NCBI GenBank assembly: GCA_024220525.1
Contig: JAMYWO010000152.1
Span: forward strand, 32,989 to 96,988
Direction: 5' to 3'
Source of the DNA: Cochliopodium minus
Taxonomy: Eukaryota; Discosea; Himatismenida; Cochliopodiidae
DNA length: 64,000 nt
Positions 1-64,000 of the stretch are shown here, in pieces. Below the pieces are notes generated by a model. That model saw only the letters and a program-made list of their open reading frames with translations, was not told the origin of the DNA and searched no databases. The translations under genes were made by a program, and so were the position numbers. Position 1 is the first letter of the stretch. Each line of letters begins with the position of its first letter.

Positions 1-408
1 ATCTCTCTAGGACATCACCATCATTGAAAAAAAAAAAATACAAATTCAAAAAGTTGGAAAAAAAAAAATAAAACAAAACTTTTTTGGAAAAAATTTTATT
101 TCTGTTTGATTTTTTATTTTTTTAATAATCTAAGATTTTTTAAACTTTTTCCATTGAAAAAATTGTTTAAATATTTTTTCTCTCTTTTGCTTATTCCTTT
201 TTGGAAACAAAATTAAAAAACTATGGGTTTGTTTTGCAGCTTTTACTGCTTTCGTCCTATTCATGATAGGACATTTTAAGATTTTTTAAAGTTAATTTTT
301 TTAAAAAAAGAAATTTTTAATTCATTCTTTTAAATTGAAGATTTTGCAAGCTGATTTCGAATGATGAAATCCTTTTTATGATTTCTGGTTTCGAAAACTG
401 AAATCCGC
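1..408. other. Left-edge region without a gene; hairpin cluster
   Basis: I see no convincing coding frame here. The stretch 231-420 is less A/T-monotonous than its surroundings and holds several short hairpins. GCAG (236-239) pairs with CTGC (246-249). GTCCTAT (254-260) pairs perfectly with ATAGGAC (266-272) around a five-base loop. Further imperfect GATTTC/GAAATC pairs lie at about 354-405. A diverged relative of 145-250, including the GCAG/CTGC hairpin, occurs at about 33385-33465. It could be a small RNA or a dispersed repeat remnant; neither is shown. Confidence 0.35.
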
Positions 409-1240
409 TTATGTGTTATAAAGATCGACCACATCTTTAATTTCCTTGCTGAATTCTTTAACTGAATCAACTATTTCCTCAATTTTTTGTTCTCCTCTTC
501 TATCTTTTTTTGATTGTTTCCAGATATTCTCTTTCATCTCTATCTTTTTGCATTTGAAATAACTTCCTTCTTTTTTTCTCTGTTTTCTGTTTTTCCTTGA
601 TTCTATAATCTTCATCTCTTCTTTCTTTCTTCGTGGATTTCTTCAAGAATTGAGATTTTTATAAAAAGGAAATATTAATTTAAATTCACCTTTTTCTATC
701 ATTTTTACTTTTTGGATCAAGATCAGATAAAGATCTCGAAGAGTGATCAAGTCCACTCAATATTATATCAGAATTTGTAGTTTGTTTTTCAGCACAACAA
801 TCCACAAGAAATAGATCTTCAGTAGAAGTATAAACTCTTTGGTTCCCTTTTTTGGCCCTTTTGTTTGATTGTTGTCATTTCCAGATGGAATTTTGATTGT
901 TTTTGCGATTTGGAAGGAGTACCAATCAAGATAGATATTGGGCTTGGTCACAATAATGATATAAATATCTTCAATGATAGCAATATTTGGAGCAAAATGA
1001 AGTATCTTTATTTGTATTGATCAGGATATTCACATCCTTCAAAGCAACTTAAGATGATGAACAAATTCTATTATTCAGACAATACACATATAGATCAGCA
1101 ATTGAACTGTTTTCTCCAAGAATTGGTTCATCGCAAAATATCTTTTCAAACAATCTATTGTCAAAAATTAGTATTAACAATAATTCCAGTTTATCACCAA
1201 AATAATGAAAAATAGGCCTCAGACATATTTTGGTCTTTTT
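409..1240 (-). pseudogene. Frameshifted gene remnant, function unknown
   Basis: On the minus strand several stretches read as protein but not in one frame. A start-like MSEAYF at about 1236 shifts into an open segment (GDKLELLLILIFDN...) near 1200-1050. After a stop, another segment includes HFAPNIAIIEDIYIII (about 1000-950) and continues to about 840. There it shifts again into VYTSTEDLFLVDCC (about 838-675). This last part splices in phase, with a short intron (about 641-672), to a lysine- and glutamate-rich C-terminal exon ending in VVDLYNT at 409. At least three frame breaks suggest a decayed gene or locally poor sequence. I do not recognise the family. Confidence 0.45.
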
Positions 1241-1700
1241 TTTTTTTTTTTTTTGTGAAATCTGTAATTCTTATTGCAACCAAATGCGCATTTGATCAAA
1301 AAATCGAAATAAACCAGAAAGTTTAATTGCAACAACTTCATTTGATTCTTAAAATTTGCTTATTTAGTGTTGGGTTCACATTAAAATAAATGATATTTTT
1401 TTTAAATAATAATGTTCAGATGGAATTATCCTATTTAAATGAATTAGATATAGAAATTTAAAGTTCAGTAAATTTAAATGTAAAATTTTTTTCTTCATCA
1501 AACAGTTTGCAAAAATTAAAAATAAATTTGAGAAAAATAATATAATAAATAAAAAAATTCAAAAGGAACTTTGAATTTGAAAGAAAATATATGGCAAAAG
1601 GAAACAATAGGCAAAGAAAAAATGATCCAATTTCTAAAAATTGAAATAAATTTTAAAATAAATATTTATTTTTAATATTTCCCTACAAACAAATTTATAA
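1241..1700. other. Intergenic AT-rich sequence
   Basis: Homopolymer-rich sequence between the pseudogene and the first member of the membrane-protein cluster. The first exon of that gene may begin near the end of this stretch, but no in-frame ATG could be found. Nothing else was recognised. Confidence 0.5.
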
Positions 1701-1835
1701 CTCATTATCTTTCTATAGAGGACATCATATTTCTGTATGTACATTTTTGATCTTCGCATGTGGTAAAAATAAAAAAAATTAATTAGAAACAAAAAATTTC
1801 TCACTTCCCTTTTATCATATTTTTCGAAACAATAG

Positions 1836-3045
1836 TTGGTGGAGGAATATTCTTTGGGTTATTCTTCGGTGTAAAATATAGTTTCTTTTGGGTTGTATAA
1901 AATGCGCCAAAAAAAAAAAAAAAAAAAATTTAAATTCCCTCAGTATATATGAACTATTAATAATCCCAATAATAATTGATTAATTTGATTGATAGATAAC
2001 ATATAAAGAAATCACAGCAAAGAGTAAAATTTTTCTTTTTTTTTTTTTTTTTTTTTGAAAAGAAATTTCAAATTTCATTTAATTTTTAAAAATGAAAGAA
2101 AGCTATGCAACATCCAACTGTACCATTCAATCCACTAGAATCACCCAGAACCCTACTTACTGTTCACGTAACAACCAAAACTGCTACCAAGTAAATATGA
2201 ACGTAGAATACTGTAAATACAAAAAAAAAAAAAATCAAAAAAATCCATTTTTATAATCCCTTATTTCAAAAAATAAAAGATAATGATTTAGTAAAGAAAC
2301 GTAAATAATTTTTTAAATAATTTTTTATTTTTTGTTTTTAATTTTGTCAAAAAAATAAAAAAAAAATTATTCGAAAAATAGAAATTGTTACAGTTGCATA
2401 CAGTAAGAAATTTTAATTTTAAAAATTTCTTAAATGAATTATTTTTTTTAAAAATTTTTTTTTTTTTGAAGACAGTTTTGAAGGAAACTACAAAAGTTAC
2501 TCCACTTGCTTGGTCTTCCAAGCCAGTCATCCAGTAGGATCCTCATGGACTTGCTACTTTGACAGAGGCAATCCCAACACTGTCGTCTTCAATTTTGATC
2601 ACAACACTGGTGCTATCATTGGTGAAATTGTAGGAGGCATTTTCTTCGTTATTGCTGTTTTTGCTTGTGTAAATAATTTTTTGAAATTTTTTAATTTTTT
2701 TTTTTTTTGTATTATTTTAAATTTTTTTTTTTAAATTTTATTTATGTTATTTTTATAAAAATTTTTTTCAAAGTTTGGTAAAATGTGCCATCATCACCAT
2801 CACGGCGGATACCAACCAATTAACTACGATCACGGCCACCATGGAGGTAAAATATTTTTGGATTAATTTTTTTTTTATTAAATTAATTAAAATGTTAAAT
2901 TTATTTTTTTGTTTTAGGAAATCGTGGTCACCATCATCATGACCATCATGGTAATTAATTACAACTTTTTAATTAATTACAACTTTTTGATTAAATTTTA
3001 ATTTTATTTTTATTTTAATGTGCAGGTCATCACCATCACCATTAA
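1836..3045 (+). CDS. Two-span membrane protein, cluster member 1, with His-rich tail
   Basis: First of six paralogues. Supported exons are 1836-1870, 1996-2023, 2099-2212, 2280-2300, 2382-2402 and 2472-2668, then three short exons up to 3045. An earlier exon probably ends at 1762, but its start codon is unresolved. The first span contains GGGIFFGLFF. The loop carries SNCTI, a Cys pair, the motif MNVEY, then SHPVGSSWTCYF and VVFNFDHN. The second span follows (GEIVGGIFFVIAVFAC). The C-terminal tail is unusually rich in histidine (clusters of 4-6 His with Gly) and is built from small exons. Two spans with an extracytoplasmic cysteine loop resemble BK-channel beta subunits in topology, and the HPVG...C motif recalls DUF3592. 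Both are weak analogies and the function is unknown. Confidence 0.75.
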
Positions 3046-3225
3046 AGATCCCATGTGAAATAATGGAAATTCAAAAGTTTTTAAATAAAATTAGAATTAA
3101 AAAAGAAACTTTTTTTAAAAAAAAATGTAGTTTTTGTTTTATTTTTATTTTTTGAATTTATTTTTCATAATTTATTTATTTTCTGTTGAAAAAATTTTTT
3201 TTTAATTTTAAATTTCTTTTTTTAT

Positions 3226-4287
3226 TTAATTGATTTCGAAATAAGTGCCTTTGTGATGATGATAATGAACGGACTTTACAATGATCAAGATTAATCCCAA
3301 CAAAAACAAAATTCCTCCCACTATTTCCGCTACAAGTGCGTTCGTGTTGTGCTCAAAGTTGAATACTACTGTGTATTTGTTTGCTGTGTCATAATAACAA
3401 GCGTAAGTCCCACCAACTAAGAAAATAAAAAATTAAAAAATAAATATAAATTAATAAAATAAAAATTTAAAAATTTAAAAATAAAAAATATAAAAATAAA
3501 AATAATAAATAAAAAAATATAAATTAAAATTATAAAATAAAAATAAAAAATTTTATAAATAAAAATAAAAAAAATGTAAATAAAATTTTCATTACTTGTA
3601 TGTGTTAACAAAAATTCATGTGCAAATGCATAAGTTCCATAATTTCCTTCAAAACTATCTTTTAAAATAAAAAAAGTTAAGTTAATTTTGAGAGAATGAA
3701 AGAGACTTACTGTATGCAGTCGTTGTTATGGAATCTAAAGATTTTTGATTGATTTTGATTTTTCAGAAAAAAATTTAATTTGCTGAATTGGAATTTTCCA
3801 TTTCTTTTCTCAAATTTTTTTATTATTTATATGTTACCGTATGTCACATTCATTTTTACTGCATATACAACTGGACATCTTGAGCAAGTTGATTTATTGA
3901 CTATCTCCATCGAAAGGATGGTACAATTGGTCGGTTTAAAATTTTCTATTTGTAATATTGAAAGGATATAATTCTAATGAGAGATGTTAGTTATGAATAG
4001 AATATCATTTACCTTTTGCTTTGATTTCTATGTAAAAATAAGATTTATGAAATTTTTATTGAGGGAAAAATAAATTATGAGAGAAATTATTTACCTTGAT
4101 ATGTATCATGGAAGAAGAATCCAAGAAATAATCCCAATCCCACTATTTATATATTTTTTTCCAACGTACATATTATTTTCAATTATTTAAAAATTTAAAT
4201 TTGTTCTTGATTTTTACACAACATTATAAATAAAAAGAATATTCTCAAGGCATTATGATGATTATGATGATTTGTTCCTTTTGCCAT
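3226..4287 (-). CDS. Two-span membrane protein, cluster member 2 (inverted)
   Basis: The only member on the minus strand. Exons, 5' to 3': 4218-4287, 4095-4142, 4013-4027 (15 bases), 3838-3945, 3711-3734, 3596-3658 and 3226-3416. All phases agree with the other members. The N-terminus is MAKGTNHHNHHN, followed by a span containing GLGLFLGFFF. The loop has TNCTI, TCSRC, AVKMNV, then GGTYACYYD and VVFNFEHN. The second span (AEIVGGILFLLGL) leads to a short tail, SVHYHHHKGTYFEIN. The proline of the HP(V/I)G motif is replaced (THTIGG, across an intron). It is convergent with member 1, about 180 bases away. Confidence 0.8.
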
Positions 4288-4833
4288 TATTTTTTTTTTT
4301 AATTTATTTTCGAAAAATTTTGAAAAAAAAAAGAATTATAAAAGTTAGAAATTTTTTTTTCAAATTGAAACATTAAATGATACTTTAAAGTTTAAGAAGA
4401 ATTCACTAATTTTATGAAAACCCTTTTTAAATTTGAAATACCTTTTTAAATTTTGAAATACCTTTTTAAAAAGTTTCAGAAAAAATAGAGGTTGATCTTT
4501 TTTAAATTCAATTTCAAAAAAAAAAATTCAGAAGTATAATTTTTTTGCTACCCATCTAAGTTTTGATCTCTTTAAGAACAAAATTTCTGTTTAAACATTA
4601 AAAGGGATATTTAACAAAGGATTAGATTCAAAAGTCAGATTATTCATTTAATTAAATTTTTTTTCAAATTTTAAATTATTTTGGAACACTAAACCTTTCT
4701 TTTTGTAATTTGATCACTTTTCGTAAAACTACTCCAATAACTTTAAATTTAATTTTTTAAGAGAATTCAAAATAAAAAAATCTATTTTTAAGTGAAAAAT
4801 TAAAAATTAAAAAAAAAAAATTTGAATGTATTA

Positions 4834-5641
4834 ATGGAAGATAGATACGATCATGATTATCTTAAAAAGATCATCAATTCAGCAAGCATCATTGTAGTCA
4901 TATTTCTTGGCAAATATATAATTCTCCTCCAAATAAAAAAAATTTTATTTTTGAAAACTTTTATATAGTGGGATTGGGTTTATCAATTGGATCGTTATAT
5001 TTTATCATCAAAAGAACAAATGAAAGGAGTAATATATCCCATTATTTTTTTACATTCAAACAACTGATTGCAAAAATAATTTTTTTTTTTTTAAGAATCT
5101 TTTATTGATACGACGTGTTTGATATTGAATGCACAAATCCAAAAATCTGAAAATTCTGGATCGTATAGATTGAAAATGCAAGTGGAATATTGTAAAATAA
5201 AAAAAGTTATCATTCGTATTTTTTTGTTGACATATTCAATATTTTAAAAAAGATAATTCAATATTCAAAAGAGAAATCACAACGATTGCATACAGTAAAA
5301 AAAAAAATTTTTAATTTTTTATTAATTAAATTTAAATCTTTTTAAAATCATATTTTATAACTCTTTTCAAAAAAAAAAAAAAAAAAAAAGACAATTATGA
5401 TTCTAATTACGATATTGAAATGGAAGTTTTAACATTTCTGCTGACACATAACATAAACTCTAAACTCACATGCTACCACGAAAAAGAAGATGTAACGAGG
5501 GTTGTATTTTCTTTTGACCATAACTATGCCTTAGAAGTGATATCCTACCTTTTTTCGACCATTTTAACTCTTTTTTCCTTTTCAATGCTCATGCTCATCG
5601 TTTTTAAATTTGACAGAAGCAAAATAGTTGAGTCAGAATGA
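4834..5641 (+). CDS. Two-span membrane protein, cluster member 3
   Basis: Exons 4834-4909, 4969-5028, 5096-5191, 5253-5294 and 5391-5641. The first intron begins with GC (position 4910), which is the only donor that keeps the frame with the family; later introns use GT. The N-terminal span contains VGLGLSIGS. The loop has TTCLILN, MQVEY, EITTIAY, THNINSKLTCY and VVFSFDHN. The HPVG motif is degenerate here (HNINSK). A long second span (about 25 residues) and a short charged tail ending VESE complete the protein. It is among the more diverged copies, so its function may have drifted. Confidence 0.75.
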
Positions 5642-5914
5642 TGATTTTATTTTTTTTTTATTTTTATCTTCTCCTTTTGTTTATTATTAAAATTATATTA
5701 TTTATTTGTAATCTGAATATTACTTTGAAATAAACAAAACTTTTCGCAAATATTTCAACAGTTCAAGATTATGACATCATTTTCCTAAGTCTTACTTAAA
5801 ATTAAAACTTCAATATATTGACTTAAAAAAAAGAATAAAATTAAAACTTGATTTTAAATTTAATTTAAAATTAAATTTTGATATTTAATGAAAAAAAAAA
5901 AAAAAAAAAAAAAA

Positions 5915-6910
5915 ATGGGCAAGGGATCAAACGGTACAAGATCAGCTCTCCTCTTTATTTTAGTTTTGTTTTTAGGTGATATTAATGAAATCCTTTATAT
6001 ATTTTTTATATTTTTATCCTCAAAATAAAAGCTGGTATCGGGGTTTTCTTTGGATTCTTTTTCAGTTATACTTTCAAGGAAATTCAAGCCAAGAGTAAGA
6101 TTAATTTTTCCAAATCCGAAAGAATATATTTTAAATGGGTTTTTAAATAACAACAAGGAATCAAATACCATCAATATTATAGATATAAACAATCATTATA
6201 ATTAAATATCTCAAATAATATACCTGATATATATTCTCTTTACTCCATCCCTTATTTAAAATTAAATTTTCTCCTTCAATTTTATATTTTTGTTCACAAA
6301 CAGAAAATTTCCTTCATTCAAATTGCACGATATTGACATCAATAATGGATAAAAAGAGAAGATGTGGAAAGAATTCATGTTCAACAGTATATGCAGTATT
6401 AATGCAAGTGGATTATTGTGAGACAATAAAAACCCTTTAATTAAATTCTTAAATGTAATAACCAAAAATAGTTAATCCACAATTAAACAGAGAAATAGCA
6501 ACGATTGCATATAGTAAGATCAAATTAATTTTATTTTATTTTTGAAATTTCAAATTTCAACTCAAAATTTTTTATTAATTTTATAAAAAATATCAATAGA
6601 TAGTTTCGAAGGAAATTACAATTCTCTGAATAATGCCATGTCTTTCGTTTTGACTCATCCAATAGGAAAAGATTACCCTTGCTACTATGACGCAAGCAAC
6701 CCAAACACTGTGGTTTTCAACTTTGATCACAACACTATCGCAATCATTTATGAATCAATAGGAGGCAAATGTTTTTTAAATTCCATTTAAATTATTTTTA
6801 ATTAAATTTTTTTTTTCAAAGGTGTTGTTGCTTTGATTTCACTTTTGTTTCTTGCAATTCTATCATGGAAGAAATGTAGGAAGTCAAGTGGATATGATTA
6901 TATCAATTAA
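5915..6910 (+). CDS. Two-span membrane protein, cluster member 4
   Basis: ATG at 5915 directly follows a run of about 25 A. Exons 5915-5975, 6032-6094, 6304-6417, 6472-6513, 6600-6764 and 6822-6910. The N-terminal span is hydrophobic (LLFILVLFL then AGIGVFFGFFF). The loop has SNCTILTS, RRCGKNSC, AVLMQVDY, EIATIAY, THPIGKDYPCYYD and VVFNFDHN. The second span is followed by a short basic tail ending SGYDYIN. The last intron may start with GC at 6765; a GT at 6771 would also keep frame and add three residues. The 63-base second exon is the same length in members 4, 5 and 6, and as split exons in 1 and 2. Confidence 0.8.
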
Positions 6911-7032
6911 ACCTTTTTTCTTTAACCTCTTTCTTTTCTTTTCTTTTTCAGACTTTTTCAAATTTTTATTTTTTCAGACTTTTTTTTTTTAAAAAATTAA
7001 TTTTATCTTAAATTTGAAATTAAAAAAAAAAA

Positions 7033-7778
7033 ATGGAAAGATCACATTATTTTGGATTAGGGGTTTCAATTGTCATCATTGTTTGTAAATAAACATCCCA
7101 AAAACAATAAAATTTTTATTTATTCAAATTATATAGTAGGATTAACTTTTTTCTTTACATACTTTTTTAACTACACCTACAATGAAATAAGAGCAATTAG
7201 TAAATTTTTTTAAAAATACATGAGAAATTTGTTTTGAAAAAAAAAAATTGAAATTTTTTTCTTTCTTTAGAAAATTACAAACAAACGAATTGTACCATTT
7301 TGACTTCACAGATCTTGAACAAGACAGATATTTATTGCTATTCTTACCCTAAATGTAAATATATATATGCAGTTTTAATGAATGTGAAATATTACAATCC
7401 AAAAGAAAAAAAACAGATCACCACTAAAGCATACAGTAATAAATTAAAAATTATTATAATTTTTTTTCAGCTAAAAAAAATATAATAATTTAAATTTAAT
7501 TTAATAAAAAAGATAAATTTGAAGGAATTTATTCATCTTTGGAAGATTGTCTCGATTTTGAATTAACTCATCCCGTTGGTCATTCTTATCAATGTTTTTA
7601 TCATAAAAAAAGACCCGCTTTGGTAATCTTTACATTTGATCACAGCAACGGAGTGCTAATAATGCAAATTGTTGGTTTGTTGTTGACCGTTTTCGGAGTT
7701 GTTCTTATGGTTAGCAAGATTATTAAAATAAATGCTCCAATAAGAAAGAATTATATAATGGTTGATTCAATCAATTAA
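7033..7778 (+). CDS. Two-span membrane protein, cluster member 5
   Basis: Exons 7033-7084, 7137-7199, 7271-7435 and 7513-7778. This copy lacks the intron that splits the loop-encoding exon in members 1-4. The first span contains LGLTFFFTYFF. The loop has TNCTILTS, DIYCYSYPKC, AVLMNVKYYN, THPVGHSYQCFY and VIFTFDHSN. The second span is long and aliphatic, and the tail ends MVDSIN. The conserved order of Cys-Thr-Ile, Met-x-Val-x-Tyr, His-Pro-Val-Gly, Cys-aromatic and Phe-Asp-His is clearest in this gene and member 4. Confidence 0.85.
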
Positions 7779-7879
7779 ATACATTAAATTCATTTAAAAT
7801 ATTTCGGAGTAAAATAAAAATTGAATTAATTAATTGAAGGAAATGAAAATAAAAAAAAAACAAAAAAAAAATCAATAAA

Positions 7880-8624
7880 ATGTCCAAAATACATAAAGTA
7901 TCATCTATCATCTGCATTCTCGCTATTTCGTGTAAAATTAATCAAAAAAAAAAAAAGCTAATTTAGTTCTTTTTATCGTTTAAAAAAATTTAATACACCA
8001 GTCGGAGCTCTATTATTTTTTTCATTTCTCATTACCTACCTTTTCAATGAAATGAAAGTAAGATGTAAGGATAACAAATCTAATCACACCATAAAACTTT
8101 CCATTATCAATAATATATATTAAATCAATAGATTCATTTCAAAGAACCAGCTGCAAGATCCTATCATCTGATATCATCAATAAAACTTCAGAAGATTTTT
8201 TTCCTCAAGATAAATATGTATATTCTGTTGAAATGGAAGTAAAATATTACAATAAAAAACTGAAAGAAGATTTTACAACAAAAGCATATAGTAAATAAAA
8301 AATAAAATAAAAAATTTTTTAGCTGAAAAAAAAAATAAAAAATAAAAAAAAATAGATATTTATAAAGGAACTTACTCTGATATTGATATATGCAATGAAT
8401 TTCAAAAAACTCATCCTGTTGGAACCATATCTACATGTTTTTTTCAACTCGATAATCCAAATATAGTTCTCTATAATTTCAATCCCTTCTCATTTGCTTT
8501 CGTATATTGCCTGATTGGTGGGATATTGATAGTGGTGGGTATGTCATTCCTTCAATTAATACAATGGCATAAAAAAAGAGAATATCAAAATGAAAATGAA
8601 AGCACATTTGATTTCGAATTGTAA
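7880..8624 (+). CDS. Two-span membrane protein, cluster member 6
   Basis: Exons 7880-7931, 8002-8064, 8132-8290 and 8356-8624, the same structure as member 5. The first span reads ICILAIS then FGALLFFSFLITYLF. The loop has TSCKILSS, EMEVKYYN, KTHPVGTISTCFF and VLYNFNPFS, so the FDHN motif is changed. The second span contains LIGGILIVVG. The tail is charged and ends FDFEL. This is the last member of the array; an intergenic stretch follows. Confidence 0.8.
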
Positions 8625-9207
8625 AAAGATAGATATCAACATCTTATTGTTAAATAAAAATCAATTATATTTAAAAAGAGAGTATTATTAAACTGTTCAT
8701 TTATTATATGCAACAACATAAAATGATTCTAAATTTATAATTCCAATAAAAATTAGATCTTTTCCCAATCAACAATAATTTACATGATTAACGAATTTGA
8801 ATTCCATATCCTTTGTTTGTAAGAGGTAAAATTTTTTTTATTTTTGGCGCCATATCTTTTGAAAAAAAAAAACCAATTGAAATATACTTTTATAAATGCG
8901 ATCTTGATATATACAGTTTGAGATTTTGGTATTATTTTTGAAAGTAAATTACAATTAGATTTTCGTTTTTTTGATTTAAAAAATTTAATTTTTATTATCC
9001 AATTTTGAAAATAATCAAAACATAATTCTCATTATCATATATTAAAAATAAATAAATTCTCTGCAAATAAAATTGTAACATTTGTGAATAAAAAGGGTAA
9101 AAGATATCATAAAAAATTTTGTTTTTGTTTTTTAAAAAATATATTTTGAAATTAAATAAAAAATAAAAAAATAAAATCCATCAAAAAAAAAAAAAAAGAA
9201 AGAAAGA
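8625..9207. other. Intergenic AT-rich sequence
   Basis: No coding frame of note lies between the membrane-protein array and the P450 gene. An A-tract at about 9182-9205 immediately precedes the P450 start codon, as is common in this window. Confidence 0.5.
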
Positions 9208-11583
9208 ATGATATTTTATTTTGTTCTTTTACTTTTCATTGTTGCGTTCTTGGTTTATCAATGGGTAAAAAGAAAAAAAAAAATGTTTATCATTGATCGG
9301 GATTTACAACTTTAAATTTTCTTGTAAATGAAATTAATATTTTTTTTTTTTAATATAGAGCTACTACATGCATCCATCTTTGAAGCTATTTCCTGGATTG
9401 GGATGTTACCCTTTTATAGGATCGATACCATATTTCCAAAAAGATAATCCAGTCTTTGGATGGTGCAAAACTGCAGTCGAGAATGGTTGGTAAAGAAAGA
9501 AAAAAATTGAAACATCTACAATGATAAGAAAAAATTTAAAAAATAATTTTTATTCTATGAAAACTGGATAAATATATTTGTATTTATCAAAAAATAAAAA
9601 AATTGTAAACATATATTTTATTTTTTTATTTTTTAATTTATCCTAAATTTCTATTTTCTTAAGATTTTCTTATTATCCTTTTTTATATTTTTTATTTTCC
9701 TTTATTATCTTACAAAGGAAATTGTGGAGAGTTTCCATTCTTAACACACATGTTGTTTTGGTGACCGATGCACAGCTGTACAAACAGATCACTTCAGATC
9801 AAGAGACCTACCAAAGAGAAAAGTTCATCAGCGATCACAATCTCATAATGAACGGCAAAATGTTGTTTGCGATCGATGGAGAAGACTGGAGGAAGAGGAG
9901 AGGTAAAAAAAAAAAAAAAGAATACGATATAATTAATTTTAAATTAAAAATATATTCAAAGAATGAATCTTGATATTTTGAATACTATTTCATTTTTCAT
10001 TTATCATTTATCAATTTTAATTTTTTTTTTCAATCTTCCTTCATAGTTGCTGTCAACCCTTTCTTTTCCAAGAAATCCATCTCCAAACATCTCCATCACA
10101 TGGTGAGCATGAGTGAGATCGCAGTGAAAGAGGCTTTGAGAACAGGCACTTTCGATTCAAGAGCATTGTTGATCAAAGTGTCATTAAGTAAAAAAAAAAA
10201 ATATTATTTTTAATTTTAAATTATTTATTTTTTAATTTTATTTTTTTTGTAAACTTATTTTTAATTTTATTTTTTAAAAGGTTTTGTTCTCAGATTCATT
10301 TTCGACGAAGAAATGGACATTCTCACCAATGACGTTCACAAAATAGGAGACACCTTCCACATCTTAGGAGCAGAAGTAAAAAAATTTTTAAACCTAATTA
10401 TTTTTATTTTAATTATTATTTTTATTTTTAAAATTATTTTTATTTTTTACAATTATTTTAAATTTTGTGTTTTTAGTTTATAATTTTAATTTTTTTACTT
10501 TTTTATTTTAATTTTTTTACTTTTTTTTTTCAATTAACATCTAATTATTTTAAATTTTGTGTTTTTAGTTTATAATTTTAATTTTTTTACTTTTAATTTA
10601 TTAACATCTAATTATTTTCATATTGCGATAATTTAAAATATATTTTTATTTCAAAAAAATGTAAATTTTATTTTTATAATTATATTTAAATTTATAATTT
10701 TTTATTCAAAAATAATTTTTTTAATTTTAATTTTTTTAAATTTCTCTTTTCCTTTTCTTTTGCAGCTTTTGAAGATGAACCAAAAACCAGGGTACAGACA
10801 CTTGCCAAAATTCATGAGGAAAGAGTACTACAGCAAAAGAGAAAACTTCGACAAGTTCATCCACCACATGATCAAGATCAACAAGGAGAAAGCGGAACTC
10901 AAAGACATCTCCGAGAAATCTCTTTTCGATTACCTTCTCGATGTATATAAGGATGACTATGAAATGATTGTGAATGAAGTCAAAGGAATTTTGTTTGCAG
11001 GCGTAAAAAAAAAAATATTTAATTTAATTTTAAAAATTTCAAAACACTAATTAATTTTTATTTTTTTTTTAGCACGAAACTTCCGCTGTAAATTTTTTTC
11101 ACTTTATTTATTTATTTCATTTAATTTAAATTATTCTTAAGTTTATTTTAATTTTTAATTATTTAATTTTTAATTATTATTTAATTTATTTTTTTATTTT
11201 TTAATAATTTTTTACATTTTTAATATTTTTTATTTTAATAAATATTTTAAATTCGAATTTTTATTTTCTTTTTTATAGTTTATCAATTTTTAAAATTTTG
11301 ATTTTGATTTTTAGTTATGTTTTAAACTATATTTATTTAGTTTTATTTTTTTGTATTTTTTTAATTAATTCATTTTTAAACATTCAATTTTATTAATATG
11401 ATTATTATATTTAAAAGCACACTGCTTGTTTTGTTTTCTATGAGCTCTTGAAAAATGAAGAAGTTCTTAGAGAGGTGATAGAGGAGGTGGATTCTGTTTT
11501 GGTCAATGGGACAATAGAAAGCCCCCAAGAAGTCAAACTGTTGGTAAAACTCGAAGCTTGTATCAAAGAAACACTGAGGCTAT
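9208..11583 (+). CDS. Cytochrome P450, 3' end missing
   Basis: Haem-thiolate monooxygenase fragment of about 342 residues; the family is usually about 480-520. Exons 9208-9264, 9359-9489, 9718-9902, 10047-10187, 10281-10375, 10766-11002, 11073-11087 and 11418-11583, all in phase. It has an N-terminal membrane anchor (residues 1-19), the region LFPGLGCYPFIGSIPYF, WRKRR in the C-helix area, the I-helix oxygen-binding motif AGHETSA (split over a 15-base exon) and the K-helix ETLR. The PERF segment and the FxxGxRxC haem-cysteine loop are absent. The last exon ends with a good donor site, but no further P450 exon lies before the N at 11639 and the oppositely oriented formin. It is most likely cut by an assembly join; a true pseudogene is the alternative. 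Confidence 0.85.
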
Positions 11584-11638
11584 GTAAAAAATAACATTTT
11601 GACAAATAAATTTTTTTATTTTTTATTTTTTATTTTTT

Positions 11639-11639
11639 N
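11639..11639. other. Single-N position at a probable chimeric join
   Basis: One undetermined base sits in a T-rich low-complexity tract. Upstream, the P450 gene breaks off after its K-helix exon (11583). Downstream, the minus-strand formin breaks off in mid-FH2 (11756). Two unrelated genes truncated towards the same N indicate a misjoin or a collapsed gap. Confidence 0.7.
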
Positions 11640-11755
11640 ATTTTTTTATTTTTAAATTTAATATTTTTAAAATTATTTTTTTTTTTATTTTTTTATTTTA
11701 GTATCATTTTTATTTTTTATTTTTTATTTTTAATATTTCAATATTTTTTATTTAC

Positions 11756-14700
11756 TTGCTCCAATGCACTGTAGAGTACATCTACTTTGGGCTGAATAAA
11801 AGTTATTTTTTCTTGGAAAGATTCAATGAACAGCATGCTGGTTATTTTTTGGGAGAGCATAGGAATATCACAAATCACCAACAAAAATTGTTCAGGCTAT
11901 AAAAAAGAATTCAAAATATTAAAATTAAAAAAATATTAACATTAACTAATAAAAAATAAATAAGAAAAACATCTAAAATGAAAAAAAAATAAAAAATAAA
12001 TAAGAAAAACATAAACAAAAATAATATTAAATCAAAAATTAAAAATAAGTTAAAAAAAAATAAAACATTTTAAATGAAATGAAAAATAAAAAACATTAAA
12101 TAATGAACAACATTTTGAAGAAAAAAAAAAAAAATATTAAATAATGAAAAATAAAAAAAATAATTTTTTTTTTTTTTACTTGATCCAACATGGAGCTGTT
12201 TCCATCATTACTCTTGACATAGTTGGTCAAAGTGGTGACTTCTTCAGTAGTGGGGACATTTTCCAAAAGTTTGGACAAAGCCTCCGCATCCAAAACTTTG
12301 TTGTCCACGTTCAGAATGGCGTCTTTCACTTCCATGGCGGTCTTTTTGAAGCTTTTGATGAAGATGGAGAGACCCTTGGATCTTTTTGGGTCTAAGAGAG
12401 AAATGGCTTGTGGTTTGCTTTCTGTTTTGGTGACTGATGTGGGTTGTTTGGTTGCAGCAGCAAAAAAATTTTCGATTTCTTTAAAGTCTAGATCGATTTC
12501 TGCAAAAAAAAAATAATAAAATTAAAAATAATAATAAAATTAAAAATAATAAAATAATTAAAAAAAAAATGAAATATAAAAAAAAATAATAAATTAAATA
12601 TAAAAAAAATAATAAATTGAAAAATAATAAAATATGAATAAAAATAAATTAATATTGAACAAAAAAAGTAATATTGAATCAAAAATAAAAAAAATTTATA
12701 ATTAAAATCAAAAAATAAAATAAAAATAAAAATATCATAATAATGAAAAATAAAATAAAATTAAAAAAGTAAAAATCAAAATCAAAAGTTTTTTACGTTT
12801 TGGATCAGGATTGAGCTCATCAAAAATAGTATCTTTAGTTTGTCTTGGTTGCAACTTTGTCCAATTGAAAAGCTTAAGAGCTGTTGTTGCATTTTATGAA
12901 AAAGAGTGAGAAATTTATTGAAATGAATTTGGTTTTGAGAATTTTTTTTTTTTTTTGATTTTACCAACAGTTGGTTTTGGGATGTTCAACTCTTTCTTCT
13001 TTTGAGAAGTGGGCATAAGACCTAAAATTTTGAATTGTGAAAATGAAAACAATAAAAACAATAAAATGGAAAAAAAATTTGAGGATATACCAGGAGGAGG
13101 AGGGCCACCAATACCTGGGGGAGGAGGAGGGCCGCCAAAATCACCTGGAGGAGGTGGAGGAGGTCCGCCAAAATCACCTGGAGGAGGGGGAGGTGGTGGA
13201 CCGCCAAAATCACCTGGAGGAGGAGGTGGAGGAGGTCCGCCAAAGTCACCTGGAGGAGGAGGTGGAGGAGGCCCGCCAAAATCACCTGGAGGAGGTGGAG
13301 GAGGAGGCCCGCCAAAATCTTCGGATGGAGGAATAGGAGTGCTCTGGAATTCACCAGGTGGAGGTGGTGGTGGACCAAATGATTCGTTGGAAGTGCCCAC
13401 ATTCTTTTTCAAGCTTTGGATGGTTTCTTCTTTGACCAAAAGTTCCTTTTCCAAGTTTTTGATCTTCAAATCCAACTCCTCCACTTTCTTCTTCAGCTCC
13501 AATTCTCCTTTGTAAATATTTTCCATACTTGTGTTGTGAGTGGTTTGAGGGCCCTTTTCTTCGAGTTTCTTGATTTCGATTTCCAAGTTCTTGATCTGAA
13601 AAGAAAGGTTGTCATTCCTGTTCTTGAAATCAACTTCATGACGATTGTACTCATCAGTAAGATTAGAAATCTTTTCTTCTTTCGTTTTGAGCTCTTTCTC
13701 GAGGTGGCTGATAGTAGAATTGAGGAGGCCAACTTGTTGGTTGTCCTTGGAAGACATGGAGATGTTCAAACTGTTCTTGAGATCATGGATGGTCTCCTCC
13801 TTCTTGTTGAGTTCCACCTCGAGATCCTTGATCTTCAAAGAAAGCGAATCGATGTTGTTCAACATTTCCTTTTGTACGTTCTCGTCAATAGGAGGAGGTC
13901 TGTTGGAGCTGATGAACTCAAGATTCTTCAAATTTAGGTTCAAACCTTCAATCTCCTTGATCTTCTTCTCAATCTCCAAATCCTTTTCTTTGTTTTTTTC
14001 TATTCCCTCACTGAGTTGTACTTTGAGTTTCTCATAATCATCATTCTTGATTTCCAATTCGGCCTGGAGTTTATCTACGTCTCCCAAACTCATCAAAGAC
14101 AAAGTGATACCCTCTCCTATGTCTATCTTATCTTTTACAGTGGTGAGTTGTTTTGTCAACTTCTCATGACACTCCCATATCTTGAGTCCATTGTTGGTGT
14201 CGGTAGGAAAGAAGATGAGACTTTGCATAACAGAGTTGAAAAGAGATTTTATTTGGTAAAAAGATCCGATCTTCATCATCAAAGTCTCAAACAGTTTGCT
14301 TTCGTTATTTTTGTCGTTTTCGGAGATTACAGGCAATATTTCGTTTAGTTCCTCGTTATCCGCCGTTTCATCTTCTCTAAAATTCTTTAGTTGGAGCATG
14401 AAATCTTGGTCGTTTTTCATTTTAGTTTCTAATTCATTCAAAACTTGTTTGATCCCCAATCTTAAAAAACTTTGTCTTATTCCTATTCTAACGTCTATCT
14501 CATCAGGATCATTAATGAGTGAATTAATTAGAATAAGTAATGATGTTTTTGCTTCTAATTTTGGATCATTCTAAAAATAAATGTTTTAAATGGAAAATTT
14601 TTAATTGAATTAATTTTTTTTTGAAAAAAAATTACCTTCAATATTTCTACAAGCCCAATGAACAATACTTTCTCTTTATTTATGTACTTGAAATATTCGA

Positions 14701-15937
14701 ATGCACGAAGAATATCCGCATGGTGACCAATGGAAATTGTAATTGAAAAGATCTAATAAAGAATTGATAATCTTTTACATAAAAAAAAAAAAATGTTTAT
14801 AAAAAACTTACAACAAATATTTCGTTTTGTATTTTAGGTTCACTCAACGAAATGAAAATAATGAGAGATCTATTTTTTTATTTTGTGGAAATATTATAAA
14901 TAAAGGATCTTGGGAATTAAATTTTGGAGTTGATAATAATGAAAATTTTTTGTTAGAACAAGATATTGTCGATCTAATTTTATTAAAATTAGATCTCAAC
15001 ATAAGATACTGTATTATTGATTAATGAGATCCAAACAATCATATTATCATTTCTATGTTTATGATTATTTTTCAATAACAAATTTTCAGTTTTTAATTAT
15101 TTTTATAAAAGAAAACTTTTATTTTACTTGAAGATATCTTGATGAAGATCGATTATCAATTCTAGAGATGATTTATTGGACATTATTATCTTCATTATCA
15201 TCAAGCATTCGTGGAAGATCTCCAGCAATTTATCTGTTTTGATAGATAATTTGAATATTTTATCGCATATCCTTATTAGATGTTTGAATCCATCATTCTT
15301 TATGAACACCTCTATCCATATATGTGGTTGTGAGCAGACTGCTTTTTTCAAATCTGAAATGATCAAGAGATCTGGCAATGTCTCACTTATTTTCAAAAGA
15401 TAATAATATGGTGTATTCTTTGTTTTTCCATGTTTATCACTTTTATATTGTTTGACCTAAAAAAAATTAAAAGAATGGTGAGATAAATTTGATAGGGGAT
15501 ATTTAAAATTGTTATAAAAAATTTTGTTTACCAATTCCTTCTTTTTCTGGATTATTTGTTGTTTTGAATATATGTTTGATTATTCAGTTATGTTTGAAAA
15601 TAAATTTTTTTTTGTTTGAGAGATAGAATGCAGGAATAAATAATTTAAAAATATATTCGTTTTTTGTCAAAAATAGAAAAGAAAATATGGAAAAAATATT
15701 TTATATGATACTCACTTTTTCATATTCAGTGATCAATGTCCATTTTTGATTGGCAGATGTTTTTCTATATATATATTTTAAAGTTAAATCATTAAGTGTT
15801 ATATTTGATGGATTTTACTTTGCCATATCCTCAAGACTGGTTTGAGTATATCCATATTCAATCATGATATGCATGAATTTGTCATCTAATTCTTCTGGCT
15901 TTATTTTTGATAGTTTTTTGTTGGTTTTGCTTTTCAT
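11756..15937 (-). CDS. Diaphanous-type formin, C-terminal FH2 half missing
   Basis: Actin nucleator and elongator. Exons 15819-15937, 15716-15764, 15128-15456, 14812-14869, 14636-14752, 13091-14570, 12965-13021, 12797-12880, 12180-12499 and 11756-11896; all phases match, giving about 918 residues. The N-terminal GBD/FH3 region starts with PEELDDKFMHIM and includes SFLRLGIKQVL. A long coiled coil follows, then a proline-rich FH1 with tandem PPPPPPPGDFGG-type repeats (profilin-binding). FH2 starts with LFNWTKLQP and continues through ISLLDPKRSKGLSIF, VPTTEEV and PEQFLLVICDIPML. The reading stops after the exon ending ALEQ; roughly the last two-thirds of FH2 and any DAD are missing next to the N at 11639. 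A formin 3' fragment occurs at the right edge of the window. Confidence 0.93.
13095..13380. repeat. FH1 polyproline tandem repeat
   Basis: Imperfect 33-36-base repeat units, purine-rich GGAGGAGGTGG and CCAAAATCACCT on the plus strand, encode about six GDFGGPP(P)n units of the formin on the minus strand. Such arrays change length readily and generate long spurious open frames on the plus strand. Confidence 0.85.
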
Positions 15938-16199
15938 TTTTTTTTTTTTGATTTTTTCTTCAAATCTTTTTTTGATGGATTAAATTGAATTGAAGCAAAA
16001 CAAATATTGAACTTTTTTGGTAAATTGACATTCGATTATTTCCTTAAATACACTCAAATTTCTCAAATGAAACAAAACAATTTATTCTTGAGTTTGTTCT
16101 TGTTTCAAAATATTTCAAGAAAATTGCATCTAAACTTTCAAAATATCTTCTTCACTATATTATTCAACTTTCTTTCATTTTAAAATTAATAAATAAAAT
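15938..16199. promoter_or_regulatory. Upstream region of the formin gene
   Basis: This AT-rich sequence lies upstream of the minus-strand formin start at 15937, which is preceded on its own strand by a run of A. It presumably holds the formin promoter. No specific element was recognised. Confidence 0.35.
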
Positions 16200-16600
16200 A
16201 TTAAAAACATGATAAGGAACAAGTATCAGCAATGGACACAATTTTTATTTTATTGTTTAATTAAATCTTGACTTTAACTAATTAAATAAGATAATGGGTG
16301 AAATCACAATGTGGGATACAATATGAAGCGTAGAGTGCCCTACCAAGAAGAGAAAGACCAGCAGATGTTAAATTAATGGTTTGTTGCCCGGAAACTACCT
16401 CAACGTTGATGTTACGTCATATACCCCTATCAAACATTAATAACAACAAAAATTTACTCAGATCGGAGAAGCGAAGATGAAGAAATTACAAAGATTTGTC
16501 TAAGGGAAAATGACATGATTCGCAGGAATTACTTTGGAGTATAGCAAGGAAAGTTATTGGCCAACTAGCAAATAAATATTGAAGAAGATAATTGATTGAA
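16200..16600 (+). pseudogene. RCC1-repeat remnant
   Basis: Residues resembling an RCC1 blade can be read in pieces: ISNGH near 16225, then after a short AT-rich (intron-like) gap DNG followed by a stop and NVGYN near 16300. The pattern of exon, intron and exon matches the better-preserved copy at 16875-17299 (atcagcagtgga... then gataatgg...). Stops and frame changes show it is decayed. The sequence 16320-16440 is less AT-rich than its surroundings and shows no clear product. Confidence 0.4.
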
Positions 16601-16874
16601 ACAATAATAATTATCAAATAAAATTGTTCTTAATTCCTCATCCAATCTACTAACCAAAAGGTGAAGAACAGTATGTTATAGTGATGAACATCTTATAACA
16701 CCCAGAAACAATTCGTGTTAAAGATAATCATGGATAAAATGAATAATAATTTTTCACATGTCAAAATTTTAACTTTGTTGCATATAAATTAATTGCTAAC
16801 AAAATTTATTTGTTGTAAAATTTTGAACATCTAAATAATAAATATATATAAAATATATTAAAAATAATAAAAAA
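16600..16874. other. Intergenic sequence
   Basis: No coding evidence. A seven-base perfect inverted repeat, TGTTATA...TATAACA, occurs at about 16673-16699; its meaning is unknown. Confidence 0.3.
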
Positions 16875-17299
16875 ATGAAAAAGATCAGCAGTGGATACAA
16901 TTCAGACCATCTCTTATTTTATTGTTGTAAATCTTAATTATTTAATTATTATTTTCTTATACAAATAAAGATAATGGAGATTTATATGGAATAGGAGATA
17001 ATTACTTTGGTGAATTAGGAATTGGAAAAGATATAAAACGAAAGATAAACCAATTTTATTGAAAAATGATCAAAATATAAAATCAATTTGTTTGGGATAT
17101 TTCTATTCTTTCTTCTTCTATAAAAATGGAGATTTATTTTCATTTGGATGTAATGATTATGGGCAATTAGGAATAGGAAATTATGAAAATCAATTTGAAC
17201 CAGTATTGGTGATGAATGATTCAACAATCAAATTAATTTCATGTGGNAGTTCAAACCAAATTTGTCTTTTTGAGTTGAAAATATTTGGTTGTCTTTAGT
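16875..17299 (+). pseudogene. Short RCC1-like gene with a frameshift
   Basis: RCC1 proteins form seven-bladed propellers, often acting as guanine exchange factors or scaffolds. After ATG at 16875 the frame gives KKISSGYNSDHLLF, an intron (about 16924-16970), then NGDLYGIGDNYFGELGIG. A one-base shift near 17040 is needed to continue with KPILLKNDQNIKSICLG, NGDLFSFGCNDYGQLGIG and LISCGSSNQICLF; the frame ends at 17299. An N lies at 17247. At about 125 residues it would hold only two or three blades against the usual seven, so this is a fragment. It converges on the minus-strand RCC1-like gene at 17395-18488. Confidence 0.6.
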
Positions 17300-17394
17300 A
17301 AGGAATACCGCGTAATAGCTAAATAAATTATTTTAATAAAAAATTTCATTTTAAATTTTAAAAAGAAAAATAAAACGTGAAAGCTTTTTTGTTA

Positions 17395-18488
17395 CTATCC
17401 ACATGCAATAGATCTAATTTCCTAAAAAATCAAAATTTTTATTTATTTTTATTTATTTTTTTTTGTTACCATTCCTTTTAGCGATTCCATTTCGATGGGT
17501 GTTGATGAAAAATTTTCTTGAATTCCAAAATTTTCTAAAAAAAAAAAATAATGGAAAAAAAACCATAATAATAAAAAATAAATATCAATAAGAAAAAAAA
17601 ATAAATATCAATAAGAAAAAGAAAATTAAAAATAAAGTTTAATAAAAAATAAAGATGTAAAATTAAAATATTAAAATAAAGTTACTTATATTTCCTATTG
17701 CAAAGAATTGATTTTCAGAAGTTTTGAAAATCGCATAATCGAAGCCACAAGAAATATCAATAACTTTTCCATTCCAAGTAGGATTCACTTTTATAATTCC
17801 ATCAGTTTTAGAGTTGAATGTGTCGTCTCCTTGACCCCAATAAAAGACTCCTTTCTCTGTTAGTACGTATGTATTTCTGTATGAATGGTTCAAACATAAA
17901 ATTTCTTCTCCTATTTCAATTCAAAAATTTTAACAAATTTTCATTTGTAAACATTTTATTTTTGAAAACATTTTTTATTTTTAACAATTTTAAATATTTT
18001 CAAATTTTTATTTGTTTTTTTATTTACCATCTATTTCTTCATTTTTGATTGGAGTGCAAAAATTGAATTTTTTTTCTTTTTCTTCTTTTCTGACTTTTTT
18101 TTTAATTATGAATTCAATCTAATTTGATATTATTTTGAAAAAACTTTTTACTTTGTCCATAATCATTGTTCCCGAATTGATAGAATGATTTTTTACCACT
18201 CTTTTTATCAACTAAATTAAAAAATTAGAAAAAATTGGAAAATTATATAAATACCATAAAGTAAATCAATTATTGAGTTTATAAATTGGATTTTGTTATG
18301 AATAAGAATGAAAATAAAGACCAAATTTTTATTTTTTGTGTGGGGAGATATTTTATATTTGATTGTTGAAATATTGTTTTGAGAGTAATTTTTATTTTTG
18401 ATGGTATTTTTTCTAATTTACCAAGAATTACAGATTGATGATATGAGAAACCAGAAAAAGTTTTTATCTCAATTTCTTTCTCTTCCAT
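17395..18488 (-). CDS. RCC1-like protein, C-terminus possibly broken
   Basis: Start MEEKEIEIKTFSGFSYHQSVIL at 18488 has the beginning of an RCC1 blade. Later exons give FYQFGNNDYGQ (about 18160-18220), FNFCTPIKNEEID (about 18028-18090), then CLNHSYRNTYVLTEKG, VFYWGQGDD, VIDISCGFDYAIF and FFAIGNI (17691-17911). The next exon has NFGIQENFSSTPIEM (about 17465-17530), followed by EIRSIACG. A TAG at 17395-17397 ends the frame in the middle of a blade; skipping one base would give SNKKAF and extend to about 17358. The exon following the start is not fully resolved. Only three or four blades are visible, so it may be a small RCC1 protein or a decaying gene. Confidence 0.65.
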
Positions 18489-18928
18489 TTTTTTATTATT
18501 AATTTTTTATTATTTTTATTTATTAAATTAATTATTCAATTAAATTTTGAAATTCTCCTCTTTTCAGGAAAGAAAAACATGGAATATTTTGGGGTTTGGT
18601 CAAAGCAATCTCATCTTAATTTCTCAAAAACATTAATTAAATTTTTTTTTATTTTTTAATTTTTATTTTTATTTATTCAAAAAGTCTATATTTTTTATTT
18701 TATTCAAGAAGAAACTTTATTATTTCAAACTTAATCACTTTTGGAATTTTGAAATGAATCTTCTCTTTGTCCATCAATATTTCTTTGCGAATTCAAAAAG
18801 TTTTTGGATTAAAGAAATTTCTTTCTAGTAAAAAAAAGAAAATAATATCTCCTTATTTCTAAGAATAATAAATTTCTGATCTGAAAAAAAAAAATTCTTT
18901 TTTTTTATTAAATTTTTTTTTAAAACTT
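18489..18928. other. Intergenic sequence between RCC1-like gene and COQ2
   Basis: AT-rich spacer of about 440 bases. It holds the upstream region of the RCC1-like gene and the presumed 3' untranslated region of COQ2, both on the minus strand. No further gene was recognised. Confidence 0.5.
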
Positions 18929-20984
18929 TTAAATTTGATGAATATTTTGATTGGAAGAATGATGAAAAAAAGAAGAACCCTCTTCGTTGAAATAGTTGTA
19001 CAAATTGCCCAAAAAAATGGAAGTCAAAATGATCATTCCAAAGTGATGGTTTGAGAAGAAAAACTTGGAGCAGCTTTTGGGATCGTGGATGTCCACTTTC
19101 TTGATTTGCCAGGCGAGATGAGATGCACCTGCGAGTATTCCCATATAAAAGGGCCATGATTGCCCAACAAGAGAACCACAAGTAAGAAGTCCTTTATCCA
19201 AAAAAAAAAACAATAAAAAAAAAATGACAAACAGTTTTACAAAAGAAAAAATGAAGAAAATAAAAAAAAATAAATTCAAGAAAAAATTATTTAACGAAAA
19301 TATTATCAAATAAAATAAATACGAAAATAATACCAAATAAAATTAACAAATAAAATAAAAAATAAATAAATTATTTAAAAAAATATTTTTTTACCAATTA
19401 TTGTTGCTGAACTAAAAAAAGATAAATATTGTTTTGTCTTTTCACCAAAATGTAAAGCAGTGGACTTTACACCTATCATTGTGTCGTCAGATTTGTCTTG
19501 GTGAGCGTAGATGGTGTCGTAGTGTATTGTCCAAAAGAGGCAAGAAGCGTACAAAATGACTGGTGTTATTTGATCTATGCTTCCGATCATGGAAGACCTA
19601 AAAATGAAAATAATTAAAATTAAATTAAAACCAAATTTAAATTAACATGAAATAATTAATTAAAATATAATTTAAATTAACATGGAAATAATTTTATTTT
19701 ATAAATCTAAATAAATTATTTTTTAATAAAATTTTAGAAATAAAATAGGTAAAAATAAATCTAAGAAATAAATAAATTTTTCAAATCAAATTAAATTTTA
19801 AAATAAAAATAAACAATATATTTATTTTTAAAAAATATTATTAAAAATATTTCTCACCATCCCATCAAAGCACCCCAATTAAAAGTAAACCCCAAAAAAG
19901 CCTGAGGCCAGTTAGTGATTCTTTTCATCAAAGGATAAACAACAACCAAACCAACAGAAGAAGCTCCCAGCAAAATGGTGTACTCGTTTAAAGTGAGAAG
20001 AACGGCGAGAGCCCCAGCAAAGTTCAACGCTAAGAACTTGACTGCCTCTCTCACTTTTATTTTCCCGCTTGCTATTGGTCTTGTTTTGGTTCTTTCTACC
20101 TTTGAATCAAAGTCTCTGTCCCATATGTCGTTAACTTTTTTTTTTAGAAAAAAAAAATTTAAATTATTATTTTTAATAATAAAATAATATTTTTTATTCC
20201 AATACTTTTTTTTTAAAAAACATTGTTCTAGTTTTTTTAAGGATTTATTATCAAAATTTTTAAATTAATATTTAAATTTATTTCCAGTTTTGTTTAAAAT
20301 TAAATTTAAAACTAAATTTACTTTATTTTATTTTATGATTATCACAAAAAATTAGTTTTTTAAAACATTATTTCTTTTCTTTTAATAATTATTTTTTTTT
20401 TATTTTTATTTTTATTTTAATAATTATTTTAATTTTAATTTTAATTATTTTTGAAAGAAATATATTTTTGATTTACTTATACATCCTGCTCCTCTCATCA
20501 AGAAAGCACCCAATCCAAAAATCCCAAAATATACAGGATTAGGCATCACAGACATCGACGAGCAACATGCGAGCATCAATCCCCAATACCCAGGATACAG
20601 CACCAGATAGGTGCCTATCGGTCTATCCATCCTGATCAATTTCAAATAGGGTTTGATATCATCGCTGATCCTATCTGTTCTATCGAGCCATGTTTGATCT
20701 GAAGGCATTATCACTTTGATATTTTTATTTGAGACATCTTGATGGGAGAGATGATCATATCCTGATTTATTATCATCAAATGATCTATTATCATCTTTTG
20801 GTGATATATCTGCATTTATGGATTTCGTGATGGAGAAATATCTTTGATTGGAAATATTGTCGTTGAAATTATATGAATTTGTATTGAGGGAAATCAATTT
20901 GATAGGTTGATTAATATGAGAAAATATAGATGAAGATCTCCCAAATAAAGTCTTCTTGAAAAATAATTTCTTTGAAAGTTTCAT
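18929..20984 (-). CDS. coq2: 4-hydroxybenzoate polyprenyltransferase (COQ2)
   Basis: Attaches the polyprenyl tail to 4-hydroxybenzoate in ubiquinone synthesis at the mitochondrial inner membrane. Exons 20477-20984, 19858-20134, 19395-19597 and 18929-19191 give 416 residues with matching phases. The first 100 or so residues are Ser/Asn/Lys-rich and look like a mitochondrial targeting extension. The UbiA core starts with YLKLIRMDRPIGTYLVLYPG. The first Asp-rich site is NDIWDRDFDSKVERTKTRPI, the second YDTIYAHQDKSDD. These are the Mg-diphosphate-binding motifs of the family, both intact, and several hydrophobic spans are present. The last exon ends with a His/Ser-rich tail. COQ2 implies a ubiquinone-using mitochondrion. 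Confidence 0.95.
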
Positions 20985-21118
20985 TTTTATTTTTTTTTTA
21001 TTTTTTTTTTTATTTTATTATATAATAATTAAAAAAAAAGATTTGAACTTTTTTGATTTATTTTTTATTTTTTATTTTTAATTTGTACATTTTTTTTCTT
21101 TTCTAATTTTTTGTTTGG

Positions 21119-24100
21119 TCAGTTGTTTTCTTCCATTTCACCATTTGATTTGAAAAGATTTTCCAAGTTTTTGTAGTTAATTTTAGAAGACATCCTCTTG
21201 TTCTCTTTCAAAACATTTACTGCAACATCTATATTCAAAAATGTCATAAATAAAATTAAAAATAGAAAAATAAAAAAATAAAAAAATATAAATGTTGAAT
21301 AAAATAAAAATAATTTAATAATTAATAAATTAAAAATCAAAAATAAAATTAAAAATAAAAAAATTGTTTGAATTTTTTAAAGTAAAATAAATTCAATAAA
21401 ATTATTAAAATAAATTAAAATAAAAAAAAAATAAGAAGAAAAATAATTTAATAAGAATTAATATTAAATCTTTAAAAATAAATAAAATAAAAATAAATTT
21501 CATTTTATTTACCTTCTCCAGATTTCGCTTTTTTCTTTCTTTTTGAAGTTTGGCTCCTTTTCCTTTTTCTCGCCAATTCTGGATTCTCTTCCTCTAGCCT
21601 CTTCCTTTCTTCATACTCCAAATACCACTCCCTGTTGTCTTCCATCCAAATGTGGCTCTTGATTTTGGTTTCTTCCTCGCTCAAAAGATATCTAAAAAAA
21701 TAAAATAAATAAAAAATAAAAATAAATAAATAATAAAAAATAAATTAAAAAATAAAAAATAAAAAATAAATAAAAATATAAAAAAAATAAAAAATGAAAA
21801 AATATTAAAATAAATAAAATATAATAAAAAATAAAAATTAAACAAAAAATATTGAATACTCTTCTATTTCTTCAAGGAGAATGTCATCTAGATTGCTGAA
21901 ACAAGGATCCAAAGGCTCCACAACCCTGACCTCCTCACCATCCTCAGTGAGATCCATCTTGCCAGCCAAAAGAGAATCAGAATCGACCTTGAGATCCACA
22001 CCAACCTCAACACCGACACCAACCTCACCCTTGACCTCCACCTTGACAGACTCACCAGGATCACTAAAAGAAGGCTCGAAATTGTCCCATTTCATGCGGG
22101 CCTCCTTGAAATACTCGTCCTCCTTGATCTCCTCCTCCTCCAAAAGCTCCCTCAACCTCTTGTTCTGTTGATCGAACAAAAGCAGAAAGTTGTTGCAAGC
22201 GGAATTATCTTTTTCCTTGTCGTTTTCTTCATCGGTGTTCAAGATGTCTTTGTTGTTCAAATCATTTTCTTTGTCGGTGTTGTTTAAGATCTCCCTTTGC
22301 GCCTCCTTCATCTCCTTGAGAAAGTCTATCGCTTCTTCCATCTCGTTGTTATCGTTGCTGCCCGTTTTCAGGATGGTGTCAAGATCGATCTTAGTCTCCT
22401 CCACCTCCTCCCCTTCCTCGTCCTTTCTTTCCAACTCCTTCTCCAACTCGCTCTCAAACTTCCTTTGCATTTCTTTCGGAACCTCACTCTCACCATCCTT
22501 TTCCATCTCTTTTACTTTAGTTTCTTTATTTTTCAACTTTTCTTTTTTGTTTGTATTATTTCCACTTTCTTTCTCTTTTTCTTTCTCTTTCTCTTTCTCT
22601 TTCTCTTTCTCTTTCTCTTTTTCTTTTCCCTTTGTTTTTTCATTTGTTTTCTTTTTTAAGGGAGTGGTTTTTTTTGGAGTTTTTTTCTTCGAAGATTTTT
22701 TTGCTTTCTCGTTTTTCTCTTTACAAAGAATGATTTATTTAAATGAAAATGTGAATTGTTAAAAGAGAGATTATTACTTGGAGGGGTGGGTTTCGAAGGA
22801 GTGGAAGGGTTCACGAATGAAGGCGGTTCTCTAGAAGGAAGTTTAAAAATATCCACATTAATAAACTCATTAAAAGTTAGTTTAGCTACTTCAGTTTCTG
22901 AAAATTCGACTAAAAAGAAAAATAAAAAAATAAAAAAATAAAATTATTTAAAATATAAAAATAAAAAATTTAAAAAAAAATTTAAAATGATAAAAAATAA
23001 ATCAAGATAAAAAAGTTAAAAATAAAAATAAAAAAAAATTCCATTTATTTTTACCTAATCTTCTTTTTAATGTCAGTTCACTTATTTTGACAATTTTAAT
23101 TACATCCACTCTTGTTCGGTTGAACCCATGAAATCTGGATGCAATCAACAAAGCAGCTCCACAAACACCCATGGGACTTCTACCAATGTGTATCCAATCT
23201 CCTTTCATTCTCTTGATCAATATCATCGCAGTTAAAACAATATCTTGTGTTTTTGTACCAAACTTTTTAAAATTAAAAAATAAAATAAATTAAAAAAATA
23301 AAAAAAAAAAAAAATTGAAAAGATAAAATTCAATCAAAAAAAAAAAAAAAGATTAATATTCCAAAATTATTAATTGTTTAAATAAATGAAATAAAAAATT
23401 CAAAAATTTTCTTTATTAAAATAATTACTTTTAATGAGTTAGCAAATCTTTGAACGAACCATGAAGGGTCTATGACAGGCAACACAAAGCTTTTGTCAAG
23501 CTTCAACCTCTTCATCAGCTTGAGATAAGTGGCTCCCACTTCAAACACGTTAGTTCTCAACATAGTAGAGAAATCTATCAACAAGTGTTGGTCTCCCTCC
23601 ATCCTACAAGCGATGTAAATACACGCAGCTATAACATACTCGGTTCTCCTTCCTATTAATGTGTAAAAGAAAATAAAAAATTAATTTTTTTAATAATTTA
23701 TCTTTTTAATAATTTATTTTAAATTTATTTTTTAGTTTTTAATTTTTTTTTTACCTTTAAGAAAGTTTTCGTTCACTGCTAATTCTAAAATGGATACTGC
23801 TCTTTTTGAAACTTTTTTGTTCAATCTCATCGTCAAAGATTGTCTTGTGATTTCCAATTTTCCTTTTCATGTTATACAATGTAAAAAAATTTTTAAGATG
23901 AGCAGAATATCCATTAAAATTCATTTGAGTTGATATAAACTCAATAGGGTATCAATATCTCAGTTCATTCTTAATTTTAATTGAAGATTATGCAATTTTA
24001 TATCATTCCATCAAACTTATGATTCATGACATTTATCAAATTATTTTACGATTATACTCAAAATTAATTTATCTGATTAATTAAAATTATACTTTTATAT

Positions 24101-24341
24101 CCATTTCAAATTAATTTATACCTTTCGCCATTGCTTGTTCTTTGTTCATTGTATTATTTCTTAATGATGTAAATGGTCCAAATGTTGTACCAATCACTCT
24201 ATTATTCGAATCGAATTCTATTTGTGTGGATAATGATCCTTCTTCCAATACATAACCACATTCATCACATACTACCCTAGTATCACTGTAATCTATATTA
24301 TTACTTCCACAGAATTTACATTCCATGATTTTTTTCATCAT
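21119..24341 (-). CDS. brf1: TFIIIB subunit BRF1
   Basis: TFIIB-related factor that recruits RNA polymerase III to tRNA and 5S genes together with TBP. Exons 24122-24341, 23755-23862, 23429-23652, 23055-23262, 22778-22909, 21860-22718, 21513-21691 and 21119-21228 give 679 residues in phase. The N-terminal zinc ribbon has CKFCGSNN and CDECGYVLEEG. The first cyclin fold contains GRRTEYVIAACIYIACRMEG; the second contains MKGDWIHIGRSPMGVCGAA. The segment NEFINVDIFKL resembles the family's post-cyclin region. A long Lys/Glu-rich linker with a (KE)n tract follows. Then comes LLSEEETKIKSHIWMEDN, matching conserved homology block II, and finally SSKINYKNLENL. The first cyclin repeat has a compact exon (108 bases). 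Confidence 0.95.
22565..22628. repeat. brf1: CTTTCT hexanucleotide microsatellite in BRF1
   Basis: About nine copies of a six-base CTTTCT-type unit on the plus strand encode alternating Lys-Glu on the minus strand within the BRF1 linker. The array is likely to vary in length between strains. Confidence 0.85.
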
Positions 24342-24560
24342 TTTCGAGCGAGATATATTTTATATACGTATTGATAGTGATGATTGGAAATATATATTGT
24401 TTTTATTTCTTTTTCTCTTGTCTTGTTTTGTTTTCAAAGAATTAAATTATCAGGGAAAAATTTGAGAATTATGATGTTAATACTAATTTTCTTCACTGAT
24501 ATAATTATAAATTTTTTTCGAATTTTTTTATTATTTTATTTTGTTAAATTTATCAAAAAA
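24342..24560. promoter_or_regulatory. Divergent promoter region, BRF1 / FZL-like GTPase
   Basis: About 220 bases separate the start codons of two divergently transcribed genes, so the promoters of both probably lie here. It is T/A-rich. An A-run precedes the ATG at 24561. No specific element was recognised. Confidence 0.45.
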
Positions 24561-27500
24561 AATGAAGATAACTAAGATCTCCAACAAGAAATTACTCATT
24601 AGAGATCTATTCAAGTCAAAGCACATTTCATTTCCATTATATAAGCAAACATTTTTCTACATCAAAAAAAATCACTTCCATAACACAAATAAAAGCAACA
24701 AATTAGAAAAGGTTACAAAATATAAACCTCTTCAAAAAATAAAAGCAAATATAAATATTATAAACGTCAAAATTTCAAATAATTCATTTTCAAATAATTC
24801 ATTTTCAAATATATTAAAAAGGAAAATTTTATTGTTGAAAAATAATACATAATTGAATCATATTAGGTGTTTATAATATTTATGTTTAGGGAATTGTTTC
24901 GGATGATGTAAAAAAAAAATTTATAGATAAAGAAGTACAAATATTATCAGATTTGGAACAAACATTGAGGAAATTAAAAGCAGATCCAGAAGATTTGAAT
25001 TTCCTTAAAGATTCACAAGAACAATTGAAAGAATTATTCATGTTGGTGATAGTGGGAGAGTTCAATAGTGGTAAAAGTAGCTTTATAAATGCATTGTTGG
25101 GAGATAAATATCTTGATCATGGAGTTACACCAACCACATCAAAAATAAACGTAATAAAATTTGGAAATAAGAGTGATAATTTTGCAAATCAAGATATTTT
25201 GAAACTTCATTTTCCTATTCCATGGTTGAATGATATCAATGTTGTAGATACTCCTGGTAAAAATAAAATAAATCTACAAATAAATAAGCATCAATTAATT
25301 TCTTATGAATTCTTATTTGAAGATTATCATTTGGTTTTAAAATATATTTATAATCTTAATCTATCAATCTTACAATAAATTGGGATTTAGTTTAATTAGC
25401 ACTCTAAATAACAAAATAAAATTATTCAGTGCATACTTTTCAAAACTTTAATATTTATGTATTATACTTTTATGAATTTAAATATTTTCTTTTAAAATTT
25501 CTTCAAAAAATACTTTTTACTTCAAAAATTACCTTTTTACATCAAAAAATTAATATTTTTATCAACAAAAGGAACAAATGCAATCTTCCAAGAACATCAA
25601 CTTATCACCGAACACTTCATTCCCAGAAGTGACCTGATTCTATTCGTCACATCAAGTGACAGAGCCTTCTCTGAAAGTGAAAAGACTTTTTTCAAAAACA
25701 TAGAGAAGTGGGGAAAAAAGATCATTGTGATCGTTTCCAAAATTGACGCTTTGGAAGATGACAAAGAAATAGATGAGGTGGTCGCCTTTGTGAAAACTAA
25801 CATAAAGAATTTTTTCAATATTCAAGCTGAAGTATTTCCTGTATCTTCGAAACTGTAAAAGAGATTATTATTTTTATTAATATCTTTATTTTTTTATATT
25901 TATTTAAATTATTTTTTTTTTTACTATTTAATTTTATTTTTCATTTTTCTTTTATCTCAAATATTATTTTTATTTTTATTTTGTTTTTATTTTTATTTTT
26001 ATTTTTATTTTCATTTTCATTTTTATTTTTATTTAATTTTTTTATTTCTATTTTTTTATTTTTATTTTTATTTTTATTTTTATTTTTATTTTTATTTTTA
26101 TTTTTATTTTTATTTTTATTTTTATTTTTTGTTTTATTTTTATTTCTATTTTTTTAGTGCTCTAAGATCTAAGTTGAAAGGAATAAAAGAAGAAGAATGG
26201 AAAAAAAGTCGTTTCGAAACACTAGAAAACTTTATTTTGGGGACTCTTGGCTCAAACGAGAAGATGAACCTCAAATTAAAGAACCCTCTCGGAATAAGCA
26301 TCCACACCATCTCCAAGTATCTCAGCTACATTCAAAACAAATGCGATGTTCTCAAAAAAGATCAAGCTGTGATCGATAATGTCAACAACCAACTTAACAC
26401 CTATCATGATGAAACTAAAAAAGGTGAAAAACATTTTTTGAATAATTTGTTTTTATGTTTTATTGTTTTAAAATTTTTTTTTTTTTTTATTTTGAAAATG
26501 TTATAATTTCATTTAAAATTAATTTATTTTTTTATTACTTTATTTTCCTAAATTTAGAGTTTTTTTATTTCATTTCTTGTTTTTTTATTTTTTTATTTTA
26601 ATCTATTATTTAAATTTATTATTTAAAATCTTTTTTATGTGAAACAAAAGATGATCCAATTAAAATAATTTCAATTTAAAATTAGAATTTTTTCATCTTT
26701 TGATTGAATAATTTTTTTATTTTTTATTTTTTTGTTTTAGATTTTTTTTTTATTTTTTTTTGTTTTAGATTTCCTTTTGCAACAAGAAAAAATTGAGAAC
26801 ATTTTGCTGAGGCTCCAAAAAAGAGGACATGACTTCTTGGACGAAAAGCTCCGCATCACCAACGCCATCAACCTCTTCCAAAAAGACAAGATTAAAAGAG
26901 AATTCGAAGAAAATGTCATAGGAAATGTCTCTGTGGACATTGAAAGAATGGTAAGCAAAAATTTAAAAATTTAAAAAAAATTATTTTCTTTTTAATTTCT
27001 TTTTTTTTATTTATTTTTATTAATTTTATTTTTTCTTTTTTTGATAATTTATTTCTTTTTATTTTTTATTTTTTTATTTTTTGATTTTATTTATTATATT
27101 ATTTTTGATAGTTATTCATTTTTTTTTATTTTTTTATTTTTATTTTTTTGACATTTCATTTTTTTAATATTTCATTATTTTTATTTTTATTTTTTTATTT
27201 TTTTATTTTTATTTAAAAATAAAATATTTTTATTTATATTTATTTTTGATATTTCATTTTTTTGATATTTATATATTTTTATTTTTATTTTTATTTATTT
27301 TTTTTTCATTTTGGTAGGTTTCTGATGTTATAGATTGGGTTCTTTCTAGAAACAAGAGCCAATTTAACAACATCGTCCATTATTTGCAAAACAACATCGC
27401 TCAATCCTCTGATCAAATGATAGGAAGAGTCAACACCGAATTTATTAGAGACAGGTTACTTAATTATTTTTAATTTTTTAATTTAAAATTTTATTTTTAT

Positions 27501-28555
27501 TTTTTCAATTTTTTAATTTTATTTTTAAATTATTTTTATTTTTTTTGGATTTATTTTTTAATTTTTTTTTTAATAGAAAAGACTTGGTTTCTACTTTTGG
27601 TTCAGAAACTCACAACGTAGTCGCCAGCTTTGACAAGGCTAAGGAATCCCAAAAACTTTCAGAAGCAGTTCAAAGCGCCATCTTTAAAACTCTTGCCTTG
27701 GAAGTTGGAGCAGTAGGTAAAAAAAATTTTAAAATAATTTTTTTGTAATTTTATTTAATTGTATTTTTTAATGAGTATTTTTTAATGATTATTTTACGTA
27801 ATTTTTGAAAGTATTTAATCATAATTTATTTTTATTTTTCTTTATTTTATTGTTATTTTTTTCATAAATTTTATTTCAATTTTATTTTTAAAATTTATTT
27901 TTTGTTTTTTATTTTTTTGTTTATTATTTTTTTATTTTTCTAAATTTCTCACAGTGATTTTACTTATTAAAGGGTTGGGACTGACTGCAGCAATGACAGC
28001 ATCATTGTTCGACATCACAGGCCTCACCGCTCTCGGAACTTTCGCAGCAGGTCTCGGCTTCCTCCCTTACCAGAAACTCGCCTCCAAAAAGGAATTTTCT
28101 AAACGCATCGAAGAACTTCGCCAAGAGCTCACCCGAACCGTCCAGTATCATTTTGACAAAGAATTGGACGGAAATATTGCTAACATCAGATCTTCTATCA
28201 GTCCTTTTACTTTGTACAGGTTGAAATATTTTTATTTTTGATTTTATTTGTTATTTTTCTTTAAATTTTTATTTAGACTTTTTAATTTTTTGTTTAATTT
28301 TTTATTTCTTTAGACTTTTTTAATTTTTAATTTTATTTTTAATTTTATTCATCTTTATTTTGAATTTAATTTAATTATCTTTATTCATCTTTATTTTTCT
28401 TTAACTTCTATTTGTTTACTTTTATTTAATTTTTATTTTGTTTCAGTAAAACAGAACTTGAGATAACTAACTTGTCAAAGCTTAATCTTGAGAAGTGTTC
28501 AGGAGAAATTGCTTCCCTCCAAAAAGAGATTGATAGACAATTCCCTTTCATATAA
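24561..28555 (+). CDS. FZL-like dynamin-family GTPase, probably organellar
   Basis: Membrane-remodelling GTPase of the bacterial dynamin-like/FZL type. The N-terminal 90 or so residues are Lys/Asn-rich without acidic residues, like a targeting peptide; the junction to the next exon (24890) is unresolved. Firm exons: 24890-25256, 25572-25854, 26158-26423, 26769-26950, 27318-27454, 27577-27716, 27955-28219 and 28447-28555. G1 is GEFNSGKSS, the G2 Thr lies in HGVTPTTSKIN, and G3 is DTPG. G4 is SKID, where Ser replaces the usual Asn, and G5 is near PVSSKL. Helical stalk segments follow. A hydrophobic paddle-like stretch (GLGLTAAMTASLFDITGLTA) lies near the C-terminus, as in FZL, then a coiled coil. 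It may act in mitochondrial fusion or membrane dynamics; location is inferred. Confidence 0.85.
26040..26135. repeat. TTTTTA microsatellite in intron
   Basis: A long run of TTTTTA-type units in an intron of the GTPase gene (25855-26157). Similar T/A hexamer runs occur at 62545-62645. They are typical of the intronic low complexity of this genome. Confidence 0.85.
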
Positions 28556-28676
28556 ATACACCAAGTTTAAACCGAAAACCAAATAAAATATTTAAAACCT
28601 CAAAAAAAAAGGAAAGCAAATCTTTTATTATTTAATTTTATCTATTCGTTTTTAAAAAAAAAAATAAAATAAAAAA

Positions 28677-29476
28677 ATGGAAAATAAAAATGAAGAATAT
28701 TTTAAATGGATTAAAGAATCTGTAACTCATATTCCATAATACTCTCATAACATCTCTTTCAAATTAATCCAAATAATTCTTCAAAAAAAATATCTTTATA
28801 GGTAAACAAAAGCAAAGAGGGAAATCTTGATCTGAATTGTCATGATATTGGTGATGAAGAAATGAAGTTTCTCTGCGAATATCTCAAAGAATCCAATCCC
28901 AATTTGACACACATTGGTAAAAAAATATATTAAGAAAAGAATACAAACTTATATTATCAATATGGAATGATATATAGATCTTGGGGGAAACGATATAGGT
29001 GATTTGGAAATCAAATTTTTTTTTAAAGCAGATTTATATTTATTTTTTTATATATTCACCTTGTATACTTGTGATTCAGGAAATGATGGATGTGAATACT
29101 TGATAGAATATCTAAAAACAAGCAATAATATACAAAAAATAAATTTGGGATGGAATCAAATAAAGTAAAAAAAAAAAAAAGAAAAAAAAATAAAAAAGAA
29201 AAAACAAAAAAATAAATCTGATTTAGTGATGATCCAATAAAAAATTTGAGTGAATTGCTTTTGGATAATCAAGTAATAACTTCTTTAGATTTGAGTAAAA
29301 ACCAGATAGGAGACGAGGGAGCAAAACATTTGTCAGAGGTGGTAAAAGCGAACAAAACGTTGAGCAGTTTGGATGTAAGTTTTAACAAGATAGGACATGA
29401 AGGGAGGGAATGGTTGGCAGAAGCCAAAAAAGAAAGTGAAACACTAAAAATTTTAAAATATCAAAGTCATTATTAA
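28677..29476 (+). CDS. Small ribonuclease-inhibitor-type LRR protein
   Basis: Exons 28677-28721, 28802-28916, 28978-28998, 29080-29164 and 29227-29476, all in phase; about 171 residues. It has leucine-rich repeats of the RI type: LDLNCHDIGDEEMKFLCEYL, then IDLGGNDIG, INLGWNQIK, LDLSKNQIGDEGAKHLSEV and LDVSFNKIGHEGREWLAEA. There is no signal peptide or other domain. Such short RI-LRR proteins are common in amoebae and usually have no assigned function. One exon is only 21 bases long and encodes the turn of one repeat. Confidence 0.85.
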
Positions 29477-29584
29477 AATAAATTTGGAAAAAAAAAATTT
29501 ATTGTTTGTGAATCATCTTTTAAAGGAAAAAAAAATTATTTTTATTTTTTTAAGTTTATTTTAAACAAAAAAAAAAAGAAAATT

Positions 29585-31039
29585 TTAAGCGTGGAAAAAA
29601 AACTCTTTCTTATTGTTTCCTCCTCTTCTATGTTGTTGTGAATAATCCTCAGAATATCTGTCATCATATCTATGTCTTTCTCTCTGTTTATTGCTGCGGT
29701 GTTTATCGGTGGAAATTTCGCTGAAACTGTCGTTGGAAAGATCTACGTGTTTTTGGTGGCTGTGTNNNNNNNNNNNNNNNNNNNNNNNNNNNNNNNNNNN
29801 NNNNNNNNNNNNNNNNNNNNNNNNNNNNNNNNNNNNNNNNNNNNNNNNNNNNNNNNNNNNNNNNNTATTGCTGCGGTGTTTATCGGTGGAAATTTCGCTG
29901 AAACTGTCGTTGGAAAGATCTACGTGTTTTTGGTGGCTGTGTCTTCCTTGGCGTGAATGGTGTTGTCTGTCTTGTGTAAACTCTCTGCTCTTGGAGTCGT
30001 TTGAATCAGAATATCTTTCAATTTTGTATCCATCCCTTTTGTTTCTAATTTTAAAAAAAAAAATGGTAAAATTTCTGTATAACATAGGGGGATATCCAGA
30101 CACATATTTTTAACAGATAAAAAAAAATCATTCATCTCTATATTGGAGATATCTTCTAATATACAATTGATATTTACATACAGTGTATGGTGATTCGCAT
30201 AATTATGAAAGTTATTTTTCCTTATGAATTTAATAAAAAAGACACTCTTTTGATATTTGTTCTAAATAATATATTTGTTTATTTTTATCTTATATCTTGT
30301 ATTATTTGCATCTTACATGAAGTAATGTTATATTTCTTTTATATTCATGTCATTTTATTGCTTTATTTTTTTTTTTTTAATATTATTCAAATATTTACCT
30401 ATTGCTTGAATGATGATGCGTTCCAGAGGAAGTTGTCTCAGTAAAATATTGATTTGAATGATTTTTGCCACCAGAACTTTTATTTCCTCTGTATTCATCT
30501 TCACCATAAACTACATTCACCAATGGATGTTTTCCACGTCTAATTCTCTCTTCAGAATGTCCCTCCTTCTCATAGACAGAATCTTCTCTTGAAGAATAAG
30601 CATTCTCATATCTATATCTCTTCTCAGAGGAATCTCCCATCTCTGTTGGATAGTAATCTTCAGATGTTGTATCGAGAACTTTTGCTGAATATCTCTCTTG
30701 AAGATATTCTCGATCATATTTTCCCTCCCCTTTTTTTTTTCTTGATGATTGTTTATGAAATACTTCATCCCCATCAGGATAATACTAATTTGTGTATTAG
30801 ACTTTTAAATTTGATTTATGATGAAAGAATAAAAGTGTTATATAAATTAATAGCCTATTTATTTTCTTTATTAAAGAATTTTTTACCTGCGAAGGGAATT
30901 CAAATTCAGGATGGCACTTATTTGATTTCAAAAATTTTGTTTTATTTAGGTACTTTTATAAATATTAATATTTTACTGGATGTTCTTTATATGTGTATCC
31001 TTGCCAAACGTATGGTCTTCCAAAATCCTGAATTTTCAT
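29585..31039 (-). CDS. Charged low-complexity protein with internal repeat; contains an assembly gap
   Basis: Exons 30977-31039, 30887-30952, 30399-30784 and 29585-30044, in phase. The N-terminus (MKIQDFGRPYVWQGYTYKEH, then KCHPEFEFPSQYYPDGDEVF) looks ordered and may be a small domain I do not recognise. The rest is disordered and rich in Ser, Arg, His, Glu and Tyr (for example SEERIRRGKHPLVNVVYGED). Near the C-terminus the block HSHQKHVDLSNDSFSEISTD...KHRSN occurs on both sides of a 100-N gap, so the gap lies in a tandem repeat of unknown copy number. The protein ends in FFFHA. A nuclear or RNA-binding role is possible from composition only. Confidence 0.7.
29766..29865. other. 100-N assembly gap inside a repeat
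   Basis: Exactly 100 Ns, a usual placeholder for a gap of unknown length. The roughly 80 bases to the left (29688-29765) and right (29866-29942) are near-identical, so the assembler probably failed in a tandem array. Confidence 0.95.
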
Positions 31040-31187
31040 ATGTTATTTAAAAAATCATTTTTTTTTAATGCACTATAAAAATATTTTACTTCTTTTCTAA
31101 ACCATTTTCTCAATCTATACATTATTTTTTTTTTTTTTTTCAAATATAACTCTTCATTTCAAAAAATAAAAATAAAATAAAAAAAAG

Positions 31188-31754
31188 ATGAGTGAAGTCA
31201 TTGATATTCAAAAATTTATTCAACAACAAAACTTAATAAACTTAGTATTTGAAGAAAATAAAATTAAGCAAGAAATTGAAATAGAAAATCTCAAAAAAAA
31301 TTTAAACCAACTCCAATCTGATATTTCTAAACTCCAGAATGAAAACTCAGAAAAAACTAAGGAAATAGAAAGACTTCTCAAAGAAAATGAAGAAAAAGAA
31401 GAAAGTATTAATCAACAAAATAATCAGATTGATCAACAAAAAGGCACAATTGATGAGCAAAATAATCTCCTAAAAAAACTTCAAGAAGAAAATAATCAAC
31501 AAAAAAATCAGATTGGAAACCTAGAAAAAGAAAATCAAGAACTCAAAGGAAATGATGGTGGATTGGAAAACATGCAACTAGAACCAAAAGATCCAAATGT
31601 TCTTCAACTAGATGAACTAAAAACTGAAATTACTAGAATGGAAAAAGAGTTGGAAGCTTATAAAAGAGTACAAAGAATAAAACTAAAAGATTTAAGAAAA
31701 GAAAATTTTAAAAAGGGATTCTTTAAAGTTTTCTTTTTTTTAAAAACAAATTAA
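31188..31754 (+). CDS. Coiled-coil protein
   Basis: Intronless, 188 residues. Residues about 20-175 form a heptad-rich coiled coil with many Gln, Asn, Glu and Lys (for example QQNNQIDQQKGTIDEQNN). The segment DGGLENMQLEPKDPNVLQ resembles DGLEHKQMEIKDPTLNEM of the next gene, which suggests a tandem duplication. The C-terminus ends in a basic and then hydrophobic run (FFKVFFFLKTN). The gene has an A-tract before the ATG. Function unknown. Confidence 0.75.
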   Translation: MSEVIDIQKFIQQQNLINLVFEENKIKQEIEIENLKKNLNQLQSDISKLQNENSEKTKEIERLLKENEEKEESINQQNNQIDQQKGTIDEQNNLLKKLQEENNQQKNQIGNLEKENQELKGNDGGLENMQLEPKDPNVLQLDELKTEITRMEKELEAYKRVQRIKLKDLRKENFKKGFFKVFFFLKTN

Positions 31755-31854
31755 TTAAAGATTTTTTTTCTGATTTTCCAAAATTTTTTTATGGCCTTTC
31801 ATTTCATAAAATAAAAATCATTTTTCTTTCTGTTCTCAAAATAAAAAAAAAAAG

Positions 31855-32334
31855 ATGGATAAGGACAACCAAATGAATGAATTTCAATTGTTAAACGACT
31901 CAGAATTTGATAGAAAAATAGAAAAAGAAAAACAGAAACATTTGAACCTAAATGAGACGAAAGAATTTCTAAGAAATAATGATGATTCTGAATTTGAAAA
32001 AAAATTTACATGCTTTCTTATTGATAAAGTCAAGCAACTAGAAATAGAAAATAATCTCCTAAAAAACATATTGAATCTCTGGAAAAAAAAAATCAAGAAC
32101 CCACAAAAAGATGGATTGGAACACAAACAAATGGAAATTAAAGATCCAACATTGAATGAAATGGTAGAATGTAACATTTTTGCTCATAAAAAAACAGTTA
32201 ATTCTTTAATAATATTGACTGTTGTTCTTGGAAGTATAATCTGTATACAAAATGGAAGAAAATGCTCCAATTGGCTATCAAAATTGCAAGATAAAATTAC
32301 GAATTTTTATCAGAGTTTTATTATTCAAATATAA
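31855..32334 (+). CDS. Coiled-coil protein with C-terminal membrane span
   Basis: Intronless, 159 residues, about 100 bases after the previous gene and in the same direction. The N-terminal half is charged and helical. The segment DGLEHKQMEIKDPTLNEM is shared in diverged form with the upstream neighbour. A single hydrophobic span (about residues 119-137, SLIILTVVLGSIICI) near the C-terminus suggests a tail-anchored or single-pass protein. I do not recognise the family. Confidence 0.75.
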   Translation: MDKDNQMNEFQLLNDSEFDRKIEKEKQKHLNLNETKEFLRNNDDSEFEKKFTCFLIDKVKQLEIENNLLKNILNLWKKKIKNPQKDGLEHKQMEIKDPTLNEMVECNIFAHKKTVNSLIILTVVLGSIICIQNGRKCSNWLSKLQDKITNFYQSFIIQI

Positions 32335-32409
32335 ATTAGACATGTCCAAAAATTAAACTTTGTTGAACATCTAAATATAAATTAAAAAAAAATATTTCTC
32401 TTTGATTTT

Positions 32410-35400
32410 TTATTTTTTGAGATTTTTTTCGAATTGATTCCAATACTTTAGAAACTTTTGAGAGGGCATATGACAAAGCAAATTCTCAACAAAAACATAA
32501 TCGTTTTGAGATCTCTTCATGTAAAAGAAAAGAGCCTCAAACTCTGTCCTCTTTGCCTCTTCGCTGAAAAATTTTTCGTCAGAAATATCTTTAATCTTCC
32601 TCCAATTCTCCTCAATGGGTAAAACAAAAGAGTTGAACTTGTTGCGTACACGAGTCATGTGTTCTTTCCATTTGGGGAAATATGCTTTGAAGGTTTCTTC
32701 TAGTCCGTATCTTATTGTATTAAGAAGAATGAGATCATCAAAATTTTCCATTCTTATATTTATTGGTCCAAATCCCTGAAAAAAATAATTGAATAAATAT
32801 ATTAAAAAATATTAATAAAAAATTAAATTATTTACAAAATCATATTCAAATGTAAGTAAATTTATAAAATTTTCTTAATAATAAAAAATTTTCAATTAAA
32901 ATTTTGTTAAAAAAATCATATGAATAAAAAATAATTGAATAAAAAATATTAAAACGATAAATTAATGAAAAATATTCAAACGTAAGTAAATTTAAAAATT
33001 TTCTTAATAAAAAATTGTATTTTAAAATCTAACTAATAAAAAATTTTGTTGAAAAAAAAAAGTATAAAAAATAATTGAAAAAAAAAGTTACTTTGGACAT
33101 GAATCCCAAAGAAATTTTGACTGAAAAAAAAAACTTGGAGAGAAAAAACACTCTGTTCTTGTTCTCGTCGCACAGAACAAACCCAGGTAAAGAAAATGGA
33201 TTGTTCATAATGGATAATTCCTTTTCTATTTTTTCTATTGAATCCAATGCTGGAAATATTTTTGGAGTTGACCTAAAATTAAATTTTAATATTTCATTAT
33301 TTTTAAAAAATAATTTTTTATTTATTTTTTATTTTTTATCTTATCCAAAAAATATAAAAAAAAATTTTATTCAATTTAATTTTTTTTCATTGAAAAAATA
33401 GTTTAATTATATATTCTCTTTTGATTTTTCCTTTTTGAAATTATTTTGCAGCTTTAAACTGCTTTTAATTGATTATTTCTATTTTATTGATTTAATTTTA
33501 GATTTAATTTAATTTATTTTAATTTCAATTTTTAATTTAATTTATTTTAATTTTAATTTAAAGTTTTTAAATTTAATTTATTTTAATTTCAATTTTTTTT
33601 TTAGATAATTTTTATTATTTTTTTACCATCCATGTTCTTTTGCTATTTCTTCGAGGGAATTTTCTTCTTGCAGTGTTTGGAGGTTGTTGGCACAAATCAA
33701 AATGAATTCTTCTTTTTTGTAAGAAACTACCTTTCTCATCTCTGGTGTTACAAATTGAAAAACAAAGCACCTTTAAATTATTGAAAAGAAAAATAAAAAA
33801 TAAAAAAATAAAAAAAATAAAAAAAATAAAAAAAATAAAAATAAAATATAGAAAAATAAAAAATAAAAAATAAATAATAAAAAATATATAAAAATGACAA
33901 AATGACATAAATAAGAAAATAAAAAAAATAAAAAAATAATAAATAATGAAAATTATAAAATGACATAAATAAAAAATAAAAATAAAATGAAATAAAAACA
34001 AAAAAATATAAAAATAATGAAAATTATAAAATGACATAAATAAATAAAATGAAATAAAAATAAAAAAATAAAAAATTAATAATAAAATAAAATAAAAAAT
34101 AAAAAGGTTTTTACAAGTTTGTGTTAGTTGGCATTTTGTATTTTCTTTCATTGTATATTTTCCAAAATTTAGTTTCTAGAGGAACATTCGTGGGCAAACC
34201 GTTCAAATCTATAAAACAAACCTAAAATGAATAAAAATAAAATAAAAATAAAAAAAATAAATAATAAAAATAAACATCAAAATAAAAATGAAAACAAAAT
34301 TATTAAAAAAAAATTTCTAAATTATTAAAAAAAAAATTAAAAAAAAATTAAAAAAAATTTTGTTTTACACCCTCTTTCCCACAAGGAATTCTTTTGGAAC
34401 CAACGTGCCATTTCCCTTTGTAATGAAACAATACCAAATGATGCCCGTTTAATTTCTCAGTTACAGTGAAACTCTTGGAAATCTTTTCCTTTCCCTCTTT
34501 GTTCAACAATTCATAGTTCTCCATCTTTCCCTTTTGAAATCCTGAAAAAAAAAACAATTTTAAAAAGAAATAATTTTGAAAAAAAATAAAAAATAAAAAA
34601 TAAAATAAAAAAATAAAAAATAACAATAAAAAAAATGAAAATTTAAAAAATATAAAAAATAAAAAAACGTTAATAAATTTAAAAATATCAACAAAAAAAT
34701 GAAACATATAAATAAAAAATAAAAAAATAAAAAATAAAAAATAACAATAAAAAAAATAAAAATTTAAAAAATATAAAAAAAAATTTTAAAAATATAAAAA
34801 AAATTTACCACAACACACAATGTTGTAATTGTCATCCTCGTCTAAGACTACACCCTCACAAACCCTGGTAATCTCATTGAGAACGCTGAAGTGGTTCAAA
34901 GACAACATGAGCAAGTTCTTGTGAGAAGCACTCCTGCAATAGAAAATCTTGTTGGCGGACAAAAAAGCGGAAATTCCGACCTTTCTAATCTCCTCAACGA
35001 AAGGAAAAGTTTTTCTTTCTGTTTTTTCTGTTGAGATAATCTTGTCTGTTATTTTTGGAGTTAAAAGTTTGACGAGGCAGTTGTTGTTGTGGGTGTGGAG
35101 GTCGTCCATGGAGTAGAAGTCGTAGAATTTGTGGCATTTCTTGAATTTCTTCTCGAGGTTTGTGTATATCAAGTCCACTGAGTCTTTGATGTTCTCCCAT
35201 TGAGACGCTTCTATGTCTCTTATTTCTAAAAATAAATTAAAGTAGTTCAATTTATATAAAAAAAATACTAATCCACTATTTAATCAATAGAAAATTGAAT
35301 TAATTTATTAAAATCGAAGAAAAAAATAAAAATAAAAAAATCTTTTTCTAAAATGAATTTCATGATTTCTGTGAAATACTGAGATTAAATTCTCGCATAT

Positions 35401-36714
35401 TTAGATTAGATTATCTTTTTGGATAATCTATATTATTGGAATGATAACATTTTATGAATGAATTGAAATTAGTCCAAAATAATCCCTTACAGAATTTTAT
35501 TAGAATAAAATTGGGAATGTTTTTGAAAAATAAAAACTTTCTTTTTATAATGGAAATAAATATGAAAAAATTGTCATTACTGTCGAACCAAAGTGAAGTT
35601 GCTTGCCTGAAATCATCAATGCATCCCCTTGTCACTAACTGTTCCCCGAACATTAAATATCTTTTATTTCGATTGGTGTAAATTTTATTGGATTAAAAAA
35701 AAAAAATTTTACCTCAAAGAAAGCCAAACCAATTTTTTTGCCTGAAAAGATAGAAAAAAAAATATTAAAAAAAGAAAAAAAATTTCTTTTTTACCTTATA
35801 AACTTTTCCCTCTCTAAATCTTCTTTTACCATGGTCATATTTCAAACTTTTTATAATAAACATTTTAAAATGATATTAAATATATAATTTCTCTATTAAA
35901 ATTTTTTTTTTTTACCTTGAAGCCCACGTGATTGTCTTTCTCAAAACATCTTCGTCGATTTGGTAATCTATTTTCAACTTTTCTACCAATGTTGCCCACT
36001 TTGGAGTGTACACGCACTCCACTATTGCTATGTGTTGCTCCCTCAACATCAGCATGAAATGTTCCAAATCGAAAAAAGTTCTGAAATAATAATTAAATCG
36101 AAAATAAAGTAAAGAAATGAAACATTTTTTTTATTTTTTTTATAAAAAAAATTTTTTTTGTTTAAAAATGAATTTATTTTTTTTTTAATTTAATCACATT
36201 TTATTTTGAAAACATTTAAAGGAAAGATCAGAAATTTTTCCTTAAGTTATAAAATGGTCATTGGGTTCATAATATGTTGCTTTTTTTATTAACTTTTTTT
36301 TAAAAGTTGTTTACACATTTAAAATATCATCCTCATAGATATCGATATCTCTCACTGGGAAGGGCAGATCAGCAACATAATCATCTTTATCTTGTATGAA
36401 TAGATTTTCTGTTTTGCATTTTGTCACTGCTATGTAATCCCAATCAGAATCTTCCTTTGAATTTCCGTATCTTTTATAAAAATATGGAACATTTGTTAAG
36501 ATATGTTAAAATTGGTGTTTATATTTGATTATACAATCTTGATCCTGTAAGGTATAGATTCAATATCTGGATTATGATGCATTAATATTTTAACATAGGA
36601 GAAAAAAATTAGCAAGTTTTATATATGAACCTTATCTTCTATATTTGGATCGTATTTTTTCTTCAATACATCTAAAATCTCTTCATAAGTATATTTTGAT
36701 TCTTCTTGCTTCAT
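32410..36714 (-). CDS. Predicted nucleotidyltransferase fused to RNA ligase
   Basis: Thirteen exons: 36631-36714, 36535-36566, 36315-36470, 35916-36080, 35795-35846, 35713-35741, 35581-35660, 34809-35225, 34369-34541, 34115-34221, 33627-33770, 33092-33272 and 32410-32775. They add up in phase to 661 residues. Residues about 30-200 resemble the COG3541 nucleotidyltransferases: LTGSRLYGNSKEDSDWDYIAV holds the GS and DxD signature, followed by IVECVYTPKW and YDHGKRRFREGKVYK. The C-terminal part is a T4 Rnl1-like ligase. EGVVLDED comes first, and the nucleotidyl lysine lies in EKLNG (about K368), then GSKR. CFVFQFVTPEMRKVVSY corresponds to motif III/IIIa. Motif IV reads PGFVL where EGxV is usual, and motif V (VKIS) is imperfect. 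It probably modifies or seals RNA ends; the odd motif IV leaves activity uncertain. Confidence 0.82.
33781..34100. repeat. A/T-rich simple repeats in ligase introns
   Basis: AAAATA/AAAAAT-type low-complexity repeats fill the intron between the 33627-33770 and 34115-34221 exons of the ligase gene. They create long spurious Phe/Tyr/Ile-rich open frames on the minus strand. Confidence 0.8.
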
Positions 36715-37089
36715 TTTTTTTATTTTATGCTGAAATCAAATATTAATTTTTGATGAAGTTTCTTTTAAAATTATCAAAATTTTCGAACATTTAATTAAAG
36801 AAAGAGCTTTGAAGTTTTTGAAATAGTCTTTTAAATAAACTTTTACTTTTTCGAAAATTATAAAATTGACTTTATTGGAATACTTTCTTTAGTCACAACT
36901 CAATTTTAAACAAAAAAAAAACTTTTCACCAACAAAAATTTGAAAATAATAAAATTAATAAAAATTTTAAAGTTTTTTAAACTCAAAATGTTAGATATTA
37001 TTACTGTTTCTCTTACAGTATTCAAATTTTTGCTTAATCAATTCTCAATTTTTGTAACAAAGGTTCATAATTAAATTAAAAAAAATATG
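36715..37089. other. Intergenic AT-rich sequence
   Basis: Upstream region of the minus-strand ligase gene, presumably with its promoter. No coding frame or recognisable element was seen. Confidence 0.4.
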
Positions 37090-37860
37090 ATTTGAAAATT
37101 GGAATATATAATAAATGGGAACCAATTCAATCAAAATCAGTATAGAAAAGAAAGCTTTAAATGAAAATATCATGAATTTAACAACCAAAATAGACAACTA
37201 AATTCCAAATTCTACATTACAATGATCTGAAAAAATAATTGAGAAAATGACAGAGAAATAGATCAACTGGACTTCGTTTTTTTCGACAAAGAAATAAATT
37301 GAGAGCCAGTGGGAATTTTATTAGATAATTATATCAAATCTGAGATTTTAGAATTATCCAGTTCAACGATTAAAAATTTTCATACACTAATTGCTTCATT
37401 TTCTTTGTAAATTTGCGAACGTTTTTAAAAATGGGATTTAAAGAACAAATAGAACAAGAAAAACATTTAATCAACAAATTAGTGCCAATCCTCTCACTGT
37501 AAATTTAAAATAGTTTTGTGGTTGACTTTTAGATCATTTTGAAGAAGGCATTCTGAAGAAACAAGAAAAATTCATTGACGTAATTCGAAATATACGGGAA
37601 AATGTCAACGTTGTATTGACATTTGTACTTAAAAACTTTCGGAAAATTCAAATGGGAGAAATAATATTGTTTCACCAACTCTTTGGATCCTATTCACATA
37701 CACCAAAACTCCATCCAAGCTTTTAAATTCTTTTTCCCTCATTTTAATAAAGATCTTGTCCCTAAGAATTATGAAAGGATGATTTGGGAATTCAAAAATA
37801 TTTGGAGTTTTTCAACAACTCTTACTAATTGTCTGTTGAAACTTTCTTGATTTCCATCAA
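37090..37860 (+). pseudogene. Degenerate gene, function unknown
   Basis: Protein-like segments occur in changing frames with several stops. They start with MGTNSIKISIEKKALNENIM at about 37118. Then come DREIDQLDFVFFDKEIN (about 37257), EPVGILLDNYIKSEILEL (about 37315), LDHFEEGILKKQEKFIDVI and LTFVLKNFRKIQMGEIILFH (about 37532-37670), and DLVPKNYERMIWEF (about 37752). Codon use looks protein-derived, but no intact frame or plausible intron set rescues it. I do not recognise the family. Confidence 0.5.
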
Positions 37861-38054
37861 AATAATTGAAAAGAGAATCAAGCTCAAAATACCAAGACCT
37901 ATTCAACTAATATTCATAAAAAAGATCTCAACATTCTTGTTACTCCTAAATCAATTTTTTGATAATTCTTTTATTTAAATAATTTATTATATTCTTGTGG
38001 AATTCAAGAATCTTAAGTTGTTTTCTAAAAAAATTTTTTATGTATTTTAATCTC

Positions 38055-38640
38055 TTAATTTCTGTTTTGAAACAAAATAACATTGATCAACATCAAAAAG
38101 AATATTGCAAAGGTAGATATGGTGAGAGTATTAGATCCTCCAAATGTGAATGACGCTACAGAAAGATTGAAACAACTATTGGAGGTAGGATAATAGACAA
38201 CGGAAGCAGGAGGAGTACATTTCACGTTGTTATAAATTGAATAGGTAATTATTTGTCCGGTTTGATTGAGATTTGCTGATGCTCCTCCATTTGCATAACA
38301 TTGATTACTATAAAAATCAAACATTAGCGTTATAAAAAAAATTATTATAAACTTCTTCTAAACGGAGAAATTAAATTTGTTTAGGAAGATATATTAGAAG
38401 AAATTTGGTATATTTTTTAATTATAATGTATTATACCCGAATAAATGTTTATTCTTTCATATATTTTATTTTGACGTTCAGATTGAAAAAAAAAAAAATT
38501 TTGTACGTTTTATATTTTGCGCAAAATGATAGTGAAGTACATCCTGGGGAATTATAAGAACAAAATTGTAATGGTTTTTTCTGTTGTGCGAATGTGATGG
38601 TTGCGAATATAAATATCAAAAATACTACGATCAATTTCAT
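38055..38640 (-). CDS. Small secreted, probably GPI-anchored, cysteine-containing protein
   Basis: Two exons, 38507-38640 and 38055-38307, in phase; about 128 residues. The N-terminus MKLIVVFLIFIFATITFA is a clear signal peptide. The mature part is Ser/Thr/Asn-rich with cysteines in FCSYNSPGC, FCAKYK, QCYANGG, VKCTPP and SCFNLS. The C-terminus has a small-residue stretch (FGGSNTL) followed by a hydrophobic run (FAIFFLMLINVILF), typical of a GPI-attachment signal or membrane anchor. It is probably a surface protein. I cannot name a family. Confidence 0.8.
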
Positions 38641-39073
38641 TTTTCTATCTTTATTTTTAAATTTTCCAAAAAAATCTTGTTGAGGATAGGTGATGTATAG
38701 CTTAAATATCAAACAGAATTTTTTTTATTTTTATTTATTTTATTTTTAAATAACTGCAAAATAAAAAAATATTAAAAAAAAACTATGATAATTTAAATTT
38801 AGTCCAAAATTGGTTGATATATCAGAAATAAGGAAACATAATATGAATTCTAGAATTGTTCAACAATATAATACATTTTTCTCTTTTTCTCATTCTCAAA
38901 AAGTATTTCTTGGAGATAATTCATTCAATTTAGCACAAAAAAAAATTTTTCCTTAAAATACAAGTATGATAATGATACTCTCAAATTTGATCAAAATTGA
39001 AATTATGAGAATTACCCCAAAATTAAAATTGAAAAGAATTTTATTTAACAATAACAAATAAGAGACTTGAAAA
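38641..39073. other. Intergenic AT-rich sequence
   Basis: About 430 bases between the small secreted protein (upstream side) and the 3' end of the CLU-LRR gene. No coding frame or structured element was recognised. Confidence 0.45.
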
Positions 39074-42000
39074 CTAAAACCAGTCACCTATCTTTACATT
39101 CAAGCCAGGTCTCATTTCCGACATGATGATTTTAAAATCCGGCAAATCAATTTCAAAACAAGAAGATAAATCAATGTCAACAAGATTGGAACAATTTGAA
39201 ACAACCTAAAGAAAAAAAAATAAAAAATTAAAAAATAATAAAAAATTAAAAATTAAAAACTAAAAAAAATTTAAAATATTTAAAAAATATTATTTTTTTT
39301 TTACTTCAAAAGCACATGCATCATTTATTGCTTTCACACCATGAAAATTCAAGACTTTTAGGTTGGGTTGTTCAGTACCGATCTTTGAAATGGACAAAGT
39401 GGACAAGGAGTGGCAGTATGAAATGTCCAACTCGGTCAAGTTTACGAGATTTTCGACATAGGAAAGAAGAATGTTGTCATTGACGTAAGCAAGATCTGAA
39501 ATGGATAAAGACTGAAGAGTAGAGAATTTGGAAATGAGTTCAAGGCACTTTGTATCGAGTTGAGTACAAAAAGAAATGTCCAATTTGATGAGATCGGAAC
39601 AATTCAAGAGAAACTTGGAGAAAGAAAGAGAAGTGATTTTTTCACAGTTGTACAAAGAGATCTCCTGAATCTTTTTGCAGTTTTGTGAAAGTTGCAACAG
39701 GAAATTGTCATCTATCACACTTTTCAAATTGGATAGATTTAGCTTTGTTAGGTTCAAACAGTTAGTGGATATCAAGTGGAGAGATTCCTGATCTATCAAT
39801 CGAGTTTTTACTTGGGAGAGATCTATTTCCTCCAAGAATTTCAGTCTGAAGACCATCATCTTCGAGAGCGATTCAGAATATCTCCCCATCTTTATGTATA
39901 AAAGTATATTCTCAATGGTGTTGGGCTCTTCAAGGAATGTTTGTTCTCCTTTGTCAAAAAAATTAACACAATGTTGAAAATCTGAAGCAAGTATCGAATT
40001 CTTTTTAAAAATAAAAAAAAAAATTAATAAGAAAACAAGCCCGTACAAAACTTTCTTTTTTTAAAAAAAAAAATTTCTTACAGGGTGGACATAAGGCTTC
40101 CCTGACACTCTTACTTGTTCAACAGATACAGTGAACATTTCTCCGTAAGATATAGTTTCTCTCAATATGAATTTTAATGTGATGTAATAAACTGGTTTTG
40201 CTTCTGGAATATTTCGTTTGAGTAAATGTTGCTTGTGAAAAGGAGAAACAGGCACATTTATTGTTTCCGTGTTGTAAGAAAGATAAAGATCTGGCAAATC
40301 GCTTTCTTCGCCTTTTATCAAATTAAAAAATAATTAAAAAATAATTAGAATAAAATTTAAAATATTTATATTGAAATTGAAATATTTTAAAATAATTAGA
40401 ATAAAATTAATAATTTAAAAATAAAATAAAAAATATTATAAAATAATTATAATCAAATTAAAAATAATTTAAAATAAAGAATATCACCATTCAACCACTT
40501 TTCATGAGTGAGATTGAGACATTCGTTGTTGCTATAAAAAGGAGGTTTAATGGGGAAAGGTTTGGTAGAAAAGAACACAAGCACAGACTTCAAAATAAGT
40601 CTCATTTTTTCGGGTAAAATCACTGAAAACGTCTCCATCATCACTGCTCCAAAGTTTGGAGAAACGGTCACTTCAAACACTTCATTTTTTGTTATTTTGG
40701 AGCTAACATAACAACCACCATCGTCTGAACACATATTAGAAGGAAGAAAAGGTCCTTTGAATCATTAAAATAATTTTACAAATAAGAAAAAAAAAAATTT
40801 TTATTTTTTTTTAAATTTAAATTTTTACCTTGATAGTTTAAATTATTTACAATGAGATGTACTTGTGGAAGTATTTTTGAACATTTGATATAATATGTTT
40901 TTTCCTTCAAGGTAGATTTGTCCAATAAAATTAGAGATCTGTGATTAACATTGTTTTCGAAATGATAGTAAACATCCTTTCCTAAAAAACAAAAGATAAT
41001 TTTACACTTTTAAAAAAAACACACAAAAGAAATAATTTTTTTTAAAAAAAACCATAAACAATAGGTAAGTAGGACAAACAAAGTTCAAACAAAGAAGCAG
41101 CAGAAGAACATATCTCATCTACTTGGGCTATTAAAAAAAAAAATTCATTAAAAAATAAAATAAATTCACATAAAATATGATTGAATTATAAACCTTTTGA
41201 GGAATCCAACAAAGAAGCTTGGAAGAGCAACATCTTAATCGCACTGGACAACGAAGAGCAACTCTCATAAGTGGAATCTTCTTCTCTCGTGAAAATGTTT
41301 ATTCTCACCAGAGAAATAGCGTTGTAAAAGAGGTAAGGATCCGAGTTCACGAGACTGCTCTCGAGCAAGAAATAAAGTCGGAAGTTTAGCTCTGTTCTCC
41401 ATTCCTTGTCTACTCTATTTTTTATTTCTCCATATTTCCCCAATATCGAATTGAATAGATGTTCGGCTTCAACAAACTTTGATTTTGATTGAAGAAAAGC
41501 AACAATAGAACATTTGGTATTAATCCTTTTTTAAAAAAAAGAATTTATTTGTAGTTTTTTTTAAAAAAAAATTTATTTTGTAGTTTTTTTTTTACCATTT
41601 CCACCATATTGATGACAAGTCCTTTTCTTCACTTTTATCTAGTACAATTCGATATTTATCTGATGCGTTTTCAAAAAATTTGTTGCTTTCTTCTATGAAA
41701 TTTGTTTCTCTCGCTTGTTCAACCAGAATATCTTGTTTATTTGTAAAAAAAAAAATAACGGTAAAATTAAAAAAAAATAAATTAAAAAGAGAAATTACCT
41801 CCCCAACTTTTTTGTTTTGAAAAAAAATTTAAAAAAATAAATTCAAAAAATTTAAATATTTACCTAATGTAGTCGTTATGATGTATCTAATAATAAAAAA
41901 AAAAATTCAAAAATTAATTTTATTTAATTGTTCCAAAAAAAAGATTTACCATTGAAAAAGAAGTTTGAGCATTCGCACATTGTTCATACTTTTGTCTTGC

Positions 42001-44514
42001 CATTTCAAGCAATCTTTTTCTTGGATTCCCCTTGATTTTCTGAGCCCTCAACAAAAGAGCCTTAGCTTGGAAACTGTACATCAACCCTAAATGCTTAACT
42101 CTCGGCTCCAACATAATGATATCAGTATCTACAAATTCAAAAGAAGTTATTTCATCAACCAATTCCTTTTTAAAAAATAAATCAAAAAAAAAAAAAAATC
42201 AAAAAAATCAAAAAAAAATGATTTAAATAAAAAAATAAAAGAATTATAATTGGAAAAAATGAACAATCAAATAAACTAAATTACACTCTTTGTAGATGAA
42301 TCCAATACTATTCCTGTCATTTCTTGAATTCTAGTAAACATATAAGGAAGGTTGATGAGATGTTTCAAGTCAAAATTCTTGGAAGATTCTCTCTCGTCAA
42401 GAGACCCAGGGAAATTCAACTCAATTAACAACTTGAGCTTTTGGCTGCTCCAAAAATTCTCCGCATTGTTATGGTTCTTTTCATAAGAAATATTGCAGAA
42501 GCTTTTTTTGTCTTGCAGATCATCTTCACTATCCAAATCTTCGTCATAATGATTGTAAGGATTATCACTGTTATCGTTCACCTCCAACTCATTCTCCGAG
42601 CTTTGCAAACTTTCTTCTGTTTCATTGAAACTTTTGTTTTGAAGAACCATGTTGAATGTTTGAACCACAATGTCTATACAGGACTTTTCCGCGATCATTC
42701 CTTTTTCTGTTCTCATCTTGGCCCTTTGTCTTTCCCTCATAATTCCTTTTGTAATTCTGGCTATAATTTCACTGAGAAGCAGATTTTTTAGTGAAATACT
42801 TTTGACATTGCTCCTCAGATAACCCAAGCTTCTCATATTCAACCTTTAAAAAAAAAAAAAAATATTAAAGATGATTTAAAAATCATATTTTTACCCATTC
42901 TGATGCATTAGTTGACTGAGTTTAAGCTGCTTTGTTTCGTTGTCTTCCTTTATTTTGGAGTCCAAATATTTTGCAAAATTAGGGATTATGACATCTTTCA
43001 TATTTATACTCGCATCAGTAACTTCTTTGTTGTTTACAAGCCTTTGGGGATCACTCACTTGAAAAGAAGTTAATGAATCAGAAGACAATGGGGCGGAATT
43101 TAATCTAACAAACTCTGATCTCATCAATCTATAAAATACAACACTCTTTCCAAATTCTTTATGTATTTTTGGCCTAAACTTCCAATTTAATATTTTATTA
43201 AAAAAAATTTTAAAATAATACCATTCAGGTGGAAATAATCTGTGCATATCCAAAACATAGTATTGATTGTCAGATCCTTTTTGAAGAGTAAATAAAACTC
43301 AAATTTCTTAATAAAAAATAATACCCTACAAAAAAATGTAAATATAAAAACGAAAGAAAATAATTTTAAATTTACCAAATGAATTTCCATATCACAAGGA
43401 CCAACAAACTTCACATCATTGATGATATGTTCTTTTAGATTAAGCTTCCTCCCAATGGAATTCATTATCTCATTTAATTTTGGGTCTTTTACTTTGATAT
43501 TGTTTATATCCCCATTTTGGGATCCATAAAGCAAACTTTTACCTCCTTTAATAGGTAATAAAGAAGAGGCAACTAATCTTTTTATTTTTAATTTAAAAAT
43601 ATTTATCTTTTTCAATTTTTTATTTATTGCTACCTGAATCCTTTATAATCTATCAAAGCGAGCAAAGGTATTCTTATTTGAGTATCACAATTATAAATAG
43701 AAAGAGCAGACTTTAATTCATGACCAGCTGCTTTTGCGCTGTTATGCTGTATTCAAAATTATAGATTATAAAAAAGCTTTGAAATTAATTGAATATTTTT
43801 TTACATCCGAAGAATAAATAGAATGTACATCCAACGCAAATTTAAATAGAATATTTTGTACAACATACTTTGATCCTAAAATGTAATACAATAAATTATT
43901 TCAGAAAAACTTTAAAAAATAATGTGTTACCTCCACCAAAACCTCCTATCTTTTCAAAATAATTTAAATATTTAGTTTTAAGAATAATTATTTAAATTCA
44001 TTTATCTTACTTGTAGTGGTTTAATTATTTTCTTTTTAAGTGGCAAACCTTTACAAAAAAGAATTTGTTCAAAAAAAAATGCTTTTCAAGATTATTTGAA
44101 ATATTACACAATTCTGATATTATGATCTTCCCATACTTGATTTTTTTTGATGTGAAAGAAAATATGTAAGGATATATTCTGAATGTAAATTAAATATTTA
44201 TTTTTTTTTACAGAAGTTGCTGTAAAGATGAAATCCTGATTCAATGAACTCAATTTTTCATATTTCTCGAGGGTATTTGCTTGATTGAGAATCTTATTTT
44301 ATATTTTTAATATTGGGGAGGATATATTCAAATTATAAAATTTATTTACTGTATGAAATTCGTTGGTCCAATCCCTCTCTGTCTTATCTATCTCTATTCT
44401 GGATATATTTTGCATCAGAGGAGTATTTGATTTCTTGATATCTTCACTGTTATCAGATAATCTCTTATCATCGCTGTTATCAGATAAATCATCAGAATAT
44501 CCTCCATCATTCAT
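39074..44514 (-). CDS. CLU-domain protein with C-terminal leucine-rich repeats
   Basis: CLU proteins organise mitochondria and bind mRNAs for mitochondrial proteins. The gene has many exons; several small ones near 43900-44110 are only approximate. An acidic N-terminus leads to TERDWTNEF and EKYEKLSSLNQDFIFTA. Then come the core signatures IGGFGG-GSKYVVQNILFKFALD and AGHELKSALSIYNCDTQ. Next are LLALIDYKGFR, LLYGSQNGD, HRLFPPEW, RSEFVRLNSAPLSSDSL and HQNGLNMRSLGYLRS, the usual order in the Clu domain. A helical TPR-like part (42276-41186) and a beta-rich part (40981-40061) follow. The last exons (40000-39074) encode cysteine-containing LRRs of the AMN1/F-box type, for example LTKLNLSNL and LDISFCTQLDTKCLELIS. 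No start codon precedes the LRR exon and the phases join, so I treat it as one gene. An LRR end is unusual for CLU. Confidence 0.8.
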
Positions 44515-44844
44515 TATAAGATTATAAGATAAAAACTAAATACAATTTTTTTTTATTAATATTTAATTAATAATAATTATTTATTGAAAAAAAGAACCAA
44601 AATTTCCAATTTAAAAAAGAAACTTGCACATTAGAAATAATCGCTTAAAAAAAAGTTTGCATTTAATTATTGAATTAGTTTCTTAAAGTATTGGTTGAAA
44701 AAACTAGCCTCATTTCAAACTTTTGAGTATTTGTTTAAAACAATGGGGTAAATGATTAAAACAGAGTTTAAACAAAATGTTGGAATGTTGTTTATTAATA
44801 AATTATTTGTTTTTTCATTTTTTATTTACACAAATGTATCACAT
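44515..44844. other. Intergenic sequence
   Basis: Upstream region of the CLU-LRR gene, about 330 bases, AT-rich. It also contains the 3' flank of the thioredoxin-like gene (same strand). No element was recognised. Confidence 0.45.
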
Positions 44845-45715
44845 TCATTTTTTGTTTCCTTCTTCATTGTTTTCATCCTCCTCTTCTTCTTCATCGCCAC
44901 CAGCTGAATGCTGAGGCTTCTCTATAGTAGGAGGAGTGTGCATAATCTTTCTGCCTCTCTTCTTGGTTTTTGAAGGGAGACTGTCATCTTCCTTTTCATT
45001 ATTGTTTCTTTTGTTTTCATTATCTTCTTTGATATTCTTGTCAATCTTTGAATCAGCAAAATCTTTTTTAGCATTTTCATTTTTGGCTCCCTTATCTTCT
45101 TTCTCCCCTTCAATATCGATATCTTTATCATCCGTCCCAAAATTATCGAGCACATTATGCATTGAGGTGATGAGATGTTTCTGATCAATGTAATAATATT
45201 TGTACATCTTATTTCCCTTCGTATTGGTTATCTCTTTTCTAATTCTTCCCTTCGTATCCAAAAATAATATACGTGGTATATAATCTCCGTCAGGTGAATA
45301 TTCTTTTTCTCTATGCTCATCCTTTTCTTCCAATTTGACCATAATCTTAAATGGGTTAATATATCAAAAGATTAAAGCAAATTATGATATATTCGTGAAT
45401 GATTGTTATTTTACAAATTCTGAAGATAATTCAACGAAATATTCCCCTCTTAAAACTGATAATAAATTATTTGATGCTCCACACCAACTCCTATCACAAA
45501 AAAATTTTGTGACATTAAAATTTGATTATATATTTGTTATTTAAGTTCCAATATGTAATATATTACTTTTGTATTAACATCAATATTGGTTTGTTCGATT
45601 TCATTGAGATTTGTTTCGCATTATCCAAATTATCCAACCATTTGATACGCTCCTTAGATTCTGTTGCAATTATAAAAAGGAAAGAGATCAAAAATATTGA
45701 CAATAGCCCTCTCAT
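44845..45715 (-). CDS. TXNDC12/AGR-like ER thioredoxin-fold protein with CxxS site
   Basis: Exons 45567-45715, 45415-45490 and 44845-45345 give 241 residues in phase. A signal peptide (MRGLLSIFLISFLFIIATES) is followed by the family pattern NKPILMLIQKSWCGAS. The second active-site cysteine is replaced by Ser, as in AGR2, whereas TXNDC12 has CxxC. Next come EFIMVKLEEKDEH, SPDGDYIPRILFLDTKGR and YKYYYIDQKHLI, all diagnostic. A C-terminal tail of about 95 residues, highly charged with KKRGRKI and an acidic stretch, is not found in these proteins as I know them. No KDEL-type retrieval signal is present (it ends EEGNKK). A dibasic end could act as an ER signal only if membrane-bound, so the location is open. 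Confidence 0.87.
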
Positions 45716-45794
45716 TTTTTTCTAATAAAATTATCAAAGAAAATATATTAAAATCAAAAAAAAAAAATCTCAACTATATTAAAACTAAAAAAAG

Positions 45795-47171
45795 ATGGAT
45801 ATTGAAGATATCTCGATGGATGATAATTTCAATTCTCTAGATTATTATAATATGTTATCTCAATTTGAAGATCTGAATCCGAAAAAGAAGGAATTGAAAT
45901 ATAAAGCGAAATTTTTGAAAAATGGTTCAAGATAGAATGATATTACCAAAATACAATTTAAATCTTACCATTTAGAAATAGAAATAGATAATCCCAGGTC
46001 AACATTTGTGGGAGCAAAATTTGTTATTGCATGTGTTTTGCCTATTGATGAATCAATCAAACAAATTGCAAATATAAGGAAACAACTCCATCCACATAAA
46101 AATCCAAAAGCGGGTTTGTACAATTAATAAAATAAAAATTTAATAATATCAAATTTATTTAAAATAAATCTCAAATAGAAGTTCACATCACATTGTAAAA
46201 TATACTTTTTAAAAAACTCATATTTCTTTCCTTTCCTAAAATTTTCTTCATTTTAGATCGAATCCATTTTTACTTTTTGATGGGATAGATAGAATTTTCG
46301 ATTTATTGAAAATGAGACTTAGGTATCTAGAGCCTTTTGAGATTGAATTAAAAAAATTTGGAACATTTTTTCACAAAAGAATGAATTTGAGTACAATATT
46401 TATTGAGCCAGAATCCAAAGTAAAAAAAAAAAACAAATTAAAAATTAAAAAAATTCAATTAAAAAAAAGGGAAATGAAATCAAAATTTTGACCAAAATAA
46501 TTCACCAAACAGTCCATAGTCATAGTCAAGCATTGAGCGAATTTCTTCAAGAAGACAACAAACTACATATTACCTTAGGGAAAAAAAGAGTACATAATGT
46601 AGACAATTTCTTGAAAGAATTTGTTCCTACATTTAAGCCCACAAAGATTCTCTTGAATGAAATTCATTTTTGTGCAAAAGAAGATCCTTTTTCGAGCGAA
46701 AAAACAAAATATGTTGTTAAAAAAGTATTACCTTTAGGAGATAACAAAATACCCTCTTACATTAAAACTGTATCTCCATTTGTAATGAATGAAATGCACA
46801 AAAGGTAAACCAAACATTTCGTTAATTCTTTATTTTTCAATCCATTTACTCTTGATAAAGGAGTTTATTTTTCACCGATGTACCAAAGTATATCAAGACT
46901 TCTGATTTACAAATATTAAAGGTACAAAATGACGAGATTGAAAAAGTTTACATTTCAATAAATGATATTGACAAAATCTCGTTGGGTTAGCATCTTTTAT
47001 GTTCCTTTTAATTTTTACATTTTATTTTCTTTTTTAGGATGGGGAATAATTGTTTTCAAGACGAAAGAAAGTTGTGATAATTATTACGAAAAAAACTCTT
47101 ACTTTGAAATTTATGGAGTTAAAATCATTCTGGAAAAGTGTTTCAAAAAAAAACAAATAGAAAATAAATAA
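45795..47171 (+). pseudogene. 2H-phosphoesterase plus RRM gene interrupted by an in-frame TAG
   Basis: Exons 45795-46117, 46257-46419, 46470-46804, 46861-46985 and 47038-47171 join in phase. The only defect is a TAG at 45933-45935, about codon 47. After an acidic N-terminus comes a 2'-5' RNA ligase-like (2H) domain. FVIACVLPIDESIKQIANIR starts it, and LHITLGKKRV carries the second HxT motif. The expected first HxT near LSNPFLLFDG lacks the histidine. A C-terminal RRM has RNP2-like LFFTDVPKYI and RNP1-like GWGIIVFK. The 2H family hydrolyses or forms 2',3'-cyclic or 2'-5' linkages in RNA. A recent nonsense mutation, a sequencing error or readthrough are all possible; translation from a later Met would lose only the N-terminus. 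Confidence 0.7.
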
Positions 47172-47205
47172 TTTTAATGTATTTTTTTTTTTTTAAGAAA
47201 GGATC

Positions 47206-48411
47206 CTAATTCTTTTCAATTTTCTTTTTACTTTCGTTCAAATAAGATACAAACTTATTAGATTCTTCAATTTGCTTGTTGATATTTTTTATTTCAGAAA
47301 GAAAATAAAGCCTGTCGCCTTCCTTTTCCTCCAAATCAATCTCCAAACAGTCCAACTCTTCACCAAACTTTTTGCTCTTCTTGTATTCTGTGACTTGTGA
47401 CTTTAATTTTGGTATTTCTACTTTGAGGGAATCAACCTTTTGGTTAAAATTCTTGAGATTGATATTTGCTTCCTCTATAAAGATCCCTTCCTTCAAAATT
47501 TCATCATCTATGACTTGTGTGTTGACATATTTACCCAAAAGTACCGAGAGAATCTGTTTGATGAAAAAAAAATTTTTTTAATTGAAAAGATTATCAAAGA
47601 GATAAATGTTTCTCATGATAGGATATTCTCCTATAACAATTTATTGTAAGTTTGGAATATATTTTACTTTGTGGGGAGGATTATAAAAGAAATTTTTTCC
47701 TTCACAGATTCCTTCATAGAATTCATACTTCTCTATATTGAAGATGGATCCAAACTCCAAATTTCCTCTTAGTCTTAATACCAAGCTGGGGAGATTCTCG
47801 TTGTAGATTTGGAATTCATCAGTCCATGATTGATCTTGATATTGATGGAGATTGATAAAGGGATTGAAGATGGGATCTCCACGAAGATAATAATGAGTCA
47901 CAATGTATCTTTGGCCCATATTATCTATATTTGGAAGGGTTGTGGTATATTTCAATTCGAATGTCTCTATAGGCTTTATATTTTCTTTTGAATAAGATGG
48001 ATGTTCAAAAAATAGCTTTATTATTGATCTTAATTCCTTTGTTAAAACAGATCCATTTTCAATCTTACATTTTTGAAGGGATAATTTGGTTATGTCCAAT
48101 ATCTCTTTCAAACTTTCATTTTTCCCTATAAATCCATTTTCATTTCTCATGGACCTCAATACTAAGATGGCTGGTACTTCTTCATCTTCTCCTAATCCTT
48201 CTGGCATCAATTCTTCTTTATCCAAGATTCTTTCTTTATTTTCTTCTGTAATTTTGTAATTAATAGGTCTCAATCTCCTCTCCAATTCAATAATGTGAAT
48301 TCCATTTATAATCTCTTCCATAAACTTTAAATTTTTAAGGGTAATATAACTATTCCTCCTTTTCTTTTTGTTTTTTTTTGAATAAATATATATTAAAAAT
48401 TGATCAGCCAA
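47206..48411 (-). CDS. Uncharacterised protein with C-terminal coiled coil
   Basis: Two exons, about 47668-48411 and 47206-47553, joined by an intron with a GTAAAA donor. The frame is open from an ATG at 48411; a start at about 48321 (MEEIINGIHIIELERRLRP) looks equally good because the preceding codons are Lys/Asn-rich like a leader. The first part is predicted globular: VPAILVLRSMRNENGFIG, YIVTHYYLRGDPIFNPFI and LVLRLRGNLEFGSIF. The second exon is a coiled coil (VDSLKVEIPKLKSQVTEYKK and so on). I do not recognise a domain. Confidence 0.65.
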
Positions 48412-48460
48412 AGATCAAAATTGATACAGATCCAATCATTCTTAGTTTTATATCTTTGGA

Positions 48461-49148
48461 ATGAATAGAATTTCAATGTTCCTGTTCATTTTCATCATTT
48501 TTTATTGTGCAAATGGACAAATATCACAATATTTTGGAGAATCCCAATTGATTGTTTACAATACAACCAAGTGGGGATCTTCTCAAACAATATTGAGTTT
48601 TGGGGGATATTCTTACCAAAGTCATAAAAATATTAATGGAGTAAATGTATATCCTGGATTCAATAATGATCTTAGAAGATTCAGTAATGGAAAGTAAAAA
48701 AAATTTTAATTATTGTTTATATTTTATTGAATAAAATTATCGCTTCTTTCATAAAAACAATATCTTTGTAATATGAAAGGATATTACAAAATTTTAAATC
48801 ATACCTTCATTTCTAATATTAAAATCTTTGATATATAGTTGGATTATAGAAACATACAATTCAACACAAGTTCCTTCATCAAGAGCATTCCATAGTTTTA
48901 ATTATAATCCAATCACTGAAGAAATTTATCTATATGGAGGTACTGATCAAGTAAGATACATTACAAATCACGATGAGGGATTCTTTTTGTCTTGTGGAAG
49001 ATCTGATGTTTGGGTATTGGATACCAAAACGATGGTTTGGAATGAAATTGTAAAACATAGTGGAGAATGTGAGAATAATGGATCTCCCATCAAAATAAGT
49101 TACCTTATTTTATCTATCTCCTTCATCATGTTCATATATTTTTCATAA
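48461..49148 (+). CDS. Secreted kelch-repeat protein, short
   Basis: Exons 48461-48693 and 48839-49148, in phase; about 180 residues. The N-terminus MNRISMFLFIFIIFYCANG is a signal peptide. One clear kelch blade reads SRAFHSFNYNPITEEIYLYGG and continues to SDVWVLDTKTMVWNEI; the first exon (ILSFGGYSYQ) may be part of another. The C-terminus ends in a hydrophobic run (SYLILSISFIMFIYF), so it may be anchored by GPI or a span. A full propeller needs five to seven blades, so this is a short form or a decayed copy. Confidence 0.72.
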
Positions 49149-49454
49149 ATCCAATATAAAAATAATACCCAAAAAAAAAAAATCTAATGATGACACCTTT
49201 GTTGGATCGAACTTCTTGCCAATAAATAAAAGTTTGTGTTTTTTTTGAAATAAATAAAATTGTTTTATAAATTTGGATATTTTTTAGTTCACTTTGAAAA
49301 TTAAAAATTGAAATAAAATAAATAAATAAAAAAAAAAAAATTTTAAACTGTTATTTTATTTCAAATACACTATAAATTTTGGAACAATAATAACACATAA
49401 AAACTACACATTATCAATCCTTATTTTCAAAATCATAAATCAAAATTTTGGAAT

Positions 49455-52400
49455 ATGGATCAACAAATATCTACAATTAGATTAAAAGAGAAATTAAAGG
49501 ATCACGTGAGAACAAGAGAACTTAGAAATAATCCAAATTCCAATATGATGAATCCAAATAATTCGGGTATGCAGAGATCAATGATATCTCTTACTTCAAA
49601 AGATAGTCAAGAGAAAAGAGATTCAGAAGCATACACTGTATTTTTGAATTGGATATTAAAAGGTACGGATTTCAAAGTGAATGATATCTATAAAGATTTG
49701 AAAAATGGTGAAATTGTGGCCAAACTTACCGAGAAATTGACAGGAAAAGAAATCAGATATAACAAGAATCCTAGAATGATTCAAAAGAAAAGAGAAAATT
49801 TCCATATAGCCTTCGAAGCATTGAAGAATGATGAATATGCTAAAGCCGTTCGTGGTATCAGTGCTGATGGTAAATAAAAAATAATTTGAATTGAGAAAAA
49901 TGGCTTATTTTTCCATATTTCACTTCAATAATAGATTTCGAGAAATGTGAGGAAGGAAATACTGATAATATTGATGTCACAGCAGTTTTTGGTTTCCTAT
50001 GGCAGATCATGTTACAATATAAAAATTTGCATTTCAGTAAAACCAAGCAAGAAACAACATCAGGAATGACCAAGGAAGAAATTTATCTGATGCAATTACA
50101 AAAATATATTATAAAGGATTATGTTGATAAAGTATGGAAAATAAATGAACCAACAAATGAGTTGATAAGTAAACCAATTCTTTCAATTCAAAATTTCACA
50201 TTTAAATTATAAATTTAAAGATAGGGTAGATGGAAAATTCAATCTTGAAGATGAAAATTGTTATGTATGTGTAGGAGAAATGCAATTATTTGACAGCACA
50301 GAAAAATCTGCAATTATTTATGTCCGTTATGGAAAGAATTCATCTGAGAAATCCCGCAAGGATGCAGATGCATTCGCTGAGAAATTGATTCAAGAATGTG
50401 GAAACAAAAACATAGGTATTTCAACACAATATCAAGATAAGGAAAGTGATCATTTCATCAAATTTCTTGGATTCAAGCCTACTCAATGGACGGAATACAA
50501 AAAAGAAAAGTTTAAACTTGATGATGTTGATTCTCTTTCTTTATCTCCCTTGAGCACAGGAAGTGAGGAAGAAGAAGCAAAGATTCCTCAGGACGATATC
50601 ATTTTGTACAAAGGAAACGACGAGGGGTTGTTTTGCGTTGGGGACAAGACTCATCTGGATCCTTTCAAAGTTGGACCATTATACCACGAAAAGTTTGGGA
50701 GATCTATGACTGTTTGCCACGCTAGATCACTACCTGACTTCTTTTGTAGTGCTCTGAAGGAACAAAAGGTGGAAGAAGTAGAACCCACCGAGGTTACTTT
50801 TAACATATACAGCAAGAACGATCCCAACAAGAAAAAAGTTTTGGTTCCAAAGGAGCTTGTGGGTAATGAAGATGCATTGAGAAAGTTTTTGAAAGAGAAA
50901 CTTGGTTTGAATTATCTTCCTAAAGTCATCAAAGAAAAAGAAGAAAACGGAGAAGTAGATGCTTTCTTGGAGGTTCCTCTCATCCCTTATTTTGTTTCAT
51001 TTGAAGATGATGAGATCAAGAAAGAAGAAGAAGTTTTGATTCCTGCTGACAAAACAGGAGACAAAGAAATTTCCGAAGAGATCAAAAGCAAACTCAACTT
51101 GGAATTTACCCCGATTATTGTATCAAAAGAATTGAAAAATGATGTTCCTCATTTAATGTTGAAAAGACCTCTTGTTGAACACAGTGTCTTTTTCGAAGAT
51201 TCTCCAAAAGAAAAGTTCAACCAAATGATTCCTTTCCAAATTTCATCTGACAAGAACAAGTTGGCTCCATTTCTCAAAGAAAAATTGAACTTGCCTTATA
51301 CACCTGTCATTTTGGAGAGCTACAAAACTGGAGAAACTTACCAAACAATCTTGAAGAAACCAGATCTTCGTCATGTCATTCACTTTCATGATAAACCAGA
51401 AGAAGAGTTCAACTATTTGATTCCTGCAGATATCAGCTTTGATGATAACAAACTTTCCAAACATCTCCAAGAGAAGATGGGACTTGATTTCCTTCCTTTG
51501 ATCGCATCAAGAAAAATAGAAAACGAAGAAGTTAAAGTTGTACTCGAAAGAGGAAGTGTTGAGTTCGAGGTTTCAGTTAAAGGAGACAAAAACAAAAGAA
51601 AGGTCTTGGTGCCAGGGGATCTTATTGGAAATGAAGAGGCTTTGAAAAAGTTTTTGAAAGAGAAACTTGGTTTGAACTATCTTCCTAATGTATTGAAAGG
51701 AAACAACAAAAATGAACTCATTTTGGAGCCTCCTCTCATCCCTTATTTCGTTTCATTTGAAGAAGATGATGTCAAAAAAGAAGAAGAAGTTTTGATTCCT
51801 GCTGACAAGACTGAAAACAAAGATATTTGTGAAGAGGTTAGAAACAAACTCAACTTGGAATTTACTCCTATCTTTGTATCCAAAGAATTGAAAAATCATG
51901 TTCCTCATGTATTGTTGAAAAGACCATTTGTTGAACATTCAATCTTTTTCGAAGATTCTCCAAAAGAAAAGTTCAACCAAATGATTCCTTANNNNNNNNN
52001 NNNNNNNNNNNNNNNNNNNNNNNNNNNNNNNNNNNNNNNNNNNNNNNNNNNNNNNNNNNNNNNNNNNNNNNNNNNNNNNNNNNNNNNNNNNCATCTGACA
52101 AGAACAAGTTGGCTCCATTTCTCAAAGAAAAATTGAATTTGCCTTATACACCTGAGATCTTGGAGAATTACAAGAAAGATGAAGTTTTTATGACTATCTT
52201 GAAGAAACCTTTGCTTCAACATGTTGTTTCCTTCTCAGACAGTCCCGAAACAAAAGCTAACATCATGATTCCTGCAGATCTCAGTGAAGATGATAACAAA
52301 CTTTCCAAGTATCTTCAAGAGAAAATGGGTCTTGATTTTCTTCCAGAAATTGCTTCTAAGAAAAGAGAAGGTGAAGAAGTAAGAGTTTTGCTTGAAAGAC

Positions 52401-55400
52401 CTGATATAGAATTTGAAGTTTCAGTTAAGGGAGATCCAAAAAAGAAAAAAGTTTTGGTTCCTCAGAGCATCGCATCGGATGAAGAGAAGCTCAAAAAGTT
52501 TTTAAAAGAGAAACTTGGATTGAATTATCTCCCAAACATCGTGAAAGGAAAGAACAAGAACGAAATCATTTTGGAAGCCCCTCTCATTCCATACTTTGTT
52601 TCATTTGAAGAAGATGATGTCAAGAAGGAAGTAGAAGTTTTGATTCCTGCTGATAAAAATGATAACAAAGAAATCTGCCAGGAACTGAAGGATAGAATGA
52701 AATTGGATTTTACTCCTATTATCGCTTCGAGGGAAATGAAAAATGATGTTCCTCATTTGTCGTTGAAAAGACCACTTGTTGAACACACAATATTTTTCGA
52801 AGATACACCAAAAGAGAAGATAAATCAAGCTATTCCATATCACATTTCAACTGACAAAAAGAAATTGGCTCCATTTCTCAAAGAAAAGTTAAATTTATCG
52901 TACACACCTGAGATTTTGGAGAATTACAAGAAAGATGACAATTTTTTGACCATCTTGAAAAAACCATTGCTTCATCATTCAATCCACTTTAAGGGTAAAC
53001 CAGAAGAAGAATTCAACTTTATGATTCCTGCAGATCTCAGCGAAGACGATGATAAACTTGCAAAACATCTCCAAGAAAGAATGGGTTTGGAGTCGCTTCC
53101 TGGTATCATTTCGAAGAATGTCGAAGGAGAGGAAGTTAAAGTTGTTCTTGGAAGGCCTGACATTGAATTTGATGTTTCTGTGAAAGGGGAGAGTGGAAAA
53201 AGCAAGGTTTTGGTTCCTGAACACATTGCAAACAATGAAGAAGAATTGAAAAAGTTTTTGAAGAAAAAGTTAGGATTAAAGTATCTTCCAAACATTTTGA
53301 GAGGAAAGAACAAGAACGAAATCATTTTGGAACCAAGTTCTGTTACTTACTATGTTTGTTTTGAAGAAGATGAAGAGGATGAGGAAGAGGTGGAGGTGTT
53401 GGTTCCATCTGATATAACTGACAACAAGGATATTTGTGAGGAATTGAAGGAGAAAATGCAATTGGAATTCACTCCCATCATAGCATCTCGTGATGTTGAA
53501 GAAGATGGAACACATTTGTTGTTGAAGAGACCACTAGTCTCACATTCCATTTATTTCGAAGATTCTCCCAACGAAAAGTTTAATCGTGCAGTGCCTTATC
53601 ACATATCATCAGATAAAAAGAAATTGGCTCCATATCTCAAAGATAAATTGGATTTGCATTACACCCCCGAAGTATTGGAAAACAACAAAGAGGATGGAAA
53701 AGTAAATACAGTATTGAAGAAACCAATATTGCATCATGTTGTATGTTTTCAAGAAAAACCAGAGGAAGAATATAATTTCATGATTCCTGCTGATATTAGC
53801 TATGATGAAGAGAAATTGGCAAGAAATCTCGATCAAAGAATGAATCTTGGCTATTTGCCGGAGATCATATCCAAAACACCTTCTGAGAATGAAGAGATAA
53901 AAGTTGTGCTTGGAAGACCTCAAGTTGCTCACATCATCCATTTTGAAGATACACCTGGATACAAATTCAACTACTTGATTCCTAAAGATATGAGCGATAA
54001 TCCAAAGAAATTGGTTACATTCATCCAACAGAAGATGGCTTTGAAATACATCCCTATTGTTGTATCTTCTGATCCTCAAAAAAGCGGAGAATTTGTTACT
54101 GTTCTTAGAAAACCTGATGTTGCACATACATTTGTTTTCGAAGATCAGCCGACCATAGAACACAAATTGCAGGTACCTGTTGATAAAATCGAAGAAGATG
54201 AGCTTTGTCAATACGTCAAGGATCAATTAGATTTGGATTTTTTGCCTGAAGTTGCATCAAGAAACGAGCAATTCAATGGAGAAGTCATCGTAAAGTTGAG
54301 AAAACCTACCATCAAATATGCCATCAAATTCGAAGATCAACCTTCTCAGAAGTATGATTTGAATCTTACTGCAGATCATCCTAAAGATTACACCTCTTTG
54401 GCTCATTCTTTTCAAAAGAAATTAAACTTGGAGTTTCTTCCAATTGTCACATCTACTTTAACTAAGGAGGATGGTGTTGTAGAAGCGATATTGAGAAAAC
54501 CAGAGTTACAACATCTTGTATTCTTTGAAATGACGCCTGAAAAGAAACAAGTGATCTCTGTTCCTTCTAATCAATCTCAAAGAAATGAGATTTTATCTGC
54601 TTACATTCGCAGCAAAATGAACTTGACGATAACACCAAAGATCATCTCCTCAAAGAAAGTAGATAAGGAGTTTGATGGAAAGAAGATAGATTATGAAACC
54701 GTCATTGCTGCAACACAAATCAAACATATCATCTCATTTCCTGATGATAAATCTTTGGGAACACAAACACTCATGGTCCCAGAAGATAAATGCTTCAACA
54801 AATATGCTCTTGCTGATTATCTTAAAGAAACCCTCAACATTCCATACACTCCCATCATTGCCGCACAAGATCTTCAGACAGATGGAACTGTAATGGCAAA
54901 TGCTAGATCTCCTGCAATTCCTCACGAAGCATACTTTAAAGATAAACCTTCTGAGAAGTATGATTTCTCGATCCCCGCAGATATTTCCAACGATAAGAAA
55001 CAACTCTCACAATTCTTGAAACACAAAATCAACGTTCCTTATTATCCTGTCATTGAATCTTCCAAAGTCAAAGAAAAAGATGGAAAATCATTTGTTGAAT
55101 TGATTTTGTCCAAACCTCTGATCTCTTGTGATATCCTCTTTGAAGATTCACCATTCAAATCCAATGAACATTTGGATATACCTGCAGATTTATTATCTGA
55201 TTATCCTAAGCTCTGTGAACAGATCAAACGTGATTTAGATCTTGATTTCTTGCCTGAGGTTGTAGATATTCTTAATGATGACAACAATCACTCTCAAATC
55301 AAATTGAAAAAGCCCAAAGTATCCTTATTGGTATCTTTTGAACATAATCCTGAAAAAAAGACCTTGGTACATCTTCCTTTGGATGCGATGAAGAGTGATA

Positions 55401-57757
55401 ATGCATTGGCTGATCAATTGAAGAAAGAATTCAAGCTTTTGAGTGTTCCTGAAATTGTATCCAAAGGAAAACAGAATGGCCAAGATTACGTGGTGATCAG
55501 AAAAGAATTTGTGACATCTCATGTTGGATTTGATGATAATTCCGAGAAGGATATGTATTTGATTCCTGGAGAGATGTTCTTGGACAAAAAAGAGCTCGCA
55601 AGATATCTGCAAGAAGAAAAATCTCTTCCATACACTCCAATCATCGAATCTATCGTTTGCAATGATGATAATACTGTTGAAATAGATCTTGGATATCCTT
55701 TGATCAAACATTCTGTCTACCTATTCGATAAAGGACAAGAGAATCTCTTGAAATCGATAGATATCGATGCTGAAAAGACGTTTGGAAAAAGAGAATCTCT
55801 CTTGAAAGAAGTCAAACAACAACTCAAACTTCCTTACGATCCCATCTTTGTTTCTCACAAGAAAGAAAGCGTCACCAGCAATGTTTATAAACTCGTAATT
55901 TGTTCTCCATTCTCCACACCAAGAGACCAATCTGAATCTGAAGAAATATTAGTAGAAGGACCAAGAGCATTCGCAGGCAGACGTTTAGATCCTTCTAGAG
56001 ATGTCATCATTGAAGAATCAGAGTCCTTAGGATCTTCTCATCGTTCTCCACATAACTCTTCCACTATACCTTGCAGAGTGTATGAAGATGACAACAGAGC
56101 TCGCAATATTGAGGTTCCCTCTAATCTTTTGTACAATCAAGGGAGATTGAGTGATTTCATAGAGGAATCTCTGAATTTGTCATACACACCGGAGATTCAA
56201 GGAATCAGAGATAACAACATGGGTGGCAAGGATATCACTTTGTCTTCCCCTTCTTCTTCTGCTCACATCACATCCAACGATGATCCCAAATTGAAATTGG
56301 ATTTGAAGGTGCCAAGCAAGGTCTTGAAAGATAATCATTCCCTTTCTGAATTCTTGAGAGATAAAATTCCATTGCCTTACACACCTGAAATCTTATCTAA
56401 TGTGAAGGGAACATACAAAGATTCTGTTGATATCATCATTGGAATCCTAAAATCAATTCACAAAATTGAATTTGAAGGAGAATCAAAGAGAGATACCAAG
56501 TTGATGGTGCCTGATTATATGGTTGAGCCAAAACCTAAACTCCATCAACTTTCCTTCTACTTCAAACAAAAGTTGGACTTGGATTACAATCCCGAGATTC
56601 TTTCCTGCAAGAAAGATGGAGATAAAGTGTACAGAACAGTGTTGAGCAACATGGACGGATACAAAAACTATCACATCAAAATAGAAAGTGATCCAAGTTT
56701 CAGCAAAGTTTTGAAATTCCCTGCAAACCTTTCTGACGGAAAATTGGAGGATGAAATAACACATGCACTCCGTCTTCGTTCACCTCCCAAAATTTTGGAA
56801 AGAATTCAAAGATACAACGAAGAAGAGGTTACCATTTTGGTTCCTACCAACCAACCTTTGAAATCTCCAAACAAAAAATCTCGTTTGGATGAGGATCCTG
56901 AACCTTTGTTTTACGATAATTTGTTGTCTGGTGATAGAAAACAACAGAAACCACCTACTCATCGTGATCGTGATCGTGATCGTGATCTTGACAGTCATCG
57001 TAATCGTGAAGATAACAGTGAACATCATCAGTATCATCATGATGTGAGAGATAAAAGCAATGGCCAATCTACCTATAAAAAGAAAAAGGTTGTGTATCAT
57101 ATCCATCATTACGATTCCAACATTGATAAACATATCTACCACAGAAACACTCGCAACACCTACGTCAATTATGATGAAGAAAATCATCGTCACAGAAAAT
57201 CTCGCCACCATTCTTCTCACAACGATTACGATACTGATTACCACAGAGAAAGAAATTCCCACAAAAATAAAGTTAGATCAGATGGATTGTTTCATGGATA
57301 TGCTACTGCTTACATCGCCAAAGAAAACCGTGCTTTGGTATGTGAAGGTAAACTCAGAACTGCCAAAGGAAATTTTGTACATTGCTGTTTGTATGATGAC
57401 ATCTTTCTCATTACTAAATCTGACGAAGAAAAAGTCAACTTTGAAATCATTTCTTTCATCAAGTTTGCTCCTGGTGCGGAAGTCAGGGAGTCCAGTTCTT
57501 ATGACAATGCTTTCCGTATCACCTCTGGAAGTCAAAGTAAGATTTTCATCTGTTCTTCAAAGAAAAACATGAATACTTGGATTGAGTTGATCAGTAATGT
57601 GTTGTTAGAGGTAATAAAAAATTTACAACATTTCTTTTTTTTTTGTTTTTGAATTTACTTTTTCTTTTTTTCTTAGAATTTTGGGGTTGATTTTCAGCAT
57701 GATGAAGATGATAACAATAGACTCAAAAAGAAAGATAAAAAGAAGAAACATAAATAA
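49455..57757 (+). CDS. Giant CH / gelsolin-like / repeat / PH protein
   Basis: Exons 49455-49869, 49935-50168, 50221-57610 and 57677-57757; more than 2,600 residues, with a gap inside. Residues about 60-215 form a calponin-homology domain (AYTVFLNWILKG, DLKNGEIVAKLTEKL, then FGFLWQIML). Two gelsolin-like segments follow, one with IIYVRYGKNSSEKSRKDADA and one with DIILYKGNDEGLFCVGDKTH. Then about 30 copies of a roughly 64-residue unit run from about 50790 to 56880. Each reads approximately H-x-I-x-F-E-D-x-P, IPADIS, KLAxFLKEKLNLxYTPEI, ILKKP. The first 16 form four sets of a four-unit super-repeat. An RD/H-rich disordered stretch precedes a C-terminal PH domain (RALVCEGKLRTAKGNF to NTWIELISNVL). 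It probably links actin to membranes; the repeats match no family I know. Confidence 0.88.
50790..56880. repeat. About 30 tandem protein repeats of ~190 bases, with a ~750-base super-repeat
   Basis: Units 1-4, 5-8, 9-12 and 13-16 repeat as blocks. Type 1 has VLVP...FLKEKLGLNYLP. Type 2 starts IPYFVSFEEDD. Type 3 starts VEHSxFFEDSPKEKFNQ. Type 4 has KPEEEFNxMIPADIS. Units 17-30 are more diverged and lack this periodicity. The homogeneous 5' part points to recent block duplication. Confidence 0.9.
51992..52091. other. 100-N assembly gap within the repeat array
   Basis: Lies inside repeat unit 7: the left flank ends KEKFNQMIP and the right flank resumes SDKNKLAPFLKEKL. A continuous unit would need only about a dozen bases here, yet any whole number of super-repeats could also be missing. 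Confidence 0.95.
56961..56990. repeat. CGTGAT hexamer repeat
   Basis: About four CGTGAT units encode Arg-Asp pairs in the disordered linker between the repeat array and the PH domain of the giant protein. Confidence 0.8.
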
Positions 57758-58394
57758 TATCAACAACCCAAGATTATTGTTTTTGAAAAAATAAAAGAAA
57801 AATAAATTTAAATTTTTTAAGACACATCTCCAATGATACAAACCTCATCTCTTAAAGACAAATCAACATTTCTAAATCAATTTAAAAAAGGGTAAATTTG
57901 GATTTAAAATAAAATAAAAAATTATAAATTATTTTAATTTAAGAGATATTTCTTAAAATGATCAACTATTTTTAAATTCCATTTTGAAAAAAGTCATCTA
58001 AATCAAATAGGGCAATTAATTTTTCTGAACTGATTTTTTAACAATCTTTCAGTACATAAAAAATATAATGGTCCGAAATATTGTTTAAATTTTTTATTAA
58101 GTATTTTTCTCATCATTTGTCGATTAAAACACCTCATTCTTCAAATATTTTTAATCTTACTCAGAAAAAAATGAGGTCATACTGCTTTTCATGACCAAAA
58201 TAAATTTAAGAAAATAATTTCATTTGTCAAATATTTCTCTTTAAAATATAAAAAAAAAAAAAAAAAATCAAAAATTAAGAAAAAACGTTCTAAATCAATT
58301 TGCGAATACCCCCAAGTTTAAAGGAGAAAGAGAATAAAGGAGATATCTCAGGTCTTTATAAATCAAAAATAGGAATAATTGGAGAAATATATAA
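57758..58394. other. Intergenic AT-rich sequence
   Basis: About 640 bases between the giant gene and the RING gene, same direction. It includes an A-run near 58240-58270. No coding or structured feature was recognised. Confidence 0.45.
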
Positions 58395-59174
58395 ATGATA
58401 AATACTAAAAAGACTATAATCGTGAAAAGAAATAACAATACCCAAAATAATAATCATATCGAAAGAGAAAATACTAATAATAACAATAATAAAAGAGATG
58501 TACAAAGAAATAGGAATAACAATAAAAATATTAAGGAATATTCAATGAAAATAGAGAATAGCAGAAGAAAGATAACTATAAAAAAGAATAATGGAGATGA
58601 TAATTCTATTGAAAAGAAAAAGGAGATAGATAAAAGAAATAAAAATGGAGGAAATAAGAAAAATTTTGAGAATAATAAAAATGATAGAATAAAACAAGAG
58701 GAGAACAAAAATAAAGAAAAGATAAGGAATAATAGGGATAATTATAATAAAAGAGAAAATAAAAATGTAAATAATAATAACAATAATAATAGACAAGAAG
58801 AAAAACTGATTATTGATACTAATAACGATATATTGAGTAATGATAGACCATCATTGTTGGGAAATAAAAATATATTTTTACAATTCTTATTGGACTCAGA
58901 GAACATCGAGATGGAATCAGATGATGATGAAGAGGATGAATTCATAGCATCCACTGTCTTCAACAGGATCTCTTATTCCCATTCAAGTTCTAGTGATGAG
59001 GAAGATTGTTGTGTGGATATCTGCTCGATCTGCCAAGATGCATTCGAGGAGGGTCAGATAATCTCTTCATTGCCTTGCAAGCATCCTTTCCATTCTGAAT
59101 GTGTTGAAAGTTGGTTGAGGATAAAATCATGTTGTCCTCTATGCAATCTAGATCTATCATTAAATCCTTATTAG
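58395..59174 (+). CDS. RING-H2 zinc-finger protein, probable E3 ubiquitin ligase
   Basis: Intronless, 259 residues. Residues 1-150 are low-complexity, very rich in Asn, Lys, Arg and Glu, and surely disordered. An acidic patch (MESDDDEEDEF) and a serine run come before the C-terminal RING-H2 finger (about 211-254). Its pattern is CSICQDAF, LPCKHPFH, SECVESWL and CCPLCNLD: Cys-x2-Cys, Cys-x-His-x2-His-x2-Cys, Cys-x2-Cys, so all eight ligands are present. RING-H2 domains recruit ubiquitin-charged E2 enzymes. Membrane spans are absent, so it is likely soluble. Substrate unknown. Confidence 0.88.
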   Translation: MINTKKTIIVKRNNNTQNNNHIERENTNNNNNKRDVQRNRNNNKNIKEYSMKIENSRRKITIKKNNGDDNSIEKKKEIDKRNKNGGNKKNFENNKNDRIKQEENKNKEKIRNNRDNYNKRENKNVNNNNNNNRQEEKLIIDTNNDILSNDRPSLLGNKNIFLQFLLDSENIEMESDDDEEDEFIASTVFNRISYSHSSSSDEEDCCVDICSICQDAFEEGQIISSLPCKHPFHSECVESWLRIKSCCPLCNLDLSLNPY

Positions 59175-59398
59175 ATCTCATTTCAATAACTCTTTTTCTT
59201 TTGTAAAATATAATTTTTGTTAAAATAATTAAATCACTTACTTTTATACTCTTTTTTAATAATCTTGTTGACAATCCATTTTCAAAAAAGCTTTATAATT
59301 TTCATTTGGAAGATTTGTTTTGTGATTATAACTTTATGGAAAATGGAAAAAAAATAAAAATAAAATAATAAAAAAAAATTGAAATTAAAAAAAAGTTA

Positions 59399-60434
59399 AT
59401 GTTGAGGAATTTTTTGAACAATCGACAAAATTTTTTGAAAAACCAAATCAGCTATGAAAAGATCGTTATTGATGGAGTGGATAGAGAATATTTGATCCAT
59501 TTTCCTTCTGATTATTCTCTCTCGAATGATTTTCATCCATTGTTGATAGTTCTTCATGGAGGGGGTGGAAATGCAATCCATTTGCAGAGAAAATCAGATT
59601 TCAACAGTTTCTCTGATAAACTCTCCTTCATAACCTTGTATCCCAATGGATTTAACAAACAATGGAATGATGGTAGAGTTGGGAATATACAAAAAACCCA
59701 ATTTGGCAAAGATATAGATGATGTGAAGTTTATCAAAGAGCTATTGAACCATCTTTTGAATAAATTCAGAATCGATTCAAAACGTATATATTCTACTGGT
59801 ATTTCCAATGGTGGATTCATGAGTTATAGATTGGCAAATGATTTGCCACATTATATCGCTGGTATAGCTACAATTGCATCAACATTAACAGTAAATTTTT
59901 TTTTCAATTTGAAATTTCATCTGATTTTAAATTTTTTTTTTCAAATTAGATGATTCAGATCGGTTCATACAAAATGAACAAACCAATAGCTGTAATGTTA
60001 ATATTTGGAGATAAAGATCCAGTAGTTCCTTTTCATGGAGGAGATATAACCATTTTTGGCAAAAGAGGCAAAGTTTCTTCAATGAAAGACACCTTAGACT
60101 TTTGGATCAAAAATAACAACCTAACCTCAGAATGCACATCACATGTTTACAACAATAATGGATCGGATGTTACAAAAGCAGTGAAATACATTTACAACAC
60201 CCCTTTAAATAAAAACTTACATTGTGCTCCTCTTGTTTATTGGTTGATTTTGGAAGGAGGTCATACGTGGCCAGGGGTGAGAAAATTTTTAAAAACATCA
60301 ATTTTAATTATTTACTTTTTTTTAAGGAAATGAATCCTTTGCCAAAGTTACTGGTTGGTGTAACTTCTTTGCAGATAAATGCTAGCAAAGAAATAGCAAA
60401 TTTTTTATTTTCGAATGATTATCTTGTTAAATAA
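59399..60434 (+). CDS. PHB-depolymerase/LpqC-like esterase
   Basis: Alpha/beta-hydrolase of the polyhydroxybutyrate depolymerase-feruloyl esterase group. Exons 59399-59890, 59950-60276 and 60327-60434, all phase 0; about 308 residues. LLIVLHGGGGNA supplies the oxyanion region. GISNGGFMSY is the nucleophile elbow (GxSxG), GDKDPVVPFHGG carries the acid, and GGHTWPG carries the catalytic His. The order and spacing fit the family. No signal peptide is obvious (MLRNFLNNRQNFLKNQ is polar). The family is mostly bacterial and fungal, so a past transfer into this lineage is plausible, though its introns show it is well settled. Confidence 0.9.
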
Positions 60435-60516
60435 AACGATTTTTTTTAAAAAAAAATAAAAATTTTTTTGGATATGTTTTTAATGATACAATCAATTCCT
60501 CTCACACTTTTTGCTT

Positions 60517-61734
60517 TTATCTCAATTTGAAATAAGAATAAATGTAGTATTGAAAGAAAAGAGAAGATGCTTGAAAAAAGCTTATTGGGAAATAAAAAGA
60601 TACAACTTTGATCAATGTAAGAACAAGAGAAACGTTTGCTCCAATAAACAACAAGAAACCTAAAATGAGGGAAATATTTCCAAGAATAAATTTAGATTTA
60701 TGCCAATCAGAATTGATTAAAAAGAAAAGAATGAGCATGAGTACAATAAAAGCAAAGATTGAAAGTATAGGAATAAATGTAACGAACCACTTTATTTTTG
60801 AAGGCAAAATGTTGACGATTGAAAGATGAAGAAGGATGAAAAAAGAAAAAATGATTGAATTTGCTATTGCAAACAAAAGTTTTTCAATTAACGAAAACTT
60901 TTTTTCATGAGCCAAAGTCATCATCGCAGCGAAAAAAAAGAAAGAAGATATATCCAAAAAACTCATTACTATGTTCCAATCTAAAGAAATGTAAAGATCA
61001 AGGTTCAACACCATCAATATCAAGTAAATGCTCAAAAAAATTATAGATATCGAGACAAGAAGGTTGACAGATTTTGGTAGATCGTGCCATACACATAATT
61101 CGTACCATCTTTTGTTTAATGAAGTCAAAATTACACTTAATTGAATAAACGTGAGAAGAATGTAAAACAACAAAGGTATGAAGCAAACAATATATTCCGA
61201 TTTTATTGCTGATGAAAACTTTAGTTCTAGAAGTGTTATTGTCATCAAAATAGTTGTAGGAGAAAGTAATATGAAATATTTCAGAAATTTATTCATTTTT
61301 TTAAGATGTTCGTTGATTTTTTTGTCCTCCGATCTCATCACCACTATATTTTTTGCTTGGAAATGATTTTTCAAAAAATTTTCTTTTTCTGCAGTTGATT
61401 TCTCTTTTTTGTAATGATCATCAATTATTATCGTTTTATAGACATCTATCCTCACAGAATATTCTTCAGAATTTTTCCCTTCAAAATATTTTTCGTTCAG
61501 ATTTTTCCAGATGAAATAATTGTTGTTTATTAATTCATAGAATCTCTTATTGAGTTGTGATAATACGCATATATCTTTGATGCTGAGGTATTTGCAAATC
61601 ATTCCCCATATATTTTTATTTATTATTTTATGGTTTGCTGATTTATGATCTTCATTCTCTTTATTTTTGTAATTAGAAAAAGGTAATAGAGGAGTTTTTT
61701 CGTTAAAATCTTTCACAGAGAAATTGATCTCCAT
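60517..61734 (-). CDS. F-box plus multi-span membrane protein
   Basis: Intronless, 405 residues. Residues about 36-83 read as an F-box (NIWGMICKYLSIKDICVLSQ, then LNKRFYELINNNYFIWKNL), which normally binds Skp1 in SCF ubiquitin ligases. From about residue 150 there are eight or nine hydrophobic spans, for example FLKYFILLSPTTILMTITLL and CFIPLLFYILLTF. The layout recalls the TMEM185/TMEM60-like superfamily, sometimes fused to F-boxes in amoebae; that assignment is tentative. It may place an SCF module on a membrane. The end of this gene converges on the esterase. Confidence 0.8.
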   Translation of the reverse strand: MEINFSVKDFNEKTPLLPFSNYKNKENEDHKSANHKIINKNIWGMICKYLSIKDICVLSQLNKRFYELINNNYFIWKNLNEKYFEGKNSEEYSVRIDVYKTIIIDDHYKKEKSTAEKENFLKNHFQAKNIVVMRSEDKKINEHLKKMNKFLKYFILLSPTTILMTITLLELKFSSAIKSEYIVCFIPLLFYILLTFIQLSVILTSLNKRWYELCVWHDLPKSVNLLVSISIIFLSIYLILMVLNLDLYISLDWNIVMSFLDISSFFFFAAMMTLAHEKKFSLIEKLLFAIANSIIFSFFILLHLSIVNILPSKIKWFVTFIPILSIFAFIVLMLILFFLINSDWHKSKFILGNISLILGFLLFIGANVSLVLTLIKVVSFYFPISFFQASSLFFQYYIYSYFKLR

Positions 61735-61940
61735 TTTAATTTTATTTCAATTTTTTAAACCGAAATAAAAATTTGAATCCACAATAGATCTACCTTTCAT
61801 AATTTTTTACATTTTGATAATTTTTTATTAAAATAAAAGAATGAATAGGAAAAACTTGAAATATATTCAAAACAGTTTTCACTTTTATAAATTAATTTAC
61901 TTTTTTACTTTAACATTTATTTATTTCATTTATTCATTTT

Positions 61941-64000
61941 TTATTTATTCTCTTGGTCGTGTTTATCTATCATGTTGTTAAGATTGCTAAGATCAAAGTT
62001 GCCAATAAGAGTTTTTCTCTTTTCCTCGCTCTGTTGGACACGCAAAGTTCTTTTGTTCTCGAAATTCTTGGCACTTTTCAAACCAAGCAAAATTTCTTCG
62101 ACTTTTTTGTTTCCGTTCTGTCCAGCAAAAGGATTAAAATTGACAGTAGGACCTGTCAAAAAAAAAAAAAAGTAAATAAATTTTTTATTTATATTTTCAA
62201 ATTTTTTTTTTTTTTTTTTAATCATTTTTATTTGTTGTACGAATTTAAATTTTTATTTTGTTTCATTTTAAATTTTTTTTACCTCAATTGAGATCAATGG
62301 CTGGTCTTGTGACTTTCTTAGGGAATATCTTCTTTTTGGTCTATGGATAAACTTTGAAATGGAGAGTTTACTTTTGATCAGGTAGAATCATAGCTCTATT
62401 TTTAGTTAAAAATTTAAAGAGATTTTTAATTAATTTTTACAATAAGATTTTTAAATTTTATTTTTATTTTGAGTTTTTTTAATTTTATAAAATTTTTGAT
62501 TAAATATTATTTTGATTATTTTATTATTTTTAATATTCTTTTTATTTTTTATTTTTATTTTTATTTATTTTTATTTGATTATTTATTTTTATTTTTATTT
62601 TATTTTTTTATTTTTATTTTTATTTTTATTTTTATTTTTATTTTTAATATTTTTATTTTATTATTTTTTTAATATTTTTTGGTTTGATTTTTATTTTTAA
62701 ATTAATTTTTAATTATTTTTACCTTCTTTGTATTCCTTCATTTTCTTTTCGTGATTTTTCTTTGTCAACAATGTCTTTGTTAGCGATGTGGGATTTCTTG
62801 TTCTCGAGCTTTTGCATTTGTTGAATTTGTTTATCCTTTCTTTTCTGTTCTTTGATTCTCTTTTTGTACAACATCTTTCCTTGTATTGTTGAAAAGATTG
62901 AGGAAGTTATCGATATCTAAAGAAAAAAGAAATTTGTTAAAAATTTTAAAGAAAAATTTAATTTTAATTTAATGAATTTTATTTTAATCTTATTTTATTT
63001 TTATTTTATTTTATATCTTTTATTCTTTTTCCATTTTTTTTTATATTATCTATTTATCTATTTATTTTTTTGATTTTTATTTTTTATTTTTTATTTTTTT
63101 ATTATTTTATTTTTATTATTTTTATTTTCATTTATTATTTATTATTATCATTTTATTTTATATCTTTTTATTTTATCTTTTTTATTCTTTTATTTTCATT
63201 TTATTTTTTGTCATTTATTTATCTATTTAATCTTTTTTTTTTTTTGTTTATTTTATTTATTTTCTTTATATTTATTTCATATTTTATTATTCATTTTATT
63301 TTTATTATTAAGATTTTATTTTTATTATTCATTTTTATTTTTTATTTCATTTTAATTTTTTCTTTTTATTTATTTTTTTACCAGCTAAGAATACAGCAGG
63401 ATCTGTTGTTTTGGGTCTTCCGCATATTTTTTACATACATCATTGAAAAGTTTCTCAGTCTTTTCAAGTTTTTTCGATCAAGTTATCGACAGTAGGTTCT
63501 AAATTAAAAAAATAAAATAAAATGAAAAAAAAATAAATAAAAATAAATAAAATAAAATAAAATTTTAAAAATATTTGAATAAAAAAATAGCTGAAAATTA
63601 ACTGATTTATTTTGATAATTTTTATTTACCAATCTTCTCGAGTTTAGAGGGACAATGTAAATTTATCACCATTGTAAGGTTTGATTTGTTTAACAATGTT
63701 TTGTGTTTGTTATTGTGGTTTTTGTGCATCAGCTGATAAATGGAAAAGAAAAAATTAAAAAAAAAATCAAAAATCAGAAATTAAATTCAAAATTTTTATG
63801 TAAAAAAAAAAATTTGATGAAAAAAAAAAAAATTAAAAATAAAAAATAATTGAAAATAAATTTATTATTAAAACAAATAAATGTATAAAAATTTATTTTC
63901 TTACTTTGACGGTGGTAAAATTGTTTTACAGCAGATGGTATGGAGGTGAAGTCTTCAGCTATGCAAAGAACGTCTTTGTGCTTCTTCTCCAAAACTTCAG
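61941..64000 (-). pseudogene. 3' part of a formin FH2 domain with several frame breaks
   Basis: Reading from the right edge: EVLEKKHKDVLCIAEDFTSI (63907-63999) matches the FH2 stretch around 'EDLPSV'. An exon at 63641-63730 has NIVKQIKPYNGDKF but in-frame stops. The next (63383-63498) gives KKLEKTEKLFNDVCKKYAED then, after a one-base shift, DPAVFLA. It joins DIDNFLNLFNN (62918) and, after another shift, KDKQIQQMQKLENKKS (to 62724), the usual charged end of FH2. A tail exon near 62380-62284 is also broken. The last exon (61941-62153) has NFNPFAGQNGNKKVEEILLG, possibly a DAD-like tail. At least four indels occur, several in A-runs. It may be a pseudogene or error-rich sequence of a real formin that continues beyond the window. 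Confidence 0.7.
62540..62660. repeat. TTTTTA simple-sequence repeat
   Basis: Runs of TTTTTA/TTTTA units in an intron of the formin fragment; low-complexity sequence without coding value. Confidence 0.8.

Follow-up and report, generated by a model that had tools for sequence, protein, structure and literature searches.

A giant CH-domain protein of Cochliopodium minus carries an array of about 30 predicted ubiquitin-fold units

Plectin, spectrin and the spectraplakins have long rods of spectrin repeats or coiled coil and link membrane or filaments. To our knowledge, the rods of actin linkers consist of Ig, spectrin or coiled-coil units. Filamin, known as ABP-120 or gelation factor in Dictyostelium, combines an N-terminal CH-based actin-binding region with a tandem beta-rich rod; the binding region has two CH domains (PMC2651865), and the rod is made of Ig-like repeats that are each about 100 residues long and number six in Dictyostelium (PMC2211301). 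In the head of talin, an integrin-associated cytoskeletal protein, the consecutive ubiquitin-like domains F0 and F1 adopt an extended, linear arrangement (PMC2977851). Here we describe a gene of Cochliopodium minus whose product shares the N-terminal CH region and tandem rod of filamin and, in its predicted structure, the consecutive ubiquitin-like domains of a cytoskeletal linker such as talin. Unlike filamin, it combines one CH domain with a gelsolin-like region, about 30 predicted ubiquitin-fold units, each about 64 residues long, and a PH match. Talin differs in having two ubiquitin-like domains followed by F2 and F3, and no sequence relation to it was detected. Tandem ubiquitin-fold domains are also found in linear polyubiquitin, the UBL domains of USP7, FAT10 and ISG15, whereas the units described here lack GG ends and detectable sequence similarity to these and are flanked by cytoskeletal domains.

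The genome comprises 44.65 Mb in 598 contigs, and the window is its 64,000-nucleotide stretch G000:C152:32989-96988, to which all positions below refer unless another locus is named. The gene occupies 49455..57757 of the forward strand, on which all of its features lie, and our exon reconstruction agrees with the initial annotation on its bounds, an ATG at 49455 and a stop at 57757. Its four exons (49455-49869, 49935-50168, 50221-57610 and 57677-57757) are separated by introns that all read GT...AG, the splice sites being inferred from sequence alone. An assembly gap of 100 Ns (51992..52091) lies inside the third exon. The encoded protein has at least 2,671 residues (about 309 kDa), the part hidden by the gap excluded, with 806 residues ahead of the gap and 1,865 past it. 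From the N-terminus, the computed domain order is a CH domain, a gelsolin-like region, some 30 small domains belonging to a single family, a stretch of polar, low-complexity sequence and, at the end, a PH-like match.

The head contains a single CH domain (residues 62-167; 49638..50020, with intron 1 at 49870-49934 inside it). It matches Pfam PF00307 above the cut-off (E 4.3e-7; 30.5 against 26 bits), which bears out the CH domain initially proposed. Among the 33 PDB chains listed for this region at E up to 1, the best is plectin 4q57 (E 6.2e-5, chain residues 17-149), and the top matches also include spectrin, fimbrin, filamin and related chains. The matches sit near the N-terminus of the plectin, spectrin and filamin chains and would thus correspond to their first CH domain. 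Only one CH stretch is present in the spliced N-terminal 405 residues, so the protein has no classical tandem-CH actin-binding domain. The CH region most resembles that of plectin, but a single CH domain with a gelsolin-like partner sets this head apart from those of plectin, spectrin and the spectraplakins. The gelsolin-like region and its C-terminal extension (50223..50792) match DUF7904 at 20.6 bits, below the cut-off of 30, and are conserved with locus L030 on contig C37, where a single comparison with L030:3456-3995 gives 32% identity over 161 residues (E 3e-18). Both L030 copies match Pfam Gelsolin below its cut-off of 21 bits, at 16.2 and 16.5 bits, and at a severin-like locus on C79 Gelsolin scores 90.1 bits and DUF7904 21.5 bits over the same stretch. 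The Pfam Gelsolin model itself has no match in the array-gene protein, and a PDB sequence search with the gelsolin-like piece returned 0 matches.

At the opposite end, a low-complexity stretch rich in Asp, His, Arg, Ser and Asn (56864..57313) leads from the array to the PH domain and is probably disordered, judging by its composition. The PH domain (57380..57598) is a weak match to Pfam PF00169 (17.3 bits, cut-off 25.1). It has a relative at G000:C162:31052-31315 (30% identity, E 6.3e-6), which ends a frame otherwise rich in Ser, Thr and Glu. A PDB search with the weakly matching PH piece gave mainly WD-repeat chains (E 0.1-0.5) and one exchange-factor chain (E 0.9). The gelsolin-like and PH labels of the initial annotation are therefore retained in qualified form: their Pfam matches fall below the cut-offs, and the labels rest partly on relatives within the same genome.

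Between head and PH domain, an HMM of the repeat unit, iterated from two units, matches 31 stretches at 11.4-81.3 bits. These comprise 29 whole units (32.9-81.3 bits) and the two halves (11.4 and 50.4 bits) of one unit split by the N gap, in good agreement with the roughly 30 copies of a 64-residue repeat first noticed. Unit length has a median of 64 residues and lies between 60 and 71 in 28 of the 29 whole units; the longest reaches 122 residues owing to an inserted linker. When 400 shuffled sequences (200 shuffles for each of two protein pieces) were searched at a lax limit, the best of 530 weak matches scored 8.1 bits, ruling out a chance or low-complexity origin of the array.

Sixteen units form a super-repeat block (50793..53923) in which four types recur as ABCD four times, 15 of them whole and the sixteenth being the gap-split C2. 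Among the 15 whole units, the 21 same-type pairs average an identity of 0.63, compared with 0.30 for the 84 pairs of different type. The N gap falls within C2 and the ABCD phase is kept on both flanks; C2 would be complete with 8 missing bases, if otherwise intact. Because whole super-repeats could be missing at the gap, the number of units given here is a minimum. The 14 units that follow (53924..56863) are diverged, with a mean pairwise identity of 0.24 (91 pairs), and a Ser/Glu-rich linker is inserted among them at about 55913-56068. The two-unit alignment A3 was used, the four-unit alignments being out of register. In all 21 same-type pairs pN (0.10-0.35) is lower than pS (0.30-0.82), synonymous distance is saturated in six of them, and the youngest pair, B1-B2, has a dS of 0.38. 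Most differences between same-type units are thus synonymous, the pattern expected under purifying selection, and the array appears old and constrained rather than freshly expanded. The initial annotation mentions neither the ABCD arrangement nor the gap of Ns, and it is also silent on the fold and on related genes.

Structure prediction assigns the unit a ubiquitin-like (beta-grasp) fold of two strands, a helix and two further strands, superposable on ubiquitin, with a pLDDT of 94 (91.4-94.3 across five models). The 50 fold-search matches listed, with the talin head among the matches, are consistently ubiquitin-like, and the single-domain ones align over 57-68 residues at 2.1-2.9 Å, bar one at 9.0 Å. 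We therefore have good confidence in a model in which each unit is predicted to be a compact ubiquitin-like domain, with about two residues outside strands between neighbours. The prediction agrees with the secondary structure read earlier from the sequence (a beta N-half, a helix, a YTPEI turn and a final strand). It had also been stated that the unit could not be matched to a known repeat and that a catalogued ubiquitin-like or RBD-type fold would speak against this. By fold that statement has to be qualified, the unit being predicted to be ubiquitin-like, whereas by sequence it stands in Pfam and among PDB sequences, with no relation to ubiquitin or RA domains detected.

A Pfam scan of 30 units at E up to 1 gave no PF00240, RA or filamin match. 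The PF00240 profile has 82 matches in the genome at E up to 0.001, 0 of them within the array gene, and a profile-profile comparison of the unit with ubiquitin, represented by 17 hand-chosen matches of these 82, returned a probability of 1.3%. Likewise, the RA profile PF00788 finds two loci in the genome (E up to 0.01), both outside the array gene, a result that is silent on GTPase binding. We therefore reject membership of the unit in the ubiquitin or RA families by sequence. Filamin membership is rejected as well, given that neither the protein pieces nor the units match filamin in Pfam (E up to 1) and that the predicted unit fold is ubiquitin-like. The same goes for membership in the talin/FERM group, since no FERM or I/LWEQ family appears in three protein pieces (Pfam, E up to 1). 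Eleven of the 12 PDB sequences matching the unit profile are forms of NDUFA10, a subunit of complex I (lowest E 0.0014), which we take as chance because the match spans 34 of 64 profile positions, just half the unit; the twelfth, an esterase (E 0.15), is also taken as chance. The same applies to TEA (E 0.0011), DUF6702 (E 0.0038) and eight further Pfam families, each matching one of the 30 units. The sequence libraries tried, Pfam and PDB sequences, supply no name for the unit. Phage records held 0 matches, and none of the 16 pattern matches in viral contigs or the 32 in prokaryote genome contigs was related.

A genome search with the head as query gives 14 matches (E up to 0.01), of which three belong to the array gene itself. 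Three sister loci share the CH and gelsolin-like head. Those on C535 (E 5.3e-14 and 5.3e-13) and C148 (E 1.1e-13 and 6.6e-11) have coiled-coil-like sequence where the array gene has units and PH domain; the C535 locus then runs into Ns, and that on C148 adds a C-terminal hydrophobic span 4 residues ahead of the stop. The third, on C37, has two CH domains and two gelsolin-like copies. On C2, a CH domain 44% identical to that of the array gene precedes Asn-rich sequence, without a gelsolin-like match. Weaker head matches lie on C207, C11 and C8.

We favour the reading that the gene product is a giant cytoskeletal tether, although we hold the balance to be about even. The CH and gelsolin-like head would bind actin, the PH domain would bind phosphoinositide membrane, and the ubiquitin-fold chain would act as a load-bearing rod or string that determines how far apart the two lie. 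The array would then play the part of the Ig domains in filamin, or of the coiled-coil-like sequence in the sister genes. As the units have no terminal GG, neither conjugation nor cleavage apart is expected. The best argument for a spacer role comes from the sister loci, in which coiled-coil-like sequence replaces the array, once with a terminal hydrophobic span. The actin-to-membrane spacer of the initial annotation accordingly remains plausible, and these same-head loci lend it support. Somewhat less firmly, and as a tentative proposal, the units may be an unnamed family of minimal ubiquitin-fold domains, block-duplicated into a rod of about 30 or more, so that the spring of the tether would be a non-processed, polyubiquitin-like chain and a eukaryotic, cytosolic counterpart of the filamin Ig rod.

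The array might instead serve mainly as a multi-docking scaffold. On this reading, less likely but the main alternative, individual units would bind small GTPases or other proteins, with distinct partners for each of types A-D, and would so bring signalling proteins together at the actin cortex. The F0 domain of talin, which belongs to one of the fold neighbours of the unit, binds Rap1b (PMC5701058). Rod repeats 2-6 of Dictyostelium filamin are each required for slug phototaxis and have no major role in localisation (PMC2211301), which indicates that rods can be scaffolds. Types A-D, moreover, differ from one another yet stay alike within each type, with pN below pS. However, block duplication also explains the likeness within types, and the two loci matched by the RA family both lie outside the array. 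Furthermore, 11 of the 13 well-conserved columns of the unit are hydrophobic or Pro, and the units show no charged patch in common on their surface. It is improbable that the fold call is wrong and the unit is some other small alpha-beta repeat, given the high pLDDT of all five models and the consistently ubiquitin-like fold matches listed. A polyubiquitin-like precursor cut into free modifiers can be dismissed as highly improbable: the units are ubiquitin-like and head-to-tail, and ordinary head-to-tail ubiquitin matches occur in the same genome (for example on C141 and C148), but 0 of 29 units end in a diglycine and GG occurs anywhere in only one, most units close with a Pro and one further residue (23 of 30 aligned units have the Pro), the strands of adjoining units are about two residues apart, and CH and PH matches flank the array within one gene.

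On the tether reading, the protein is of a known kind, an actin linker with a CH head and a rod of repeats, and the rod material is what we did not find described in searches of an open-access library. Among the titles and abstracts retrieved there, none describes a protein with CH, gelsolin-like, UBL-array and PH parts, and an ortholog may be known elsewhere. Term searches of PMC8305917, PMC1949818 and PMC2651865 returned no passage describing such a protein. A genome comparison of D. discoideum and D. purpureum names two CH proteins, both unlike the array protein, and its main text contains neither 'gelsolin' nor 'ubiquitin-like', which does not in itself establish absence (PMC3188802). If the tether reading holds, ubiquitin-fold units would add a new material to those from which actin-linker rods are built, and similar heads joined in one genome to either coiled-coil-like sequence or a ubiquitin-fold array would offer a natural test of what a spacer requires. 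Ubiquitin is a standard model for single-molecule pulling, so mechanical predictions for the array are directly testable.

The unit consensus, searched against the genome at E up to 10, gives 29 matches, 28 in the array gene and one on C136; the search ran exon by exon with the best candidates scored, so that distant copies could escape it. The C136 match is a lone unit (35.6 bits with the unit HMM) followed by a Ser-Pro-Arg-rich tail. At the CH/gelsolin loci L030-L033 the unit HMM peaks at 9.1 bits and finds no unit. These searches suggest that the unit also occurs singly and the head in combination with other rods, and that the array gene would join the two. The C-terminal units also show a weak match to C19:228484-228993 (E 1.29). 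Ubiquitin itself has 0 matches in the 14 control genomes used for the family searches, so these seemingly include no eukaryote and are uninformative on the specificity of Dicty_CTDC. This repeat is linked with dictyostelids, and it has at least 150 matches in the C. minus genome.

Relatives of the CH and gelsolin-like head of the gene lie on other contigs of the genome. On C37 (locus L030, minus strand), two nearly identical gelsolin-like open frames stand in tandem behind two CH domains, at L030 positions 3456-3995 and 4176-4679, and may be alternative exons or a recent duplication. On C148 (locus L051, about 2878-6586, plus strand), a CH match comes first and a gelsolin-like one second; coiled-coil-like sequence follows, and a hydrophobic span lies at the C-terminal end, which makes the layout interaptin-like.

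A single array-type unit is found in a small separate gene on C136 (L009:4551-5249), where it precedes many Ser-Pro-Arg-rich repeats; a charged exon further downstream may belong to the same gene. A family search of the genome placed Dicty_CTDC matches with equal spacing and scores at C80:3551-8071 and C128:26076-30596, as would be expected if a single giant gene were present as two alleles or had recently been duplicated.

Within the window, reading by eye pointed to a probable coiled coil and, after it, tandem PPPPPPPGDFGG repeats of formin-FH1-like appearance (12915-14459, minus strand), and to a protein rich in Asn and Lys with a RING-H2-type motif at its end (58395-59174, plus strand). 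Antisense to the unit array runs an open frame of 205 residues (53609-54226, minus strand), taken as a putative by-product of codon use in the repeats.
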